Position numbers and translations under genes: made by a program
Notes under the pieces: model-generated
The model's database searches: none
What the model saw: the letters and a program-made list of their open reading frames with translations, nothing else
Told to the model about the DNA's origin: nothing
Origin: Saprospiraceae bacterium
GTDB taxonomy: Bacteria > Bacteroidota > Bacteroidia > Chitinophagales > Saprospiraceae
DNA length: 64,000 bases
Assembly (NCBI GenBank): GCA_020628645.1
Contig: JAHDES010000003.1
Location: 186,001-250,000 of the forward strand
Direction: 5' to 3'
Part shown: positions 1 through 64,000 of the stretch, piece after piece
Layout of the letters: each line of letters begins with the position of its first letter
Position numbering within the stretch: position 1 is the stretch's first letter

Positions 1-995
1 GTACGCGCTTATTTTTACGGACCGCAGAATTTCTTTGGCAAGAAGGACATACGGCACACGCAACCAAAGAAGAAGCGATCGAAGAAACTAAAATGATTTT
101 GGATCTTTATGCTGATTTTGCCGAAAATTATATGGCAATGCCTGTGATTAAAGGTGTCAAAACCGCAAACGAACGTTTTGCAGGAGCTGATGATACTTAT
201 ACTATCGAAGCTTTAATGCAAGATGGAAAAGCACTTCAAGCAGGAACATCGCATTTCTTAGGACAAAACTTTGCTAAAGCTTTTGAAGTGAAATTCTCCA
301 ATAGCAATAATAAAGAAGAATACGTATGGGCTACTTCTTGGGGTGTCTCTACCCGTCTCATGGGTGGTTTAATTATGACCCATTCCGATGACGATGGATT
401 GGTCGTTCCACCAAAATTAGCAGCCACACAAGTGGTCATTGTTCCAATTCCAAAGCCAAAAGATGAAATTGATGAAGTAGCGGAAAGAATAATGGTAGAA
501 TTAAAAGCAAAAGGCGTTTCTGTAAAATATGATCGAGATGCTAAAAAACGACCTGGATTTAAATTTGCGGAACATGAATTAAAAGGCGTGCCTGTTCGTT
601 TGGGAATTGGTATGCGCGATTTAGAAAAAGGAGTAATTGAAGTCGCACGTCGTGATACAAAAGAGAAAAATTCTATTCCAGTAGATGGAGTGGTAGATCA
701 TGTGGTTCAATTATTGGATGATATTCAAAACAATCTCTTTAATAAAGCGAAAGCATATCGAGATAGTCATATTACCAAAGCCGATAGCATGGAGGAATTT
801 AAATCAATCTTAGAAGAAAAAGGTGGATTTATTCTAGCACATTGGGATGGTACGACTGAAACAGAAATCAAAATTAAGGAATTGACCAAAGCAACAATTC
901 GTTGTATTCCTCTAGATAATGAAAAAGAAGCTGGTCAGTGTATTTTGACAGGCAAACCATCCGAACAGCGCGTTTTATTTGCAAAGGCTTATTAA
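1..995 (+). CDS. proS: Prolyl-tRNA synthetase, C-terminal part (cut by window start)
   Basis: Attaches proline to tRNA-Pro in the cytoplasm. The reading frame is open from base 3, well before the first ATG at 93, so the gene runs in from outside the window. The first visible residues contain the class II motif 2 region [16 protein letters not shown], typical of ProRS. This is followed by the motif 3 region, the anticodon-binding domain ([20 protein letters not shown]) and the C-terminal domain ending in FAKAY, which marks the archaeal/eukaryote-like ProRS type common in Bacteroidota. About 330 residues are visible of a usual ~490. A strong hairpin terminator follows directly. Confidence 0.95.
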
Positions 996-1009
996 TTTTT
1001 AAACAATAG

Positions 1010-1060
1010 AAGAAACATCATCAACTTAGCCTAAAATTAAGTTGATGATGTTTCTTTATT
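1010..1060 (+). terminator. Rho-independent terminator after proS
   Basis: A near-perfect inverted repeat: GAAACATCATCAACTTA at 1012-1028 pairs with 1038-1054 across a 9-base loop and is followed by a T-rich run. It separates proS from the downstream peptidase gene. Confidence 0.85.
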
Positions 1061-1109
1061 TATTTCCTAATCTCTTACTATAAAATCTTTTCCAAAGATA
1101 ATCCCGATT

Positions 1110-2804
1110 ATGAAATTCAACGACTTTGTCTACACCCGCCCCGATATGGAGCAATTGAGTACAGCACTCAAAACTGCTATTGCAAATTTTCGTAATGCAA
1201 CAGATTTCGAATCTGCCAATCAAGTTTTTCAAGAAGTAAATGAACGCAAGGAAGCCTTTATGACGATGTACAACATTTGTCATATTCGCCATACGATCAA
1301 TACAAAAGATGAATTCTACGAAAAAGAAAATGACTTTTTTGATCAAAATAATCCTCAGGTAACCGATTTTACCAATCAATTTTATCGAGCATTATTGGAA
1401 TCTCCATTTAAAGCTGATTTGCAAAAAAAATGGGGAAGTCAATTATTTGTCATTGCTGAATTAAGTCTCAAAACCTTTCAGCCTACTATACTCGAAGATT
1501 TACAAAAAGAAAATAATCTTATTAGCGAATATGTCAAATTAAAAGCGAGCGCGGCTATTGAGTTTGAAGGGAATACGTATAATTTGTCTTCTATCATTCC
1601 ATTAGAGACAGCAGATGATCGAACTACAAGAAAAAAAGCAAGCCATGCAAAATGGAACTTTTTTGAAACTCATAGTGCTGCCGTCGAACGAATTTATCAC
1701 GACCAAGTGCAAGTACGCCATCAAATTGCACAAAAATTAGGTTACAAAAATTTTGTTGAATTGGGCTATGCGCGTATGCTTCGATCAGACTATAATGCTG
1801 AAAAAGTAGCCAATTTCAGACAACAAGTACTTGACTATATTGTCCCTTTAGCTACCAAATTGTATCAACGTCAGCAAAATCGTTTGGGTTTAGATGATTT
1901 CTTTTTCTATGATGAGAAATACATTTTCGCTTCTGGAAATCCTACTCCTAAAGGCTCTCCAGAATGGATTGTAAATCACGCCAAAACCATGTACAAAGAA
2001 TTATCAGGAGAAACCGATGAGTTTTTTCAATTTATGAATGATAATGATTTGATGGATTTAGTAAATAAAGAAGGAAAAGCAACAGGTGGATATTGTACCT
2101 ATATTGGCAATTATAAAGCACCTTATATTTTTTCTAATTTCAATGGAACGAGTGGCGATATTGATGTACTTACTCACGAAGCTGGACATGCCTTTCAGGT
2201 TTATTCTAGCCGAGATATAGGAATTGGAGAATACAATTGGCCGACTTATGAAGCGTGCGAAATTCATTCTATGAGTATGGAGTTTTTCACTTGGCCTTGG
2301 ATGCATTTATTCTTTGAAGAAGATGTACAGAAATATAAATTTTCTCATTTAGCAGGTGCAATTTGTTTTTTACCGTATGGTGTAGCAGTAGATGAATTTC
2401 AACATGTGGTGTATGAGAATCCTACGATGAGCATTGAAGAACGAAATGCAGCTTGGCGAGCCATTGAGAAAAAATATCTTCCTCATCGTAATTATGAAGG
2501 TTATCAATTCTTAGAAGAAGGACGTTTTTGGCAGCGACAAAGTCATATCTTTTCAGCTCCCTTTTATTATATTGATTACACTTTAGCACAAATCTGTGCT
2601 TTTCAGTTTTGGAAAAAAGATAATGAAGATCATAAATCAGCATGGACGGATTATGTGCGTTTGTGTAAAGCTGGAGGCAGTCAATCCTTTTTAGATTTAG
2701 TAAGATTGGCGAATCTTCGATCTCCTTTTGAAGATGGTTGTGTGGCATCTGTAGTTGGAATGATTGAAGAATGGTTAGATAGAGTTGACGATACGAAGTT
2801 TTAA
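1110..2804 (+). CDS. M3 family oligoendopeptidase (PepF-like)
   Basis: Cytoplasmic zinc metallopeptidase that trims oligopeptides. The 564-residue length fits the M3 oligoendopeptidase F family. The zinc motif HEAGH lies near residues 356-360. The downstream glutamate ligand region EIHSMSMEFF follows about 25 residues later, as expected for this family. There is no signal peptide. The ATG at 1110 lies just after the proS terminator. The gene ends only two bases before the end of the convergent MarR gene, so the two transcripts probably run into each other. Confidence 0.93.
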   Translation: MKFNDFVYTRPDMEQLSTALKTAIANFRNATDFESANQVFQEVNERKEAFMTMYNICHIRHTINTKDEFYEKENDFFDQNNPQVTDFTNQFYRALLESPFKADLQKKWGSQLFVIAELSLKTFQPTILEDLQKENNLISEYVKLKASAAIEFEGNTYNLSSIIPLETADDRTTRKKASHAKWNFFETHSAAVERIYHDQVQVRHQIAQKLGYKNFVELGYARMLRSDYNAEKVANFRQQVLDYIVPLATKLYQRQQNRLGLDDFFFYDEKYIFASGNPTPKGSPEWIVNHAKTMYKELSGETDEFFQFMNDNDLMDLVNKEGKATGGYCTYIGNYKAPYIFSNFNGTSGDIDVLTHEAGHAFQVYSSRDIGIGEYNWPTYEACEIHSMSMEFFTWPWMHLFFEEDVQKYKFSHLAGAICFLPYGVAVDEFQHVVYENPTMSIEERNAAWRAIEKKYLPHRNYEGYQFLEEGRFWQRQSHIFSAPFYYIDYTLAQICAFQFWKKDNEDHKSAWTDYVRLCKAGGSQSFLDLVRLANLRSPFEDGCVASVVGMIEEWLDRVDDTKF

Positions 2805-2806
2805 AC

Positions 2807-3259
2807 TTATTTGAGCGAACTTAAATTATCAAAAATGGTGTCAAGCATTTCAATGAGTTGATCTTTTTGATTTGCTGAAAGATTTTGCCATGATAGTTTT
2901 CTGAAGTTCAAGACAATCGGGTATACCTCTTTTACTTTCGCTTGACCTTTTTTGGTTAAAAATATGTTGAATCGACGACGATCTTGTTCATCTTCTATGC
3001 GCTTTACTAATTCTTTTTGTACCAATAAATCAATGATACGGGTGACAGTAGGGGCATCTTTGAAGGTGTATTGTGCTATTTCCAATTGACTAACGCCTGT
3101 ATGTTGTTCTATTTTATGTAAAAGAACCCATTGATCTACTGTGATTCCAGCATTGGCTTCTTTCAGTAAACGTTGTAGTGATTGTTTAAGTCGTTTGGAA
3201 GTTCGCTCAATAATAAATCCAAGAACATCTGTTCGATTAGATGGAGAAGTTTTTGACAT
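2807..3259 (-). CDS. MarR-family transcriptional regulator
   Basis: A 150-residue winged-helix DNA-binding regulator. The segment with the recognition helix and wing (KDAPTVTRIIDLLVQKELVK, then RIEDEQDRRRFNIFLTKKG) is a textbook MarR pattern, with helices for dimerisation at both ends. MarR proteins usually repress their own or a neighbouring gene and respond to small ligands. A near-palindrome sits between its candidate promoter and its ATG (3276-3299), which fits autoregulation. The divergent neighbour is the exported DUF3857 protein. The ligand is unknown. Confidence 0.9.
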   Translation of the reverse strand: MSKTSPSNRTDVLGFIIERTSKRLKQSLQRLLKEANAGITVDQWVLLHKIEQHTGVSQLEIAQYTFKDAPTVTRIIDLLVQKELVKRIEDEQDRRRFNIFLTKKGQAKVKEVYPIVLNFRKLSWQNLSANQKDQLIEMLDTIFDNLSSLK

Positions 3260-3275
3260 AATTTTTTGTAAAAAG

Positions 3276-3308
3276 AAATTATTGTTCTACAAATAATTTA
3301 CAAGTTTA
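3276..3308 (-). promoter_or_regulatory. Candidate MarR operator and promoter
   Basis: AAATTATTGT (3276-3285), a 3-base centre, then ACAAATAATTT (3289-3299) form an imperfect palindrome of about 24 bases. Read on the minus strand, 3308-3301 gives TAAACTTG, one mismatch from the Bacteroidota -7 box TAnnTTTG. The palindrome therefore lies between the promoter and the MarR start. The regulatory role is inferred. Confidence 0.4.
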
Positions 3309-3404
3309 ATAATTAAATAATACAATTACAATTACGCTGAGAAAATAATTTTTAACAAAAATACGTATTAAAACCAATTATTGTATTCTACTAAAACTAT
3401 TGAT

Positions 3405-5351
3405 ATGAAGCGATTCTACCCATTTGTTATAGCATTTCAATTTCTTTTTCTTACTCATATATCTGGTCAAACTCCACCCAAAGAATGGTCACAACTAAGT
3501 CCTCAAGATTTAAAAATGACACAGTATGATAAAGATACTTCTGCCAATGCAGTCATTTTGGTTGATTATGGCGTGATACGTGTACAAGATGGAGGAAGCC
3601 GATATGAATCCATATTGGAACGTCATAAACGAATTAAAATATTAGATAAATCTGCCTTTGAATATGGCGATGTAGAAATTCCTTTTTATGCAAAATCAGA
3701 AAGAATCAATCAACTAAAAATTCGTAGTATTGCTCCAAATGGGAAAGTGACAGAAGTCTCAAAAAATAATGTCTTTGAAGGAGACTATAACGAACATTGG
3801 AAAAATTTACGCTTTTCTTTCCCAAATCTTGAAGTAGGGTCTATTTTAGAATATTCTTATACACTTACCTCAGATTATATTATACAACTACAAGATTGGT
3901 ATTTTCAAAGTGAACTACCCATTTTGCATAGTGAAATTCAATTAGATGTTCCACCTGCATTTGAATATGTCTACTTGTTTAATGGTTCAAGCGAAATTCA
4001 AGCACAAATCCAAGAACAAAATACTGCAAGCAAAAATAATCGAACTGGCATTTATACCTATTTTGTAAAAGATGCACCTGCGATTGTAGAGGAAAGTTTC
4101 ATTACTACCATGGAAGATTATAAGGCGCGTTTTCGGTTTCAATTAAGTCGAACGATGTTACCGGGAGATTTTGAACGCCCCTATTTATCAGATTGGGATC
4201 ATGTATCTAGAGAACTATTAGATATGGATCGTTTTGGTAAAATTTATACGAATCAGAAAGGCTCTAAAAAAACGTGGGCGAAGATTGAGTCGATTATCAA
4301 TGGTTTAAAAAGTGAAAAAGAAAAAGCAAAATTTCTTTATGATTATGTTTGTTCTCAACTAAGTTGGGATGGTTATAATGGAATGCTGTCTGCCCGTAAA
4401 GTAGATGAATTGATGGAAGATGGAAAAGCAGATTCTGGTGAATTTAATCTTGCTTTGATTGCACTTTTACGAAGAGCAGGTATTGCAGCATCACCCGTGC
4501 TTATCAGCACTCGTTCTCATGGCGTGACGCAAGTGCAGTATCCCATTGTCGATCAGTTTAATCATGTCATTGTAGAAGCAACTATTGATGGTGTGACGAC
4601 CCTTTTAGATGCAGGAAGTTCTTTTCGACCGATGGGTTTATTAAGGGTTGAATCATTAAATGAAAGAGGCTGGACGATTGTAGACAAAAATGAGCATCAC
4701 TGGGTGAAAATTCAACCTTCAAAAGCAGCAGAAGTGTATTTCGCTACCCTTGAATTAACGGAAGAAGGAGACCTTTCAGGTCAACTAAAAATCCAATACA
4801 AAGGCTATGATGCCGTAAGTGCCCGCCGAAAATATGCAGAAAAAAAAGAAGCGTATTGGGAAGAATGGTTAACAGCACGTTACCCTGATGCAGAAGTAGA
4901 AGAAATTGAAAGTAAAAATGTAGATGCCCTTGAAAAACCCTTTCAAATACAAATGAAGGTCAAGTTGAATAATAGTAAATTGGTTGGCGACTTTATTTAT
5001 CTCAATCCAATTATTTATTCATTTTATGAAAAAAACCCTTTTAAACTCGAAAAAAGAAATTATCCAGTTGATATTCCTTATCCTATCAAGGAACAACTAA
5101 TTGTAAACTTAATTGTCCCAGATGGCTATACGGTAGATGCCCTTCCTGATCCTATTAATGTTGTTTTTGAAAATGGAAAAGGAAAATTTCGTTATTTAGC
5201 AAAAGTAGAAGGACAACAAGTACAAATTACGTCTCTTATTGACTTGCAACAGATTCAATTTTTACCTTCAGAATACCCAATAGTTAAAGGATTATTTGAT
5301 CGAGTAGCAGAAGCTTATGGAGAGCAAATTGTTTTGAAAAAAGTAGAATGA
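3405..5351 (+). CDS. Exported DUF3857 / transglutaminase-like protein
   Basis: A 648-residue exported protein. The start is set at ATG 3405 rather than the upstream TTG at 3381 because it yields a clean signal peptide (MKRFYPFVIAFQFLFLTHIS, then GQ). Residues ~50-240 match the DUF3857 beta-rich domain, ~290-410 a transglutaminase-like fold, and the remainder a DUF3858-type C-terminus. The expected catalytic Cys is replaced by Ser344 (in KADSGEFNLALIALL), while His387 (FNHVI) and Asp402 (LLDAGSS) remain, so it is probably not an active transglutaminase. A binding or structural role at the cell envelope is inferred. It is followed at 107 bases by the caspase-like gene on the same strand. Confidence 0.85.
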   Translation: MKRFYPFVIAFQFLFLTHISGQTPPKEWSQLSPQDLKMTQYDKDTSANAVILVDYGVIRVQDGGSRYESILERHKRIKILDKSAFEYGDVEIPFYAKSERINQLKIRSIAPNGKVTEVSKNNVFEGDYNEHWKNLRFSFPNLEVGSILEYSYTLTSDYIIQLQDWYFQSELPILHSEIQLDVPPAFEYVYLFNGSSEIQAQIQEQNTASKNNRTGIYTYFVKDAPAIVEESFITTMEDYKARFRFQLSRTMLPGDFERPYLSDWDHVSRELLDMDRFGKIYTNQKGSKKTWAKIESIINGLKSEKEKAKFLYDYVCSQLSWDGYNGMLSARKVDELMEDGKADSGEFNLALIALLRRAGIAASPVLISTRSHGVTQVQYPIVDQFNHVIVEATIDGVTTLLDAGSSFRPMGLLRVESLNERGWTIVDKNEHHWVKIQPSKAAEVYFATLELTEEGDLSGQLKIQYKGYDAVSARRKYAEKKEAYWEEWLTARYPDAEVEEIESKNVDALEKPFQIQMKVKLNNSKLVGDFIYLNPIIYSFYEKNPFKLEKRNYPVDIPYPIKEQLIVNLIVPDGYTVDALPDPINVVFENGKGKFRYLAKVEGQQVQITSLIDLQQIQFLPSEYPIVKGLFDRVAEAYGEQIVLKKVE

Positions 5352-5458
5352 AAAATTATTTATAAAATATATCAAACCCAAACAACACTTTGCCCGTAAA
5401 ATATAAGATAATCCGTCCTTCCTGTGCAGATTTGATCAAAAAACAAAAACACTATCAC

Positions 5459-7207
5459 ATGAAGAAACCTATTCTTATCTTTTTTGGGCTGTTATTCACT
5501 TCCATTTCTCTTTTCAGTCAATGTGTATCAGGCGATTGCCTCGATGGTAAAGGTATTTACACCTTCCCCAGTGGTGCAAAATATGTCGGTGAATTTCAAA
5601 ATGGAGAAGTTCATGGTCAAGGAATTTGTTACTATACCGATAATAGTAAATACGATGGACAATGGGCAAATCGTCGCCCCGAAGGCTATGGTATATTTAC
5701 AATGGCGAATGGAACATCCCGATCTGGTTTTTGGCAAAAAGGATTGCCTGTAAATGAAACTTCCCTACAAATAGACGAAGTTTTTGTCAAAAAGGGAGGC
5801 GTTTTTTTTGATGGAACAGACATCCAATCGGGCTGTATTATTGGAAATTGCCAAGATGGAAGAGGAACTTTTGCCTATGTAGATGGCAGTAAATATGAAG
5901 GTACATTCGTTAATGGCAAACTAGACGGACATGGCAAGTGGCATTATCCCAATGGTGATGTTTATATTGGAATGTTTAAAAATAACTTTGTACATGGAGT
6001 AGGTACTTTATATGAGAAAAAAGGAACTGTTCTTTCTGGAAATTGGGAACAAGGCGAATATATCGGAGAACGTTTTAGTAGTAAAGGGCAAGAAGGCTGT
6101 GTAACAGGTGATTGTTTCAATGGTCGAGGCACGTATATTTATAAAGATGGTTTTGCAAAATATGTCGGAAATTTTATAAATGGTCGCCCACATGGTGATG
6201 GCATTTGCTATTTTTCTAACGGAGAACGCTATACAGGCGAGTGGGCTGTAGGTAGTTTCAATGGTATAGGCACCTTATTTATGCAAGATGGAGGTGAAGT
6301 AACAGGCATCTGGCGAAATGGAGCCTTTGAAGCATACATGCCAACAGAAAATAAACAGCAATATACCTATCAATCTTCCACTTCCCCCGAAGAAGAACAA
6401 AATACGTCCCCACAAGAAGAAATAATAGAAACTACAGAAGAATCTTATTCAGCAGAAAATGAAGATAATCCAACTTCTTCTACAGATTTAAAAGTATGGG
6501 CTATCATTGTAGGGGTAGCAAGTTACGAACACATGCCTGTTTTGCGCTATACAGATGACGATGCTTATCGGATGTATGCTTTTTTGAAAAGCCCAGAAGG
6601 AGGAGCATTAGCAGACGAACAAATTCGTATTTTGATAGATGAAAATGCGACTAAAGAAAATATTTTGTCTATAATGAACGAGACCTTTATGCAAGCAGGA
6701 GCAAATGATTTAGTTTTATTGTATTTTTCGGGGCATGGCTTAAAAGGCTCTTTTTTGCCTATTGACTTTGATGGATTTAATAACAAAATCTTCCACGAAG
6801 AAATTACCGATATTTTTCAACGAAGTCCAGCAAAATATAAACTTTGTATAGCAGATGCATGTCATTCAGGGAGTTTATTGGCAAACAGAGGAGCCAATGT
6901 ACAAAATACATTGTTAAGTTATTATGAAAATTTGGCAAAAGCACAAGCAGGTACAGCACTTTTGATGTCTTCTAAATCTGAAGAAAATTCACTTGAATCT
7001 AGTGGATTACGCCAAGGTGTTTTTAGCCATTTTTTGATTCGTGGACTAAAAGGAGAAGCCGACCAAAATGGAAATAATATTGTTACAATTCAAGAATTAT
7101 TTAATTATATTGAATTAAATGTAAGAGAGTATACGGTGAGAAGTCAATCACCCGTTATACGGGGAGATTACGATAAAAATATGACCGTTGCCGTTAAACG
7201 AGATTAA
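5459..7207 (+). CDS. Exported MORN-repeat protein with C-terminal caspase-like (C14) domain
   Basis: A 582-residue exported protein. ATG 5459 is preferred over the upstream in-frame TTG at 5390 because it begins a signal peptide (MKKPILIFFGLLFTSISLFS). Residues ~25-290 hold about nine to ten MORN-type repeats (pattern YVGEFQNGEVHGQGI) in three clusters, each introduced by a CxxGxC-type segment such as CVSGDCLDGKG. An acidic Glu/Ser/Thr linker follows. Residues ~345-580 are a caspase/metacaspase domain with the catalytic pair His426 (YFSGHG) and Cys468 (ADACHSG) both present. MORN repeats often bind lipids or other proteins. The substrate is unknown. Export to the periplasm or surface is inferred from the signal peptide and is unusual for a death-type protease. 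Confidence 0.9.
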   Translation: MKKPILIFFGLLFTSISLFSQCVSGDCLDGKGIYTFPSGAKYVGEFQNGEVHGQGICYYTDNSKYDGQWANRRPEGYGIFTMANGTSRSGFWQKGLPVNETSLQIDEVFVKKGGVFFDGTDIQSGCIIGNCQDGRGTFAYVDGSKYEGTFVNGKLDGHGKWHYPNGDVYIGMFKNNFVHGVGTLYEKKGTVLSGNWEQGEYIGERFSSKGQEGCVTGDCFNGRGTYIYKDGFAKYVGNFINGRPHGDGICYFSNGERYTGEWAVGSFNGIGTLFMQDGGEVTGIWRNGAFEAYMPTENKQQYTYQSSTSPEEEQNTSPQEEIIETTEESYSAENEDNPTSSTDLKVWAIIVGVASYEHMPVLRYTDDDAYRMYAFLKSPEGGALADEQIRILIDENATKENILSIMNETFMQAGANDLVLLYFSGHGLKGSFLPIDFDGFNNKIFHEEITDIFQRSPAKYKLCIADACHSGSLLANRGANVQNTLLSYYENLAKAQAGTALLMSSKSEENSLESSGLRQGVFSHFLIRGLKGEADQNGNNIVTIQELFNYIELNVREYTVRSQSPVIRGDYDKNMTVAVKRD

Positions 7208-7260
7208 TTTTCTAAACTATGGCATAGTATTCGTGGCGTTAAACCTTACTTCCCTATTTG

Positions 7261-8415
7261 ATGCTATCAAATAAAATGTACAAAAGAAAAAATCAAAAAC
7301 TTATGTATCTAGCTCAACCGACCATTGATAAAGTCGTGAAAACAGTCCAAGAACTTGCACCTCAAGAAAATGAAACCATTCTATTACTCTTCGCTGAACA
7401 AGATTCTAACGATTTCGATGCATTAGTAAAAGCACTCAATAAAATTAATATCTCTTTTATGGGAGGATTATTTCCAGGGATTATCTATGGAAATAAACAC
7501 TACAAAGAAGGTTGTGTTATCAAAAAATTACCTGCCATTATTAAACCCGATATTATAGATTTGAAAGATGGGAAAGTTCGGATTCCTAATCTTATGAAGC
7601 AAATTGAAGCCCATGATACAAAACTGACTGTACTCACGCTCGTAGATGGATTAACAGCTTCCATAAGCCCTTATCTCAAGTCTTTATTCAATGTGTATGG
7701 CAATTCTGTTTCTTTTATAGGAGGAGGAGCAGGATCACTTTCTCTCGTTCAACAAGAGTGTGTATTTACCAATAAAGGTGTTTTTCAAGATGCAGCAATA
7801 TTTTGTCTTCTTGATTTAAGTATAAGTTTGGGCGTGCGTCATGGATGGCAACACCTTCATGGCCCGATAGTAGCCACTAAAACAAATGGCAATACGATAG
7901 AACAATTAAATTGGCAAAATGCATTCGAGGTATATAAATCAGTAGTGGAAGCAGATGCAGGAGTACAATTTAATGAAGAAAATTTCTTTGACATTGCAAA
8001 AGGCTATCCATTTGGTATCTCCAAACAAGATAATGAAGACATCATACGCGACCCTATTGCCGTAAGCAAAGAAGGACACTTACTTTGTGTAGGAGAAGTA
8101 CCCGAAAATACCGTACTTCATATTATGAAAGGAGAAAGTCAATCTTTAATTGAATCAGCAAAATTAGCTGTAAATGATTGTAAAGATCAGCTAACGAAAA
8201 ATATCCAACATACATTTGTGGTAGATTGTATTTCCAGGATTTTATTTCTAGAAGAAGAATTTGATAATGAACTAAATGCCATCACAGATACCCTAGGAGA
8301 AACATCACAAGAAGCACAACCAATGGGAGTGCTTAGTTTGGGGGAAATTTCTTCTTATGGAAATGGATTTATCGAGTTTTATAATAAAACATTGGTTATA
8401 GGTGCGATGCATTAG
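7261..8415 (+). CDS. FIST domain sensor protein
   Basis: A 384-residue soluble protein matching FIST_N (residues ~40-220, with FMGGLFPGIIYG and SFIGGGAGSLS) followed by FIST_C (~220-370, DPIAVSKEGHLLCVGEVPEN, then VVDCISRILFL). FIST domains are signal-input modules thought to bind small ligands such as amino acids. The ATG at 7261 is taken as start; 7276 and 7303 are in-frame alternatives and the N-terminus is uncertain. The gene sits 143 bases upstream of a large hybrid histidine kinase on the same strand. Because FIST proteins often feed histidine kinases, the two probably form one signalling pair. Confidence 0.88.
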   Translation: MLSNKMYKRKNQKLMYLAQPTIDKVVKTVQELAPQENETILLLFAEQDSNDFDALVKALNKINISFMGGLFPGIIYGNKHYKEGCVIKKLPAIIKPDIIDLKDGKVRIPNLMKQIEAHDTKLTVLTLVDGLTASISPYLKSLFNVYGNSVSFIGGGAGSLSLVQQECVFTNKGVFQDAAIFCLLDLSISLGVRHGWQHLHGPIVATKTNGNTIEQLNWQNAFEVYKSVVEADAGVQFNEENFFDIAKGYPFGISKQDNEDIIRDPIAVSKEGHLLCVGEVPENTVLHIMKGESQSLIESAKLAVNDCKDQLTKNIQHTFVVDCISRILFLEEEFDNELNAITDTLGETSQEAQPMGVLSLGEISSYGNGFIEFYNKTLVIGAMH

Positions 8416-8558
8416 TCGTCTTTTTATACTAGATTTAGTTCTTCTAGGATAAAAAAATGAACTGAAATGTGTACATTGAGAAGCTTTACAAATTTTTCTA
8501 ATAAAATAGCCACCTCTTTCACAGAAACTACTTCCAAGCACGAAGTCAAAACACAATA

Positions 8559-11459
8559 ATGAGAGAGAACATAAATATCATACAAGATATTTCTTTACTT
8601 TATGAATTATCACTTGCAGTAGGTAAATCACTCGATGTTACCGAAAATTGTGATAACTTTCTCAAAGTCTTAATGGCTCGCAAAGGACTTTCTTTCGCTT
8701 CTGTTTGGCTCCGTGAAAATGAATACATTAAATCAGATACCGATAATACCGTCTTAGTGTATGCTGCCCCACAATTCAAAGTTCAAGACAAAATTATTGA
8801 AAATGATCACTTCATTTATCAACAATTAAAAAAACAAAAACGTCCTTATTGGTTAGTTCCAGCAAAGAATAAACATTTCAACTCTATTATTCAGGAAAAA
8901 GATATTGAAGGAGGATGCTTTGCTATTTACCCCTTAGAAGATATTGGTTATTTGAAATTGTATAGTATTAATGAAAATACACTTTCTACCATTGGCTTGG
9001 AACAACTCGTCAATGTTATCCAAAAATTTGCACTCATCTTAAAAGGGTCATTAGTTTATTTGCGGTTGAAAAATGAAACTTATGATCGTATACGAGCTCA
9101 AAAAGCACTACAAGCTAGTGAAGAACGATATAGTGGGGTAGTTAATAGTCTAGCAGAGGGTATTATCATAACTGATTTAGAAGGGCGTGTAACTTACGTA
9201 AACCCTCAAATGTGTAAATTAACAGGCTATTCAAGTGAACAATTGTTAGGAGAAAAAGCGTATAAACTCTTATTAAGACCTGAAAAACAAAAAGATTTTG
9301 AAGCTAATTTTGAGAAACGAAAAAAAGGAATTTCAGAAAATTACGAAATAGAACACGTTCGTCCTAATAAAGAAATTTGGATTGCTAGTATTAATGCTAT
9401 TCCTTTTAAAGATGCACAAGGAAATATTATAGGTGCAATGGGCGCTGTGATGGATATTACTGTTCGTAAAAAAGCAGAACAACGAATACAAGAGAGTGAG
9501 TATAAATTCCGAAAAATCGTTGATACCTCCCTTGATGCTGTAGTCACGGTGAATAAAAAAAGTAAAATTACAGAATGGAATGAACAAGCTGAAATAACAT
9601 TTGGCTACACTCGCGAAGAAGCACTAGGTCAAACGATGATGGATCTCATTATGCCACCTCGTTTTCGAGATGCACATAATAAAGGAATGACTAATTATTT
9701 TAAAACAGGGCATGGCCCCGTTTTGAATAATCGAATTGAAATATTTGCCATTGATCGAAATAATCGAGAGTTTCCAATAGAGCTCAGTATCAATGAAATT
9801 ATCTTGCATGGAGAACATTTTTTTAGTGCATTCATCCGAGATATTACAGAACGAAAACAAGCAGAAGAAAAAATATTAGCCGCGCAAAAAGCAGCAGAGA
9901 AAGCTCGATTAGCAGAGCAGCAGTTTCTTGCCAATATGAGTCATGAAATCAGAACACCAATCAATGCAGTAGTTGGAATGACGCATCTGCTGTATTCTAC
10001 TCCTCTAAATGATACACAAAAAGAATATATTGATGCCCTTCGTTATTCATCTGAAAGTCTTATGGGAATTGTCAATAATATTTTAGATATTTCTAAAATT
10101 GAAGCAGGTAAATTGGAGTTTGAACAAAAAGAATTTAGCCTAGAGTCTTTATTAAAAGGACTAAATCAAACGTTCCAGTTTAGAATGATTGATAAGGATT
10201 TAACCTTAGATATATCATTTGATAAACGAATTGAAAATTATCTTGTTGGTGACCCTACTCGATTGAAACAAGTATTGTTCAATTTATTAGGTAATGCATT
10301 CAAATTTACTAGCGAAGGAAGCATTGGAATACATACGATGCTCCTAGCTCAAACATCAGATACCTTTACTATTCAGTTTGATGTATTTGATACAGGGATC
10401 GGTATTGCATCAGATAAATTGGATACTATTTTTGAAAGTTTTAAACAAGCAGATGTCAGTGTTACCCGAAAATATGGCGGTACAGGGTTGGGTTTGGCCA
10501 TTGTTAAACAATTGGTCGAACGTCAAGGTGGTTCAATACATGTTCGTAGCCAAGTAGGGCGAGGATCTAATTTTATGGTAACGCTTCCTTTTGGAAATTC
10601 AGGAATGCCTATTGATGAAGATCGAGAACAAGGAAATTATAACCGAGAATTTAGAGATAGTGAACGCATCAAGAAAATTAAATTTTTGATAGTCGAAGAT
10701 AATGAGATGAATCAAAAATTAGTGCAGAAAATCCTGAGTAATTGGGGCTGTCAATATGATTTAGCAGAAAATGGAAAAATAGCAGTGCAAAAAAGCCTTG
10801 AAACAACGTATGACATCATCTTGATGGATGTACACATGCCTGAAATGGATGGTTTTACAGCGACTAGCACGATTAGAAATAATCCAAATAATCCAAATAA
10901 AGATGCACACATCATTGCTTTAACGGCAGCAGCTTTTGTCGAAGAAAAAAATAAGGCGAAGGAAGTAGGTATGAACAATTTCTTGACCAAACCTTTCTCG
11001 CCAGTTGATTTAGCTTCCATCATTCAAAAAGTAGATGTATCTCAAAAGGATAACTCAATTCCAGAAGTAGCAACTGAAGAAGCTCAATTAGCTGAAAATC
11101 CAATACCGCAAGTAGATTTGAGTAAATTGGAAAAATTAGTGAAGAATGATCCTTCTTTTATGGAAGATATGATCTCTATTTTCTTAAAAGATATACCTGT
11201 TACCTTAAAGGAAATGGATACAGCTTTACAAAATGAAGAATGGCAAACGGTCTGTGATTTGGCACATAAAATTAAATCTAATTTCATGCTAATGGGAATG
11301 ACCGAATTACATGAGACCGCTTTTCGTATTGAAAGTATGATTCGTTCTAAATCTATCCATCCAGAAAGTGTACAATCAGATGTCCAATATTTGATGGAGT
11401 CTACTAATGCTGTTATGCCCGTCTTAAAAGCAGAACTGAAAAAAACCTATACCGATTAA
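8559..11459 (+). CDS. Hybrid sensor histidine kinase (GAF-like, PAS-PAS, HisKA, HATPase, REC, HPt)
   Basis: A 966-residue cytoplasmic phosphorelay protein with no clear membrane segments. Order: GAF-like region (~10-165), PAS 1 (~190-310), PAS 2 (~315-435), coiled coil, HisKA with His462 (NMSHEIRTP), HATPase with DTGIGI and GGTGLGLAI, receiver with phospho-acceptor Asp757 (ILMDVHMPEMDG), and HPt with His903 (LAHKIKSN). All relay residues are intact, so phosphate can move His462 to Asp757 to His903. No cognate output regulator lies next to it. The upstream FIST gene is the likely sensory partner. It converges on gyrB with an 11-base gap. Confidence 0.93.
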   Translation: MRENINIIQDISLLYELSLAVGKSLDVTENCDNFLKVLMARKGLSFASVWLRENEYIKSDTDNTVLVYAAPQFKVQDKIIENDHFIYQQLKKQKRPYWLVPAKNKHFNSIIQEKDIEGGCFAIYPLEDIGYLKLYSINENTLSTIGLEQLVNVIQKFALILKGSLVYLRLKNETYDRIRAQKALQASEERYSGVVNSLAEGIIITDLEGRVTYVNPQMCKLTGYSSEQLLGEKAYKLLLRPEKQKDFEANFEKRKKGISENYEIEHVRPNKEIWIASINAIPFKDAQGNIIGAMGAVMDITVRKKAEQRIQESEYKFRKIVDTSLDAVVTVNKKSKITEWNEQAEITFGYTREEALGQTMMDLIMPPRFRDAHNKGMTNYFKTGHGPVLNNRIEIFAIDRNNREFPIELSINEIILHGEHFFSAFIRDITERKQAEEKILAAQKAAEKARLAEQQFLANMSHEIRTPINAVVGMTHLLYSTPLNDTQKEYIDALRYSSESLMGIVNNILDISKIEAGKLEFEQKEFSLESLLKGLNQTFQFRMIDKDLTLDISFDKRIENYLVGDPTRLKQVLFNLLGNAFKFTSEGSIGIHTMLLAQTSDTFTIQFDVFDTGIGIASDKLDTIFESFKQADVSVTRKYGGTGLGLAIVKQLVERQGGSIHVRSQVGRGSNFMVTLPFGNSGMPIDEDREQGNYNREFRDSERIKKIKFLIVEDNEMNQKLVQKILSNWGCQYDLAENGKIAVQKSLETTYDIILMDVHMPEMDGFTATSTIRNNPNNPNKDAHIIALTAAAFVEEKNKAKEVGMNNFLTKPFSPVDLASIIQKVDVSQKDNSIPEVATEEAQLAENPIPQVDLSKLEKLVKNDPSFMEDMISIFLKDIPVTLKEMDTALQNEEWQTVCDLAHKIKSNFMLMGMTELHETAFRIESMIRSKSIHPESVQSDVQYLMESTNAVMPVLKAELKKTYTD

Positions 11460-11470
11460 AATCAATTCAT

Positions 11471-13420
<1,950 letters not shown>

Positions 13421-13549
13421 TTATTCTTTCAGATTTTGATGGTTTTCAAAATCTATTTTTAGCGATTAATTTATAATAGTATTTTCTATGTGTAAAACTC
13501 CTGTATTTCAAAATGATAAATAAAGTGCTACCCCCTTGAAAACAGCCCA

Positions 13550-13557
13550 CAAATATA
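13550..13557 (-). promoter_or_regulatory. Candidate -7 box of gyrB
   Basis: CAAATATA on the plus strand reads TATATTTG toward gyrB, an exact match to the Bacteroidota -7 consensus TAnnTTTG. It would give a ~130-base leader. No clear -33 TTG was found at the right spacing. Confidence 0.4.
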
Positions 13558-13660
13558 CAAAAAAATAACGATTTTTTAAAGGTTTTATTGCTGGTGTTTA
13601 ATGAACTAATTAGACGTTTTCTTAGCTAAGAATAAAGATTAAGTTATTTGTTTTTCATTA

Positions 13661-13680
13661 TTTTCAATAATTATTGAAAA
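13661..13680. promoter_or_regulatory. Perfect 20-base palindrome overlapping the desaturase promoter
   Basis: TTTTCAATAA followed immediately by TTATTGAAAA, an exact inverted repeat with no spacer. It covers the candidate -33 element of the desaturase gene, which is a typical operator position. The binding protein is unknown. Confidence 0.55.
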
Positions 13681-13703
13681 TAAAATAGATAAACTGTATC
13701 TTG
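13674..13703 (+). promoter_or_regulatory. Candidate promoter of the desaturase gene
   Basis: TTG at 13674-13676, 20 bases, then TATCTTG at 13697-13703, close to the Bacteroidota TTG-N19-TAnnTTTG pattern. The start codon is only about 16 bases further on, so the leader would be very short. Confidence 0.4.
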
Positions 13704-13718
13704 TAAAAAAATGAGAAT

Positions 13719-14501
13719 ATGGAATCACCCGAAATCAATAAAAAGATTGTTTGGCAAGACCTTACCAAGCTTTCATTCAAAGAAAAAATGATTGAGAATA
13801 ATCTGACCTTACCTTGGTTACTGAGTTCCTTAATGCTTGCTTATTATGAATATTATATTCTAGCACTTCCTTTTTCTGCTTTTTTCTTTTTAACGGCATT
13901 ACGACAAGTACACAACGGCTTTCATAATGCATTGGGTAAGAGTAAAAAGATGACTTGGTGGTGTTTGTACTTAAATAGTGTTTTAATGATGGTTTCGGTT
14001 CATGCAGTGAAGTTTAATCATTTAAGACATCATAAGTTTTGCTTGAGAGAAGATGATTATGAAGGGAAAGCAGCACGAATGACTTGGTATCAAGCTATTT
14101 TATATGGGCCAATTCATATGTTTTCAATTCATTGGCTAACGCTTCAAATTGGAAATAAAAGCTACAAGAAAAATGTAATTGCTGAATTAATTTCGATATT
14201 CCTTTTTGGTGGTCTTGTTTTTTATTTTCAGCTTCATTTTTTGATGTATCATATTATGATTATGCTGCTTAGTGAATGCTTGATGGCTTTTTTTGCAGTT
14301 TGGCTGGTGCATCACGATACACATGAGCACCCTAATTTTGCGCGAACGCAACGCACCAAATGGAAAAATGTCATCTCTTTTAATATGTTCTATCATTTAG
14401 AGCATCATCTTTTTCCTGCTGTTCCTACCATAAAGCTTCCTGAACTCGCTAAACGAATGGATAAAGCTTTGCCTCATTTAGAAAAAAAGAATACGTTTTA
14501 A
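13719..14501 (+). CDS. Membrane fatty acid desaturase family protein
   Basis: A 260-residue integral membrane protein with the di-iron histidine boxes of the fatty acid desaturase superfamily: HNGFH near residue 66, HLRHH near 104, HHDTHEH near 202 and YHLEHHLFP near 225, interspersed with four or so hydrophobic spans. Such enzymes insert double bonds or hydroxylate lipid or carotenoid chains using oxygen and an electron donor. The substrate cannot be told from the sequence. A perfect palindrome over its promoter suggests control by a dedicated regulator, plausibly in response to membrane state (inference). The next gene is 51 bases downstream. Confidence 0.85.
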   Translation: MESPEINKKIVWQDLTKLSFKEKMIENNLTLPWLLSSLMLAYYEYYILALPFSAFFFLTALRQVHNGFHNALGKSKKMTWWCLYLNSVLMMVSVHAVKFNHLRHHKFCLREDDYEGKAARMTWYQAILYGPIHMFSIHWLTLQIGNKSYKKNVIAELISIFLFGGLVFYFQLHFLMYHIMIMLLSECLMAFFAVWLVHHDTHEHPNFARTQRTKWKNVISFNMFYHLEHHLFPAVPTIKLPELAKRMDKALPHLEKKNTF

Positions 14502-14552
14502 CCTAATGCACGCGGAGTAAATTTATTCGTGCCCCATTACTAATAAAGTACT

Positions 14553-15134
14553 ATGATTATCTCCATCACTTTTCCATCATTCAAAGCCCTAGAACAATTT
14601 TGGGTAAACCAACAATTGACACATTATAATTACAAAGAACAATTTGGTACGGCTCAAGAAAAAAATATAATCGGCTATAATAATGATCAGTATGAAATTT
14701 ACCTCGGGGAAGGAGAAGAGGTATGGAAAACTGCGAAACAGATTCTAGATAACTGGCAACAATTTCCTTCTTCTTGGACTAAAATCTATAGTCCCCAAAA
14801 AGGTTTTGCTACTAATGATACAGTACTGGTCTTATTTCGACTATTTGGTATTTGGTGGAAAAATGCAGCACGAGTAGTTTATACCATAGATGAGGTGAAT
14901 CGTTATGGTTTCGCTTATGGGACGCTTCAACAGCATGTAGAAAAGGGAGAAGAACGATTTCTCATTTGGCGTAATGAAAAAGGGCAAGTTTATTACCAAA
15001 TCAAGGCTTTTTCTCGACCCAATTATTGGTATGTAAAACTAGGCAAACCAATTGCTCGATTTTTTCAAAAACGATTTGGAGCATCTTCTACACAGCTTGT
15101 AAAACAATTAGTCTATGAACGGCTTAAAGCTTAA
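14553..15134 (+). CDS. DUF1990 family protein
   Basis: A 193-residue soluble protein. The segment with YGTLQQHVEKGEERFLIW and the following IKAFSRPNYWYVKLGKP match the DUF1990 family, whose members have an SRPBCC-like ligand-binding fold; function is unknown. The start ATG is at 14553. The next gene (YndJ-like) begins at 15115 inside its last codons, so the two were co-translated before the YndJ frame was broken. DUF1990 and YndJ-like genes are known neighbours in other bacteria, which supports a shared but undefined role. Confidence 0.8.
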   Translation: MIISITFPSFKALEQFWVNQQLTHYNYKEQFGTAQEKNIIGYNNDQYEIYLGEGEEVWKTAKQILDNWQQFPSSWTKIYSPQKGFATNDTVLVLFRLFGIWWKNAARVVYTIDEVNRYGFAYGTLQQHVEKGEERFLIWRNEKGQVYYQIKAFSRPNYWYVKLGKPIARFFQKRFGASSTQLVKQLVYERLKA

Positions 15135-16034
15135 AAAGATAAAACCATTATATCTAGGTATATTCATTTGGTTTTTGTGTTTTTTGACAAAATTGCCTTA
15201 TTCGCCTTTTGAGTTAACGCATGTTACTTTATTGCTCCTTGCTGCTCCTCTTTTTTTAATGCCAATAATTTGGGAGTTGATTTTTTTGTTGAATCTAAGT
15301 CTAAAATAGAACGTTGAATAGGAACTTTGGCAAGTTGTAGTTTTACAATAGCTTTTGTCATAAAACCTTCTTGGTTGGCAGGAGGATTAGCTTCTTTATG
15401 GTTCTTGTTCATTATCTATGTTGCCATCAAAGAACTACAAAAATTTAAAACCCAAAAAGGCTATAGTTTAAGACAGATTTGTCACACGATAGCCTTTCTT
15501 TATTTACCAATAGGAGGAATATGGGCAATAGCAGATCGTATTGGATATCAGCCCTTAGGTTTTTCGCCTACGATTGTTTTATTGACAGCTATTCATTTTC
15601 ATTATGCAGGATGTATTTTGCCCTTTATCAGTGCTAAATATGTAGCGCAATTTCCTAGAACGAGACTTCAAGCTATATTGCCACTTATTATTTTAGGCGT
15701 ACCATTAGTAGCTATTGGAATCACAGCCACTCAACTTCAATGGGCGTGGTGGATTGAGGCGATAGCTGTTATGATTATGACAGTAGGAGGCTTTTTAGTA
15801 GGAATAGCCTATCTTAAAAAGATTCGATTATCCTTTTTATGGGGAATAGGTGGCTTATCACTGAGTATAGGAATGTTACTAGCATTTTTGTATGGAATAC
15901 GTATGATTTATCCTATTCCTAGTTTGGATATACCTATGATGTATGCTTTGCATGGAACGCTCAATGCTATTGGCTTTGCTATACCTATTTTGTGGTCATG
16001 GAAACAAAAATCATCCCATATAATTTCCAATTAA
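15115..16034 (+). pseudogene. YndJ-like membrane protein gene, interrupted
   Basis: Two hydrophobic open frames, 15115-15309 and 15327-16034, look like one YndJ-family membrane protein. The first starts inside the DUF1990 gene and ends at TAG 15307. If one T is restored in the run near 15271-15277, reading passes into the second frame, but a TGA remains at 15315, just before the second open frame. So there are at least two lesions: a one-base deletion and a nonsense codon. The second part has no ATG for well over 100 residues, which argues against it being an independent gene. Sequencing error in the T-run is possible for the first lesion but not readily for the second. Confidence 0.6.
15327..16034 (+). 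CDS. YndJ-like protein, main C-terminal fragment
   Basis: A 235-residue open frame with about seven hydrophobic segments and the motif region HFHYAGCILPF, typical of the YndJ family. The only upstream start is TTG 15327. It is the larger piece of the interrupted gene described above and could be translated only from TTG or by readthrough. Its end overlaps the end of the convergent Rieske oxygenase gene by 24 bases. Confidence 0.5.
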   Translation: MASCSFTIAFVIKPSWLAGGLASLWFLFIIYVAIKELQKFKTQKGYSLRQICHTIAFLYLPIGGIWAIADRIGYQPLGFSPTIVLLTAIHFHYAGCILPFISAKYVAQFPRTRLQAILPLIILGVPLVAIGITATQLQWAWWIEAIAVMIMTVGGFLVGIAYLKKIRLSFLWGIGGLSLSIGMLLAFLYGIRMIYPIPSLDIPMMYALHGTLNAIGFAIPILWSWKQKSSHIISN

Positions 16035-17090
16035 ACTATGAAAATGATGTACGCCTTGTTCCATAGTAGGTGAAAAACGACCACGTTTATAATAGCGTGA
16101 TTGAATACCTAATTGAACACTTTCTACGACTTCTTCATCCTCCATTTCTGTGTCATCTAATCGACTCTCATTTGGAGACATTTTACTATTTGGAAATAGA
16201 TAAGAGCGAAAACTGATCTTGGTCGTATTATGACTCAAGGGACTTACTATATTTAAAGAAAGTCCCCAAGGATAAAAATTAAGCATCAAATTGGGAAATA
16301 ACCAATAATAGTAGGCATACACTCTTTTCCCAAAATCTTGATGCCCTTCTGGAATATCAAAACATGGTTCGCCTTCTTTTCCAATACTTAATTGAAGATT
16401 GCAATAAGGAAAAATTTCATAATCATATTTATCAAATTCTAAGGCTTCATTTAATCCTGGGTGTACAAATGGAATATGAAAACCTTCCAAATAATTATCA
16501 CAGTATAAGGCCCAATTAGCGTTTACAAAATAATCTTTAGAAGTCGATGCATCATACGTCATTTCTTCTAAAGGTAACCAACTCAATCGTTCACGAATAG
16601 GTTGGGTCATTTCTTCTAAAGAAGCTTTGGGATTTAAGGAAACGAATAACATGCCCATCCATTCTGAAAAAGGAATTTTGGTCAAATGATCTTCTTCTGA
16701 TGGAAAATTTTCAGCTTCTTTGAACTCAGGCATACTTTTAAACGTTCCATCTAACTGGAAACATCGTCCGTGATAACCACAACTCAATAAGCGTCCACGT
16801 CCAGGTTTTTCCACTATGATTTTCCCTCGATGGGTACAAACATTGGACATACAATGCAGCTGTCCTTCACGATTACGGGTAAATAATAGAGGTTCATCAA
16901 TTACACCTTTTAATAGCGTAAATGGATAATGTTGCATAGGAACTTTCACAACATCTACATCCTCAATCCATTGCCAAGTTTGAGCAAATATTTGCTCTTT
17001 GGATTGCTCAAAAGTAGTTGGAGAACGATAAAATGCGGCAGGTAGGGTGTAAGCTTGATTGATATTGGGATTGATACCGAAATTTTCCAT
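16011..17090 (-). CDS. Rieske non-heme iron oxygenase, alpha subunit type
   Basis: A 359-residue cytoplasmic oxygenase. The Rieske 2Fe-2S site is complete: Cys85 and His87 (VCTHRGK), Cys104 and His107 (CGYHGR). The catalytic mononuclear iron site has Asp198, His205 and His210 (NWALYCDNYLEGFHIPFVH), and an acidic stretch near 320 can supply the last ligand. This is the ring-hydroxylating dioxygenase alpha / choline monooxygenase-like family. No beta subunit, ferredoxin or reductase gene lies nearby, so electrons must come from elsewhere. The substrate is unknown. A good promoter lies at 17129-17160. Confidence 0.9.
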   Translation of the reverse strand: MENFGINPNINQAYTLPAAFYRSPTTFEQSKEQIFAQTWQWIEDVDVVKVPMQHYPFTLLKGVIDEPLLFTRNREGQLHCMSNVCTHRGKIIVEKPGRGRLLSCGYHGRCFQLDGTFKSMPEFKEAENFPSEEDHLTKIPFSEWMGMLFVSLNPKASLEEMTQPIRERLSWLPLEEMTYDASTSKDYFVNANWALYCDNYLEGFHIPFVHPGLNEALEFDKYDYEIFPYCNLQLSIGKEGEPCFDIPEGHQDFGKRVYAYYYWLFPNLMLNFYPWGLSLNIVSPLSHNTTKISFRSYLFPNSKMSPNESRLDDTEMEDEEVVESVQLGIQSRYYKRGRFSPTMEQGVHHFHSLIGNYMG

Positions 17091-17128
17091 AGTAAGGACT
17101 GAAAAGTAGATTTTTAAATGTGTGCGTA

Positions 17129-17160
17129 CAAATGTAAAGACCTATTTTGAAAAGCTCCAA
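17129..17160 (-). promoter_or_regulatory. Candidate promoter of the Rieske oxygenase
   Basis: On the minus strand TTG (17160-17158), 21 bases, then TACATTTG (17136-17129), an exact -7 match with near-ideal spacing for a Bacteroidota housekeeping promoter. Confidence 0.55.
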
Positions 17161-17265
17161 AAAAGCAGAAAATATTTTTTATTAAAAAAAATCGTAATAG
17201 AAGGCATCGTTTTTGTAGAGAATAGCGTTAAAAAATAGTAATTATAATCCCCTAGTGTTCGAAAA

Positions 17266-17279
17266 GGCATATTTATGCC
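17266..17279. promoter_or_regulatory. Short perfect palindrome upstream of the lytic transglycosylase
   Basis: GGCATA-TT-TATGCC, 40 bases before the ATG at 17319. It may be an operator or a small leader hairpin. Too short to be sure. Confidence 0.3.
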
Positions 17280-17318
17280 CAATCACCACTATAAAAATTG
17301 TTGGCAACAACATCCATT

Positions 17319-18275
17319 ATGAACATAAATTATAATCCCACCCGCTCCTTATGGAGTGGAGTTGCAACTGCATTCTTTCTTTTTTGTAATGTTACCCCAT
17401 CTTTGGGTAATCCTTCTATTTTCAATTCTGAAAAAACTTCATCTCCCTTACATTCTAAAGAATCCACAAAAAAGCGATTAGAAAAAACGCCTATTTCAGT
17501 AGAGTATAACTTTAATGATGATCTTTATCAAGAAATAAGAGACTATACAGAATTAGCTCGACGAAGAACAGAACGTACATTGGGTCGAAGCATGCTTTAT
17601 TTTCCCATTTTTGAAGAGTATTTAAATAAATATGATCTTCCTCAAGATTTAAAAGCACTTGCTGTTATTGAATCTGCACTTAATCCAACTGTGAAGTCAT
17701 CTGTAGGGGCTGCAGGCCTGTGGCAATTTATGCCAAGTACAGCTCGCTCTTATGGTTTAATAATAGATGATTATGTAGATGAACGTTATGATCCTTACAA
17801 ATCGACAGAAGCTGCTGTAAAGTACTTAGCTTATTTACATGATGTATTTGAAGATTGGACCTTGGCAGTTTCTGCGTATAATTGTGGAAAAGGGAGAGTG
17901 AATCAAGCCATTCGGAAAGCTAATAGCAGACAGTATGACAAGGTGAAAAAATATTTGCCTAAAGAAACGCAACAGTACGTTGTAAAATATGTAGCAGCTA
18001 ATTACATGCTAGAATATTATCTTTTTTATGATCTTCATCCTCAATTTTTAGATTATACATATACTGTTACAGAGCAAGTTAAGATAAAAGAATTTACCAC
18101 CTTTCATAAAATATCAAAAGAACGGGGCGTTTCCATTGCTGCTTTGGAATACTTAAATCCTAGCTATGTTACAGGAAAAATTCCAGCAAATAGGAAAGGA
18201 AATATCGTTACGATTCCTTTACTGGAACAAACAGACGGTGTGAAGAAGGTGCTTGCAAAACAAAACTCTTATTAG
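17319..18275 (+). CDS. MltD-like lytic murein transglycosylase with SLT and LysM-like domains
   Basis: A 318-residue envelope enzyme that cleaves peptidoglycan glycan strands. ATG 17319 is chosen over the in-frame TTG at 17298. The N-terminus has a hydrophobic export signal (WSGVATAFFLFCNVTPSLG). Residues ~90-230 are the SLT fold: catalytic Glu in AVIESALNP, then GAAGLWQFMPSTARSYGL and AVSAYNCGKGRVNQAI. Residues ~245-310 form a LysM-like peptidoglycan-binding module (FHKISKERGVSIAALEYLNP). It is shorter than E. coli MltD, with one LysM-like unit instead of two. Confidence 0.9.
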   Translation: MNINYNPTRSLWSGVATAFFLFCNVTPSLGNPSIFNSEKTSSPLHSKESTKKRLEKTPISVEYNFNDDLYQEIRDYTELARRRTERTLGRSMLYFPIFEEYLNKYDLPQDLKALAVIESALNPTVKSSVGAAGLWQFMPSTARSYGLIIDDYVDERYDPYKSTEAAVKYLAYLHDVFEDWTLAVSAYNCGKGRVNQAIRKANSRQYDKVKKYLPKETQQYVVKYVAANYMLEYYLFYDLHPQFLDYTYTVTEQVKIKEFTTFHKISKERGVSIAALEYLNPSYVTGKIPANRKGNIVTIPLLEQTDGVKKVLAKQNSY

Positions 18276-18403
18276 GACTGCAATAGTAATGGCATTAAAT
18301 ATGCATGTATCGTAATTAAGGAAAAATAAAAGATACTTATTCTATAAATGTAAATGAACAAGACCTTTTAAATTCTGCCTTTTGCACATATAAATTACTT
18401 ATC

Positions 18404-21139
18404 ATGAATATACAATTACAATCAATATTGCGTACCTCTTTTGTCTTTTCTTTGACTTACGTATGTGCATTTACCTATCTTTTTTCACAAACTCCTTGTG
18501 GTTTCTCAGGTAGTGTTGCTAACTCTTTTTATGGCTGGTCAGTTGCTACTTCTGAATCAGGTAGAGTATCGGTAGCAGGAGCACCTTTTTATTCTAATAG
18601 GGGTTCAATCCGAATCCACGAACAGCTTGGCAGTAGCAACATAACAAGTCCTACAGATGGTGAAGCATTTGGATGGTCAGTTGATGTTTCTGAAAATGGC
18701 AATCACATTATTGTAGGAGCACCGCATTATAATAATTTTATGGGTAGGGTATATATCTTTGAAAAAATTAATGGCGGTTGGTTGTCATTAGGTGATCCTA
18801 TACTTGGTGAAATTGCAGGAGAAGAAGCTGGAAATACAGTATCTATTTCGAAAAATGGGACAAGAATCGCTATCGGAACAGTAAAGAGTATTAATTCTAG
18901 TCCAGAAGGCGCCAATGTTAGAATAATGGAGTGGAATGGAACAAGTTGGGAGCAACTAGGGAATGATATTATTCCTGAGGCAGCAGGATATTCTAAAGTC
19001 TATTTAAGTAATGATGGTACACGAATCGCCATTGGTTTTCAAACAGCTTCTACTAGTTCAATCAACGATCATATAAAGGTTTATGATTGGAATGGAAATG
19101 ATTGGGAACAATTGGGAGCAATTATTATAAACGACGCTAGTGAGGAACAATTTGGATATGCCCTTGCCCTAGCAGAATCGAACCCTGCTCGTCTAGTTGT
19201 AGGTGCACACAAAAATAACGACAATGGCACACAAACAGGAAAAGTCACCGTTTTTGAATACCAAACCGCTTTAAATGAATGGCAAGCATTAGGACCATCA
19301 TTACAAGGTGAAAATAATTATGATTTCTTTGGGTATAGTGTTGATATTAATCATGAAGGCTCTACTATATTGGTCGGAGCTCCTGGATTACATAGCAGTA
19401 GTAGTACAAATGGCTATGTTAATATGTACCAATACAACAGTAGTAATAATCAGTGGGAGTTGTATGAAGTACCGCTAGAATGTGATTTAGATTCTGGAAG
19501 TCTCACAGGAATTGGTTCTGCTGTAGCCTTGCCTCAAGATCAAATATTTCAAGATGAAATAGTCGTTGGAGCACCTTATGATACTTTAGATAGTAAGGGA
19601 AGTGTACAGATTAATAATGTTGATTTGAGTTGCGAAGAGAACACTATTGATTCTCCTTTATTTCATTGGTCTAAGTTTAATCCCATTGATTATGAACTAC
19701 AAGCGACTTCCGATGATGGTGTTTTGCTCTCTTCCACAAGTAATTTAGTGCATACTAAATTAACGGCAGATGGGAAAGAACAATGGTCTTTTCAAAACTA
19801 TAAACGAGCCTTTCCCTCTTTAGATGGTAACTTCTTATTAGCAAAACAAGATACCCTTACTAAAATAGATCCAGATGGCAATATACTTTGGAAAAAATAT
19901 ATTGATGACTTAGATTTTAGAGTATTAATCGTAGAGACAGAAGATAATGGGTTGGTCTATGTAAAAAATGATAATAACATCGTTAAATTAGATGCAAATG
20001 ATGCTGTTGAATGGGAATATCTTACCCTTAAATATACGGCTGATTTAGGAAAAACATTAGATGGCGGTTATTTTATATATCAAACTGAAACTTCAGGAAA
20101 TACCGCTCAGACTACGTCACAAAGTATCAGAAAATTAGATGCTAATGGTAATTCTCTTTGGTCAACTGTTATTGGCGTTTCTTATGATCCAATTTGGCAG
20201 GGTTCTACCTTTACCCTTAGAACGATCCCTAGTCATGACGGGGGTTTTATCGTTCATTCTAGTGTTCTAGTTTCGACTACTTTACCAACAGGAGAACCAG
20301 TATTACGACCAGTCGCCCGAATTAGTAAACTCGATGCTAATGGTGATATTTCTTGGTCTATGGATTATGATCTTAGTGATAATATTAAAGATATACAAGT
20401 TTTGTCAGATGGTTCTACTGTTATTTTCGGGAATAAACCTATTACTGATAGACAACAAACCTATCTCACCAAAATAAACACTTCAGGTGATATTATTTGG
20501 GATAATATTTACAATACACTTTTTGTAGAAGAGGCGGCTGCTTTTGCTCTAGCGCAAGATGGCGGTTTTGTATTAACTGGATCAACAGCAAAAAACCTAG
20601 GAGATATTAACGTTGAAAATACATCTATAGATATGTTTGTTCGGAAAGTAAATGAAGAAGGCACTATTCAATGGCAAAACAACTATGGTCAATATGGCGA
20701 AGATATACCTAATCATATTTTGACAAGCTCCAACGGGCATATTGTTGTAAGTGGGTATACCACATCCCGTACAGATTATTTGCGCTGTTCTGTAGATGGC
20801 AACCATTATTGGACATTTAAGATTTCAGGAGATGGAACTACTTCTACCAATGAAATACCCTTCGTAGAAGAAAATAGTATTCAACACTTAGATAATTATC
20901 CTAACCCATTTTATCAAGAAACCACTATTCGTTTTTCTTTATCTCTAGCCAGTAATTATGAAATTATAATTTTTGATACCACTGGTAAAGTGTTAAAACA
21001 GATTAATGGATATGGACAAAAAGGACTTAATGAACATGCTATTCATTTCAAGGAAATGACTCCTTTAGGAATACTTTTTTATCAGTTGAAAACACCTGAA
21101 AGTATGTATGTACAAAAAATGATCTGTTTAAACGACTAA
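18404..21139 (+). CDS. T9SS-exported beta-propeller-like surface protein
   Basis: A 911-residue secreted protein. The signal peptide covers about the first 32 residues. Residues ~35-400 hold FG-GAP/integrin-like repeats (FGWSVDVSENGNHIIVGAPH, with variants IRIAIGF and STILVGAPG). Residues ~430-800 form a second repeat series of the type KLDANGDISWSMDY and GGFVLTGSTAK, like a PQQ-type propeller. The last ~80 residues are a type A T9SS sorting domain (NYPNPFYQETTIRFSL, then GILFYQLKT). It should be secreted across the outer membrane and anchored. No catalytic domain was recognised; ligand binding is likely. It converges on the PH-domain operon with an 11-base gap. Confidence 0.85.
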   Translation: MNIQLQSILRTSFVFSLTYVCAFTYLFSQTPCGFSGSVANSFYGWSVATSESGRVSVAGAPFYSNRGSIRIHEQLGSSNITSPTDGEAFGWSVDVSENGNHIIVGAPHYNNFMGRVYIFEKINGGWLSLGDPILGEIAGEEAGNTVSISKNGTRIAIGTVKSINSSPEGANVRIMEWNGTSWEQLGNDIIPEAAGYSKVYLSNDGTRIAIGFQTASTSSINDHIKVYDWNGNDWEQLGAIIINDASEEQFGYALALAESNPARLVVGAHKNNDNGTQTGKVTVFEYQTALNEWQALGPSLQGENNYDFFGYSVDINHEGSTILVGAPGLHSSSSTNGYVNMYQYNSSNNQWELYEVPLECDLDSGSLTGIGSAVALPQDQIFQDEIVVGAPYDTLDSKGSVQINNVDLSCEENTIDSPLFHWSKFNPIDYELQATSDDGVLLSSTSNLVHTKLTADGKEQWSFQNYKRAFPSLDGNFLLAKQDTLTKIDPDGNILWKKYIDDLDFRVLIVETEDNGLVYVKNDNNIVKLDANDAVEWEYLTLKYTADLGKTLDGGYFIYQTETSGNTAQTTSQSIRKLDANGNSLWSTVIGVSYDPIWQGSTFTLRTIPSHDGGFIVHSSVLVSTTLPTGEPVLRPVARISKLDANGDISWSMDYDLSDNIKDIQVLSDGSTVIFGNKPITDRQQTYLTKINTSGDIIWDNIYNTLFVEEAAAFALAQDGGFVLTGSTAKNLGDINVENTSIDMFVRKVNEEGTIQWQNNYGQYGEDIPNHILTSSNGHIVVSGYTTSRTDYLRCSVDGNHYWTFKISGDGTTSTNEIPFVEENSIQHLDNYPNPFYQETTIRFSLSLASNYEIIIFDTTGKVLKQINGYGQKGLNEHAIHFKEMTPLGILFYQLKTPESMYVQKMICLND

Positions 21140-21150
21140 TAACATGTTTT

Positions 21151-22647
21151 TTACATCCAGTCTTCTAGTGAAGATTCTATTTTGTATAAGCCATAATTCT
21201 GTAGGGCAAGCGCCTTTTCTTCTTTGATGTAAGGAATACGTAATGCGCCCGATGCAGTATAAAAAATAATATCAGTATAGCCTCGTCTATTCTGAAAGAT
21301 ACTTTTTCTAAGTTGAATGGATTGAATTTTATACCATTTGAGTAGAAAAAAATGTGTTGCAAATAAGCCTTTTTTAATACGAATTCCGTCTAAACTAATC
21401 GCATATTCCCATTTTCGATAGTAAATAATGCTGCTTATTAATGCCAAAACAGACCAAATAACAAGATGAAACATAGGTGGTAAAATCTCATAACGAAGAA
21501 AATAAATGCCTGTATACAGTCCTAATGGAATTATACTATAGGCAAAAAATAAGCGAATTACTTCACGCCAATGTATTCCGTGAGATTCAAAAATTGGATC
21601 GTTATCTTCATAATAAGCCTTACAAACAGTATCAATATGGGGCAAATAACAACCTGGAATATACAACAGATCAGCACCCGCAGCTTGAGGAAGTTGTAAG
21701 CTATATAAGTTGAACAACTTTTTGAGTGGGTTGGTACTCCACTGAATGAATTGGATTTTAGTATGATTAGCAGCGTATTCTCGCCGTGTAAATAAGCCCG
21801 TAATTATTTTGTAACCAGCACTTGTTTTTAAAAAACGTAAATCATAGTAGCGCATTACAGTAGATACAATAGATATAACTAATGCAATAAATAAAATAAC
21901 TACCCCCAAACTTATCAACACATAAAATGTAGGATCAAAAGACTCAAGTGCAGCACCACCTTGTTCTTGAAGTTCTTCTTCTCCGATAATTTGCTCTATT
22001 TGAGTATAAAAACCGAAAACTGTTCCGATAATAATTCCGATCGAGCGAAAATGATTTTGACCTAAACCAATTTTAATCAAATCGCTAATATCCAAATGAA
22101 GTAAAGATTCTTGAATAGTATTTATAGTAGAAATATCTTGTATGTCATCTTCTAAATTTACAGGAGTAGCTATTTCTCGTTGTTCGATTAGATAATCTCG
22201 TATTTGATCTGCCTTTTCTTTACTTAATGCTGAGATAGTGAATTCTGTACCTTTAGCTCCTGCTGTATCTATCACTAAACGAACGACATTGAAAATACGA
22301 TGGATCACAGATTGCTCAAAGTTGACATTTTGAATGCGATCAAAAGTGACACTTAGTTTTCGTTTGTTAAAAATGCCTTGCTCTATGATAAAAGCATCTT
22401 CCTCGATATAGTAATAAAACTTAAAATAGGCAATAATAGGAAGAATAGTCGCAACTGCTGCAACACCTAAGGAGATGCTTGTGTACCAGAAATCTTGATC
22501 ATTACTTCCACCTCTAATTAAAAGCAATAGTAAGAATGGCCAAAGTGTTTTCACAATGGAAGTAATCAAGCGCCAAAAAATAAGTAAAATGGCAATGACT
22601 GATTGACGTTCAGGTATATTCAAAAAATCATTCTTCCTCACTTGCAT
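21151..22647 (-). CDS. Bacterial PH domain membrane protein (YdbT-like)
   Basis: A 498-residue inner-membrane protein with three bacterial PH (bPH2, formerly DUF304) modules alternating with pairs of transmembrane helices. Module hallmarks are FDRIQNVNFEQSVIHRIFNV (residues ~100-120), HTKIQFIQWSTNPLKKLFNL (~300) and WYKIQSIQLRKSIFQNRRG (~445). Its start overlaps the end of the YdbS-like gene by 20 bases, so the two are translationally linked. YdbS/YdbT pairs are common; their role is poorly known, with B. subtilis members tied to envelope stress or bacteriocin tolerance. It is the last gene of the three-gene operon. Confidence 0.87.
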   Translation of the reverse strand: MQVRKNDFLNIPERQSVIAILLIFWRLITSIVKTLWPFLLLLLIRGGSNDQDFWYTSISLGVAAVATILPIIAYFKFYYYIEEDAFIIEQGIFNKRKLSVTFDRIQNVNFEQSVIHRIFNVVRLVIDTAGAKGTEFTISALSKEKADQIRDYLIEQREIATPVNLEDDIQDISTINTIQESLLHLDISDLIKIGLGQNHFRSIGIIIGTVFGFYTQIEQIIGEEELQEQGGAALESFDPTFYVLISLGVVILFIALVISIVSTVMRYYDLRFLKTSAGYKIITGLFTRREYAANHTKIQFIQWSTNPLKKLFNLYSLQLPQAAGADLLYIPGCYLPHIDTVCKAYYEDNDPIFESHGIHWREVIRLFFAYSIIPLGLYTGIYFLRYEILPPMFHLVIWSVLALISSIIYYRKWEYAISLDGIRIKKGLFATHFFLLKWYKIQSIQLRKSIFQNRRGYTDIIFYTASGALRIPYIKEEKALALQNYGLYKIESSLEDWM

Positions 22648-23158
22648 CCAAACCTGTTTTTTTGATGATATAATCTTTTAATTTGGGAGCGAGTTCGGTA
22701 TCTAAACCAGCGATTGATAAATCACTACTACTACCTCCAGCCGTGTATATTTCTAGTTTTTTTAAATTGAACCAACGTTCAACAGGGCCTTGAGAAATTT
22801 CACAATGTTGAACTCGATTAAATGGTACGACTGTTTGTGTTTGGAATAATACGCCTTTGCGATAGGTAATATCTCGTTCTCGAATAGCATAAGCACGAAG
22901 ATGATAACCTTTCCAACTAAAAAAGAAAACAAGGATGGCAAGCCCCCCCCATCCTAAGAATAAGATTAAGGTCAAAAAAGGATGATTTTCATAGGTATAT
23001 ACGGCAGCAAACACACCAATTATAATCAAGAAAAACAATAAAAAAAGAGCACTACCTATCAAGGATACTTTCAAATAAGCAGGAGCTACTTTTTGATAAT
23101 CCAGATGTTCTACTTTTGGAAAATGATCTAAGTTTATTTCGTGGTTCGCAAATATCAT
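22628..23158 (-). CDS. Bacterial PH domain membrane protein (YdbS-like)
   Basis: A 176-residue protein with two transmembrane helices (residues ~30-80) and one bPH2 domain (~85-165; VPFNRVQHCEISQGPVERWF, then KLEIYTAGGSSSDLSI). The start ATG 23158 is fixed by an ATGA overlap with the stop of the upstream gene (23155-23158); a longer frame to 23209 would overlap that gene too far. It is translationally coupled on both sides, and probably forms a complex with the YdbT-like product. Confidence 0.88.
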   Translation of the reverse strand: MIFANHEINLDHFPKVEHLDYQKVAPAYLKVSLIGSALFLLFFLIIIGVFAAVYTYENHPFLTLILFLGWGGLAILVFFFSWKGYHLRAYAIRERDITYRKGVLFQTQTVVPFNRVQHCEISQGPVERWFNLKKLEIYTAGGSSSDLSIAGLDTELAPKLKDYIIKKTGLDASEEE

Positions 23159-24585
23159 AGGGCAATTTTTAAATCTTTCATGATTTCTTCGGCTATTTGT
23201 AATAACCAACTTCTACTTGAAAGAGGCTGAGTAGTTTTAATTTTTTCATAGATTATAGGGAGTTTTTTAGGATTTCGACGCATAAGTTGATTTAAAAGAT
23301 CGCAAAAATTAAGAAATGTTTTCTTAATATTAGGAGCCATTTTTTTATCTCGTTTTAAAAAAATACTGAAAGAAGCTAATAAAGAAAGTAAGGCTTCTTC
23401 CTCCTCCTTTTCATAATAAATTTTAGCTAGAATTTCCCTCGAACCTAAATGCAAAATTATATCTGAAAATTTTACATGTAATAATTGTTCCAAGGCTTTA
23501 TCCAATTCTTTTTTACTATAATAAAGTTCAGCAAGATTATAGTGTAAGGCATTTTCACGGAAGTCCGGAGGTAGTTTTTCATTAAACTCTTGTATGAAGG
23601 ACTCTATCCAATCGTAACGTTTTAAAATAAGCGATAGTTTAATCACATTCGTATAATCCCAAGGACTAAGATAGCCACTCTCAAAAAATATTTCTTTTTC
23701 AATACCCGTTAAAAAAAGTTCTAAGGCTTCTTCAACGTACTCATTCTTTCCAACTCGGATCATTCTTAAACAGTAGTTTATGATCAGTTTGTAAATTTTT
23801 AAGGCTTCTTCGCGCTGTAAATTAGATGAATATGTATTGACAAGATTTTTTAGAAAGGTGAAATTTGTCGCATTTTCTTTAGCTTTTAACAATTGATATA
23901 AATTAAGGTAAATAGCAATAATCGGTTCTTGAATGCTATCACTATTTTCAATACCAATTAATAAGTCATCAATTAATTTTAATTCATAATCTCCAGCTAC
24001 CACCCTTTTTCTATTTAACATTTCACAGCTATTGCGAAGTTTAGTTGTTAAGTAAAAATAATCAAGATAGTCTGTTGTAGATTGTAAACTTTGGTCATGT
24101 TTTCGTTGATGTTGAGTATCACGAAATTGAAGGGAAACATCTGCCATCAAATATTGTCGCAGGAAAAAATCACTGCTTGATTCATGTACAATGTCTGTAT
24201 TTTGCTCAATTTTAATTTTTTGTTGCTGATAAAATTTACTTAAATTTCGTTTAACTAATGCAGATAGAAAATTGTAATTCTGAAATGCCTGATCCTTTTC
24301 ATATTGTTTTATTTGTATAAATTGTTCTGCCAGTTTATTAAGATAACTCATCATATAACCCAACCACTTTTCATCATACTCTTGTTTTGGAGCTATCTTT
24401 TTAAAAACTAAATGACGATCGACAGCTTCTTTTTCAAATTGTGGGGCACATTGATGGAGATAGTCATAAAAAGTATGCAGCTCCTTTCTTTTGTTATAAT
24501 AAGGAGATCGGATAAAATCATTAAATGATTTTAGTTCTTCTTTATTGAATGTTCGGAGAATTTCAATTAATTTGCTTTTGTACAT
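23155..24585 (-). CDS. Conserved helical protein of unknown function
   Basis: A 476-residue soluble protein with no signal peptide and no recognised domain. It is rich in Leu, Lys, Glu and Tyr and looks all-helical, with TPR-like spacing in the second half (ENALHYNLAELYYSKKELDK). The N-terminus, LIEILRTFNKEELKSFNDFI, resembles a recurrent family of Bacteroidota proteins that I cannot name. It is the first gene of an overlapping operon with the two PH-domain membrane proteins, so a scaffolding role near the membrane is possible but unproven. A -7 box lies at 24625-24632. Confidence 0.75.
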   Translation of the reverse strand: MYKSKLIEILRTFNKEELKSFNDFIRSPYYNKRKELHTFYDYLHQCAPQFEKEAVDRHLVFKKIAPKQEYDEKWLGYMMSYLNKLAEQFIQIKQYEKDQAFQNYNFLSALVKRNLSKFYQQQKIKIEQNTDIVHESSSDFFLRQYLMADVSLQFRDTQHQRKHDQSLQSTTDYLDYFYLTTKLRNSCEMLNRKRVVAGDYELKLIDDLLIGIENSDSIQEPIIAIYLNLYQLLKAKENATNFTFLKNLVNTYSSNLQREEALKIYKLIINYCLRMIRVGKNEYVEEALELFLTGIEKEIFFESGYLSPWDYTNVIKLSLILKRYDWIESFIQEFNEKLPPDFRENALHYNLAELYYSKKELDKALEQLLHVKFSDIILHLGSREILAKIYYEKEEEEALLSLLASFSIFLKRDKKMAPNIKKTFLNFCDLLNQLMRRNPKKLPIIYEKIKTTQPLSSRSWLLQIAEEIMKDLKIAL

Positions 24586-24624
24586 ATCAAATGCCCTTTA
24601 GTGTTAAATACCATACAATAAACA

Positions 24625-24632
24625 CAAATATA
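24625..24632 (-). promoter_or_regulatory. Candidate -7 box of the helical protein / PH operon
   Basis: CAAATATA on the plus strand reads TATATTTG toward 24585, an exact -7 match. A properly spaced -33 TTG is not evident. Confidence 0.4.
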
Positions 24633-24728
24633 ATAAAAGCGGAAACAAATCTCTTTCAGATATTTATTTTTTTAATTTGTTTTTTATAAAATTTTGTTTT
24701 TCAATGTTTTATGAAAATGAATTATTTT

Positions 24729-24773
24729 TTTTAGATTATTTTCTTGTTGTAAGTGTTGGAAAATAATCTAAAA
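24729..24773. promoter_or_regulatory. Perfect 15-bp inverted repeat between divergent promoters
   Basis: TTTTAGATTATTTTC (24729-24743) and its exact reverse complement (24759-24773) are separated by 15 bases. No gene ends here and no T-run follows, so it is not a terminator. It ends 6 bases upstream of the -33 element of the giant adhesin gene. An operator for the adhesin is the simplest reading. Confidence 0.5.
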
Positions 24774-24778
24774 TGTAA

Positions 24779-24809
24779 TTGTTGCAACCTAAGTATCAGG
24801 TTACTTTTG
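24779..24809 (+). promoter_or_regulatory. Candidate promoter of the giant adhesin
   Basis: TTG at 24779-24781, 20 bases, then TACTTTTG at 24802-24809, an exact -7 match. The leader would be about 30 bases. Confidence 0.6.
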
Positions 24810-24844
24810 TATCGTTGAGTTAGTCTAAATCCACAAACCCAGCA

Positions 24845-27800
24845 ATGATGAGAAAAGTTTTAAAGAGATTCATAGTCGCTTTAGTGGCTATAATTTGTGC
24901 ATTAGGGTATGCCCCCCTTTTCAGCCAAACAACAAATACTTTTGATGTTTGGCCTGGTGACGTTAATAATAATGGTCGCGTAAACGCAGTAGATTTACTG
25001 TATATTGGTCATGAATATGGAAAAACAGGTCCTACCAGAACGATCCCTTCTACCATATTTCTAGAGCAAGAAGGTTTTGAATGGAATGAAACATTCGAAG
25101 ATAGTTTGTATCCTATAGATATTGGATATGCAGATGTAGACGGAAATGGAGCTATTGATGATGATGATATTGATGGTGTACGTGCGAATTTTGGATTAGA
25201 ACGAAACCAAGTCTTTACAGATGGATATCAGACAGGAGTGGAAGGTGTTGATCCAGAATTAATATTAGAAACTTCCTCTTATTCTATCAATGAAGGTACA
25301 GTCCTAGATGTTACGATTAAATTAGGTGAAACGATCAATGTTTCCGATTTTCATGGAATCGCTTTTCAACTATCTTACAATCCAGAGTTGATTGAGGATA
25401 ATACCACAATTGATTTTTCTCTAGATAATAATTCTTGGATTGCTTCATCTAATAGTAATGAACTTAAAATAGTAGACGAAATAGAAAGTTCTCCTTCACA
25501 AAATAGAACCCAACTTGGTATTACCAAAACGAATGGTTTCGGTCTTAGTGGTGGAGGAACGATAGGTATATTTTCGTTTATTATAGAAGACATAGTTATT
25601 ACTCCCAAAGATACACTTATCATCGAAGTGGATAGTGTACGTATGGTAGATAGCGAATTCAAAACAGTGCCTGTATCTCTTCAGAATGCTCGTATAGAAG
25701 TAGAAGTTAATCAAGGTGATCGTAATAGTGCAACAGATTGTCCTAAAGTGTATGAGTTTGTTGTAGCTAGTAATGGGGTCACTTATATGAACAGTTGTTA
25801 TGCAGAAGCAGATGGTCAAACACTTTATACAGTAGGGACAGGTTTTGGGGAATGTATTGATCCTGCTAGTATTCAAGCTGAACCCGAATGTGAATCAACA
25901 GAATCGAATCAAGTTTGTGGATGTAATGGTCAAACCTTTCAAAACCCTTGTTATGCTGAGGCAGCAGGAGTATTATCGTATACCTCTGGACCATGTACAG
26001 CAAATTGTTATGATCCGAATCTAGCACAATCAAGTGGTTATATTGATATAGATAGTGATACAGGAATTCTCACGCACAAATGTGGTGATTTTACTTATGA
26101 TCCCGTTTGTGCTTGTAATGGAGTAACCTATAATAATCCTTGTTTAGCAGAAGCGAGTGGAATTCAATCCTACACACCAGGTACATGTGAAAATGCTTGT
26201 GTCAATCCTGCATTAATTAATTCAGATCCTCAATGTCCTGAGAACTATGATCCTGTTTGTGGATGTAATGATGTAACCTATTCAAATAGTTGCTATGCAG
26301 AAGCAGCGGGAATACAAAGTCATACACCTGGAGCTTGTGGAACAGGAGGGGGTACTGAAGTAGGATGGTGCTCTACAGTAGAAACAATTTATTGTGGAGA
26401 TTTCCTTTTAGATGAAACAACAATAGGACAACCCAATAATATTGTTGAATATTCTATTTTACCTAATTATACCTTATTAGGACCAGATAAGATATATAAA
26501 ATCAATAAAACTACTCCTGGAGATTTGCAAATAGTTCTTGAAATCACAACTCCTAACCTTGATCTTGATTTATTTTTATTGAGCGGAGATTGTAATGACT
26601 ATGATGTTGTAGATGGAAGTTATACCAGTAATGCAACCTCTAATCTTGAAACAATTACGTATAATAATGCACCAATAGGCACTTATTATATTGTAGTAGA
26701 TGGAGAATTTCCTTCTTCTCAGGGTAATTATCGCTTAGAAGTAAGTTGTGGTTATTTGGATTGTTCTAATACTCAAAATCTTGATTGCGGACACACCTTT
26801 AACTATAATAATGCATATGGATCTGATGATATCTCACTTTATTCATGTAATAATATAAGTTGTGCGGAAAATAATGGACCAGAAGTAGTACATACTTTCA
26901 CAACTACTGCCACAGGACAAGTGGATATTTATCTATCTAATTTAAGTGCTAATCTTGAGTTATATTTACTTAATGCTTGTGATCGGGAATCGTGTATGGA
27001 GAATAGTACGAATCCAGGAACCAATAATGAGCATATCTCAGCATATCTACCTCCAGGAACCTATTACGTTGTAGTAGATGGCTATAATGGAGCTACCAGC
27101 AATTATAATCTATTAGTGGATTGTGTATCTAGTTGTAATTTAAACGTTACAGTTACAACAACCAATTCTAGTTGTGGACAAAACTCAGGTTCTATCAATG
27201 TATCTTCAACAGGCGGAACACCAGGTTATGTTGTAACCTATGACGGCCCTGTTTCTGGAAGTTTTTATACCTATAGTTCAAACTGTACTATTTATAATCT
27301 ACCTCCAGGGGTTTATACCGTAACTAAAACAGATGTGAATGGTTGTTCTGATTCAGAAATTGTTACCGTAAATGATGGAAGTAATTTAATGATCAATACA
27401 TGGACAACTGATCCAATTTGTGGTATGGGAGGAGCTATTGAAGTAACAGTAAGTAATGGTGTTGGGCCATATACAGTCTCCGTAACAGGACCTAAAAATG
27501 TAAGTCTTACTTCTATTAGTAATACATTTAATATTACAGATTTAGTTCCAGGTACTTATACCATTCAAGTTACAGATGCGTATGGTTGTGTTAGTTTAGA
27601 AACAGTAACGCTTGGAGATAATAATACAGGTTTTACTTATACAGCAACTCCATTTCCTGCCTCCTGTGGAAGTTTAGGATATATTCATGTTTGGATACCT
27701 GATAATAATGATGCTCCTTATAATATTTTATTAAATGGCCCTGTAAGTGGATTTAATTCAACAAATAGTAATGATTTTAACATCATAAATTTACCGGGTG

Positions 27801-30800
27801 GTACGTATACCTTAACCATAGAAAATGAATATTGGTGTCAAGAAACTCAAACAGTCGTTGTACCAAATACTTATATGACTATTGGTACTATTGTAAATAA
27901 TGGTATTTGTGGAGAAGATGGTTCTATCACAGTCAACATTTCAAGTGGTTCTCCATCTTATCACATTCAATGGTCAGGAGCTGAAAATGGTTCTTTTACC
28001 ACTAATAATCCTTCCTATACAATTAATGATTTGATGTCGGGTACGTATACTGTTTCTGTTACAGATGATAATGGATGTACAGATTATGAAGTATTAAATG
28101 TAGATAATTCTAATTCTTACTTAAATACTAATGTAGTACCAATAACAGGTTCTTGTGGATTAGGCTCTATTTGGATAGATATTAACAATGGACATGCTCC
28201 ATATAAAATTACTTGGGACGGCCCTATTTCTAGTATGGCTAATACAAGTAATGATGGCTATGACATACAAGATATTCCAATGGGGACATACACAATTACA
28301 ATAATAGATGATAATGGTTGTAGTAGTACCCATACAGTAACGGTTAATAGTAATGGTGGTCCGATAGATATTCAACTAAATACTTATCCCGGAAATTGTG
28401 GAGCTAATGGCTCTATCTGGGTAGGTATAGCTAATGGAACTGTTCCTTATACGATTAGTTGGGATGGACCAAGTTCTGGGGCAACAGTAAGCAATAATTC
28501 TAGTTACTCTATTAACGATTTATCAAATGGCACCTATAATATTACGGTAACAGACGATTATGGATGTGTCGCAACAAAATCTATAACTCTAATAAATGGA
28601 GTAGGAAACTTAACAGCTACTGCAACCCCAACTCAAATTACTTGTGGACAATATGGTTCGATTTGGGTTGATATAACGAGTGGCGTGCCAAATTATCAAA
28701 TTGAATGGGATGGCCCAGTTTCTAATTCTATTATTATTAGTGATAATTGGTATAATATTCAAAATCTACCAGCGGGGACATACACCATCACTATTACTGA
28801 CTTTAGTGGATGTAGTATTGTAAAAACTATAGAGGTGATTACAGTAGGAAGTGATCTAAGTATAAGTACTTCTGTCACTCATGAAGCTTGTACTTCTGCA
28901 GGCTCGATTTGGGTAAATATTAATGGCGGAACAGCTCCTTATATAATAGATTGGTCAGGTGCAGCAAATGGAACACAAAATACATCTGGTCAAGGGTATA
29001 ATATTACAAATCTTTGGCAAGGGACATACACCGTTGTTGTAACAGATGCAAATGGTTGTCAAGATTCTCAAACTGTTACTATTAATATTGCTCCTTCTAT
29101 TACAATAAATGCAACAGGTATTGATTGTGTTTGTGGAGATAATGGTTCAATTTGGTTGAGTTTTTCTGGCGGAACAGCCCCTTATACCGTTCAATGGGAT
29201 GGGCCTGCATCAGGAAATGTTACAACAGTAGATCAAAATTATGATATTCTTGATTTGTCATGTGGAAGTTATTCCATTACAGTTACAGATGATAATGGTT
29301 GTACTGCTACGACTTCAATTACGCTTGGACAAAATGGCGGGAATCTAAATGCTAGTCTATGGACGACGGATGCGAATTGTGAGGGTTATGGAGCGATAGA
29401 AGTAACGATAATGGGCGGAGATGCGGATTATAAGATTGATTGGTCGGGAGCGTCAACAGGCACAGCAACTACAAGTAGTACAAACTATAATATATTAAAT
29501 TTAGTAGCAGGAGCTTATACTATTACCGTTACGGATGATAATGGTTGTACAACAACTACATCAACTACGCTTGGACAAAATGGCGGGAATCTAAATGCTA
29601 GTCTATGGACGACGGATGCGAATTGTGGAGGCTATGGAGCGATAGAAGTAACGATAACGGGTGGCGATACAGATTATACGATTGATTGGTCGGGAGCGTC
29701 AACAGGCACAGCTACTACAAGTAATATAAACTATAATATATTAAACTTAGTAGCAGGAGCTTATTCTATTACAGTTACAGATAATAATGGTTGTACAACT
29801 ACAGCACAAACAACAATTAATTCTACAGGAGCATTATCGGTTACTGAAAATACAACAAATGCAGATTGTTGTGATCTAGGAGAAATTGATCTTACAGTAA
29901 CAGGAGGAAGTGGTAATTATACCTATACTTGGAACCCTGCGGTGTCAACATCCAATAGGGCTCAAGACTTAGATGCTGGAATATATGAGGTAACTATTTC
30001 TGATGGAACTTCTTGTTCCACAACAGCGTCTTATACTATTTATAATACATGTGTATGTGAAGATATTTTCACAGTAGATACCATTTATCATGCTGGTACA
30101 AATGATCTAGACTATTGTGTACCTATTCCTTATTTAGATCGAACAATTTATGATATTATCCTAGATTCTCAACCTTATAACTTACCTACAGATCCATGTG
30201 ATTTAGATACGATTATCTATTATTCATATGCAGTAGTTTTTGGTCAAGGAAATAGTGGACCATATGAAATAACTTCTTGGAATGCACACGGACAGCAATT
30301 CTCTGGTATTGTCAATGACATGGATGCCTTAACAGATTCTTTAAATGCATGGGATCCTGCTGGAAATTGGATTCATCAACCTTCTATATTTACTATTTCT
30401 GGTGGAGATAATTCTTCTAATTATGCTAATATTGAAATCAAACATTTGGGGTCTGGTGTAACGGCAACTATCCAAACTAATTATACAAGTGTAGCATTTG
30501 GATTTGAAGTAACTATAGATGGTACACCGGGAACACACGAACTAGTAGTTACCGATACGACTACCTGTTGTTCAGATACTTTAATTATTGTCATTAGCGA
30601 TAATTGTGATTTAGCAACTAATCTTTCAAAAACAGATGCGATCTGTGACTTAGATGGTTCAATTCAAGTAAGCTGGACAGGGGGTGCTACGCCTTATGAC
30701 ATTGAATGGTCTGGACAAGAAACAGGTTCTGCAACAGCTGCTAGTTCACCTTATACGATTTCAGGGTTAGATCCTGGAAATTATACAGTCAAAGTAACAG

Positions 30801-33800
30801 ATTATAATGGATGTTCTGAGACAAAATCAATTTATGTAGGTCAATCAGTTGGAAATTTAGCTTTATCAACTACCGTTACGAATGGAGTTTGTGGAGCCAA
30901 TGGATCTATTGGAACAAATATAAGTGGTGGCACAGCACCATACGAAATAACATGGAATGGAACAGTAAATGGTACCTTTACTACCAACAATTCAACCTAT
31001 GACATTACAAATTTACCAAGTGGCACTTATGTAGTAAAAGTGACAGATGCCAATTGGTGTATGGATACCGAAACTGTTGTCATTTCTAATGGGAATAATA
31101 GTCTATCTACATCAACAGAAGTTGTTAATGGTACTTGTGGTACTTTAGGAAGTATTTGGGTAACGATTAATAGTGGTATAGCAGACTATTTAATTAGCTG
31201 GTCAGGTCCTTCAAATGGTTCTACAACGACTAGTAACTCTAACTATGCTATTTCTAACCTTTCATCAGGATCATATACTATTACAGTAAGTGATTCTAAT
31301 GGTTGTACATCTGCAGAAACCGTAACAGTCAATAATAGTAATGGTAGTTTCTCTATTATTGCTGCGAGTAATAATGGAATCTGTGGCAGCAATGGAAGTA
31401 TTGATGTATCTATGTCTGGTGGGACAGCAGATTATACGATTACTTGGAATGGTCCCGTGAATGGTTCTGTTACTCAAAGTTCTACTGACTATACAATATC
31501 AAGTTTGCCTATCGGATCATACAATGTTACGGTAGTAGATGCCAATGGTTGTGGTCAATCAACAACTGTGAGTATAGGAAACAGTAGTGGACTAAGTGTT
31601 TCTACCACCCCTTACACAGCATATTGTGGGCAAGGAGGATCTATCTGGATAGATATTACTGGAGGCACAGCAGATTATACCATTACATGGTCGGGGCCTT
31701 CATCTGGTTCAGCTACAACTAGTGATATGAGCTATGAAATTATTGATTTAACGAATGGCACTTATACTGTTAATGTTACAGGTTCAAATGGTTGTTCAGA
31801 TACAGAAGTTGTAACAATTGGTAATAGTAATAATAATTTTTCTTTTAGTACTGTGGTTACTAATACTTCTTGTAATTCTTTAGGAAGTATAGAATTGAAC
31901 ATTACAGGCGGAGCTGGAGATTTTACCGTTTCATGGTCTGGTGCTTCAACAGGTACTACTACAATATCAACTAATACATACACAATTACTGATTTAGGAG
32001 CCGGTACGTACACCATAATGCTTACGGATAATAATGGCTGTAGCACCAGTCAAACTGTTAGTATTTATAATACTGTAGGAAATCTAAGTCTAAGTGCTAG
32101 TCCAACCAATGCTTATTGTGGTGTATCCGGTTCAATTTGGTTAAATATAAGTGGTGGCACAGCAGATTATACGATTAGTTGGACAGGCGCATCAACTGGC
32201 ACGGCGACGAGTACGTCTTCTTCTTATGATATTACGAATTTACTAGCAGGCTCTTATACAATTAATGTAACCGATGGTAATGGTTGTACAGCAAGTACTA
32301 CGACAACAGTTGGTTCAACAGGTGGAAACCTTAGTTTGAATGCATCACCGACGGATGCTTATTGTGGCGTAAATGGTTCGATTTGGTTAACGATAAGCGG
32401 TGGCACAGCAGATTATACGATCAGTTGGTCGGGTGCATCAACTGGCTCTGCGACGAGCACGTCTTCTTCTTATGATATTACGAATTTACCAGCAGGCTCT
32501 TATACAATTAATGTAACCGATGGTAATGGTTGTACAGTAAGTACTACTACAACAATTGGTACCACAGGTGGAAATCTTAGTTTAAATGCATCACCGACAG
32601 ATGCTTATTGTGGCGTAAATGGTTCGATTTGGTTAACGATAAATGGCGGTACAGCAGATTATACAATTAGTTGGTCGGGTGCATCAACTGGCTCTGCGAC
32701 GAGTACGTCTTCTTCTTATGATATTACGAATTTATCAGCAGGCTCTTATACAATTAATGTAACCGACGGTAATGGTTGTACAGCGAGTACAACTGCAATA
32801 GTTGGTTCAAATGGAGGTAATCTAAGTGTAGACGCCACAGCAACAGATATGTATTGTGGTATTCAAGGCTCTATTTGGTTAATTATTTCAGGTGGAAATC
32901 CAACCTATACCATTACATGGACAGGACCTTCCTCTGGAACAGGGACTTCAAATACTACGGCTTTTGATATTCCTAATCTAGATGCTGGAACTTACATTGT
33001 TACTATTACTGATCAAAATGGCTGTAGCATTACAGAAACATTAGTAGTTAATAATAATTCAGGAAGTCTTAGTCTTACGGCTACACCAACCAATGCAGCT
33101 TGTGGTGTTCCTGGTTCTATTTGGTTAAATATTTCAGGAGGAACCGCTCCATATTTTATTGAATGGACGGGTGATGCTACAGGTAATGCCACATCATCTT
33201 CCTCTAATTTTGATATTCCTAATTTGAGTGCAGGCACCTATACTGTTGAAGTGACAGATGCAAATGCTTGTACAACAACGGAGACGGTGACAGTATCAAA
33301 TAGTGGAAGTAATCTTTCTGTGGTTGCTAATCCTACAAATGTTGTTTGTGGTACAGCTGGATCAATTTGGGTAACAATTACGGGAGGTAGTGCAGATTAT
33401 ACCATTACATGGACAGGACCTTCTTCTGGTTCAGCTACAACTAATAATTCAGCCTTTGATATTACTAATCTAGGAATGGGAGATTATACGATTACAGTTA
33501 CTGATGCAACAGGCTGTAGTACAGTTCAAACAGCTACTGTAGGTGGAAGTATTGCCTTAGCAGCAACCATAACTCCAAATAATGGTTCTTGTGGAAATGG
33601 TGATGGTTCAATTAGTATTATGATAAATAATGGTAGCCCTAATTATACTGTTTTCTGGACAGGACCAGTCAGTGATAATGCCGTGATTTCAACGAATGAT
33701 ATTTCAATAGATAATTTACCAACAGGAACATACACCGTTTCTATTGAAGATGCTAATGGATGTAATCATGTAGAGACAGTATCCATTTATAATACGAATG

Positions 33801-35716
33801 GAGCACCAGTTGCGGGTTTTAGTTCTATAGCAAACGTCTTGACTTTATCTACAACAAATACTTCTTCAAGTGGAAATTATACTTGGGATTTTGGAGATGG
33901 AACTACTTCTTCTGCTAGCAATCCAACTTATGCTTTCTGTGATGAAGGAACATACAATGTTTGTTTAACCGTAACGAATACTTGTGGAAGTGATACACAT
34001 TGTGAAATGGTTACTGTAACAATTCCATCTGGAACAGCACGACTTCAAGTTAGTGACGTTGGTGCTTCTCCTGGAAATATGATTAGCATACCTGTTACGA
34101 TAGAAGATTGCGATTTAATCGCATCATTAGCTGGTTCAATAGAAGTTGCAGATCCATCTGTAGCAACAATCACGGGCTTAACGCCTGCGAAAATTGCTCC
34201 TCAATTCTTTAGTGCAAATAATACCTTTAATTATTATGACAATAATGGTCAAGGCATTCCAGTTGCTGATGGAGATGTGTTATTTTATATTGATGTTACA
34301 GTTACAGGCACAGGAGGAGAAATAACAACAATATCCTTAACAAACAATCCATTGATGATTGAATTAGGAACGATTGTAAATGGTGCAACAACTATTCTTC
34401 CTCATGTAGCATTGAAAGGTACACTTACAGTATCCTCCTCCTTAGTAGTAACAGGAAATATCATGACCTATTGGGATGAAGGTGTAGAAGATGCAGAAGT
34501 AATGTTTACAAGTCCATCTTATTCTGCCATGGAAATGACAGATGCAAATGGAGAATATATGAATCCTGATGTTCCTTCTCATGAAGAATATGTGATTCAA
34601 CCATTCAAAGACATCAATGACGAAAACGGTCTTTCTACTTATGCATTATTTGTTGGGCAACAATTTATCTTAGGAATGAATCCCGAAGAAATTTCTTCAC
34701 CTTATCAAATTATTGCAGGTGATGCTAACTGTAGCAATTCATTCACCACCTTAGATTTATTTATCATCCAACAATTGATTATTGGAACAAATGACGCCTT
34801 AAATGATTGTCCTTCATGGGTGTTTGTTGCAGAAGGTTCAGCTATGCCATCGAATTATGATGCGTATAATGTATTCCCTTATTCCAATTGTGATACGATG
34901 ATGTTGACACAAGATACTATTGCCAATTTTGTAGGTGTCAAAGTAGGGGATATTCTTGGTCATGCTAATCCAAATAATTTTAGTAACAATGAAGCGGATC
35001 AACGTAATTTAGATGAGTTGTATTTAGTTGCTAATAAGAAAACTTACGAAGCAGGAGAATTAGTAGAACTAAGATTTAGAAGTTCTAATTTTGAGGATAT
35101 TGCAAGTTATCAAATGGGCTTAGCATTCGATCAAACGAAACTAGAATTTATTGATTATACTGCGCCAACACATTCTAACTTAGCGGCTACTGCTATAGGA
35201 ACAGCGGAGGCTAACAAAGGAAAGTTAAGAGCAAGTTGGTTTAGTACTATTGGAAGTGGTATTACACTTAATGATACAGAAGAATTATTTGTTCTTCAAT
35301 TTAGTGCCACAACAGCAATAGATGATATTAGTACATTACTGTCTATTTCATCTGAAGATATTCATGCAGAGGCACATACAAGTACTTTAGAACAATTAGA
35401 TATTGTTTTAGAATTTGTAGACGAAACATCTACTTCTACATTAGACTTGGATAAAGCAACTTATGTTTTACATCAAAATACACCAAATCCATTTAAGGAT
35501 ATTACAACAATTCAGTTTGAATTGCCAATGCCAATGGAGGCGGAACTCGTAATTCATAATCAAGTTGGAGCAGAAATTTATCGTCTAGAAGGAAAATATA
35601 CTCAAGGTCTCCATACAATTACACTAGATAAAGACATACTTACAAAAGGCGTGTATTATTACACCTTGAAGACGAAAGACTTCACAACTACACGCTCAAT
35701 GATTTCAATCGAATAA
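24845..35716 (+). CDS. Giant T9SS-secreted SprB-like adhesin with Kazal, PPC, cohesin/dockerin-like and PKD modules
   Basis: A 3623-residue surface protein. Approximate order: signal peptide 1-28; dockerin-like calcium loops 36-125 (DVNNNGRVNAVDLLYI, DVDGNGAIDDDDIDGV); cohesin-like domain 136-280; four Kazal-like Cys modules 298-499 (such as CGCNDVTYSNSCYAEA); two PPC-like modules 509-762; SprB-type repeats 1-12 at 766-1734; a unique insert 1735-1921; repeats 13-25 at 1922-2988; PKD domain 2989-3060 (YTWDFGDGTTS); a second cohesin-like domain, a carboxypeptidase-regulatory-like segment and dockerin-like loop to ~3310; a third cohesin-like domain 3392-3526; type A T9SS sorting domain from 3536. 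SprB is the mobile gliding adhesin of Flavobacterium; adhesion here is inferred. The frame is intact along its whole length, so it is under selection. Confidence 0.93.
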   Translation: MMRKVLKRFIVALVAIICALGYAPLFSQTTNTFDVWPGDVNNNGRVNAVDLLYIGHEYGKTGPTRTIPSTIFLEQEGFEWNETFEDSLYPIDIGYADVDGNGAIDDDDIDGVRANFGLERNQVFTDGYQTGVEGVDPELILETSSYSINEGTVLDVTIKLGETINVSDFHGIAFQLSYNPELIEDNTTIDFSLDNNSWIASSNSNELKIVDEIESSPSQNRTQLGITKTNGFGLSGGGTIGIFSFIIEDIVITPKDTLIIEVDSVRMVDSEFKTVPVSLQNARIEVEVNQGDRNSATDCPKVYEFVVASNGVTYMNSCYAEADGQTLYTVGTGFGECIDPASIQAEPECESTESNQVCGCNGQTFQNPCYAEAAGVLSYTSGPCTANCYDPNLAQSSGYIDIDSDTGILTHKCGDFTYDPVCACNGVTYNNPCLAEASGIQSYTPGTCENACVNPALINSDPQCPENYDPVCGCNDVTYSNSCYAEAAGIQSHTPGACGTGGGTEVGWCSTVETIYCGDFLLDETTIGQPNNIVEYSILPNYTLLGPDKIYKINKTTPGDLQIVLEITTPNLDLDLFLLSGDCNDYDVVDGSYTSNATSNLETITYNNAPIGTYYIVVDGEFPSSQGNYRLEVSCGYLDCSNTQNLDCGHTFNYNNAYGSDDISLYSCNNISCAENNGPEVVHTFTTTATGQVDIYLSNLSANLELYLLNACDRESCMENSTNPGTNNEHISAYLPPGTYYVVVDGYNGATSNYNLLVDCVSSCNLNVTVTTTNSSCGQNSGSINVSSTGGTPGYVVTYDGPVSGSFYTYSSNCTIYNLPPGVYTVTKTDVNGCSDSEIVTVNDGSNLMINTWTTDPICGMGGAIEVTVSNGVGPYTVSVTGPKNVSLTSISNTFNITDLVPGTYTIQVTDAYGCVSLETVTLGDNNTGFTYTATPFPASCGSLGYIHVWIPDNNDAPYNILLNGPVSGFNSTNSNDFNIINLPGGTYTLTIENEYWCQETQTVVVPNTYMTIGTIVNNGICGEDGSITVNISSGSPSYHIQWSGAENGSFTTNNPSYTINDLMSGTYTVSVTDDNGCTDYEVLNVDNSNSYLNTNVVPITGSCGLGSIWIDINNGHAPYKITWDGPISSMANTSNDGYDIQDIPMGTYTITIIDDNGCSSTHTVTVNSNGGPIDIQLNTYPGNCGANGSIWVGIANGTVPYTISWDGPSSGATVSNNSSYSINDLSNGTYNITVTDDYGCVATKSITLINGVGNLTATATPTQITCGQYGSIWVDITSGVPNYQIEWDGPVSNSIIISDNWYNIQNLPAGTYTITITDFSGCSIVKTIEVITVGSDLSISTSVTHEACTSAGSIWVNINGGTAPYIIDWSGAANGTQNTSGQGYNITNLWQGTYTVVVTDANGCQDSQTVTINIAPSITINATGIDCVCGDNGSIWLSFSGGTAPYTVQWDGPASGNVTTVDQNYDILDLSCGSYSITVTDDNGCTATTSITLGQNGGNLNASLWTTDANCEGYGAIEVTIMGGDADYKIDWSGASTGTATTSSTNYNILNLVAGAYTITVTDDNGCTTTTSTTLGQNGGNLNASLWTTDANCGGYGAIEVTITGGDTDYTIDWSGASTGTATTSNINYNILNLVAGAYSITVTDNNGCTTTAQTTINSTGALSVTENTTNADCCDLGEIDLTVTGGSGNYTYTWNPAVSTSNRAQDLDAGIYEVTISDGTSCSTTASYTIYNTCVCEDIFTVDTIYHAGTNDLDYCVPIPYLDRTIYDIILDSQPYNLPTDPCDLDTIIYYSYAVVFGQGNSGPYEITSWNAHGQQFSGIVNDMDALTDSLNAWDPAGNWIHQPSIFTISGGDNSSNYANIEIKHLGSGVTATIQTNYTSVAFGFEVTIDGTPGTHELVVTDTTTCCSDTLIIVISDNCDLATNLSKTDAICDLDGSIQVSWTGGATPYDIEWSGQETGSATAASSPYTISGLDPGNYTVKVTDYNGCSETKSIYVGQSVGNLALSTTVTNGVCGANGSIGTNISGGTAPYEITWNGTVNGTFTTNNSTYDITNLPSGTYVVKVTDANWCMDTETVVISNGNNSLSTSTEVVNGTCGTLGSIWVTINSGIADYLISWSGPSNGSTTTSNSNYAISNLSSGSYTITVSDSNGCTSAETVTVNNSNGSFSIIAASNNGICGSNGSIDVSMSGGTADYTITWNGPVNGSVTQSSTDYTISSLPIGSYNVTVVDANGCGQSTTVSIGNSSGLSVSTTPYTAYCGQGGSIWIDITGGTADYTITWSGPSSGSATTSDMSYEIIDLTNGTYTVNVTGSNGCSDTEVVTIGNSNNNFSFSTVVTNTSCNSLGSIELNITGGAGDFTVSWSGASTGTTTISTNTYTITDLGAGTYTIMLTDNNGCSTSQTVSIYNTVGNLSLSASPTNAYCGVSGSIWLNISGGTADYTISWTGASTGTATSTSSSYDITNLLAGSYTINVTDGNGCTASTTTTVGSTGGNLSLNASPTDAYCGVNGSIWLTISGGTADYTISWSGASTGSATSTSSSYDITNLPAGSYTINVTDGNGCTVSTTTTIGTTGGNLSLNASPTDAYCGVNGSIWLTINGGTADYTISWSGASTGSATSTSSSYDITNLSAGSYTINVTDGNGCTASTTAIVGSNGGNLSVDATATDMYCGIQGSIWLIISGGNPTYTITWTGPSSGTGTSNTTAFDIPNLDAGTYIVTITDQNGCSITETLVVNNNSGSLSLTATPTNAACGVPGSIWLNISGGTAPYFIEWTGDATGNATSSSSNFDIPNLSAGTYTVEVTDANACTTTETVTVSNSGSNLSVVANPTNVVCGTAGSIWVTITGGSADYTITWTGPSSGSATTNNSAFDITNLGMGDYTITVTDATGCSTVQTATVGGSIALAATITPNNGSCGNGDGSISIMINNGSPNYTVFWTGPVSDNAVISTNDISIDNLPTGTYTVSIEDANGCNHVETVSIYNTNGAPVAGFSSIANVLTLSTTNTSSSGNYTWDFGDGTTSSASNPTYAFCDEGTYNVCLTVTNTCGSDTHCEMVTVTIPSGTARLQVSDVGASPGNMISIPVTIEDCDLIASLAGSIEVADPSVATITGLTPAKIAPQFFSANNTFNYYDNNGQGIPVADGDVLFYIDVTVTGTGGEITTISLTNNPLMIELGTIVNGATTILPHVALKGTLTVSSSLVVTGNIMTYWDEGVEDAEVMFTSPSYSAMEMTDANGEYMNPDVPSHEEYVIQPFKDINDENGLSTYALFVGQQFILGMNPEEISSPYQIIAGDANCSNSFTTLDLFIIQQLIIGTNDALNDCPSWVFVAEGSAMPSNYDAYNVFPYSNCDTMMLTQDTIANFVGVKVGDILGHANPNNFSNNEADQRNLDELYLVANKKTYEAGELVELRFRSSNFEDIASYQMGLAFDQTKLEFIDYTAPTHSNLAATAIGTAEANKGKLRASWFSTIGSGITLNDTEELFVLQFSATTAIDDISTLLSISSEDIHAEAHTSTLEQLDIVLEFVDETSTSTLDLDKATYVLHQNTPNPFKDITTIQFELPMPMEAELVIHNQVGAEIYRLEGKYTQGLHTITLDKDILTKGVYYYTLKTKDFTTTRSMISIE
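27140..30045 (+). repeat. SprB-type repeat block A, units 1-12
   Basis: Twelve in-frame protein repeats of ~80-82 residues (usually 246 bases). Unit pattern: Cys near residue 12, GSIWV, GGTAPYTI, W(S/D/T)GP, then L..GTYTITVTDDNGC. Units 1-9 are diverged; units 10 and 11 are nearly identical in DNA; unit 12 is shorter and degenerate. Confidence 0.9.
29341..29832 (+). repeat. Recently duplicated SprB units 10 and 11
   Basis: Two 246-base units (29341-29586 and 29587-29832) share long identical stretches, including the first ~40 bases and most of the middle. Their codons are more GC-rich (gcg, acg, ggg) than those of neighbouring units. This indicates a recent tandem duplication. Confidence 0.85.
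30608..33808 (+). repeat. SprB-type repeat block B, units 13-25
   Basis: Thirteen units averaging 246 bases with the same two-Cys pattern. Ends just before the PKD domain. The last unit has a modified opening (CGNGDGSISIMINNGSPNY). Confidence 0.9.
32081..32818 (+). repeat. Three near-identical SprB units (19, 20, 21)
   Basis: Units start at 32081, 32327 and 32573, exactly 246 bases apart, with few differences, most of them synonymous. Units 20 and 21 are the closest pair. This is the second recent amplification point in the array. Confidence 0.88.
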
Positions 35717-35730
35717 AAATTGCTAAATCT

Positions 35731-35806
35731 AAATTTGTTTTGAGGGGAGTTTGTCAAATTTGGTCTTGAACCCTTATTTGATAGACCCCTTCCTCAAAGC
35801 AATTTT
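35731..35806 (+). terminator. Large stem-loop after the giant adhesin gene
   Basis: AAATTTGTTTTGAGG (35731-35745) pairs with CCTCAAAGCAATTTT (35792-35806) with one wobble and one mismatch. A nested stem GGTCT (35762-35766) / AGACC (35784-35788) lies inside. The right arm ends in a T-run. A terminator is likely; the 46-base interior is longer than usual. Confidence 0.5.
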
Positions 35807-35890
35807 ATACTAGTAAACGTATTCATTTTCCCAGATGAATGCCTTGGCAATGCCATATCTCAAAACAAAAAGTTAAGCTAGAAAATCAAC

Positions 35891-36075
35891 TAAATATCAA
35901 TATTTTAAAAAGTAATACGAAATTGAATAAGTGATTTCGTAAATCACACCTTAAACGTATCCCCGACTTTGCAGGTACGGGATTCAAGAAAATGCCGATT
36001 TGAAAAAATCAAAAATTATATACGAAAGGATTTTTCAATTTGGTATAAATATCAACATTTTAAAAAGTAATACAG
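35891..36075. repeat. 30-bp imperfect direct repeat, 155 bp apart
   Basis: TAAATATCAATATTTTAAAA and the ten bases after it (35891-35920) recur at 36046-36075 with a single T/C change before the last few bases. The copies are 155 bases apart start to start. They may be a duplicated promoter or regulatory site, or the ends of a small element. Confidence 0.6.
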
Positions 36076-36126
36076 AAAATAGGATTTAATTTTTCGTATT
36101 GCTAACAGTTTAAAAACATCAACATT

Positions 36127-38031
36127 ATGTTCAAATACTTATCCTATATTTTTGTCATATGGATAGGAATGGGCTTCAATCTATTACAAGCACAAGACCT
36201 TGAGCTGTCCCTTGCTCATCATACTGTTTCATCTGGAGATACAGTTGAAGTAGAAGTGATTACTACCAACTTCTCCGATATTTTAAGTGTGCAATATTCT
36301 ATCAACTGGAATCCATCAGTAATACAATTTATTGAGCGAAAAGATATGGATCTTGAATATGTTGCAGTAGGTTCTTCTGATAGTGAAACAGGTAATTTGC
36401 GTATTTCTTGGTTCGATATAGAAGGTGACGGAGAGTCACTTGTAGATGGAGAAGTAATGATTGCTTTTAAATTTCTTACTGTTGGAAATGGAGGTGATTA
36501 TACTGATTTAATGCTCACAGGAAGCCCTTTAGAAATTCAAGTAAATAATAATTTTAATCCAGATTTTTTAACTATTAACAATGGTTCTGTAAGTATTGTA
36601 GAACAGGAAATGGTGAACGTTAGTGCTAGTATCAATAATGTACCTTGTGCAGGAGAAGCAAATGGAAATATTGATATTTTAGTAGATGGCGAGGGCACGT
36701 ATACCTTTGAATGGAATGGACCAAATGACTTTAGTTCAAATGAACCGGATGTTTCTAATCTTTTAGCAGGAGATTATACCTTATCTATTTTTGATGCAGA
36801 CGGAATCATGGTATTAGATACGATGTTTTCTATTACAGAACCACTTTCCATTTTACAAATTGCATCTATTGAAACAGATACAACGGATTGTGATAAAGCA
36901 AATGGAACTGTTTTTATCACCGCACAAGGAGGAACATCTCCCTATACTTATGATATTGGTTTTGGTATAATGAACCAAAATATCATTGCTGGTTTAGAAA
37001 CGGGTAGTTATCCAGTTACCGTTTCAGATGCAAATGATTGTATAACAATAGGGTCGTTTTTCATCTTTGCTCCAGATGCTCCAGAGCTTGATCTAGGAGA
37101 AGATATTACAGTTTGTGAAGATAAAACAACCATTATAGAAGGTGGTGCATATGACAACTATCTTTGGTCAAATGGGGCAACAGAACCAGAATTATTCGTC
37201 AGTTCTCCAGGAGTGTACAGTTTAACAATCACAGATGAACGTGAATGTACAGCTATTGATAGTATTTTGGTAGAATTTATTGATAATGTAGAATTGTTCT
37301 TAGAAAATGACTCTTTGGGTATTTGTCCAGGCGATTCTATTGCTTTAAACGTTGAATCTAATGGATCGCTTCAATGGCTCGATGAATCATCTACCATTAG
37401 TTTTCAAGAAGAAGGGAGTGTAGTTGCTCGACCTACTACAAGTACTAATTATCAAGTGATTGGCTCAAATGTATGTGGCAGTGATACCTTGATGATACCT
37501 GTTGAAGTGTATCGCATAACAGCAAGTGCAGGACAAGATACTTGTATTGCTTTAGGTACAGATGTACAATTAAATGCATCTGGTGGAGCGTATTATTATT
37601 GGATTGGTGGAGATTTCCCACTGACAGATTATGATATTCCTAATCCGTATAGTTCACCAACAGATAGTACCACTTATTCTATTATGATTATTGATGAAAA
37701 TAATTGTACCACTTTTGATTCTATAACAGTTTTAGTGGCGAATAATCCACTGAGTTTTATTCCACATATTAATATGATGACTCCAAATAATGATGGTCAA
37801 AATGATCAGCTTGATTTTGGAGATTTAAGTAAATATGGGCCAAATACACTTCGAGTGTTTAATCGATGGGGAGATATCGTTTTTGAACAAATTGATTACC
37901 CAAAGAATAATGTTTATTTCGATGGTACTTATAAAGGACAAGAGCTTCCTGCTGGAAATTATTATTACGTATTAGCCTTTCGAGAGCAAGAAACACTGAA
38001 ACAAACATTGACCATCGTCAGAGACGAATAA
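36127..38031 (+). CDS. Secreted protein with cohesin-like head, SprB-like units and gliding-type (CHU_C) T9SS tail
   Basis: A 634-residue secreted protein. Signal peptide ~1-22 (ending LLQAQD). Residues ~23-155 form a cohesin-like domain (DTVEVEVITTNFSDILSVQY) similar to the third one of the giant adhesin. Residues ~160-315 hold two SprB-like units (PCAGEANGNIDILVDGEGTY and DCDKANGTVFITAQGGTSPY). Ig-like or PKD-like segments follow. The last ~85 residues are the gliding motility-associated CHU_C / type B sorting domain (MTPNNDGQNDQLDF, VFNRWGDIVFE, LPAGNYYYVL). Type B proteins depend on a SprF-like partner, and one lies directly downstream. It is probably secreted to the surface together with the giant adhesin. 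Confidence 0.88.
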   Translation: MFKYLSYIFVIWIGMGFNLLQAQDLELSLAHHTVSSGDTVEVEVITTNFSDILSVQYSINWNPSVIQFIERKDMDLEYVAVGSSDSETGNLRISWFDIEGDGESLVDGEVMIAFKFLTVGNGGDYTDLMLTGSPLEIQVNNNFNPDFLTINNGSVSIVEQEMVNVSASINNVPCAGEANGNIDILVDGEGTYTFEWNGPNDFSSNEPDVSNLLAGDYTLSIFDADGIMVLDTMFSITEPLSILQIASIETDTTDCDKANGTVFITAQGGTSPYTYDIGFGIMNQNIIAGLETGSYPVTVSDANDCITIGSFFIFAPDAPELDLGEDITVCEDKTTIIEGGAYDNYLWSNGATEPELFVSSPGVYSLTITDERECTAIDSILVEFIDNVELFLENDSLGICPGDSIALNVESNGSLQWLDESSTISFQEEGSVVARPTTSTNYQVIGSNVCGSDTLMIPVEVYRITASAGQDTCIALGTDVQLNASGGAYYYWIGGDFPLTDYDIPNPYSSPTDSTTYSIMIIDENNCTTFDSITVLVANNPLSFIPHINMMTPNNDGQNDQLDFGDLSKYGPNTLRVFNRWGDIVFEQIDYPKNNVYFDGTYKGQELPAGNYYYVLAFREQETLKQTLTIVRDE

Positions 38032-38142
38032 AATGATATGATGAAACTAGCCTTGTCTAGTAAGTAGCCTAACTTATTTGCTTGTCGAATAACTGCATTC
38101 ATCATAAAAAGAGTAAATAACTGACTGTAAGAAAATTATGAA

Positions 38143-38173
38143 CCCTGCCCGACTGGTCAGGTGGGGATTTTTT
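38143..38173 (+). terminator. Hairpin terminator after the CHU_C gene
   Basis: CCCTGCCCGA (38143-38152), loop CTGG, TCAGGTGGGG (38157-38166) pair with two G-U wobbles and one mismatch, followed by ATTTTTTG. It is GC-rich against an AT-rich background. Confidence 0.65.
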
Positions 38174-38308
38174 GATGAATCTTAAAAGCAGTTATTGACC
38201 AAATAATTAGGTAAACCTACTTAGGTTTATTCAAGCAATTTAATTTAAAAAATACATGTAGATCAAAGGATACTACATGTTCAAGAATAAGGGGATAAAT
38301 TAGTGCTT

Positions 38309-38509
38309 CTAGTTTTTACATCTTTTCAAAAAGAATACTTTTCGATTAGATGAATGCCTAGGGGAAAGAAATTTTCTAGAGCAAATCCGCTCTTCACTAA
38401 GATGTTGATGTTTAAATGCAGAAGCTGGCATTCGATGGGACGATTGCTGGTTTCTGCCAAACATTTGCATTATCCAAATTAAACCACAAAAGGCGCAAAA
38501 GAAAATCAT
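38309..38509 (-). CDS. Doubtful small membrane peptide
   Basis: A 66-codon frame with ATG at 38509. The first ~18 residues are hydrophobic (MIFFCAFCGLIWIMQMFG) and the remainder is basic and rich in Ser, His and Arg. That could be a one-pass membrane peptide or the antisense of non-coding DNA. I do not recognise it, and no good promoter was found. Confidence 0.25.
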   Translation of the reverse strand: MIFFCAFCGLIWIMQMFGRNQQSSHRMPASAFKHQHLSEERICSRKFLSPRHSSNRKVFFLKRCKN

Positions 38510-38608
38510 TGTTTATTACACAATTGATTTAAGTGCTAAACGAAAATTGCCCCGACAAATTATTATACCAAGTTTTTTAGCATACTACTTATAAAAAACA
38601 TCAACAAC

Positions 38609-39535
38609 ATGACACGATTTATATTTTTTCTAGCTTTTATAATAGCCACCCAAGCGTATAGCCAGCAATTAGTAGATGCTAGTTTGTTTAGTAGTAATCG
38701 GTTCGCTTGGAATCCTGCTACTACTGCACCAATGAATTCATGGGAAGCGGGCTTAAATTACCGCCAACAATGGACAGGCTTCAATGATGCTCCTCGTACA
38801 GCCATTCTTAGTTATCAGCATCCATTTATTGACCACAATATGAGTATAGGAGTGTTTATACAGCATGATAACATTCATCCATTAAAAGCAAATTCTATTT
38901 CTTTTACGTATGCTTATAAAATTAAAGCATTTCGATATGGACAATTTTCAATCGGTCTTTTAGGAACATTGAGTGAATATCATGTGAATAGTAATAATAT
39001 TGTAGTCAACAGCTTTGATGATCGTTTGATACCTGCTGATGAGACTTCTCAAATGATTCCCAATGGAGGTTTTGGAGTTTATTTTCAATCTTTTGCCGAG
39101 AATGATTTTGAACGAACCTATTTTTATGTAGGCGGAGGTATAAATCAATTCTTTAAATCAAATATATTATTTGATAGTGATCAATATCCCTCCAATTTTA
39201 AACGTGCAATGCATGCCAATGCCCAAGCAGGTGTACGTGTTATACAAGATCATTGGGCATTTGAACCGAGTGTTTGGGTCGATTATGTGGATGCATCTAT
39301 CTATCACACTACTGCCAAACTTCATGTTGAACACTATGAAACCTTTTGGGCGGCACTTGCTTATAACTCTAATCGCACCGCTTTTTTACAAGTGGGTTTA
39401 ATTCTTAAAAATGGTGTTTTCAAAGATGGACTTTGCCGTATCGGAACACAGGCCTCTTACAATTTGGGTAAATTAGGGACTTATCAGGGAATGACTTATG
39501 AATTTTTTGCAAGTTATGGTTTGGATTTAGACTAA
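38609..39535 (+). CDS. PorP/SprF family T9SS outer-membrane protein
   Basis: A 308-residue outer-membrane beta-barrel. Signal peptide 1-19 (MTRFIFFLAFIIATQAYSQ). The opening LVDASLFSSNRFAWNPATTA and the YRQQWTGFNDAPRTAILSYQ segment are the family signature, followed by alternating hydrophobic strands to the C-terminus. SprF-type proteins are needed for T9SS export or anchoring of their genetically linked SprB-like adhesin. The position, 577 bases after the CHU_C gene and in the same orientation as the giant adhesin, fits this partnership. Which of the two upstream proteins it serves is inference; the type B protein is the likelier client. Confidence 0.9.
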   Translation: MTRFIFFLAFIIATQAYSQQLVDASLFSSNRFAWNPATTAPMNSWEAGLNYRQQWTGFNDAPRTAILSYQHPFIDHNMSIGVFIQHDNIHPLKANSISFTYAYKIKAFRYGQFSIGLLGTLSEYHVNSNNIVVNSFDDRLIPADETSQMIPNGGFGVYFQSFAENDFERTYFYVGGGINQFFKSNILFDSDQYPSNFKRAMHANAQAGVRVIQDHWAFEPSVWVDYVDASIYHTTAKLHVEHYETFWAALAYNSNRTAFLQVGLILKNGVFKDGLCRIGTQASYNLGKLGTYQGMTYEFFASYGLDLD

Positions 39536-39620
39536 TAATTCATCTGAAAATTCTATTTTAAAAGAGGATCAATTTATCTTCACCCTCTAACAATAATATT
39601 TCAGAATTAAGATGTAAGCC

Positions 39621-40046
39621 ATGTGTTTACAAAAAAGATGGAGCTCCATAATTTTTTTATTAGGAATTAGTAGTCTACCATTTACTCAAGAAAATATATT
39701 CAAAATTGGTGACTATGCTCGTCCAGATTTAGAAAGAAAAATACTTTCTATAACTCCAAATTTAAGAGGAGCAAACTATTTTACTAGAAACGATTTATCC
39801 AATTTGAAGCAAACAACTCTTGATATTGGTTTCCGACTTTATCATAGTAAAAACACTCGAAATACTGATTTTCGATTAGAGTTAAATCGCGGAATACGAG
39901 CAACTATATGAATATCTTATTTCAATCGGACTCGTAGATGAAAACAATTATGCTTTTTTGCAGTCTTAAATGATGTATGGCAATATGAATCTTTCGTTAA
40001 GCCCAATTATCATAAAGTTGAAAATCGAGTAGCACCTCTAAATTAA
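39621..40046 (+). pseudogene. Decayed exported protein gene with two frameshifts
   Basis: An ATG at 39621 opens a 96-codon frame with a signal-peptide-like start (WSSIIFLLGISSLPFTQ) and IFKIGDYARPDLERK. It stops at 39909. Shifting frame near 39890 continues with EYEQLYEYLISIGLVDENNY until a stop at 39967. Shifting back at the T-run near 39955 continues with VLNDVWQYESFVKPNYHKVE and ends at TAA 40044. The three pieces read as one protein of about 140 residues with two single-base indels. Parent family not recognised, perhaps an exported Bacteroidota hypothetical. Confidence 0.6.
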
Positions 40047-40309
40047 TTTCTTTCACTATTACTATTGCTTTTTTGTATCATATCAATCACTATAGCATTT
40101 GCCACTGTTTAAGTCATATACTCAAGAAGATGTATATCAGAATCGGAGTCGAACTAGATTGCCCCATGATTTTGTAAAAAACATAAGCATCTTTAGAGTT
40201 TTCGTCCTCAAGATAAACCAATCCACAATCTTCCATTTCATTTAACATAGGACATGCTGCTCCTAGATGAAAGATTAAGAAAAGGAGGAAACGGTATTAT
40301 CACTTGCAC

Positions 40310-40825
40310 TTACTCCTCTGTTCGTTCTTCTTTTTCGCTTACTGTTTCTTGTTCTTCACCTCCAAAAATTAAATTGGTGCTTGAAAAAGTAGTCCCAAAA
40401 GTATCTGCCAGTGTAATGACTTGTTGCAAGGCATCTAATAACTGTGCTTCCGTGAGTTCTTTTAAGGGATGGGTAAATATGGAAATCACAAAACCTTCAT
40501 ACATACTATATTTAGCATCTAGAGCAGAATGGAAATTAGCCGTTAACATTTTTTCTAGCTCTCCAAATCCAACATCTTTTTCTTCAACAACGGGTGTGAA
40601 AATACGCATTCGATTGCTTGCTTCATCTGTCAAAATAAAAACCAATCGCCCATCTTTTATGACTTGCCAATTACCTTGTTCTCCTTCTATTGGACTTTTT
40701 AGCTCTTTTAAAGCCTTATCCATACGCGCATTGCTCATCCACTTTTCCCGCTTTTGACTAAAACTATCGGTAATTGAAATAATAAAAAGAAAAGTACTTA
40801 ATAAAAAAATGTGATTCGTTTTCAT
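40310..40825 (-). CDS. Small exported protein of unknown function
   Basis: A 171-residue protein from ATG 40825 (an alternative start at 40840 adds five residues). The N-terminus is a signal peptide (MKTNHIFLLSTFLFIISITD, then SFSQ). The mature part is an alpha/beta mix without a lipobox Cys and ends in an acidic tail. No family recognised. The overlapping plus-strand frame (40254-40757) lacks export or domain signals and is a shadow. It is divergent from the WGR gene, with 155 bases between them. Confidence 0.7.
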   Translation of the reverse strand: MKTNHIFLLSTFLFIISITDSFSQKREKWMSNARMDKALKELKSPIEGEQGNWQVIKDGRLVFILTDEASNRMRIFTPVVEEKDVGFGELEKMLTANFHSALDAKYSMYEGFVISIFTHPLKELTEAQLLDALQQVITLADTFGTTFSSTNLIFGGEEQETVSEKEERTEE

Positions 40826-40980
40826 CCTAGTATGTATCAAAGATTTAATAAAGATAGGAAGGCGACTTCTAATAGTTGTTCAAATACAACGCCAAAAAAT
40901 AAGGCAAACTATTTGCTATAACACTACATAAAAGTTTAAACCACAATACTTAACACACTACAGTCTAAATTTTCTCTCAT

Positions 40981-42399
40981 ATGAAAACCTATCTCGAACT
41001 ATCACAAGATGAAGGAACAGCACACAAATTTTATGAAGTAATTGTTGATAACACCGTTTTAAAAATTCGGTATGGAAGAATTGGAACCGATGGGACTACT
41101 TCTTCAAAAGATTTTTCTTCTCCAGATGCTGCCATTAAAGAAGCTGAAAAGAAAATAAAAGCCAAAAAACGGAAAGGCTACGAAGATGCAGTCATGGGCG
41201 TTCGTAAAAAACGGGCAATTACGCGTCGCAGCATCACTAGTACGCGATCTACCGCTAAAAAAGCACCCGTACTTTGGAAATTCCAATCTGGGTCTTCAGC
41301 CTTTGGGATATTTGTCAATGACAAAAGTTGCTGGCTTGGAAATGAACAAGGTCGTATTTTTAAACTCAATCACAATGGTGAAGTCGAAGCACAATTTCAA
41401 TTACCTGATGGAGTCAAATGTATCATTGCCGATGAAGGATGGATTTATGTGGGCTGTGATGATGGTAATGTGTACGATCTAACAGGAAAAATGCCAAGAA
41501 TGGCTTATGAAATCAATGAAGATGTAGACATTTATTGGCTAGATATAAATAATGGCTTACTAGGCGTATCGGATCAAGCAGGTAAAATTCATATTATCAA
41601 TTATGAAGATGAAGAGCAATGGTCGACTAAAAGTGCTGGAAATTCAGGTTGGATGGTTCGATTAGATCGAGAAGGACGGGTTTATCATGGCCATAGTAAA
41701 GGAATTACCTGTTATTATGGTTGGGATGGCTCTACTATTTGGGATCAAACTACAGGAGGGGCAGTTCTTTTTGGATGGCGAACCAATGACTTAGTGATTG
41801 CAGGTACAGCAAATAGGAAAGTTTTAGTTTATGATAATGAAGGGAAACAAAAAGTGAGTTTATCGGCAGATGCTTCTGTTTTTTCTTGTGCGGCATCTGA
41901 AGATGGAAATTATATTTTTGCAGGCGATAATTCTTCTTCTATTTATTGTTTTAATATCAAAGGAGAACGACTTTGGAAATTAGCAAGCACTTGTGGCTCC
42001 GCTTATTCCATGCAATATCATAATGAAAAGGTATACATCGTAACGACTAATGGCTCAATGGCATGTATTGATGCAAGCGAAGCAGCTATTGAAGCAGCTA
42101 AAGAAGGACAAGTTCCGACCATTCAAAATATAAAAGCTCCAGCACCTGTTGCTGTAAGTGATACCAATATTTTAGAAACAGCAAGCGACTCTGCGGTCGG
42201 TGTTAAACTACAATGCATCAAAGAGGGAGGTAAATTACGAGTACGAGTAGCACAATCAGGCTATCATGCTAACTGGAATGTACAATTTCCCAAAAATCTC
42301 CGTATTGAAGGAGCAAAATATATTGTAGATGAAATACATGAGGCAAGCCACGGTTCGTTCTATCGGGCGTTTGGAGATATTTATAAATTAGAAAATTAA
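40981..42399 (+). CDS. WGR domain fused to a PQQ-type beta-propeller
   Basis: A 472-residue cytoplasmic protein. Residues 1-75 are a WGR domain (LSQDEGTAHKFYEVIVDN, then IRYGRIGTDGTTS), a nucleic-acid-binding module known from PARPs and from bacterial proteins. A strongly basic linker (~75-95, RKKRAITRRS) follows. Residues ~95-365 form a WD40/PQQ-like propeller with repeats such as GWIYVGCDDGNVYDLTG and GNYIFAGDNSSSIYCFN. The C-terminal ~80 residues are a separate small domain. No catalytic domain is present. A DNA- or RNA-linked scaffold is inferred. A perfect terminator follows. Confidence 0.85.
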   Translation: MKTYLELSQDEGTAHKFYEVIVDNTVLKIRYGRIGTDGTTSSKDFSSPDAAIKEAEKKIKAKKRKGYEDAVMGVRKKRAITRRSITSTRSTAKKAPVLWKFQSGSSAFGIFVNDKSCWLGNEQGRIFKLNHNGEVEAQFQLPDGVKCIIADEGWIYVGCDDGNVYDLTGKMPRMAYEINEDVDIYWLDINNGLLGVSDQAGKIHIINYEDEEQWSTKSAGNSGWMVRLDREGRVYHGHSKGITCYYGWDGSTIWDQTTGGAVLFGWRTNDLVIAGTANRKVLVYDNEGKQKVSLSADASVFSCAASEDGNYIFAGDNSSSIYCFNIKGERLWKLASTCGSAYSMQYHNEKVYIVTTNGSMACIDASEAAIEAAKEGQVPTIQNIKAPAPVAVSDTNILETASDSAVGVKLQCIKEGGKLRVRVAQSGYHANWNVQFPKNLRIEGAKYIVDEIHEASHGSFYRAFGDIYKLEN

Positions 42400-42408
42400 A
42401 GAATAATA

Positions 42409-42440
42409 GCGTTATCTAAAAGATAGATTTTAGATAACGC
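42409..42440. terminator. Bidirectional terminator between the WGR gene and aat
   Basis: GCGTTATCTAAAA (42409-42421) and TTTTAGATAACGC (42428-42440) form a perfect 13-bp stem with a 6-base loop between convergent genes. Confidence 0.85.
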
Positions 42441-42448
42441 CAACTTTT

Positions 42449-43141
42449 TCAAAACTGTAATTCATCCCATTTTTTAGTGGTGGTAGGAACATTGATATTC
42501 TTTTCCATCAACCGCATAAATTTATCTCTGGAAATACTTCTCGCCCCTAGACTGCCGAGGTGATTGGTGGCTTGTTGGCAATCAATCAATTGATAATCCC
42601 ACTCGATTAATTTTTTAACCAAGCTAATAAAGCCAAATTTAGAAGCATTGCTCACTTTGGTAAACATGGACTCTCCATAAAAGATTTTACCTAAAGAAAC
42701 CCCATATAAACCACCGACTAATTCTCCATTATCCCATACTTCGATCGAATGGGCAATTCCTAATTCATGCAATATACAATAGGCATCCAGCATTTCTTCA
42801 GTAATCCAAGTACCGCCCTCTTGTCCTTTACGCTCATTTTGCTGACAAAGTGTGATTACTTGTCGAAATACACGATCAGCTGTCACCTGAAATTTTTGTT
42901 GATTAAAATAAGGACGCATACTTTTTGATACCTTCAATTCATCAGGAAAAAGCACAAATCGAGGATCGGGTGCCCACCAAATAATTGGATCATCTGGATT
43001 ATACCAGGGGAAAATACCATGTTGGTAGGCTAAGATTAATCGCTCAGGGGAGAGGTCGCCTCCTACTGCCAAAATCCCATCTTCATTTGCATAAGAAGGG
43101 TGTGGAAATCGTAATTCTTCATTGAGCCAATAGAAGGACAT
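42449..43141 (-). CDS. aat: Leucyl/phenylalanyl-tRNA--protein transferase
   Basis: Adds Leu or Phe from aminoacyl-tRNA to N-terminal Lys or Arg of proteins, marking them for ClpAP/ClpS degradation (N-degron pathway). The 230 residues match the usual length. Family motifs are visible: FPHPSYANEDGILAVGGDLS, YQHGIFPWYN, IWWAPDPRFVLFP, GTWITEEMLDAY, and GGLYGVSLGKIFYGESMF. There is no signal peptide. It is a single gene behind a convergent terminator. A near-consensus -7 box (TATACTTG on the minus strand) lies about 25 bases upstream. Confidence 0.97.
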   Translation of the reverse strand: MSFYWLNEELRFPHPSYANEDGILAVGGDLSPERLILAYQHGIFPWYNPDDPIIWWAPDPRFVLFPDELKVSKSMRPYFNQQKFQVTADRVFRQVITLCQQNERKGQEGGTWITEEMLDAYCILHELGIAHSIEVWDNGELVGGLYGVSLGKIFYGESMFTKVSNASKFGFISLVKKLIEWDYQLIDCQQATNHLGSLGARSISRDKFMRLMEKNINVPTTTKKWDELQF

Positions 43142-43676
43142 TTAGGATAATATTAGTTGGAAGTACAAGTATAAATAATCTGTTTTAGAAGATGGAATAA
43201 AGATGTGGTATTTTCTGAAAGAATATTAATTGGGGATACGTCTTTTATGAAAAAGGCTATAATCATCTTAAATGGTCACTCTTTTTAATATAAATTCCTT
43301 TAAAAATGCAAAAAAATATCTTCCGAAAACACAAAATATAATTTGACAAAAACTTAAAACTTACGTTGATATTTTTTCAGGAAAAAAAAATGAAATTATA
43401 TTTCGTATAAAGTAATGTCATTTTTATGTCATAGAATTACCCTTTATATGGATTTGTACTTCTAATAGAAAAGATATATTTTTGATTACCTCTTATATTA
43501 TGAATATTCAAAACTTACAACTAGAAAAAACTCTTTTTACAATATAAAAAACTAACGATTATAAATAATCAAATTAAAATTTGGATTCAATAGACCTTGT
43601 GAGAATCAATGTAGTTAGTAATTCTTATTTCTTTTAATCCAGTATTACTTCATCTAATCACTTAAAATTCTATTCT
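43142..43676. other. Intergenic region before the EAD11-like gene
   Basis: About 535 AT-rich bases. No gene, tRNA or strong hairpin seen. It contains a short direct repeat (ATGTCATTTTTATGTCAT) near 43425-43435. No exact -7 box was found for the downstream gene. Confidence 0.5.
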
Positions 43677-43919
43677 ATGAATGAACGATTTGAAGAAATA
43701 AAAAATAAAATCACGAATGGAGATTTAGGTGGAGCTATTGTCATTATCCGTAAACATTTGTACGAGGTAGAGGATATGGAATTTAAAAATAGTTTACGTA
43801 TTATCTGTTTTGATTACAATAGCTTGTTAAAACTTATCAATAAAGGAACAATAGGGCTAGAAGTAGAACGCCAAGAAAAAAGAACAATCGCCAGTCGAAT
43901 CTTAAATTTACTCCATTAA
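43677..43919 (+). CDS. Small orphan effector-associated-domain-like (EAD11-like) protein
   Basis: An 80-residue all-helical protein. The pattern (IKNKITNGDLGGAIVIIRKH near the start, LRIICFDYNSLLKLINKGTI in the middle, then an E..R... stretch ending in RILNLLH) resembles effector-associated domain 11, a small helical adaptor that pairs homotypically with the same domain fused to proteases, TIR or NTPase proteins in bacterial conflict systems. Here it stands alone, flanked by long intergenic regions, with aat upstream and aconitase downstream. The match is by eye, so family membership is moderate. A matching effector should be elsewhere in the genome. Confidence 0.55.
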   Translation: MNERFEEIKNKITNGDLGGAIVIIRKHLYEVEDMEFKNSLRIICFDYNSLLKLINKGTIGLEVERQEKRTIASRILNLLH

Positions 43920-44082
43920 AAATAATATTTTAACTATCCCCAAAATCAGAAGATTTATCATTTCAGTTTCAATTTTTCAAAACTTTAGATCCTAATTATC
44001 AAGCATTTAGAAGAATGTTTTTTCCCAAAAAAAGCTCTTTTCTACAATAAAAAAATAGTGTGAAAATTACCCACAAAAATTG

Positions 44083-44090
44083 TATTTTTG
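44083..44090 (+). promoter_or_regulatory. Candidate -7 box of aconitase
   Basis: TATTTTTG, an exact TAnnTTTG match. The leader to the ATG at 44190 would be about 90 bases. A well-spaced -33 TTG is not present. Confidence 0.5.
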
Positions 44091-44105
44091 CCCCAAGTTA
44101 ATAGA

Positions 44106-44158
44106 TCAGGTTGGTACAAATAAATCCTTTTGTAGATAAATGCGTACAACTCACCTGA
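44106..44158 (+). promoter_or_regulatory. Structured leader of aconitase mRNA
   Basis: TCAGGT (44106-44111) pairs with ACCTGA (44153-44158), and GTAC (44114-44117) with GTAC (44144-44147). Alternatively TACAAA (44115-44120) pairs with TTTGTA (44129-44134). The two inner pairings share bases and could exclude each other. A regulatory role is inference. Confidence 0.35.
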
Positions 44159-44189
44159 CGGTTTATTCACCTACTAAATTTATACCACT

Positions 44190-46463
44190 ATGCCTTTTGA
44201 TATAGATATGCTAAAAGCGCATTATGCTGGCTTCGCAGCAAGAGTAGATGCAGCTAAAGCGAACTTAGGTCGTCCTTTGACCTTAGCCGAAAAAATATTA
44301 TATGCCCATCTTCACGCTGATTCTCCTCTACAAAACTACAAGCGCGGAGAAGATTATGTATTCTTTGCGCCTGATCGCGTGGCGATGCAAGATGCGACTG
44401 CACAAATGGCTTTGTTACAGTTTATGATGGCTGGAAAAGATAAAGTAGCGGTACCATCGACGGTACACTGTGATCACTTGATCCAAGCAAAAACTGGTGC
44501 AGATGAAGATTTAGTTGCAGCTAATGATATTAATTCAGAGGTATACGATTTCTTAGAATCCGTTTCTGATAAATACGGAATTGGTTTCTGGAAAGCGGGC
44601 GCTGGAATTATCCACCAAGTTGTACTTGAAAATTATGCGTTTCCAGGAGGAATGATGATTGGTACCGATTCACATACGGTAAATGCTGGTGGTCTAGGAA
44701 TGGTAGCCATCGGTGTAGGTGGAGCAGATGCAGTAGATGTGATGGCAGGAATGGCTTGGGAATTAAAAATGCCTAAGTTAATAGGTGTAAAATTAACGGG
44801 TAAATTAAGTGGTTGGACGTCTCCTAAAGATGTGATCTTGAAAGTAGCTGGCATTGTCTCTGCTAAAGGTGGGACAGGAGCTATTGTAGAATATTTTGGT
44901 GAAGGTGCAACTTCAATGTCTTGTACGGGTAAAGGTACAATCTGTAATATGGGTGCCGAGATTGGTGCAACTACTTCTACATTTGGTTATGATGAAACCA
45001 TGAGTCGTTATTTAAGAGCAACGGATCGTACAGAAGTAGCCGATATGTGTGATAAAATGATGAGCTACTTGACTGGAGATGACGAATGTTATGCTGATCC
45101 AGAAAAATATTTCGATCAAGTTATTGAAATTGATCTAAATACTTTAGAACCATTATTGAATGGGCCATTTACACCAGACTTAGCAACGCCTATTTCTGAA
45201 ATGACTGCGAAAGCAACTGCCGAAGGTTGGCCACTAGATTTAGAATATTGTTTGATTGGTTCTTGTACCAACTCTTCTTATGAAGATATTTCTCGGGCAG
45301 CCTCTATTGCAAAACAAGCCGTAGAGAAAGGAATTACCCCTAAATCAAAATTGACGATTACACCTGGTTCGGAACTAGTTCGTTACACCATTGAAAGAGA
45401 TGGGTTAATTGAAACACTTGAAGGAATGGGCGCAATGGTATTTGCGAATGCATGTGGCCCCTGTATTGGACAATGGGCGCGTTTTAGTGATCCAATGAAT
45501 GCCCCTAAAAATAGTATTGTTCACTCTTTTAACCGTAACTTCTCGAAGCGAGCAGATGGTAGTCCAAATACGCACGCATTTGTGGCTTCACCAGAATTAG
45601 TTACGGCATTAGCACTTTCTGGCAAACTTGGATTTAATCCTATAACTGACACGCTTACCAATGATAAAGGAGAAGAAGTAAAATTAGATCCACCAACTGG
45701 TTATGAACTACCACCAAAAGGATTTGATGTAGAAGATGCTGGTTATAATGCGCCTGCTGAAGATGGAAGTGGTGTAAATGTAGTGGTTTCTCCAACTTCT
45801 AATCGCCTTCAATTATTGACACCTTTTACGCCAATGAGTCAAGCAGAGGTGACAGGAATGCACGTATTATTGAAAGCAAAAGGAAAATGTACCACCGATC
45901 ATATTTCTATGGCAGGGCCTTGGTTGAAATTCCGTGGTCACTTAGAAAATATATCTAACAACTGTTTCATTGGTGCAATCAATTATTACAATGAGCAAGC
46001 GAACCATGTAATGAATTATGTAGAAGACAAATACATGCCTGTACCAGATTCAGCACGTGCTTACCAAAAAGCAGGTATCGGAACAATTGTATTTGGAGAG
46101 GAAAATTATGGCGAAGGTTCTTCTCGTGAACATGCAGCAATGGAGCCTCGTTTCCTTGGTGTAAAAGCAGTAATTGTAAAATCATTCGCTCGTATTCACG
46201 AAACCAATTTGAAGAAACAAGGAATGTTAGGATTGACATTTGCCAATCCTGCAGACTATGATTTAATTCGTCAAGATGATACAGTATCTATTCCAGATTT
46301 TAGTGAAATGGCTGCTGGTAAAAATTTGACAATTGTATTGAATCATGCAGATGGAACAAGTGATTCATTTGAAGCAAAACACACCTACAATCAAGCTCAA
46401 ATTGATTGGGTACGTGCGGGTTCTGCTTTAAATAAAATCCGTGAAGAAGCAGGTGTTGCTTAA
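44190..46463 (+). CDS. Aconitate hydratase (mitochondrial-type)
   Basis: Converts citrate to isocitrate in the TCA cycle using a 4Fe-4S cluster. The 757 residues match the mitochondrial-type aconitase found in many Bacteroidota. The cluster ligands are visible: one Cys in [17 protein letters not shown] and two in [11 protein letters not shown]. Substrate-binding motifs include [26 protein letters not shown] and [19 protein letters not shown]. It is a single gene with its own promoter, structured leader and terminator. Confidence 0.97.
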
Positions 46464-46488
46464 CATAAATATACTTAGTTAAAAAATC

Positions 46489-46530
46489 AAGTCGCTGGTA
46501 ATACAATTTTATCAGCGGCTTTTCTTTTAC
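46489..46530 (+). terminator. Terminator after aconitase
   Basis: AAGTCGCTGGTA (46489-46500) pairs with TATCAGCGGCTT (46510-46521) with two G-U wobbles, followed by TTCTTTT. Confidence 0.75.
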
Positions 46531-46610
46531 ACTTATCTTATCAAATAGACCACTTATTTTACAAAGCGCTACAACTATCCATTCTTATTTTTCATCTATC
46601 AATTTCCTTG

Positions 46611-46618
46611 TATCTTTG
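46611..46618 (+). promoter_or_regulatory. Candidate -7 box immediately before the propeller histidine kinase
   Basis: TATCTTTG is an exact -7 match but ends only four bases before the ATG at 46623. Transcription would start at or near the A of the ATG, giving a leaderless message, or the box is fortuitous. Confidence 0.35.
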
Positions 46619-46622
46619 ATAA

Positions 46623-49600
46623 ATGAGATCACGCTCCCCAAAATGCAGCAAGCAAGCAAAACAGCATTACCATTCGCTGAAGGGGATCTTTATATTTAAT
46701 TTTCTATTTCTTACTTTCTTTAGTTCTGCACAACTAGATACGATACTTCAACTAAGTCATTTCAATACCAAAGACGGTTTGTCGAGTAATTATACGGGGC
46801 GCAAAAATGCCGTTCTTCAAGATTCAATTGGCAATATTTGGATTGGTACGAATACTAGTTTAAATAAATTTGATGGCTGTTCATTTACCATCTATCAAGA
46901 TGATCGTTCTTCTTCTCATTATATCAGAGGGAAATATTTTACAAGCCTTTGTTTAGACACTAATGGTATCATTTGGGCAGGTACGATGGAAAATGGGCTG
47001 AATCGAATTAATCCCTTGGCAAATGAGATTGTCAATTTCCGTTACACCACAACGGACAGTTTATCACTCCCTCAAAATAGAATTGGCTATATTTTCACCG
47101 ATCAATATGGCAAATTGTGGATCAATGTACACCGTATTGGTTTATGTGAATTGATTAATGAAGAAAAAGGAGAATTTCGCACATTGGATATGATGCACGG
47201 ATTGGAAGAACAAGAAGATGTGGATAATTATGGGAACATCCTTGCAGGAGCTGTTGCTGATCCAAGCAATAAAAATATTATGTGGTTGGCGTCACTGCAT
47301 GGGATTTGCCGATTTGATACCCAAAAAGAAAGCTTTGAGTTTTTCAATTATGTGGATTATGAAGAAGATATCGCTGATGGAAAATTAAAATTTAAACATC
47401 AATCGAGGAATCATTTAAGGAGCATTTTAATAGATGAAGACGGCATTATTTGGGCATCCACTTGGGGGTCGGGTATTGTAAAATTTAATACCAAAACTTA
47501 TGAGAAAAAGCTAATCAAATGCATTGCTGAAGATGTCGAGGTTTTTTCTTGTCTTAATTCTTCTGATCTTTTTCCACTAAATGATAGTATATTTTTAGTA
47601 GCAAGTCTAACAGAAAATACAGGGTTTTATGTGTTTAATAAAAACGATGAAACGTTTCATGATTTAAAAGAAAATCAACCCGATCTTCCAACTACACCCA
47701 CCCATTTTTTTCAAGATCGAACCAACAATCTCTGGATTTCAACTTATAATGAAGGCATCTATTGTTTAAGCCCAAGTAAACAATTATTTCAAAAAAAATC
47801 TTTAAATGGATATATTCCTAAAGCTATTTATGATGAAAATGCGAATACCACTTATGCGATTACCTTTGATGGAAAATTGTACACCATAAATTATCAAAAC
47901 AAAGAAATTCTAGAAACGGTCATCCCTAATAGTCAGGAAACACAAAATTATGAGCTGTATGAAATTGGACAAGTTGAAGATGGAACACTTTGGCTTATTG
48001 ACGAAGATCAAATTCATTTGTATGATCCTCAAAAGAAACAATTTAAAACGCTCAATAGTCCAAGTTGGAACGCATTTCAAGCAATCAATAATTCTTATTT
48101 TACTAATGCCTATTTAGATCAAGATTTTAACTGTTGGATAGGAGTACAGCGTGAAGGTTTATTAAAAATAAATACCCGTACACAGGAAACGACACTCTAT
48201 AATAATGACCCCAATGATCCTCATTCGTTAAAACATCAGTTTGATCCGCATAATATGTATCAAACGGTAAGTAAAACGACGCTTTGGGGCTCAACTCCTG
48301 AAGGTTTGTTTCAATATGATTATAAAAACGGTCATTTTATCAATCATAAAAATCATCTCAGCACACAAATTGAAAACGAAGTTTTATCCAATCATCAACA
48401 AATTATTGAAGATGCTAAGGGTAGAATTTGGTTAGCCCAAAAACTCAATCGAATCGCCTGTTTTGATTCCAAGAACAAACCCGAAGAAGGCGTTAAATTA
48501 CTAGAAGCTTCTTTTGATTTTCCAAATATCGATATTGACGATATGATTCAAGATACACAAGGTAACATTTGGCTCAGTTCGTCTATTGGATTGACGTGTA
48601 TTGATACGTACAAAGATACACTTCGTCATTTCGGAGCGACCTATGGATTGGAATATCTGTATCAATTTAGTACAACTTTTGATGGACAAATTTTGGTGGG
48701 TACGAGAAATGGCTACATTCAATTTGATCCCAAAAAAATCTTAGCCTCAGAAATCCTTCCTTCTGTTCAACCCATTATCAGAGATTTTAAAGTATTTAAT
48801 CAAACGTATGCGCAAAGAAAAGATGCTAAAGTCAAATTAAATCATAACGAAAATTTCTTCTCTTTTGATTATAGTACCATTGATTTTTTGGATAAAAACC
48901 CCAAAGAATATCGCTACAAATTGGAAGGAGTGGATGAAGATTGGGTCTATGCGGATAAACGTACCTATGTCGGATATACCCAGGTGCAAAGCGGCGATTA
49001 TACTTTTAAATTAAATGCTCGACGAACAGGAGAAGCATGGTCTGCAAACGAAGCGCGATATACTATTCATATTGCTACTCCTTTTTGGAAAACATGGTGG
49101 TTTATCTTAGGGAGTGTGCTGCTACTAGGTGGAATCATCTATTTAATTGTACAAGATCGCATCGCTGCTCGGAAAAAAGAACAAGCCTTAAAAGCGGAAT
49201 TTGAGCAACAAATCGCAGCAATTGAAATGAAGGCCTTACGTGCGCAAATGAATCCTCATTTTTTATTCAATTCGTTAAATTCCATCAATTATTATGTCTT
49301 GAAAGGGGAGTCGGCGCGGGCATCTTCTTATCTGGAAAACTTTGCGAAATTGATTCGTTTGATTCTTCAAAATTCAAAAGAAAAACTCATTCCATTAGAA
49401 CAAGAATTGGAAGCCTTACAGCTTTATATCCAAATGGAACAACTTCGCTTTGAAGATAAATTTGATTTTTATTTTACGATAGAAGATGATCTCGATACCT
49501 CCTTTTTTTCTATTCCGCCTTTAATTATTCAGCCTTATGTTGAAAATGCCATCTGGCATGGGTTATTTAATAAAACGACAAAAGGGCGATTGGATATAAA

Positions 49601-49862
49601 AGTGTGGTTGGAAGAACAAACTATTTTTATCCAAATTAAAGACGATGGAATTGGGCGAGTTGCTGCTCGAAAAATTGCCGCCTCTAAAAGTAAAACCAAA
49701 GAATCACTTGGGTTAAAGTTGACACAAGCACGTATGGATTTGTCCAAAACACTAAATGCGATACAAATCGCAGCTGAAACCAAGAATTTATTGCATGAAG
49801 ATGGAAGTGCCGCTGGAACGGAAGTCATTATTCAATTGAATTACGGAAATAACACCCCTTAA
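46623..49862 (+). CDS. Two-component-propeller sensor histidine kinase (LytS-type kinase domain)
   Basis: A 1079-residue inner-membrane sensor. The N-terminus has an export signal ending near FFSSAQ, followed by about 14 Reg_prop propeller repeats (GNIWIGTNTSLNKFDG, GTLWLIDEDQIH and similar) in the periplasm, then a Y_Y_Y domain (YRYKLEGVDEDWVYA) and one transmembrane helix (~825-845). The cytoplasmic part is a His_kinase/LytS domain with phospho-His879 (RAQMNPHFLFNSLNSI), then a HATPase (YVENAIWHGL, IKDDGIGR). The next gene, 4 bases on, is its LytTR response regulator. The system likely senses a periplasmic ligand such as a glycan. Confidence 0.93.
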   Translation: MRSRSPKCSKQAKQHYHSLKGIFIFNFLFLTFFSSAQLDTILQLSHFNTKDGLSSNYTGRKNAVLQDSIGNIWIGTNTSLNKFDGCSFTIYQDDRSSSHYIRGKYFTSLCLDTNGIIWAGTMENGLNRINPLANEIVNFRYTTTDSLSLPQNRIGYIFTDQYGKLWINVHRIGLCELINEEKGEFRTLDMMHGLEEQEDVDNYGNILAGAVADPSNKNIMWLASLHGICRFDTQKESFEFFNYVDYEEDIADGKLKFKHQSRNHLRSILIDEDGIIWASTWGSGIVKFNTKTYEKKLIKCIAEDVEVFSCLNSSDLFPLNDSIFLVASLTENTGFYVFNKNDETFHDLKENQPDLPTTPTHFFQDRTNNLWISTYNEGIYCLSPSKQLFQKKSLNGYIPKAIYDENANTTYAITFDGKLYTINYQNKEILETVIPNSQETQNYELYEIGQVEDGTLWLIDEDQIHLYDPQKKQFKTLNSPSWNAFQAINNSYFTNAYLDQDFNCWIGVQREGLLKINTRTQETTLYNNDPNDPHSLKHQFDPHNMYQTVSKTTLWGSTPEGLFQYDYKNGHFINHKNHLSTQIENEVLSNHQQIIEDAKGRIWLAQKLNRIACFDSKNKPEEGVKLLEASFDFPNIDIDDMIQDTQGNIWLSSSIGLTCIDTYKDTLRHFGATYGLEYLYQFSTTFDGQILVGTRNGYIQFDPKKILASEILPSVQPIIRDFKVFNQTYAQRKDAKVKLNHNENFFSFDYSTIDFLDKNPKEYRYKLEGVDEDWVYADKRTYVGYTQVQSGDYTFKLNARRTGEAWSANEARYTIHIATPFWKTWWFILGSVLLLGGIIYLIVQDRIAARKKEQALKAEFEQQIAAIEMKALRAQMNPHFLFNSLNSINYYVLKGESARASSYLENFAKLIRLILQNSKEKLIPLEQELEALQLYIQMEQLRFEDKFDFYFTIEDDLDTSFFSIPPLIIQPYVENAIWHGLFNKTTKGRLDIKVWLEEQTIFIQIKDDGIGRVAARKIAASKSKTKESLGLKLTQARMDLSKTLNAIQIAAETKNLLHEDGSAAGTEVIIQLNYGNNTP

Positions 49863-49866
49863 AATC

Positions 49867-50613
49867 ATGTATACTGCCCTATTAATAGATGATGAAAAAC
49901 ACTGTACCGAAATTTTAGCTTTAAAACTTCAACAGTTTTGCCCTGAAATTGAAATTCTTGCGATTTGCAATTCGTCCACTGAAGGATTGGAAAAAATTTT
50001 ACAGTTACAACCTGATGTGGTTTTCCTAGATATTGAAATGCCAACGATGAATGGCTTTGATATATTGAAACGTATAAAAAACATAAATTTTAAAGTGATT
50101 TTCACCACAGCCTATGATGAGTTTGCATTAAAAGCGATCAAAATCAGTGCTTTAGATTATTTATTAAAACCCATTCAAAACACCGATTTAATAGAGGCAG
50201 TTACACGTTTAAAAGATAGTAAAACGACTCCCTTACCATCGCAAATGGAATTATTACTCCAACAAATCAATCAACCTGCTCAACACACCAAAAAAATAGC
50301 CGTTCCCACTTTTGAAGGGATAGAATTAATTTTGGTGGATAAAATCGTCTATTGTCATTCAGAAGGAAATTATACCTATCTCTATTTTGAGGATAGCACC
50401 AAACTTATGGTCTCCAAAACACTTAAATATTTTAGTCAACTTTTTGAAGCGTATCAATTTATTCGTACTCACCATTCTTATCTTGTTAATATGAATAAAA
50501 TTAAAAAATTTGTGCGTTTAGAAGGAGGTTATTTAATCATGGAAGAAGGGAGTCAAATTCCAGTTTCCAAACGAAAAAAAGAAGATTTATTAGACCAGCT
50601 AAAACAGTTATAA
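49867..50613 (+). CDS. LytTR-family response regulator
   Basis: A 248-residue transcription factor. Residues 1-120 are a receiver with phospho-acceptor Asp55 (VVFLDIEMPTMNGF), Asp8/Asp9 and the conserved Lys of the LLKPI motif. Residues ~145-245 are a LytTR DNA-binding domain (LILVDKIVYCHSEGNYTYLY, then FIRTHHSYLVNMNKI). It starts 4 bases after the kinase gene, so they are co-transcribed. The direct target is unknown; the exported S74 gene 135 bases downstream is the nearest candidate. Confidence 0.95.
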   Translation: MYTALLIDDEKHCTEILALKLQQFCPEIEILAICNSSTEGLEKILQLQPDVVFLDIEMPTMNGFDILKRIKNINFKVIFTTAYDEFALKAIKISALDYLLKPIQNTDLIEAVTRLKDSKTTPLPSQMELLLQQINQPAQHTKKIAVPTFEGIELILVDKIVYCHSEGNYTYLYFEDSTKLMVSKTLKYFSQLFEAYQFIRTHHSYLVNMNKIKKFVRLEGGYLIMEEGSQIPVSKRKKEDLLDQLKQL

Positions 50614-50747
50614 ACATCACTTTCCACTTATCACCTCAACATTCCCATCTATACATTTAAACGAACCACTTATTCATCGAATCATTTTTTTCATCGATAG
50701 GTCTAGATATTTGTAATAGAAATATTATTTAATAATTACCTCAAACG

Positions 50748-52520
50748 ATGAAAATGAAAAACAAATTATTCTTCGGGTGTTTATTCACACTCTTATTTTG
50801 CTTTAGCAATACGTTAATCGCACAAATGCCTCTTTTTGAAGTAGAATCGAATGGTACGGGAATCCTTATTCCTAGAATGACCACTACTGAACGCAATGCT
50901 ATTTCTTCTCCACAAGAAGGTTTATTACTTTTTGATACCAACACCAATACCTTTTGGTACTATGATGGTGGCTCGTGGAAAGAAATCACCAATGGCGGCG
51001 GAGGAGGTTCTAGTACCGCATGGGACATGTCAGGAAATAGTGGTACAGATGGTAGTATTAACTTCATCGGTACAACAGATAATAATGATTTTACGATTCG
51101 TACCAATAATAGAACACGATTACAAGTGGAAGCAGATGGTGATATAGGGCTTTCGGGAGATGGATCGGATATAGCGATTGAGCCTTTGTTAAGTTTAACT
51201 AATGGGCAAGATCTCAAAATATCTGGTGGTGATGTGGCTGATTTTTCAATTGGGGCAGGTGGTGACCTTTTCCTAAATGGAGGAAATGGAGTAGATGCAT
51301 CCGATGGAAATATTTTGATGGCAAATAGTCCAACTTCCAATGTGGGGATCAATAATACGTCACCATTTTACACACTAGATGTAGGAGGCGATATTGGTTT
51401 TCGTAACCTCTATGGGGTGTCCACATCTGGAATTAGTATTGAATCTAAAGAAGATATTGAAATAATGATAGATAGTGATAATGATAATCCTTTAGCGGGC
51501 TTTGAATTATTTGATTTTAATGGCAATAACTTATTTACCTTCTGGGAGCAAGGACGATTAGCACAAAATGCATTTGCAGGTACAGAAATAGGTGGTGTGA
51601 CTGGATCAAACGAGGTAATCGCTCATTTTGAACAACAAACGCCTATGAGCGGACATGTAGCTATTTCCGTAGATGCAAATAATGGGCAAGATGCCATTTT
51701 GTATCTAGCCCAAGATAACTTTGCATATTGGGATATCAGAAATGATGCCGATGATGATAATAAATTTCAAATCCGTCAGCAAGATGGAACAGGTGCAAAT
51801 GATGTCCGCTTAACGATAGATAATGAAAAAGTGGGGATCGGTACTACATCTCCTGATGTTAATCTTGATGTTGCTGGAACTAACAATGTTACACTTCGAG
51901 CAACCACAACGACAAATAATGATGCTGCTATTGAATTAGTTCGTTCATCAAGTACAGAATCTGATTGGAGAATTAAAAACTCGGTGGGTGGTGCATTTCG
52001 TTTAACTTACTCTGAAGATCAATTTGCTACAACTGAAAATATAATTGATGTAATAGAAAATGGTACTACAGATCGCTTAGAACCCTACAATGATATTACT
52101 GTACAATTAGGGAGTGCGGCATATCGTTTTTTGGAAGTTCATGCACAAAATGGTACGATACAAACCTCCGATGCTCGCTTAAAGAAAAATATAAACAGTA
52201 TTGATTATGGTCTAAACACTCTAATGAAAATGCGTCCAGTAAGTTATGATTGGAAAGATGGAAGAAATAATGCGCCACAAATTGGATTTCTTGCTCAAGA
52301 AATGGAAAAACTGGTACCAGAAGTAGTCGTGCATAAAAAAATAGATATTGAGGCAGAACGCGCTCGTGGAAAAGATGTATCGCACTTACAAGAGGATATT
52401 TATGGTATGAATTATGCCAACCTCATCCCCGTTTTGGTAAAGTCGATCCAAGAACAACAAACGATTATTGAAAAGCTCCAAACTGAATTGAATCAAATCA
52501 AGCAACAATTGGAAGACTAA
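50748..52520 (+). CDS. Exported tail-fibre-like protein with S74 intramolecular chaperone domain
   Basis: A 590-residue exported protein. Signal peptide ~1-28 (FGCLFTLLFCFSNTLIAQ). Residues ~30-80 carry a head common in Bacteroidota surface proteins (GILIPRMTTTERNAISSPQE, then FDTNTNTFWYYDGGSWKEI). The middle is beta-rich, Asn/Asp/Gly-rich and fibre-like. Residues ~480-570 form a Peptidase_S74 domain (SDARLKKNINSIDYGL, then PQIGFLAQEMEKLVPEVV), which helps trimeric fibres fold and may self-cleave. The end is a coiled coil (IIEKLQTELNQIKQQLE). No prophage genes are near, so it is probably a cellular surface fibre. Confidence 0.88.
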   Translation: MKMKNKLFFGCLFTLLFCFSNTLIAQMPLFEVESNGTGILIPRMTTTERNAISSPQEGLLLFDTNTNTFWYYDGGSWKEITNGGGGGSSTAWDMSGNSGTDGSINFIGTTDNNDFTIRTNNRTRLQVEADGDIGLSGDGSDIAIEPLLSLTNGQDLKISGGDVADFSIGAGGDLFLNGGNGVDASDGNILMANSPTSNVGINNTSPFYTLDVGGDIGFRNLYGVSTSGISIESKEDIEIMIDSDNDNPLAGFELFDFNGNNLFTFWEQGRLAQNAFAGTEIGGVTGSNEVIAHFEQQTPMSGHVAISVDANNGQDAILYLAQDNFAYWDIRNDADDDNKFQIRQQDGTGANDVRLTIDNEKVGIGTTSPDVNLDVAGTNNVTLRATTTTNNDAAIELVRSSSTESDWRIKNSVGGAFRLTYSEDQFATTENIIDVIENGTTDRLEPYNDITVQLGSAAYRFLEVHAQNGTIQTSDARLKKNINSIDYGLNTLMKMRPVSYDWKDGRNNAPQIGFLAQEMEKLVPEVVVHKKIDIEAERARGKDVSHLQEDIYGMNYANLIPVLVKSIQEQQTIIEKLQTELNQIKQQLED

Positions 52521-52678
52521 GACTTTCACTATAAAAATAAAAGGGTAGAACATGCTTTTATCCTTTTGTTTTTTAAGGTTTAGAATTGGAATATGCCGAT
52601 GAGTTGTCGGCAATATGTTCGGCAACTCCTTTTATAGTACACCAACAGCACCTGATAATCCCACCCCCAAAACCAAAA

Positions 52679-52708
52679 CGGGGCCTCATCCTATTGGATA
52701 AAGCCCCG
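52679..52708. terminator. GC-rich hairpin between S74 and YceI genes
   Basis: CGGGGC (52679-52684) pairs with GCCCCG (52703-52708), with an inner ATCC/GGAT stem. It lies between convergent genes and is followed by a CTTTC...GAAAG hairpin and a T-run at ~52726. Confidence 0.65.
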
Positions 52709-52754
52709 CTCTTTCATTTTTGAAAGTTTTTTTTACTTTCAAAGTATAAAGTAA

Positions 52755-53420
52755 TTATTTCGATGCTACTAAGTTAATTACTAAAGAAATATCATCATTG
52801 ATGATTTTGTCTTTTGCAGTACCAATCAAGCCAGAAGCATATTGAATCCCCCATTCTGTACGATTAATTTTGAAGGCTGGTGTAACAGCTGTAATAGTAT
52901 TGCCTACCATAGCTACATTAGCTGGAAGGGTAACACTTTTTGTTGTATCTTTTAATTTTAAATCTCCTGTGATATTGTGCGTAATACTTGCGTCACCACT
53001 TGCTGATTCTACTTTTGTGATCGTAAAAGACCCCGTTGGATATTTTCCTGTCTCAAAGAAATCCCCTGCTTTAAGATGTCCTTCTAGGTCTTCTTTTCCT
53101 TCGCCAGCTTTAAGATCAGTAACTGCTATAGAATTCATATCTAAAGTGAAATTGCCTGATTCAATATTTCCATCTTTTACAGCTAATGAACCCGTTGCTA
53201 CTTTCATGGTACCTTGGTGTGTTCCAGTAGCTTTACTACCTGTCCAAATGATATTACTTTTATCAGTATTCACTACATATTTTGCTGCACTAGCAGATGC
53301 AGTTGCTGCTTCACCGCTTGCTTCTTTTGCTTCTACTTTCTCGCCCGCTGTTTTGCTTCCACAAGCTGTTAATAGAGCAAGTGCAAATATGGGGAGGAAT
53401 AATCGCATAAAATTTTTCAT
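52755..53420 (-). CDS. YceI-family lipoprotein
   Basis: A 221-residue lipoprotein with a lipobox ending at Cys20 (LALLTACGSK). After an Ala/Glu-rich linker (~22-45), residues ~47-221 are a YceI beta-barrel (TDKSNIIWTGSKATGTHQGT, GNFTLDMNSI, TGSFTITKV, FKINRTEWGIQYASG). YceI proteins bind isoprenoid or other amphiphilic lipids, usually in the periplasm. Here the lipid anchor suggests attachment to the inner or outer membrane. It has its own -7 box. Confidence 0.92.
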   Translation of the reverse strand: MKNFMRLFLPIFALALLTACGSKTAGEKVEAKEASGEAATASASAAKYVVNTDKSNIIWTGSKATGTHQGTMKVATGSLAVKDGNIESGNFTLDMNSIAVTDLKAGEGKEDLEGHLKAGDFFETGKYPTGSFTITKVESASGDASITHNITGDLKLKDTTKSVTLPANVAMVGNTITAVTPAFKINRTEWGIQYASGLIGTAKDKIINDDISLVINLVASK

Positions 53421-54081
53421 TAAAATCTGTTTTTTATTATGTTAAGAATTTGAAAAGTTGCGCAAAAATACAAGAATGTAATTTGCTTTTCCATAAAAAA
53501 TGAAATATAAATTACCTTTTCATGGTTTTCTATACCGCAATAAAACAACTAGAAAGTCGTTATGTTTGCAGTAGAAGTAGAAATTTTTTATATTTATGTA
53601 TTAGTCAAAAATTAAATTCCCTTTTGATTATTTCTCCAATTAGCTTGAAAAACTTCATTATCCCCCCGACCTTTGGTACGGGATTAAAACCGACCTATCG
53701 GTTTCCCTTCGGCGGGACAGGCAATCAGTTATTCCTTCGCTATTTGAAGAAAACCTGCCCGATCTGAAGATCATTCAGGCGGGTCGGGAATTAATTATTT
53801 GACCGTTACTTATAGGAATAAAATGGATAATATTTATTGTTCAAAAGAAAAAACACATCTAGATATTGCTTCATAACTATACAATTCAAAGAATACCCAC
53901 AGTAATTTAAGCGAATAAACGTGTTCCATTTGACAAGAAAAACGTTAAAAGAATACAACTTTAATTGTTATTTAACATTTCAGATGTCAATTTAGCTTGA
54001 CAGACCAAATTATAAGCATTAGATTTACTTTCCTTTTCTGGCATAATGTTAGTGGGAAATAAACAAAACACCTTAAAAATC
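53421..54081. other. Intergenic region with GC-rich palindromic debris
   Basis: About 660 bases. The YceI promoter is at 53463. A GC-rich block at ~53660-53790 contains several CCCGAC/CGGG-type segments, part of which matches the motif at 35961. An 81-codon plus-strand frame (53522-53767) crosses this block and does not look like a protein. Confidence 0.5.
53463..53470 (-). promoter_or_regulatory. Candidate -7 box of the YceI gene
   Basis: CAAAAATA on the plus strand reads TATTTTTG toward 53420, an exact -7 match, with a leader of about 40 bases. Confidence 0.45.
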
Positions 54082-54468
54082 ATGAAAAATTCACTTTTCA
54101 TCCTTTTATTAATCCCTTGTTTGGCAATGGTCGAACCAAACGATAATGTTCGTACCATCACGAATGCCATCAGCAATGGAGACGTAGAAACCTTGTCATC
54201 TTATTTTGATGAAAAAGTAGAAGTGGCAGTTTTAGATGATGAAGATGTATACAATAAATCAGAGGCAAAAACTATCGTCAAACGCTTTTTCTCGGAGCAT
54301 CAACCTAAGAATTTCAACCAAGTTCATCAAGGAACTTCAAAAGGGCAAGATTCTCACTACATGATTGGAAATTTGAATGCAGGCTCGGCTACCTTCCGTG
54401 TATATTTATACATGAAAATCACGGGGAGCGATTATGTCATTCAAGAATTACGATTTGACGAAGAATAA
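54082..54468 (+). CDS. DUF4783 family exported protein
   Basis: A 128-residue exported protein. ATG 54082 starts a signal peptide (MKNSLFILLLIPCLAMVEP); the upstream ATG at 54046 would spoil it. The mature part has an NTF2-like pattern (ITNAISNGDVETLSSYFDEK, then IVKRFFSEHQPKNF and GNLNAGSATFRVYLYMK) that fits DUF4783, a common Bacteroidota family of unknown function, perhaps lipid or ligand binding. A strong terminator follows. Confidence 0.82.
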   Translation: MKNSLFILLLIPCLAMVEPNDNVRTITNAISNGDVETLSSYFDEKVEVAVLDDEDVYNKSEAKTIVKRFFSEHQPKNFNQVHQGTSKGQDSHYMIGNLNAGSATFRVYLYMKITGSDYVIQELRFDEE

Positions 54469-54497
54469 TTAAGAAATTAAAACCATATAGAAGACAT

Positions 54498-54532
54498 GGG
54501 CGCATTTCAACTAGGAAGTGCGCCCTTTTTTT
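54498..54532 (+). terminator. Terminator after the DUF4783 gene
   Basis: GGGCGCA (54498-54504) pairs with TGCGCCC (54519-54525), followed by seven Ts. It overlaps the 3' end of the convergent TIGR02757 gene. Confidence 0.85.
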
Positions 54533-55295
54533 GTAAAACGCCCATTCCAAATAAAGCAAAATCATATTTGACAGGATCCTGAGGATCAAATGTTCTAAGC
54601 ATAGTGGTTAATTCTTGTACGGTTTGCCAATCCGTTTGCTTTCGCTCAATTAATCCAAAATGTCGTGCCACTCTATCCACATGTACATCTAGGGGAATCA
54701 ATAATTGTGAAGGTTGAATATTTTTCCACAAGCCGAAATCTACTCCTTTATCATCTTTCCGGACCATCCATCGTAAAAACATATTGAGTCGTTTGCAAGT
54801 TGATTTTCGGGTAGGCGTAGCGATATGTTTGCGTGTACGTTGAGGTGCGTGTGGCAAGGAAAAAAAGTATTCATGAAAGCCAATTAATGCGTTTTCTATA
54901 GTTAGGTCTTCATTTGATAAATATTGGCTAAATGCATTTTCAAGGCTTTCTTTTTTTTGATAGTGTTGTTGTAAAAATTCCAAGAAATAAAGCGTATCTG
55001 TTGCTTGAAAAGTCCGATGTTTAAACCCTAATAATTTTTCTCGATCCTTTTCCTCATGATTAATAATAAAATCATGGGGGGCATGATCCATTAATTGCAC
55101 CAATTCATTTGCTTTATTAATAATGGTTTTTCGCTGTCCCCATGCAAGCATCGCCACCCAAAACCCCATAATCTCAATATCTTGTAATTTGGTAAACTGA
55201 TGAGGGATACTAATCGGATCATCTTTTATAAAACTGTGTTGATTATACTGTTCTACTTGTTCTTCCAAGAAATTTTTGAGTTTGTCAAGTGTCAT
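54507..55295 (-). CDS. TIGR02757 (DUF2400) family protein
   Basis: A 262-residue cytoplasmic protein from ATG 55295; a TTG at 55322 would add nine residues. Motifs typical of the TIGR02757 family are visible: IEIMGFWVAMLAWGQRKTII, CKRLNMFLRWMVRKDDKGVD, and LLIPLDVHVDRVARHFGL with the C-terminal DPVKYDFALFGMGV. The family is widespread in Bacteroidota; its fold resembles HhH DNA glycosylases, but function is unproven. Its last codons share DNA with the DUF4783 terminator. Confidence 0.88.
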   Translation of the reverse strand: MTLDKLKNFLEEQVEQYNQHSFIKDDPISIPHQFTKLQDIEIMGFWVAMLAWGQRKTIINKANELVQLMDHAPHDFIINHEEKDREKLLGFKHRTFQATDTLYFLEFLQQHYQKKESLENAFSQYLSNEDLTIENALIGFHEYFFSLPHAPQRTRKHIATPTRKSTCKRLNMFLRWMVRKDDKGVDFGLWKNIQPSQLLIPLDVHVDRVARHFGLIERKQTDWQTVQELTTMLRTFDPQDPVKYDFALFGMGVLQKKGALPS

Positions 55296-55638
55296 TTTAG
55301 ATAGAATTAATTGGTTTGACAATTAGTAGGCAAAATAGAAGCAGTTATTTGGCTACAGTCAAAGTGAATTAATCGTTAAGTTTACAATCAAATTTATCGC
55401 AAGTATAAAAAATATCTTTATCTTCGCCCTTACAATTATGACAGCAACACTTACATATACACTCATTTTAGCTTTAGTTTATGTTGGGAGAAAAGCTTAC
55501 ATTCTAGCCAATTAAAGTTTGGTCTCGATCTTTTCCCAACTACACACACTAACAAATCTCCGCAACCTTCACTTCTTTTCTTTCGGAAAGTCTTATCTTG
55601 CTTAATATATCTAGTAGTTTCAATATTATATTTAATTT
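55296..55638. other. Intergenic region with one tiny hydrophobic frame
   Basis: About 343 bases. ATG 55438 to TAA 55513-55515 encodes 25 residues (MTATLTYTLILALVYVGRKA, then five more), which could be a one-span peptide but is too short to support. Nothing else was seen. Confidence 0.4.
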
Positions 55639-55794
55639 ATGTTTAAGTTTTTAATGATAATAGGTTTAGTTTATCTATTATATCGAATGACTATTGGCCC
55701 TTCTCTTTCGGCTGGAAACAAACCTAAAATAAATCGTTCTTCTAATCAACATACAGATGAAGACGATTTTGTAGAATATGAAGAAATAGAATAA
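55639..55794 (+). CDS. Small DUF4834-like membrane-anchored protein
   Basis: A 51-residue protein. The N-terminal helix (MFKFLMIIGLVYLLYRM) is hydrophobic and the tail ends in acidic residues (DEDDFVEYEEIE). This layout matches the DUF4834 family, small proteins often found beside housekeeping genes in Bacteroidota. Its stop codon TAA (55792-55794) is followed immediately by the ATG of the RluA-type gene at 55795, so the two are probably translated from one message. Confidence 0.65.
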   Translation: MFKFLMIIGLVYLLYRMTIGPSLSAGNKPKINRSSNQHTDEDDFVEYEEIE

Positions 55795-56484
55795 ATGAAT
55801 ACCCAATCAAATAAAATCGGGGATTGGATTATCCAAAAGAACAATCAATATATTGTTTTTAATAAACCTGCTGGTATTCCAGTACAGGAAGATAAAACAG
55901 GGGATAAATCACTACTCCAACTCGCAGAAATTTATACCAAAAATAAATTACATATCATTCATCGGATTGATCGTCCAGCCAGCGGAATTATGATTTTTGC
56001 TAAACAAAAAACGGCACTAGTCTCCCTCAACCAACAATTTCAAGATAGAAGCATACAAAAAACTTATTTCGCTGTGGTAAAAAATCGTCCTCAGCAAGAT
56101 CAAGCGGAATTAATCCATTATTTGAAAAAAAATGCTTCTAAGAATACTTCTAAAGCTCTAAATAAACCTGTAGACGGTGCAAAGCAAGCCCTATTATCCT
56201 ATCAACTTATTGACAGCATAGATAATTATCATTTACTGAAAATTGATCTCAAAACAGGTCGGCATCATCAAATTCGAGCACAATTAGCAGCCATAGGGTG
56301 TCCCATAAAAGGAGACGTAAAGTATGGTTTTCGGCGAGGAAATAAAGATCGGTCGATCCATTTGCATGCATGGAAACTTGAATTTCAACATCCTATTACT
56401 AAAGAGAAAATTTCGTTAACTGCTCCACCTCCTTTGAATGACAGTGTCTGGGGAGCATTTGATTATTTTCTCCGCGTGCCTTAA
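55795..56484 (+). CDS. RluA-family pseudouridine synthase
   Basis: Converts specific uridines in rRNA or tRNA to pseudouridine. The 229 residues are a bare catalytic domain without an S4 domain. The catalytic Asp59 lies in HRIDRPASGI. Other family motifs are FNKPAGIPVQ, TYFAVVKNRP, LKTGRHHQIRAQLA and PIKGDVKYG. It starts directly after the DUF4834-like stop and ends at a perfect bidirectional terminator. The exact target is not inferable. Confidence 0.93.
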   Translation: MNTQSNKIGDWIIQKNNQYIVFNKPAGIPVQEDKTGDKSLLQLAEIYTKNKLHIIHRIDRPASGIMIFAKQKTALVSLNQQFQDRSIQKTYFAVVKNRPQQDQAELIHYLKKNASKNTSKALNKPVDGAKQALLSYQLIDSIDNYHLLKIDLKTGRHHQIRAQLAAIGCPIKGDVKYGFRRGNKDRSIHLHAWKLEFQHPITKEKISLTAPPPLNDSVWGAFDYFLRVP

Positions 56485-56500
56485 CCATTCTCAAAAGAAA

Positions 56501-56534
56501 AAGGTCAAGAAACGAATTTAAATTTCTTGACCTT
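56501..56534. terminator. Bidirectional terminator between RluA-type gene and serC
   Basis: AAGGTCAAGAAA (56501-56512) pairs perfectly with TTTCTTGACCTT (56523-56534), between convergent genes. Confidence 0.85.
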
Positions 56535-56555
56535 CTGAATTTTATAAAAAAGATT

Positions 56556-57650
56556 TTATCCTTTCAATTTTTCAAAATCTTTCATCACATTTACTAAAAC
56601 TTGAATGCTTTCTACAGGCATTGCATTATAGATAGAAGCTCGGAAACCTCCCACAGAACGATGACCTTTCACGCCCACACACCCCGCATCTGTACAAGCA
56701 GCCATAAAGGCATCATTCAATTCATCATTATTCAATACAAAGGTTGCATTCATCAAAGAGCGATCTTCTTTAGCAGCTACTCCAACAAAAAGTGGATTTC
56801 TGTCAATTTCATTGTACAATAGCGCTGCTTTACTTTCATTATGCTTTGCCATAGCGGTTAAACCTCCCATTTCCTTAATCCATCGCATCGTCAACATACA
56901 AACGTAAATTGGATAAACAGGAGGTGTATTGAAGGCTGAGTTTTTAGCAATGTGTGTATTATAATCCAGCATAGTTGGAATCGTATGTTTCACTCGACCC
57001 AAAATATCTTTTCTTACAATAACTAAAGTTGTTCCCGCAGGGCCTAAATTTTTCTGTGCACCTGCATAGATAATTCCATAACGTTTTACATCTACTGGTC
57101 GACTAAAAATATCAGAAGACATATCACAAACAAAAGGAACTTTTGTATCAGGTAAGTTATGTACTTGTGTGCCAAAAATTGTATTGTTGCTTGTTAAATG
57201 AAGATATTTTGCATCTTCAGGAATAGCATATCCTTTAGGGATGTAATTAAAGTTTTTATCTTTTGATGAAGCAACTTCAACGATATTACCAAATAATTTG
57301 GCTTCCTTAATAGCTTTGGTAGACCATGTTCCTGTATTGAGGTAGCAAGCAGTTTCATCTTCATTTAACAGGTTCATAGCGGTATAATAAAATTGGCTAC
57401 TAGCACCTCCTGTTAAAAATAAAACGGCATAATCATCATCTAAATGAAGTAAGTCACGTACAGATTGAACAGCCTCATCCATTACAGCAACAAACTCCTT
57501 GGAACGATGCGATATTTCTAAAATGGATAATCCCATGCCATTGAAATCCAAAGCCGCTTGAGCCGCTTCTTGAATGACACTAGCAGGTAAAATCGCTGGG
57601 CCTGCACTAAAATTGTGTTTTTTCTTTTTACTAACTAATACAGTATCCAT
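56556..57650 (-). CDS. serC: Phosphoserine aminotransferase
   Basis: Transfers an amino group from glutamate to 3-phosphohydroxypyruvate in serine synthesis and also acts in pyridoxal phosphate synthesis. The 364 residues fit the class V aminotransferase SerC family: NFSAGPAILPASVIQEA at the start, ISHRSKEF, FLTGGASSQFYYTAMNLL, and the PLP-lysine motif GAQKNLGPAG. The C-terminus has CVGVKGHRSVGGFRASIYNA. The first ~12 residues before NFSAGP are a lysine-rich extension. A -7 box lies at 57688. Confidence 0.97.
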   Translation of the reverse strand: MDTVLVSKKKKHNFSAGPAILPASVIQEAAQAALDFNGMGLSILEISHRSKEFVAVMDEAVQSVRDLLHLDDDYAVLFLTGGASSQFYYTAMNLLNEDETACYLNTGTWSTKAIKEAKLFGNIVEVASSKDKNFNYIPKGYAIPEDAKYLHLTSNNTIFGTQVHNLPDTKVPFVCDMSSDIFSRPVDVKRYGIIYAGAQKNLGPAGTTLVIVRKDILGRVKHTIPTMLDYNTHIAKNSAFNTPPVYPIYVCMLTMRWIKEMGGLTAMAKHNESKAALLYNEIDRNPLFVGVAAKEDRSLMNATFVLNNDELNDAFMAACTDAGCVGVKGHRSVGGFRASIYNAMPVESIQVLVNVMKDFEKLKG

Positions 57651-57687
57651 GTAAATGGTGATTTTTATAGTGGTTTAAATGAAGATG

Positions 57688-57695
57688 CAAAAATA
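57688..57695 (-). promoter_or_regulatory. Candidate -7 box of serC
   Basis: CAAAAATA on the plus strand reads TATTTTTG toward serC, an exact match, about 38 bases before the start codon. Confidence 0.5.
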
Positions 57696-57748
57696 CGCTG
57701 ATTTACTATTAGAAACCAGTATTTAGAGGGTTATGTTTCAGTAATTTT

Positions 57749-58321
57749 TTATTTCGTCACCCACTTTCCTTCTTCTATAGCAACATAAGATTCCATTGAT
57801 TCTAATAATTCTTCAGGATTGGAACTAATTTGCACCATTGCTCGATTTTTAGCAGAAAGAAAACCTTCGACCACCATTTTATCTAAATGTTGCACCAAAT
57901 AATCGTAATAACCATTAATATTCAATATTCCAATGGGATAAGCGTGTAAATGCAATTGCCCCCAAGTGAGCATTTCAAAAAGTTCATCCAACGTACCAAA
58001 GCCCCCTGGCAATGCGATCACTCCATCTGATCGATCTGCCATGATTTGCTTACGTTGGTGCATCGTATCAACTACAATTAATTCCGTCAAACCTTGATGC
58101 GCGACTTCCCAATCCTTTAAAAACTGAGGAATCACACCAACCACTTTTGCGTGTTGCTCTAGCATTTCATCTGCTAATACTCCCATCAAACCCACATTTC
58201 CTGCGCCATAGATAAGATTGATCTTTCGTTGCGCTAAAAGCTTTCCCAACTTTTGAGTTGCAGTTGTATAAATAGGGTTTATACCTTTACTAGACCCGCA
58301 ATAAACAGCTATATTTTTCAT
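57749..58321 (-). CDS. LOG family protein (nucleoside 5'-monophosphate phosphoribohydrolase)
   Basis: A 190-residue Rossmann-fold protein of the LOG/TIGR00730 family, which cleaves ribose 5-phosphate from (cytokinin-type) nucleotides such as AMP derivatives. The start reads IAVYCGSSKGINPIYT. The active-site motif PGGFGTLDELFEMLTWGQL is complete, and NLIYGAGNVGLMGVLAD is present. In bacteria outside plant associations it likely works on purine nucleotides. It is divergent from the glycosyltransferase gene. Confidence 0.93.
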   Translation of the reverse strand: MKNIAVYCGSSKGINPIYTTATQKLGKLLAQRKINLIYGAGNVGLMGVLADEMLEQHAKVVGVIPQFLKDWEVAHQGLTELIVVDTMHQRKQIMADRSDGVIALPGGFGTLDELFEMLTWGQLHLHAYPIGILNINGYYDYLVQHLDKMVVEGFLSAKNRAMVQISSNPEELLESMESYVAIEEGKWVTK

Positions 58322-58392
58322 GTATAGAACTTTTTATTTCAAAACATGAATATCGCTATATCATTTGTAATAAGAAAGACAAGGAAGATTGA

Positions 58393-59136
58393 ATGATTTC
58401 TGTACATTTGTTTTTTCGGCTTAACTCAATCTTTTTTGTGAAAAAAACAATCATAGACGTCATCATTCCTGCTTACAATGAGGAACAATCTATTGGAAAA
58501 GTTTTAACTGATATTCCAAAAGATTGGGTACGTGATGTTTTGGTTTGTAATAATGCAAGTACCGATAATACAGCAGCAGTAGCTACTCAAAATGGTGCAA
58601 TCGTATTACATCAACCTCAAAAAGGCTATGGAAGTGCTTGTTTGAAAGGTATTGAATACTTAAAAAATAAAGTGGATTCCGAAAAACCTGATATTGTCAT
58701 TTTTTTAGATGGTGATTACTCTGATTATCCAGAAGAAATTCCTGACTTAGTTCGTCCTATTTTAGATGAAAATATGGATATGGTGATTGGATCTCGTGCA
58801 TTGGGTAATATGGAATCAGGTGCTATGATGCCTCAACAAATTTTTGGAAATTGGTTAGCCACTACTTTAATTCGGTTTTTTTATAAATATGAGTTTACTG
58901 ATTTAGGCCCCTTTCGTGCAATTCGTTACGACCAACTCATGGCGATTGATATGCAAGACCCCGATTTTGGTTGGACGGTAGAAATGCAAGTCAAAGCTGC
59001 AAAACATGGATTAAAATGTATGGAGATTCCTGTTAAGTATCGGAAAAGAGTTGGTGTCTCAAAAGTATCAGGCACGATAAAAGGAACGATTCTGGCTGGG
59101 CATAAAATTCTTTGGACGATTTTTAAACTCTTATAA
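58393..59136 (+). CDS. Family 2 glycosyltransferase, dolichol-phosphate-mannose-synthase type
   Basis: A 247-residue (or 232-residue) enzyme transferring a sugar to a lipid carrier or acceptor. The GT2 fold has DVIIPAYNEEQSIGKVL, NNASTDNTAAVATQ, the metal-binding FLDGDYSDYPEEIP and IGSRALGNMESGAM. No transmembrane tail is visible. The ATG at 58393 adds a hydrophobic stretch; GTG at 58438, just before KKTIIDVII, is an alternative. The closest known type is DPM1 or UDP-glucose:undecaprenyl-P transferases. The substrate is unknown. Confidence 0.88.
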   Translation: MISVHLFFRLNSIFFVKKTIIDVIIPAYNEEQSIGKVLTDIPKDWVRDVLVCNNASTDNTAAVATQNGAIVLHQPQKGYGSACLKGIEYLKNKVDSEKPDIVIFLDGDYSDYPEEIPDLVRPILDENMDMVIGSRALGNMESGAMMPQQIFGNWLATTLIRFFYKYEFTDLGPFRAIRYDQLMAIDMQDPDFGWTVEMQVKAAKHGLKCMEIPVKYRKRVGVSKVSGTIKGTILAGHKILWTIFKLL

Positions 59137-59259
59137 ATTTTGTTTTCTATACAAATTTCACAAAAAAACTAATCTATAAAACACTATTTTCTTCTATTTT
59201 AGCAACATGATTTTATTTCTATAGTAAAAATCAACTAACAACACCTATTATAATTTCTT

Positions 59260-60369
59260 ATGCATTTAGAAGACGACAATAAAGATATAAATCCAATTAA
59301 CTCTCCAGAAGAACCAACGCCTGTTTCTCCGCAAAAAGTACCTTCACCCTTAGAAGAATCTGCTCCATTAACAAAGGAACCACCAAATTCTGCATTGAGC
59401 GAATGGTCACGTAATCGCTTGGATACCTCTAAAGTAGAAATGGCAAGTAAATTGGTCAAGGATGAGCTGAAAAAAGTCATTATTGGGCAAGAGGAATTAA
59501 TGGATTTGCTCCTTATCTCCCTTTTCTCGAGCGGTCATGTAATATTGGAAGGTGTACCAGGCATTGCGAAAACACTTACCGCAAAATTAATGGCACAAAC
59601 CCTCGATGTCGATTTCTCTCGTATACAATTTACACCCGATTTAATGCCAACTGATGTAGTCGGCACGACGGTTTATAATATGAAATCTGCTGATTTCACC
59701 TTCACGGCAGGGCCAGTGTTTTCGAATGTTATTTTAATAGATGAAATCAATAGAGCTCCTGCAAAGACACAATCGGCTCTTTTTGAAGTGATGGAAGAAT
59801 ACCAAGTTACCGTTGATGGAACAACTTACCCGATGGGCTTTCCCTTCTTTGTTATTGCTACCCAAAATCCAATTGAGCAAGAAGGCACCTATAAACTGCC
59901 TGAAGCACAACTTGATCGTTTTTTGTTTAAAATCAATATTCAATATCCATCGCTTGAAGAAGAAAAATCCATTTTAAAACGCTTCAAAAACGATTTTAAA
60001 ATGACCTCCAAAGCAGATGTGAAACCCGTATTTACAGCGGAGGAAATTAAAGAGTGTCAAGAAATCATAGAACAGGTACTTATCAAAGATGAATTGCTTG
60101 ATTATATCGCGGCTATCATCCATAATACTCGAAACAATGGCGATTTATTTTTAGGGGCTTCTCCTCGTGCATCGCTCGCAATCATGAAAGCTTCAAAAGC
60201 ATTTGCTGCTATGTCTGGACGCGATTATGTGACACCAGATGATATTCAGTATGTGGCATATCCCGTTTTGAACCATCGAATCATCCTCACTCCAGAACGG
60301 GAGATGGAAGGAGTCGAAACACAGGATGTTATCAATGATATTGTGAAGAAAATAGAAGTGCCGAGATAA
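59260..60369 (+). CDS. MoxR-family AAA ATPase
   Basis: A 369-residue cytoplasmic chaperone-type ATPase. After a ~50-residue Pro/Glu-rich N-terminus, the AAA core has Walker A (LEGVPGIAKTLTAKLMA), Walker B (VILIDEINRAPAKTQSALFE), sensor 1 (VIATQNPIEQEGTYKLPEAQ) and the lid domain (GASPRASLAIMKASKAFA). MoxR ATPases act with DUF58 and VWA-domain proteins to activate or assemble clients. The DUF58 gene starts 10 bases downstream. No VWA or BatA-type genes follow. Confidence 0.95.
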   Translation: MHLEDDNKDINPINSPEEPTPVSPQKVPSPLEESAPLTKEPPNSALSEWSRNRLDTSKVEMASKLVKDELKKVIIGQEELMDLLLISLFSSGHVILEGVPGIAKTLTAKLMAQTLDVDFSRIQFTPDLMPTDVVGTTVYNMKSADFTFTAGPVFSNVILIDEINRAPAKTQSALFEVMEEYQVTVDGTTYPMGFPFFVIATQNPIEQEGTYKLPEAQLDRFLFKINIQYPSLEEEKSILKRFKNDFKMTSKADVKPVFTAEEIKECQEIIEQVLIKDELLDYIAAIIHNTRNNGDLFLGASPRASLAIMKASKAFAAMSGRDYVTPDDIQYVAYPVLNHRIILTPEREMEGVETQDVINDIVKKIEVPR

Positions 60370-60378
60370 TCAAGGACT

Positions 60379-61710
60379 ATGGCATTTTTAAACCATCTTT
60401 ATCTTAGCAATCGGTTTTTCTATCTTTTTGGTGGAGTAGTGTTGCTATTGGTTTTAGCATTTCCATTTCCATTTCTTTTTCCTATAGCACAGACTGCTTT
60501 GGTGATGGCTGCTCTTTTGGTAGGAATTGATTATTATCTGCTTTTTAGACATAAAACTCCTATCAAATGTAAACGATTTGTACCCAAAGTTTTATCGCTA
60601 GGTGATGAACAAGATGTACGAATAGAATTACAAAATCTATCTAAACAAGCCTTTCAAGTTGAATTAATTGATGAACTTCCTGTACAATTACAAGAACGTG
60701 ATTTCCAAATTAATTTCTCTCTGAATAAAAAAGAAGAACGTCATTTGACCTATAGTCTTCAGCCTAAAGAACGAGGGGAATATCTTTTTAAAACAATCAA
60801 TATTTTTATTTCTTCATTTTTAGGCTTGGTAGAACGACGCATTCAACATCATTATGAAATGAATGTACCAGTTTATCCTTCTATCCTTCAAATGAAAAAG
60901 TATGAACTTTTAGCCAATGACCGAATTGCACATCAAGCAGGTTTAAAAAAAATACGCCGTTTAGGACATAGTTATGAATTTGAACAGATTAAAAATTATG
61001 TGCCTGGAGATGATTATCGCTCAATTAATTGGAAAGCAACGAGTAGAAGAGGAGTTTTAATGGTCAATCAATATGAAGATGAACGCGCGCAACAAGTGTA
61101 CTGTGTTATTGATAAAAGTCGGACGATGCGGATGCCTTTCGATGGCTTGAGTTTAATGGATTATGCTATTAATACGGCTCTTGTTATCTCCAATGTGATA
61201 CTTCAAAAACACGATAAAGCAGGTTTACTTACATTTTCTAATGTAATTGGCACAACGATTAAAGCCGATCGAAAAACGACCCAGTTAAATAAAATTTTAG
61301 CGGCTCTATACAAAGAAAAAGAACGCGATTTAGAAGCAAATTATGAGTTACTCTATCACTCTGCCCGAAAATTGATTATTGGGAGAAGCTTATTAATATT
61401 ATTCACCAATTTTGAAAGTAAAAGTGCCTTAGAACGTGTGCTTCCCATCCTTAGAAAAATCAATAATCTTCATTTATTGGTCGTTGTCTTTTTTAAAAAT
61501 ACGGAAATTGAAGATTTTACAAAAAAACCAAGTGAAACAGTAGAAGAAATATACCACCAAACGATTGCTCGAAAATACATTAGCGAAAAACAACAAATGA
61601 TACAAACCCTTCAACAATACGGTATTCAATCTATTCTCACACGACCAGAAGATTTATCTATCAATACGCTTAATAAATATTTAGAACTCAAATCAAGAGG
61701 CTTGATTTAG
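60379..61710 (+). CDS. DUF58 domain membrane protein
   Basis: A 443-residue protein with two N-terminal transmembrane helices (residues ~10-55), a beta-rich part (~65-190), then the DUF58 signature YVPGDDYRSINWKATSRRG and a VWA-like domain whose MIDAS start appears as VIDKSRTMR. It acts with the MoxR ATPase encoded directly upstream, probably as its membrane partner. In the Bacteroidota, MoxR-DUF58 pairs are often followed by Bat aerotolerance genes, which are missing here. Confidence 0.93.
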   Translation: MAFLNHLYLSNRFFYLFGGVVLLLVLAFPFPFLFPIAQTALVMAALLVGIDYYLLFRHKTPIKCKRFVPKVLSLGDEQDVRIELQNLSKQAFQVELIDELPVQLQERDFQINFSLNKKEERHLTYSLQPKERGEYLFKTINIFISSFLGLVERRIQHHYEMNVPVYPSILQMKKYELLANDRIAHQAGLKKIRRLGHSYEFEQIKNYVPGDDYRSINWKATSRRGVLMVNQYEDERAQQVYCVIDKSRTMRMPFDGLSLMDYAINTALVISNVILQKHDKAGLLTFSNVIGTTIKADRKTTQLNKILAALYKEKERDLEANYELLYHSARKLIIGRSLLILFTNFESKSALERVLPILRKINNLHLLVVVFFKNTEIEDFTKKPSETVEEIYHQTIARKYISEKQQMIQTLQQYGIQSILTRPEDLSINTLNKYLELKSRGLI

Positions 61711-61729
61711 TCATCAACATTCTAATCAA

Positions 61730-62329
61730 ATGATTCACTTCAATCCCACCACTTTAGAAGGAAAACTTGTTCAATTAATTCCATTAGAAAAAAACCATAA
61801 GGAAGCATTATTAAAAACAGCCAGTGATGGGCAATTATGGAATTTATGGTATACCTCCATCCCAAATAAGAAAACGATAGATCAATACATTGATACAGCA
61901 CTTCAACAAGCCACTAATCAAACTTCTATTCCTTTTGCCGTCTTTCATAAAGCCTCCAATTCCATCATTGGAACAACCAGATATTGCAATATAGACGTGG
62001 CTAATTTTCGCTTGGAAATAGGCTATACTTGGTATGCAAAATCCTTTCAAAAAACAGGTGTAAATACAGAATGTAAATATTTATTGCTTCAAAACGCTTT
62101 TGAAAATTTCAAAACTATTGCCGTTGAATTTAGAACCCACTGGCACAATCATCCTTCACGCAATGCTATTCTTCGTTTGGGTGCAAAACAAGATGGCGTC
62201 TTACGAAATCATCGAATCGATCAAGAGGGTTGTATGCGCGACACCGTCGTTTTTTCCATTACGCAAGCAGAATGGAAGGTGGTGAAAAAATCCTTGGAGT
62301 TCAAAATGAATAAATACTCTTCAAAATAA
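61730..62329 (+). CDS. GNAT family N-acetyltransferase (RimJ/RimL type)
   Basis: A 199-residue acetyltransferase. The pattern LEGKLVQLIPLEKNHKEAL at the start, IIGTTRYCNIDVANFRLEIG in the middle and HPSRNAILRLGAKQDGVLRN near the end fit the RimJ/RimL-like (Acetyltransf_3) group that acetylates protein N-termini or small amines. It starts 19 bases after the DUF58 gene and may be co-transcribed. The substrate is unknown. Confidence 0.88.
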   Translation: MIHFNPTTLEGKLVQLIPLEKNHKEALLKTASDGQLWNLWYTSIPNKKTIDQYIDTALQQATNQTSIPFAVFHKASNSIIGTTRYCNIDVANFRLEIGYTWYAKSFQKTGVNTECKYLLLQNAFENFKTIAVEFRTHWHNHPSRNAILRLGAKQDGVLRNHRIDQEGCMRDTVVFSITQAEWKVVKKSLEFKMNKYSSK

Positions 62330-62369
62330 ATCGTTTATATTTTTAGTCTTTTTCAAAGACGAATCCATT

Positions 62370-62377
62370 TACTTTTG
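62370..62377 (+). promoter_or_regulatory. Candidate -7 box of the malic enzyme gene
   Basis: TACTTTTG, an exact -7 match, 29 bases before the ATG at 62407. Confidence 0.5.
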
Positions 62378-62406
62378 TAGTTTCGTATTGAATAAACTAC
62401 CTACTT

Positions 62407-63582
62407 ATGGATTATTTCAAAGAATCACTTCACTTACATAAAGCCCTAAAAGGCAAAATTCGAGTACAAGGCAAGATGGATGTCCGTACCAAAGATGATT
62501 TGTCATTGGTCTATTCTCCAGGTGTTGCCGAGCCCTGCCGTGCCATTGCAGCAGATGAAGAAGCTGTTTGGGATTACACTATTAAAAGTAATACTGTGGC
62601 TATTGTAACGGATGGTTCTGCTGTTTTAGGACTAGGCAATATTGGTGCAAAAGCGTCTATTCCAGTTATGGAAGGAAAAGCGATGCTCTTTAAACGATTT
62701 GCCAATATTGATGCCTTCCCAATTTGTTTAGATACACAAGATACGGATGAGATTGTAGAAACCGTGAAACGTATTGCGCCCGTTTTTGGAGGGATTAATC
62801 TGGAAGATATAGCCGCACCTCGTTCATTTGAAATAGAAAGTCGCTTACAAGATATCGGAATCCCTGTTTTTCATGATGACCAACATGGAACGGCAATTGT
62901 CGTTTTAGCTGCCCTTATCAATGCTGCAAAAGTGGTCAAAAAAAGTATTTTTAATTTAAAAGTAGTCATCAATGGTGCAGGAGCTGCAGGAATTGCGATT
63001 GCACGTTTATTGCGCTGTGTAGATAATAAAGATACGGATGCTTGTATTGCTGTAAAAGATATCATTGCATGTGATAGTAAAGGTATTATACACAGCAAAC
63101 GAAATAATTTAAATACTGCTAAACAAGAATTATTATCGTACTCCAATGCAGAAGATAAGGCAGGAACACTACAAGATGCCTTAGTTGATGCAGATGTTTT
63201 CATTGGTGTAAGTAAAGGAAATTTGATTACGGCAGATGATGTGCGTACGATGGCAAAAAATCCAATCATTTTTGGTTTAGCCAATCCTATTCCTGAAATC
63301 ATGCCTGAAGAAGCCTATAAAGGAGGAGCGGCTGTGGTAGGAACAGGTAGAAGTGATTTACCGAATCAAATCAATAATGTATTGGGCTTTCCCGGTATTT
63401 TTCGTGGAGCTTTGGATGTAAGAGCGAAACGAATTACGCCTAAAATGAAATTGGCAGCAGCTTTTGCCATTGCCGATTTTATAGATCATCCTACTGCCGA
63501 TATGGTTATTCCAGCTACCCTGAATGAGCGAGTGGCTTGGCGCGTGGCAGATGCCGTGAAACAAGCTGCTCAAGAAGAGTAA
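62407..63582 (+). CDS. Malic enzyme (short form, no PTA domain)
   Basis: Oxidatively decarboxylates malate to pyruvate, making NAD(P)H. The 391 residues are the catalytic and nucleotide-binding domains only; the phosphotransacetylase-like tail found in long MaeB forms is absent. Motifs: LSLVYSPGVAEPCRAIA, TDGSAVLGLGNIGAKASIPV, GGINLEDIAAPRSFEIES, FHDDQHGTAIVVLAALINA and the dinucleotide-binding VVINGAGAAGIAIARLL. NAD versus NADP preference cannot be read safely. It has its own promoter and converges on the YgjP-like gene with an 8-base gap. Confidence 0.96.
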   Translation: MDYFKESLHLHKALKGKIRVQGKMDVRTKDDLSLVYSPGVAEPCRAIAADEEAVWDYTIKSNTVAIVTDGSAVLGLGNIGAKASIPVMEGKAMLFKRFANIDAFPICLDTQDTDEIVETVKRIAPVFGGINLEDIAAPRSFEIESRLQDIGIPVFHDDQHGTAIVVLAALINAAKVVKKSIFNLKVVINGAGAAGIAIARLLRCVDNKDTDACIAVKDIIACDSKGIIHSKRNNLNTAKQELLSYSNAEDKAGTLQDALVDADVFIGVSKGNLITADDVRTMAKNPIIFGLANPIPEIMPEEAYKGGAAVVGTGRSDLPNQINNVLGFPGIFRGALDVRAKRITPKMKLAAAFAIADFIDHPTADMVIPATLNERVAWRVADAVKQAAQEE

Positions 63583-63590
63583 ATAATTAT

Positions 63591-64000
63591 TTAAAAATCA
63601 CACTTGTTTCTATTGTCCTTCAACCATCGTTCTTTTTCTTTATAATCAGGCATGGCGTCTTTTACTAGTTTCCAAAAACGAGGAGAGTGATTCATTTCTA
63701 TTAAATGGGCTAGTTCGTGGATAATGACATAATCAATGACATCATCGGGCGCGAAAAGTAAACGTGTAGATAGATTTACGTTTCCCTTTGTAGAACAGCT
63801 CCCCCAGTTCGATTGATTGTATTTGAGTTTAACGCTTGTAATAGGTTTTTTGAAATACAATTCATTCAACTCAAAAACGCGTCTACTGATAGATGGATGA
63901 AAATCTTTTCCAATAACTCGACTCAATAAAGTTTTAATGGCTTTTTGTTCTTGATAGGCATCTATTCCTTGTACTAACTTTAAAGAAATCACTCCTCCTT
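63591..64000 (-). CDS. YgjP-like metallopeptidase (M48-related), C-terminal part cut by window end
   Basis: The C-terminal ~135 residues of a YgjP/DUF45-type zinc protein. The zinc motif VIIHELAHLIEMNHSPRFW is intact, preceded by KLKYNQSNWGSCSTKGNVNLSTRLLFA, both diagnostic of the family. The frame stays open to base 64000, and family members are usually about 230 residues, so the true start lies outside the window. The GTG at 63992 is not a believable start. The role is poorly known; a link to RNA or protein processing is only suggested. Confidence 0.9.
   Translation of the reverse strand, partial: GGVISLKLVQGIDAYQEQKAIKTLLSRVIGKDFHPSISRRVFELNELYFKKPITSVKLKYNQSNWGSCSTKGNVNLSTRLLFAPDDVIDYVIIHELAHLIEMNHSPRFWKLVKDAMPDYKEKERWLKDNRNKCDF

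Follow-up and report, generated by a model that had tools for sequence, protein, structure and literature searches.

Bacterial relatives of caspases are mostly discussed as intracellular proteases of immunity or cell death. MALT1, an Arg-specific protease with the caspase fold, is intracellular in animals, whereas the protein described here carries a leader. In the relevant part of PMC5756287, MALT1 is described as activated by dimerisation and as having Ig and death domains where our protein has MORN repeats, and metacaspases are described as mostly Ca2+-dependent via sites in p20 and p10. MORN repeats are presented in a section of PMC7725318 as interaction and dimerisation modules, with MORN proteins forming antiparallel dimers. 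The order MORN then metacaspase was tabulated in 2016 for six Baltic Sea sequences with 1 to 4 MORN hits (PMC4933709, Table 1); these resemble our protein by domain order only, as the pertinent passages of that article give no leader, organism or conservation for them. In 46 sequences of a 2012 survey, the C14 domain follows a single N-terminal helix that may be a signal peptide, although the main text has no occurrence of MORN (PMC3501461, in part), and the YARHG-caspase A5ECX2 of Bradyrhizobium is, in the portion of PMC3355149 concerned, a C14 protein with a signal peptide. MORN|metacaspase proteins are absent from the corresponding passage of PMC4632311, MORN does not occur in the available portion of PMC8195603, and the part of PMC7935541 that bears on the subject gives no processing site. 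Both the MORN-caspase order and C14 proteins with a signal peptide are therefore known; among the matches listed from the open-licence PMC literature, we found no paper on the export or conservation of this family.

The window analysed here is a stretch of 64,000 nucleotides from a Saprospiraceae bacterium (assembly GCA_020628645.1, contig JAHDES010000003.1), whose genome comprises 6.18 Mb in 98 contigs. Translation of the window at 5459-7207 (+) yields a 582-aa protein, hereafter MORN-caspase, encoded by one open frame (frame 1) with an ATG start. A Sec-type leader is followed by three MORN clusters, which a disordered linker separates from a caspase-fold (peptidase C14) domain that is complete; the features are as follows.

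5459..7207 (+): whole MORN-caspase gene, 582 aa (translation, Pfam).
5459..5521 (+): Sec-type leader, residues 1-21, ending ...LFSQ before C22 (presumed cleavage point).
5522..5752 (+): MORN cluster 1, residues 22-98, opening with C22-x4-C27 (Pfam, alignment, fold model).
5834..6067 (+): MORN cluster 2, residues 126-203, opening with C126-x4-C131 (alignment, fold model).
6098..6337 (+): MORN cluster 3, residues 214-293, opening with C214-x4-C219 (alignment, fold model).
6368..6481 (+): disordered acidic linker, residues 304-341 (pLDDT <50).
6485..7198 (+): caspase-fold (peptidase C14) domain, residues 343-580 (Pfam, fold comparison).
6560..6562 (+): Asp368, aligned with an S1-pocket acid of metacaspases (74/74; phmmer against 6w8s and 4f6o).
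6734..6736 (+): catalytic His426 (74/74 aligned sequences).
6854..6856 (+): Asp466, aligned with the Asp of the metacaspase D-S-C-H-S-G motif (74/74; phmmer).
6860..6862 (+): catalytic Cys468 (74/74 aligned sequences).
6866..6946 (+): disordered loop 470-496 past the catalytic Cys, candidate self-cleavage site (pLDDT <50).
6887-6889 (+): basic residue 477 within loop 470-496 (alignment of 74).
7061..7096 (+): EF-hand-like loop, residues 535-546, D-x-N-x-N-x-I-V-T-I-Q-E (pattern in 74/74).

Both domain types are recognized well above threshold by Pfam: MORN with an E value of 4e-22 (77.1 bits against a cut-off of 22.5) and Peptidase_C14 over residues 347-569 with an E value of 1.6e-20 (74.3 bits against 21.4). 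Each of the three MORN clusters begins with CxxGxC, at C22, C126 and C214. The signal peptide, three MORN clusters, His426, Cys468 and coordinates given in the initial annotation are thus borne out by translation, Pfam and alignment.

To assess conservation we used an alignment (A2) of the window protein with 73 of the 97 listed MORN-caspase references, the remaining 24 having been left out; its rows are kin, and its 74-row counts are of non-independent events. The leader-MORN-caspase order, which the initial annotation had suggested looking for in other genomes, recurs in these relatives. Moreover, the loss of the dyad in close homologues that had been named in advance as evidence against the proposal did not occur: His426 and Cys468 are invariant in 23/23 rows of a smaller alignment and in 74/74 rows of A2, the window protein being counted in both. 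Asp368 and Asp466 are equally invariant in A2 (74/74). A hydrophobic leader, scored by a home-made hydropathy rule, directly precedes the first CxxGxC in all 74 proteins, and the residue just before this motif is Gln in 66 of them. Four MORN clusters are present in 9 of the 74 proteins.

The Cys pairs that open the clusters are retained or lost as pairs. Both members of C22/C27 (cluster 1) are present in 74/74 rows, those of C214/C219 (cluster 3) are both present in 72 and both missing in 2, and those of C126/C131 (cluster 2) are both present in 59 and both missing in 15. C57 splits 59:15 in the same manner as C126/C131, a shared division consistent with a single ancient duplication that gave groups A and B, so that the cluster 2 split reflects one event and not many. 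Cys57, Cys250 and Cys463 have no obvious partner Cys.

The tree of C14 domains (101 rows) agrees with this division, in that a single clade of 22 (support 99/97) takes in all 15 rows of A2 that belong to group B and the window protein sits in group A beside locus L036 (support 96/90); bootstrap values in this tree are unsettled, long branches meet, and one locus (L160) was left out because no domain was caught. A second copy in the host genome, on contig C97, falls in the group B clade of 22. This paralogue (L133:7782-9458) is 559 aa long, has the leader and the dyad, and lies among neighbours that differ from those of the window gene. Elsewhere in the same genome, contig C9 encodes a 325-aa MORN protein (L134:4936-5910) without a C14 match, which has a leader and a Cys pair ahead of the first repeat. 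All three MORN-bearing genes found in the host genome start with a leader.

A structure predicted by AlphaFold2 from A2 has a mean pLDDT of 80.5 and a pTM of 0.50, the latter meaning that the relative placement of the domains is not given by the model. Values of pLDDT below 50 occur in most of residues 109-115, the linker 304-341 and the loop 470-496. By VIA-align, the top-ranked solved fold for the caspase model (343-580) is MALT1, with a Z of 24.5 over 213 residues (2.6 A, 19% identity), and Arabidopsis metacaspase 4, whose fold gives Z of 21-24, ties with it at 23.9; the model aligns with the MALT1 caspase unit and with caspases having p10. The MORN part matches protozoan MORN1 structures (6t6q, 6t4r; Foldseek E 6.9e-21) in fold and repeat sequence. 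Presumably, eukaryotic MORN1 has neither a leader nor a CxxGxC opening. It consists of MORN repeats only, according to the part of PMC7725318 that describes it.

The best PDB sequence matches of the caspase part are Arabidopsis metacaspase 4 (6w8s/6w8r) and yeast metacaspase 1 (4f6o), and phmmer aligns Asp368 and Asp466 with acids of these metacaspases that we take to be S1 acids by role. Because of this alignment, we infer that the predicted protease has Arg or Lys as its P1 residue. MORN-caspase differs from the metacaspases in having no counterpart of the acid-rich stretch that follows their catalytic His, and in an EF-hand-like loop near its C terminus. Taken as a whole, MORN-caspase is real and conserved, and is probably exported and active as a protease.

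The leader indicates that MORN-caspase probably leaves the cytoplasm, and two routes beyond simple export were considered. The lipoprotein reading is rejected, as a regular expression finds a lipobox before the first mature Cys in 0/74 proteins of A2. Type IX secretion is rejected as well: Pfam and NCBIfam scans of MORN-caspase find no C-terminal tail (Por_Secre_tail or NCBIfam equivalents), whereas the host genome has at least 150 Por_Secre_tail matches (150 of 348 candidates scored). Because it has neither a lipobox nor a type IX tail in a genome with so many such tails, the protein most likely resides in the periplasm or at the periplasmic face of the envelope. The initial annotation had contrasted this export with bacterial caspase-like proteases being usually cytoplasmic, a generalization that is too strong in view of the C14 proteins with signal peptides reported in parts of PMC3501461 and PMC3355149.

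The family is widespread. Homologues are detected at E <= 1e-60 in 147 of 199 genomes of the family, the other 52 having no match (own genome counted), and matches at 1e-10 occur in 37 of 60 relatives scanned; the count of 147/199 and the wider counts rest mainly on the caspase part and not on gene-by-gene inspection of MORN repeats or leader. Under equal settings, a leaderless C14 protein of the same genome (L003), used as a control, is found in 26/199 (own genome counted). Across a phylum sample of 296 genomes, 16 match at 1e-30, 6 of them from the same family; for the other 10, the matches listed cover the caspase part only. The 80 named loci (L036-L115) are the best 80 of 363 relatives, 56 of them being labelled Saprospiraceae and the others Saprospirales, Chitinophagales, Lewinella/Lewinellaceae, or only Bacteroidetes/Bacteroidota/Bacteroidia. 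Tandem MORN-caspase copies occur in 18 of the 80 loci (for example, L037 and L104), with 17 directly adjacent, a count by a tandem-pair script that caught none of the copies of locus L075. Because close relatives keep MORN-caspase with its active site intact, the protein has the look of a routine, if unstudied, enzyme of the envelope, and not of an oddity or a weapon.

The disordered loop past Cys468 contains a candidate self-activation site. Residue 477 is Arg in 40, Lys in 33 and Ser in 1 of the 74 proteins and is thus basic in 73/74, against 26/74 for the next most basic column within 472-500. Since the enzyme is itself expected to cleave behind Arg or Lys, the easiest interpretation of a basic residue in such a disordered loop is a self-cleavage site. 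However, three leaderless C14 proteins of the same genome also have Arg seven residues past the Cys, for which reason residue 477 may instead be structural or general to C14. Precedents in the pertinent part of PMC5756287 point both ways. On the one hand, orthocaspase MaOC1 needs a self-cut, and dimerisation activates caspases and paracaspases; on the other, self-processing between p20 and p10 never occurs in type I metacaspases, and the activation of orthocaspases and paracaspases is calcium-independent, statements that speak against the steps of loop cleavage and Ca2+ binding.

The EF-hand-like loop at 535-546 matches the pattern [DN]x[DNS]x[DNST]x6E in 74/74 proteins of A2. We surveyed 34 C14 rows, recovered by a dyad pattern from loci covering most of 55 matches, with many missed, including four in locus L165. 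The loop is present in 16 of 17 MORN rows, which are kin and not independent, and the 17th (L145) ends at the locus edge; a whole copy in L158 also has it. None of the 17 non-MORN C14 rows contains the loop, and 3 of these were flagged with a leader, of which that of L167 looks real and those of L168 and L173 look false, corresponding to the first caspase strand. As a mark of export the loop is therefore upheld only in part, since the leader-bearing L167 and a second MORN type (described below) are without it. The loop may also be a mere turn, or be kept by shared descent. Outside the MORN group, EF-like loops (some read by eye) occur in L129, L131 and L176. Two of these proteins, L129:1423-2214 and L176, are C14 proteins without MORN from other families of the class and order, and have both a leader and the loop. 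L131 and L132, from further families of the phylum, are C14 proteins that match the window protein in their C14 part; L131 combines WD40 repeats with the EF-like loop, and L132 was placed in the C14 tree.

The MORN repeats had been described initially as probably lipid- or surface-binding. Lipid binding is doubtful, given that TbMORN1 bound no membranes or vesicles, though interacting with single phospholipids, as reported in a section of PMC7725318.

We tentatively favour, as the best explanation of these features, a Sec-exported and likely periplasmic Arg/Lys-specific caspase-fold zymogen that is paired through its MORN repeats and serves the cell's own envelope. MORN-caspase would be exported via its Sec leader and retained in the periplasm or at the face of the envelope turned towards it, where the CxxGxC pairs would oxidise to disulfides capping each MORN sheet. 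The MORN arrays would then pair two molecules and bring their caspase domains together, as in MALT1 and caspases, after which the loop past Cys468 would be cut after Arg/Lys477 in the paired molecules. Binding of Ca2+ by the EF-hand-like loop would ensure that the enzyme is inactive in the cytoplasm and active once outside it, and the active protease would cut after Arg or Lys. Its job would be resident envelope work, for instance the controlled processing or removal of envelope proteins of the cell itself, and in this respect the suggestion of envelope remodelling in the initial annotation is possible. This sequence of export, oxidation, MORN pairing, cleavage of the loop and binding of Ca2+ is a proposal that draws on MORN dimers, the failure of TbMORN1 to bind membranes, basic residue 477 and precedents of caspase activation. 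From strongest to weakest, the steps run from periplasmic location through Arg/Lys at P1 and disulfides to MORN pairing and the loop cut, then Ca2+ and finally the envelope job.

The genomic neighbourhood gives this job no further definition, as no scanned neighbour points to an envelope process. Nine of ten neighbours have Pfam names (ProRS, MarR, DUF3857/transglutaminase, FIST, hybrid kinase, gyrase B, fatty-acid desaturase, DUF1990 and YndJ) and one has no Pfam hit. None of the window neighbours recurs in the 80 named loci, and they were set aside as operon partners for that reason; this is consistent with a solitary gene and not with a cassette for defence or toxins. On the same strand, the gene immediately upstream (window positions 3381-5351) encodes a DUF3857/transglutaminase-like/DUF3858 protein with a hydrophobic N terminus. 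Downstream, a FIST_N/FIST_C protein lies directly before a PAS-histidine kinase-receiver-Hpt hybrid (7258-11459), a candidate sensor pair whose FIST member weakly matches the nitric-oxide sensor NosP (35.4 bits against a cut-off of 450). Around the relatives, a DUF4920 protein of ~165 aa is found in 14 of the 80 loci, all 14 being among the 18 tandem-pair loci, an HD-domain protein in 11 (9 of which carry a tandem pair) and a TPR-cyclase protein in 4, each name resting on Pfam for one member; none of these three lies within the window.

A second kind of MORN-caspase bears on how such proteins arise. Loci L135, L136 and L151, from two relatives (G005 and G007), encode leader-MORN-C14 proteins of another C14 subfamily, with the motif AGHG ... 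LDACR[ND]NP[FY] in place of the SGHG ... ADACHSGS of the window family and without the EF-like loop. They group apart in the C14 tree (support 100/99), and the matches listed from a search with the window protein span their MORN part (query <=321) and not the caspase part. On the grounds of motif, missing loop, tree position and MORN-only match, MORN arrays and C14 domains have probably been joined more than once in Saprospiraceae. The tree part of this case is weak, because of long branches and unsettled bootstrap, and the separate place of the second type rests equally on its different motif and on the caspase part being missing among the matches listed.

The occurrence in one family of MORN repeats fused to two different types of C14 also suits another use of the same exported zymogen, namely a switch that responds to a breach of the envelope with regulated self-digestion or lysis, a periplasmic form of programmed cell death. 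The caspase fold, the loop resembling that of a zymogen and the repeat array, which might provide a platform, are likewise in keeping with it. However, the window gene has no recurring neighbour, the Pfam names of the scanned neighbours are not lytic, and wide presence suits upkeep as well as death, and we judge this alternative unlikely. Rather more speculative is a broader version, in which a Saprospiraceae caspase outside the cytoplasm has a disulfide-capped MORN platform that pairs and fires the zymogen on an envelope event, Ca2+ serves as the 'outside' signal, and distant C14 domains gave rise to the module on at least two occasions, so that it would recur as an answer to the needs of envelope surveillance or programmed lysis.

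The leader would also be expected of a protease that leaves the cell to digest neighbours or environmental protein, and one passage of PMC4933709 proposes that Bacteroidetes metacaspases may help to degrade phytoplankton polymers. The initial annotation had raised attack on other cells in the same spirit. Against such roles, MORN-caspase has no type IX tail in a genome that has so many, its homologues are widely and not patchily distributed, and no partner gene of the window locus recurs in the 80 loci; a secreted weapon or feeding enzyme thus seems quite improbable.

If the leader were a false reading, MORN-caspase would be a cytoplasmic immune or cell-death protease, as might be suggested by its matches to the PADLOC 'caspase' model (4.2e-17) and to the NCBIfam EACC1-associated caspase NF047832 (E 4.4e-26). 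The latter match, at 91.7 bits, is below the cut-off of 140, and the leader is present in 74/74 proteins. Furthermore, the genome has separate leaderless C14 proteins, and the ten neighbours give only two weak PADLOC hits (5.2e-06 and 0.00043, to a histidine kinase and a MarR-type protein). We consider a cytoplasmic role very unlikely. Least credible of all is a scaffold with an unused protease part, for although MORN arrays are interaction modules (PMC7725318, in the section cited above), the dyad and the S1-type acids are invariant in 74/74.

A resident envelope enzyme, the reading that we favour, would extend what is known of caspase-fold proteases in bacteria. With a candidate activation loop and an EF-hand-like loop of its own, and widely distributed in one family, a conserved exported lineage would demonstrate that resident work in a bacterial envelope is also among the tasks of the caspase fold. 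MORN-caspase is also a compact protein with which to ask what bacterial MORN repeats do, and it bears on whether orthocaspases need dimerisation, Ca2+ or loop cleavage.
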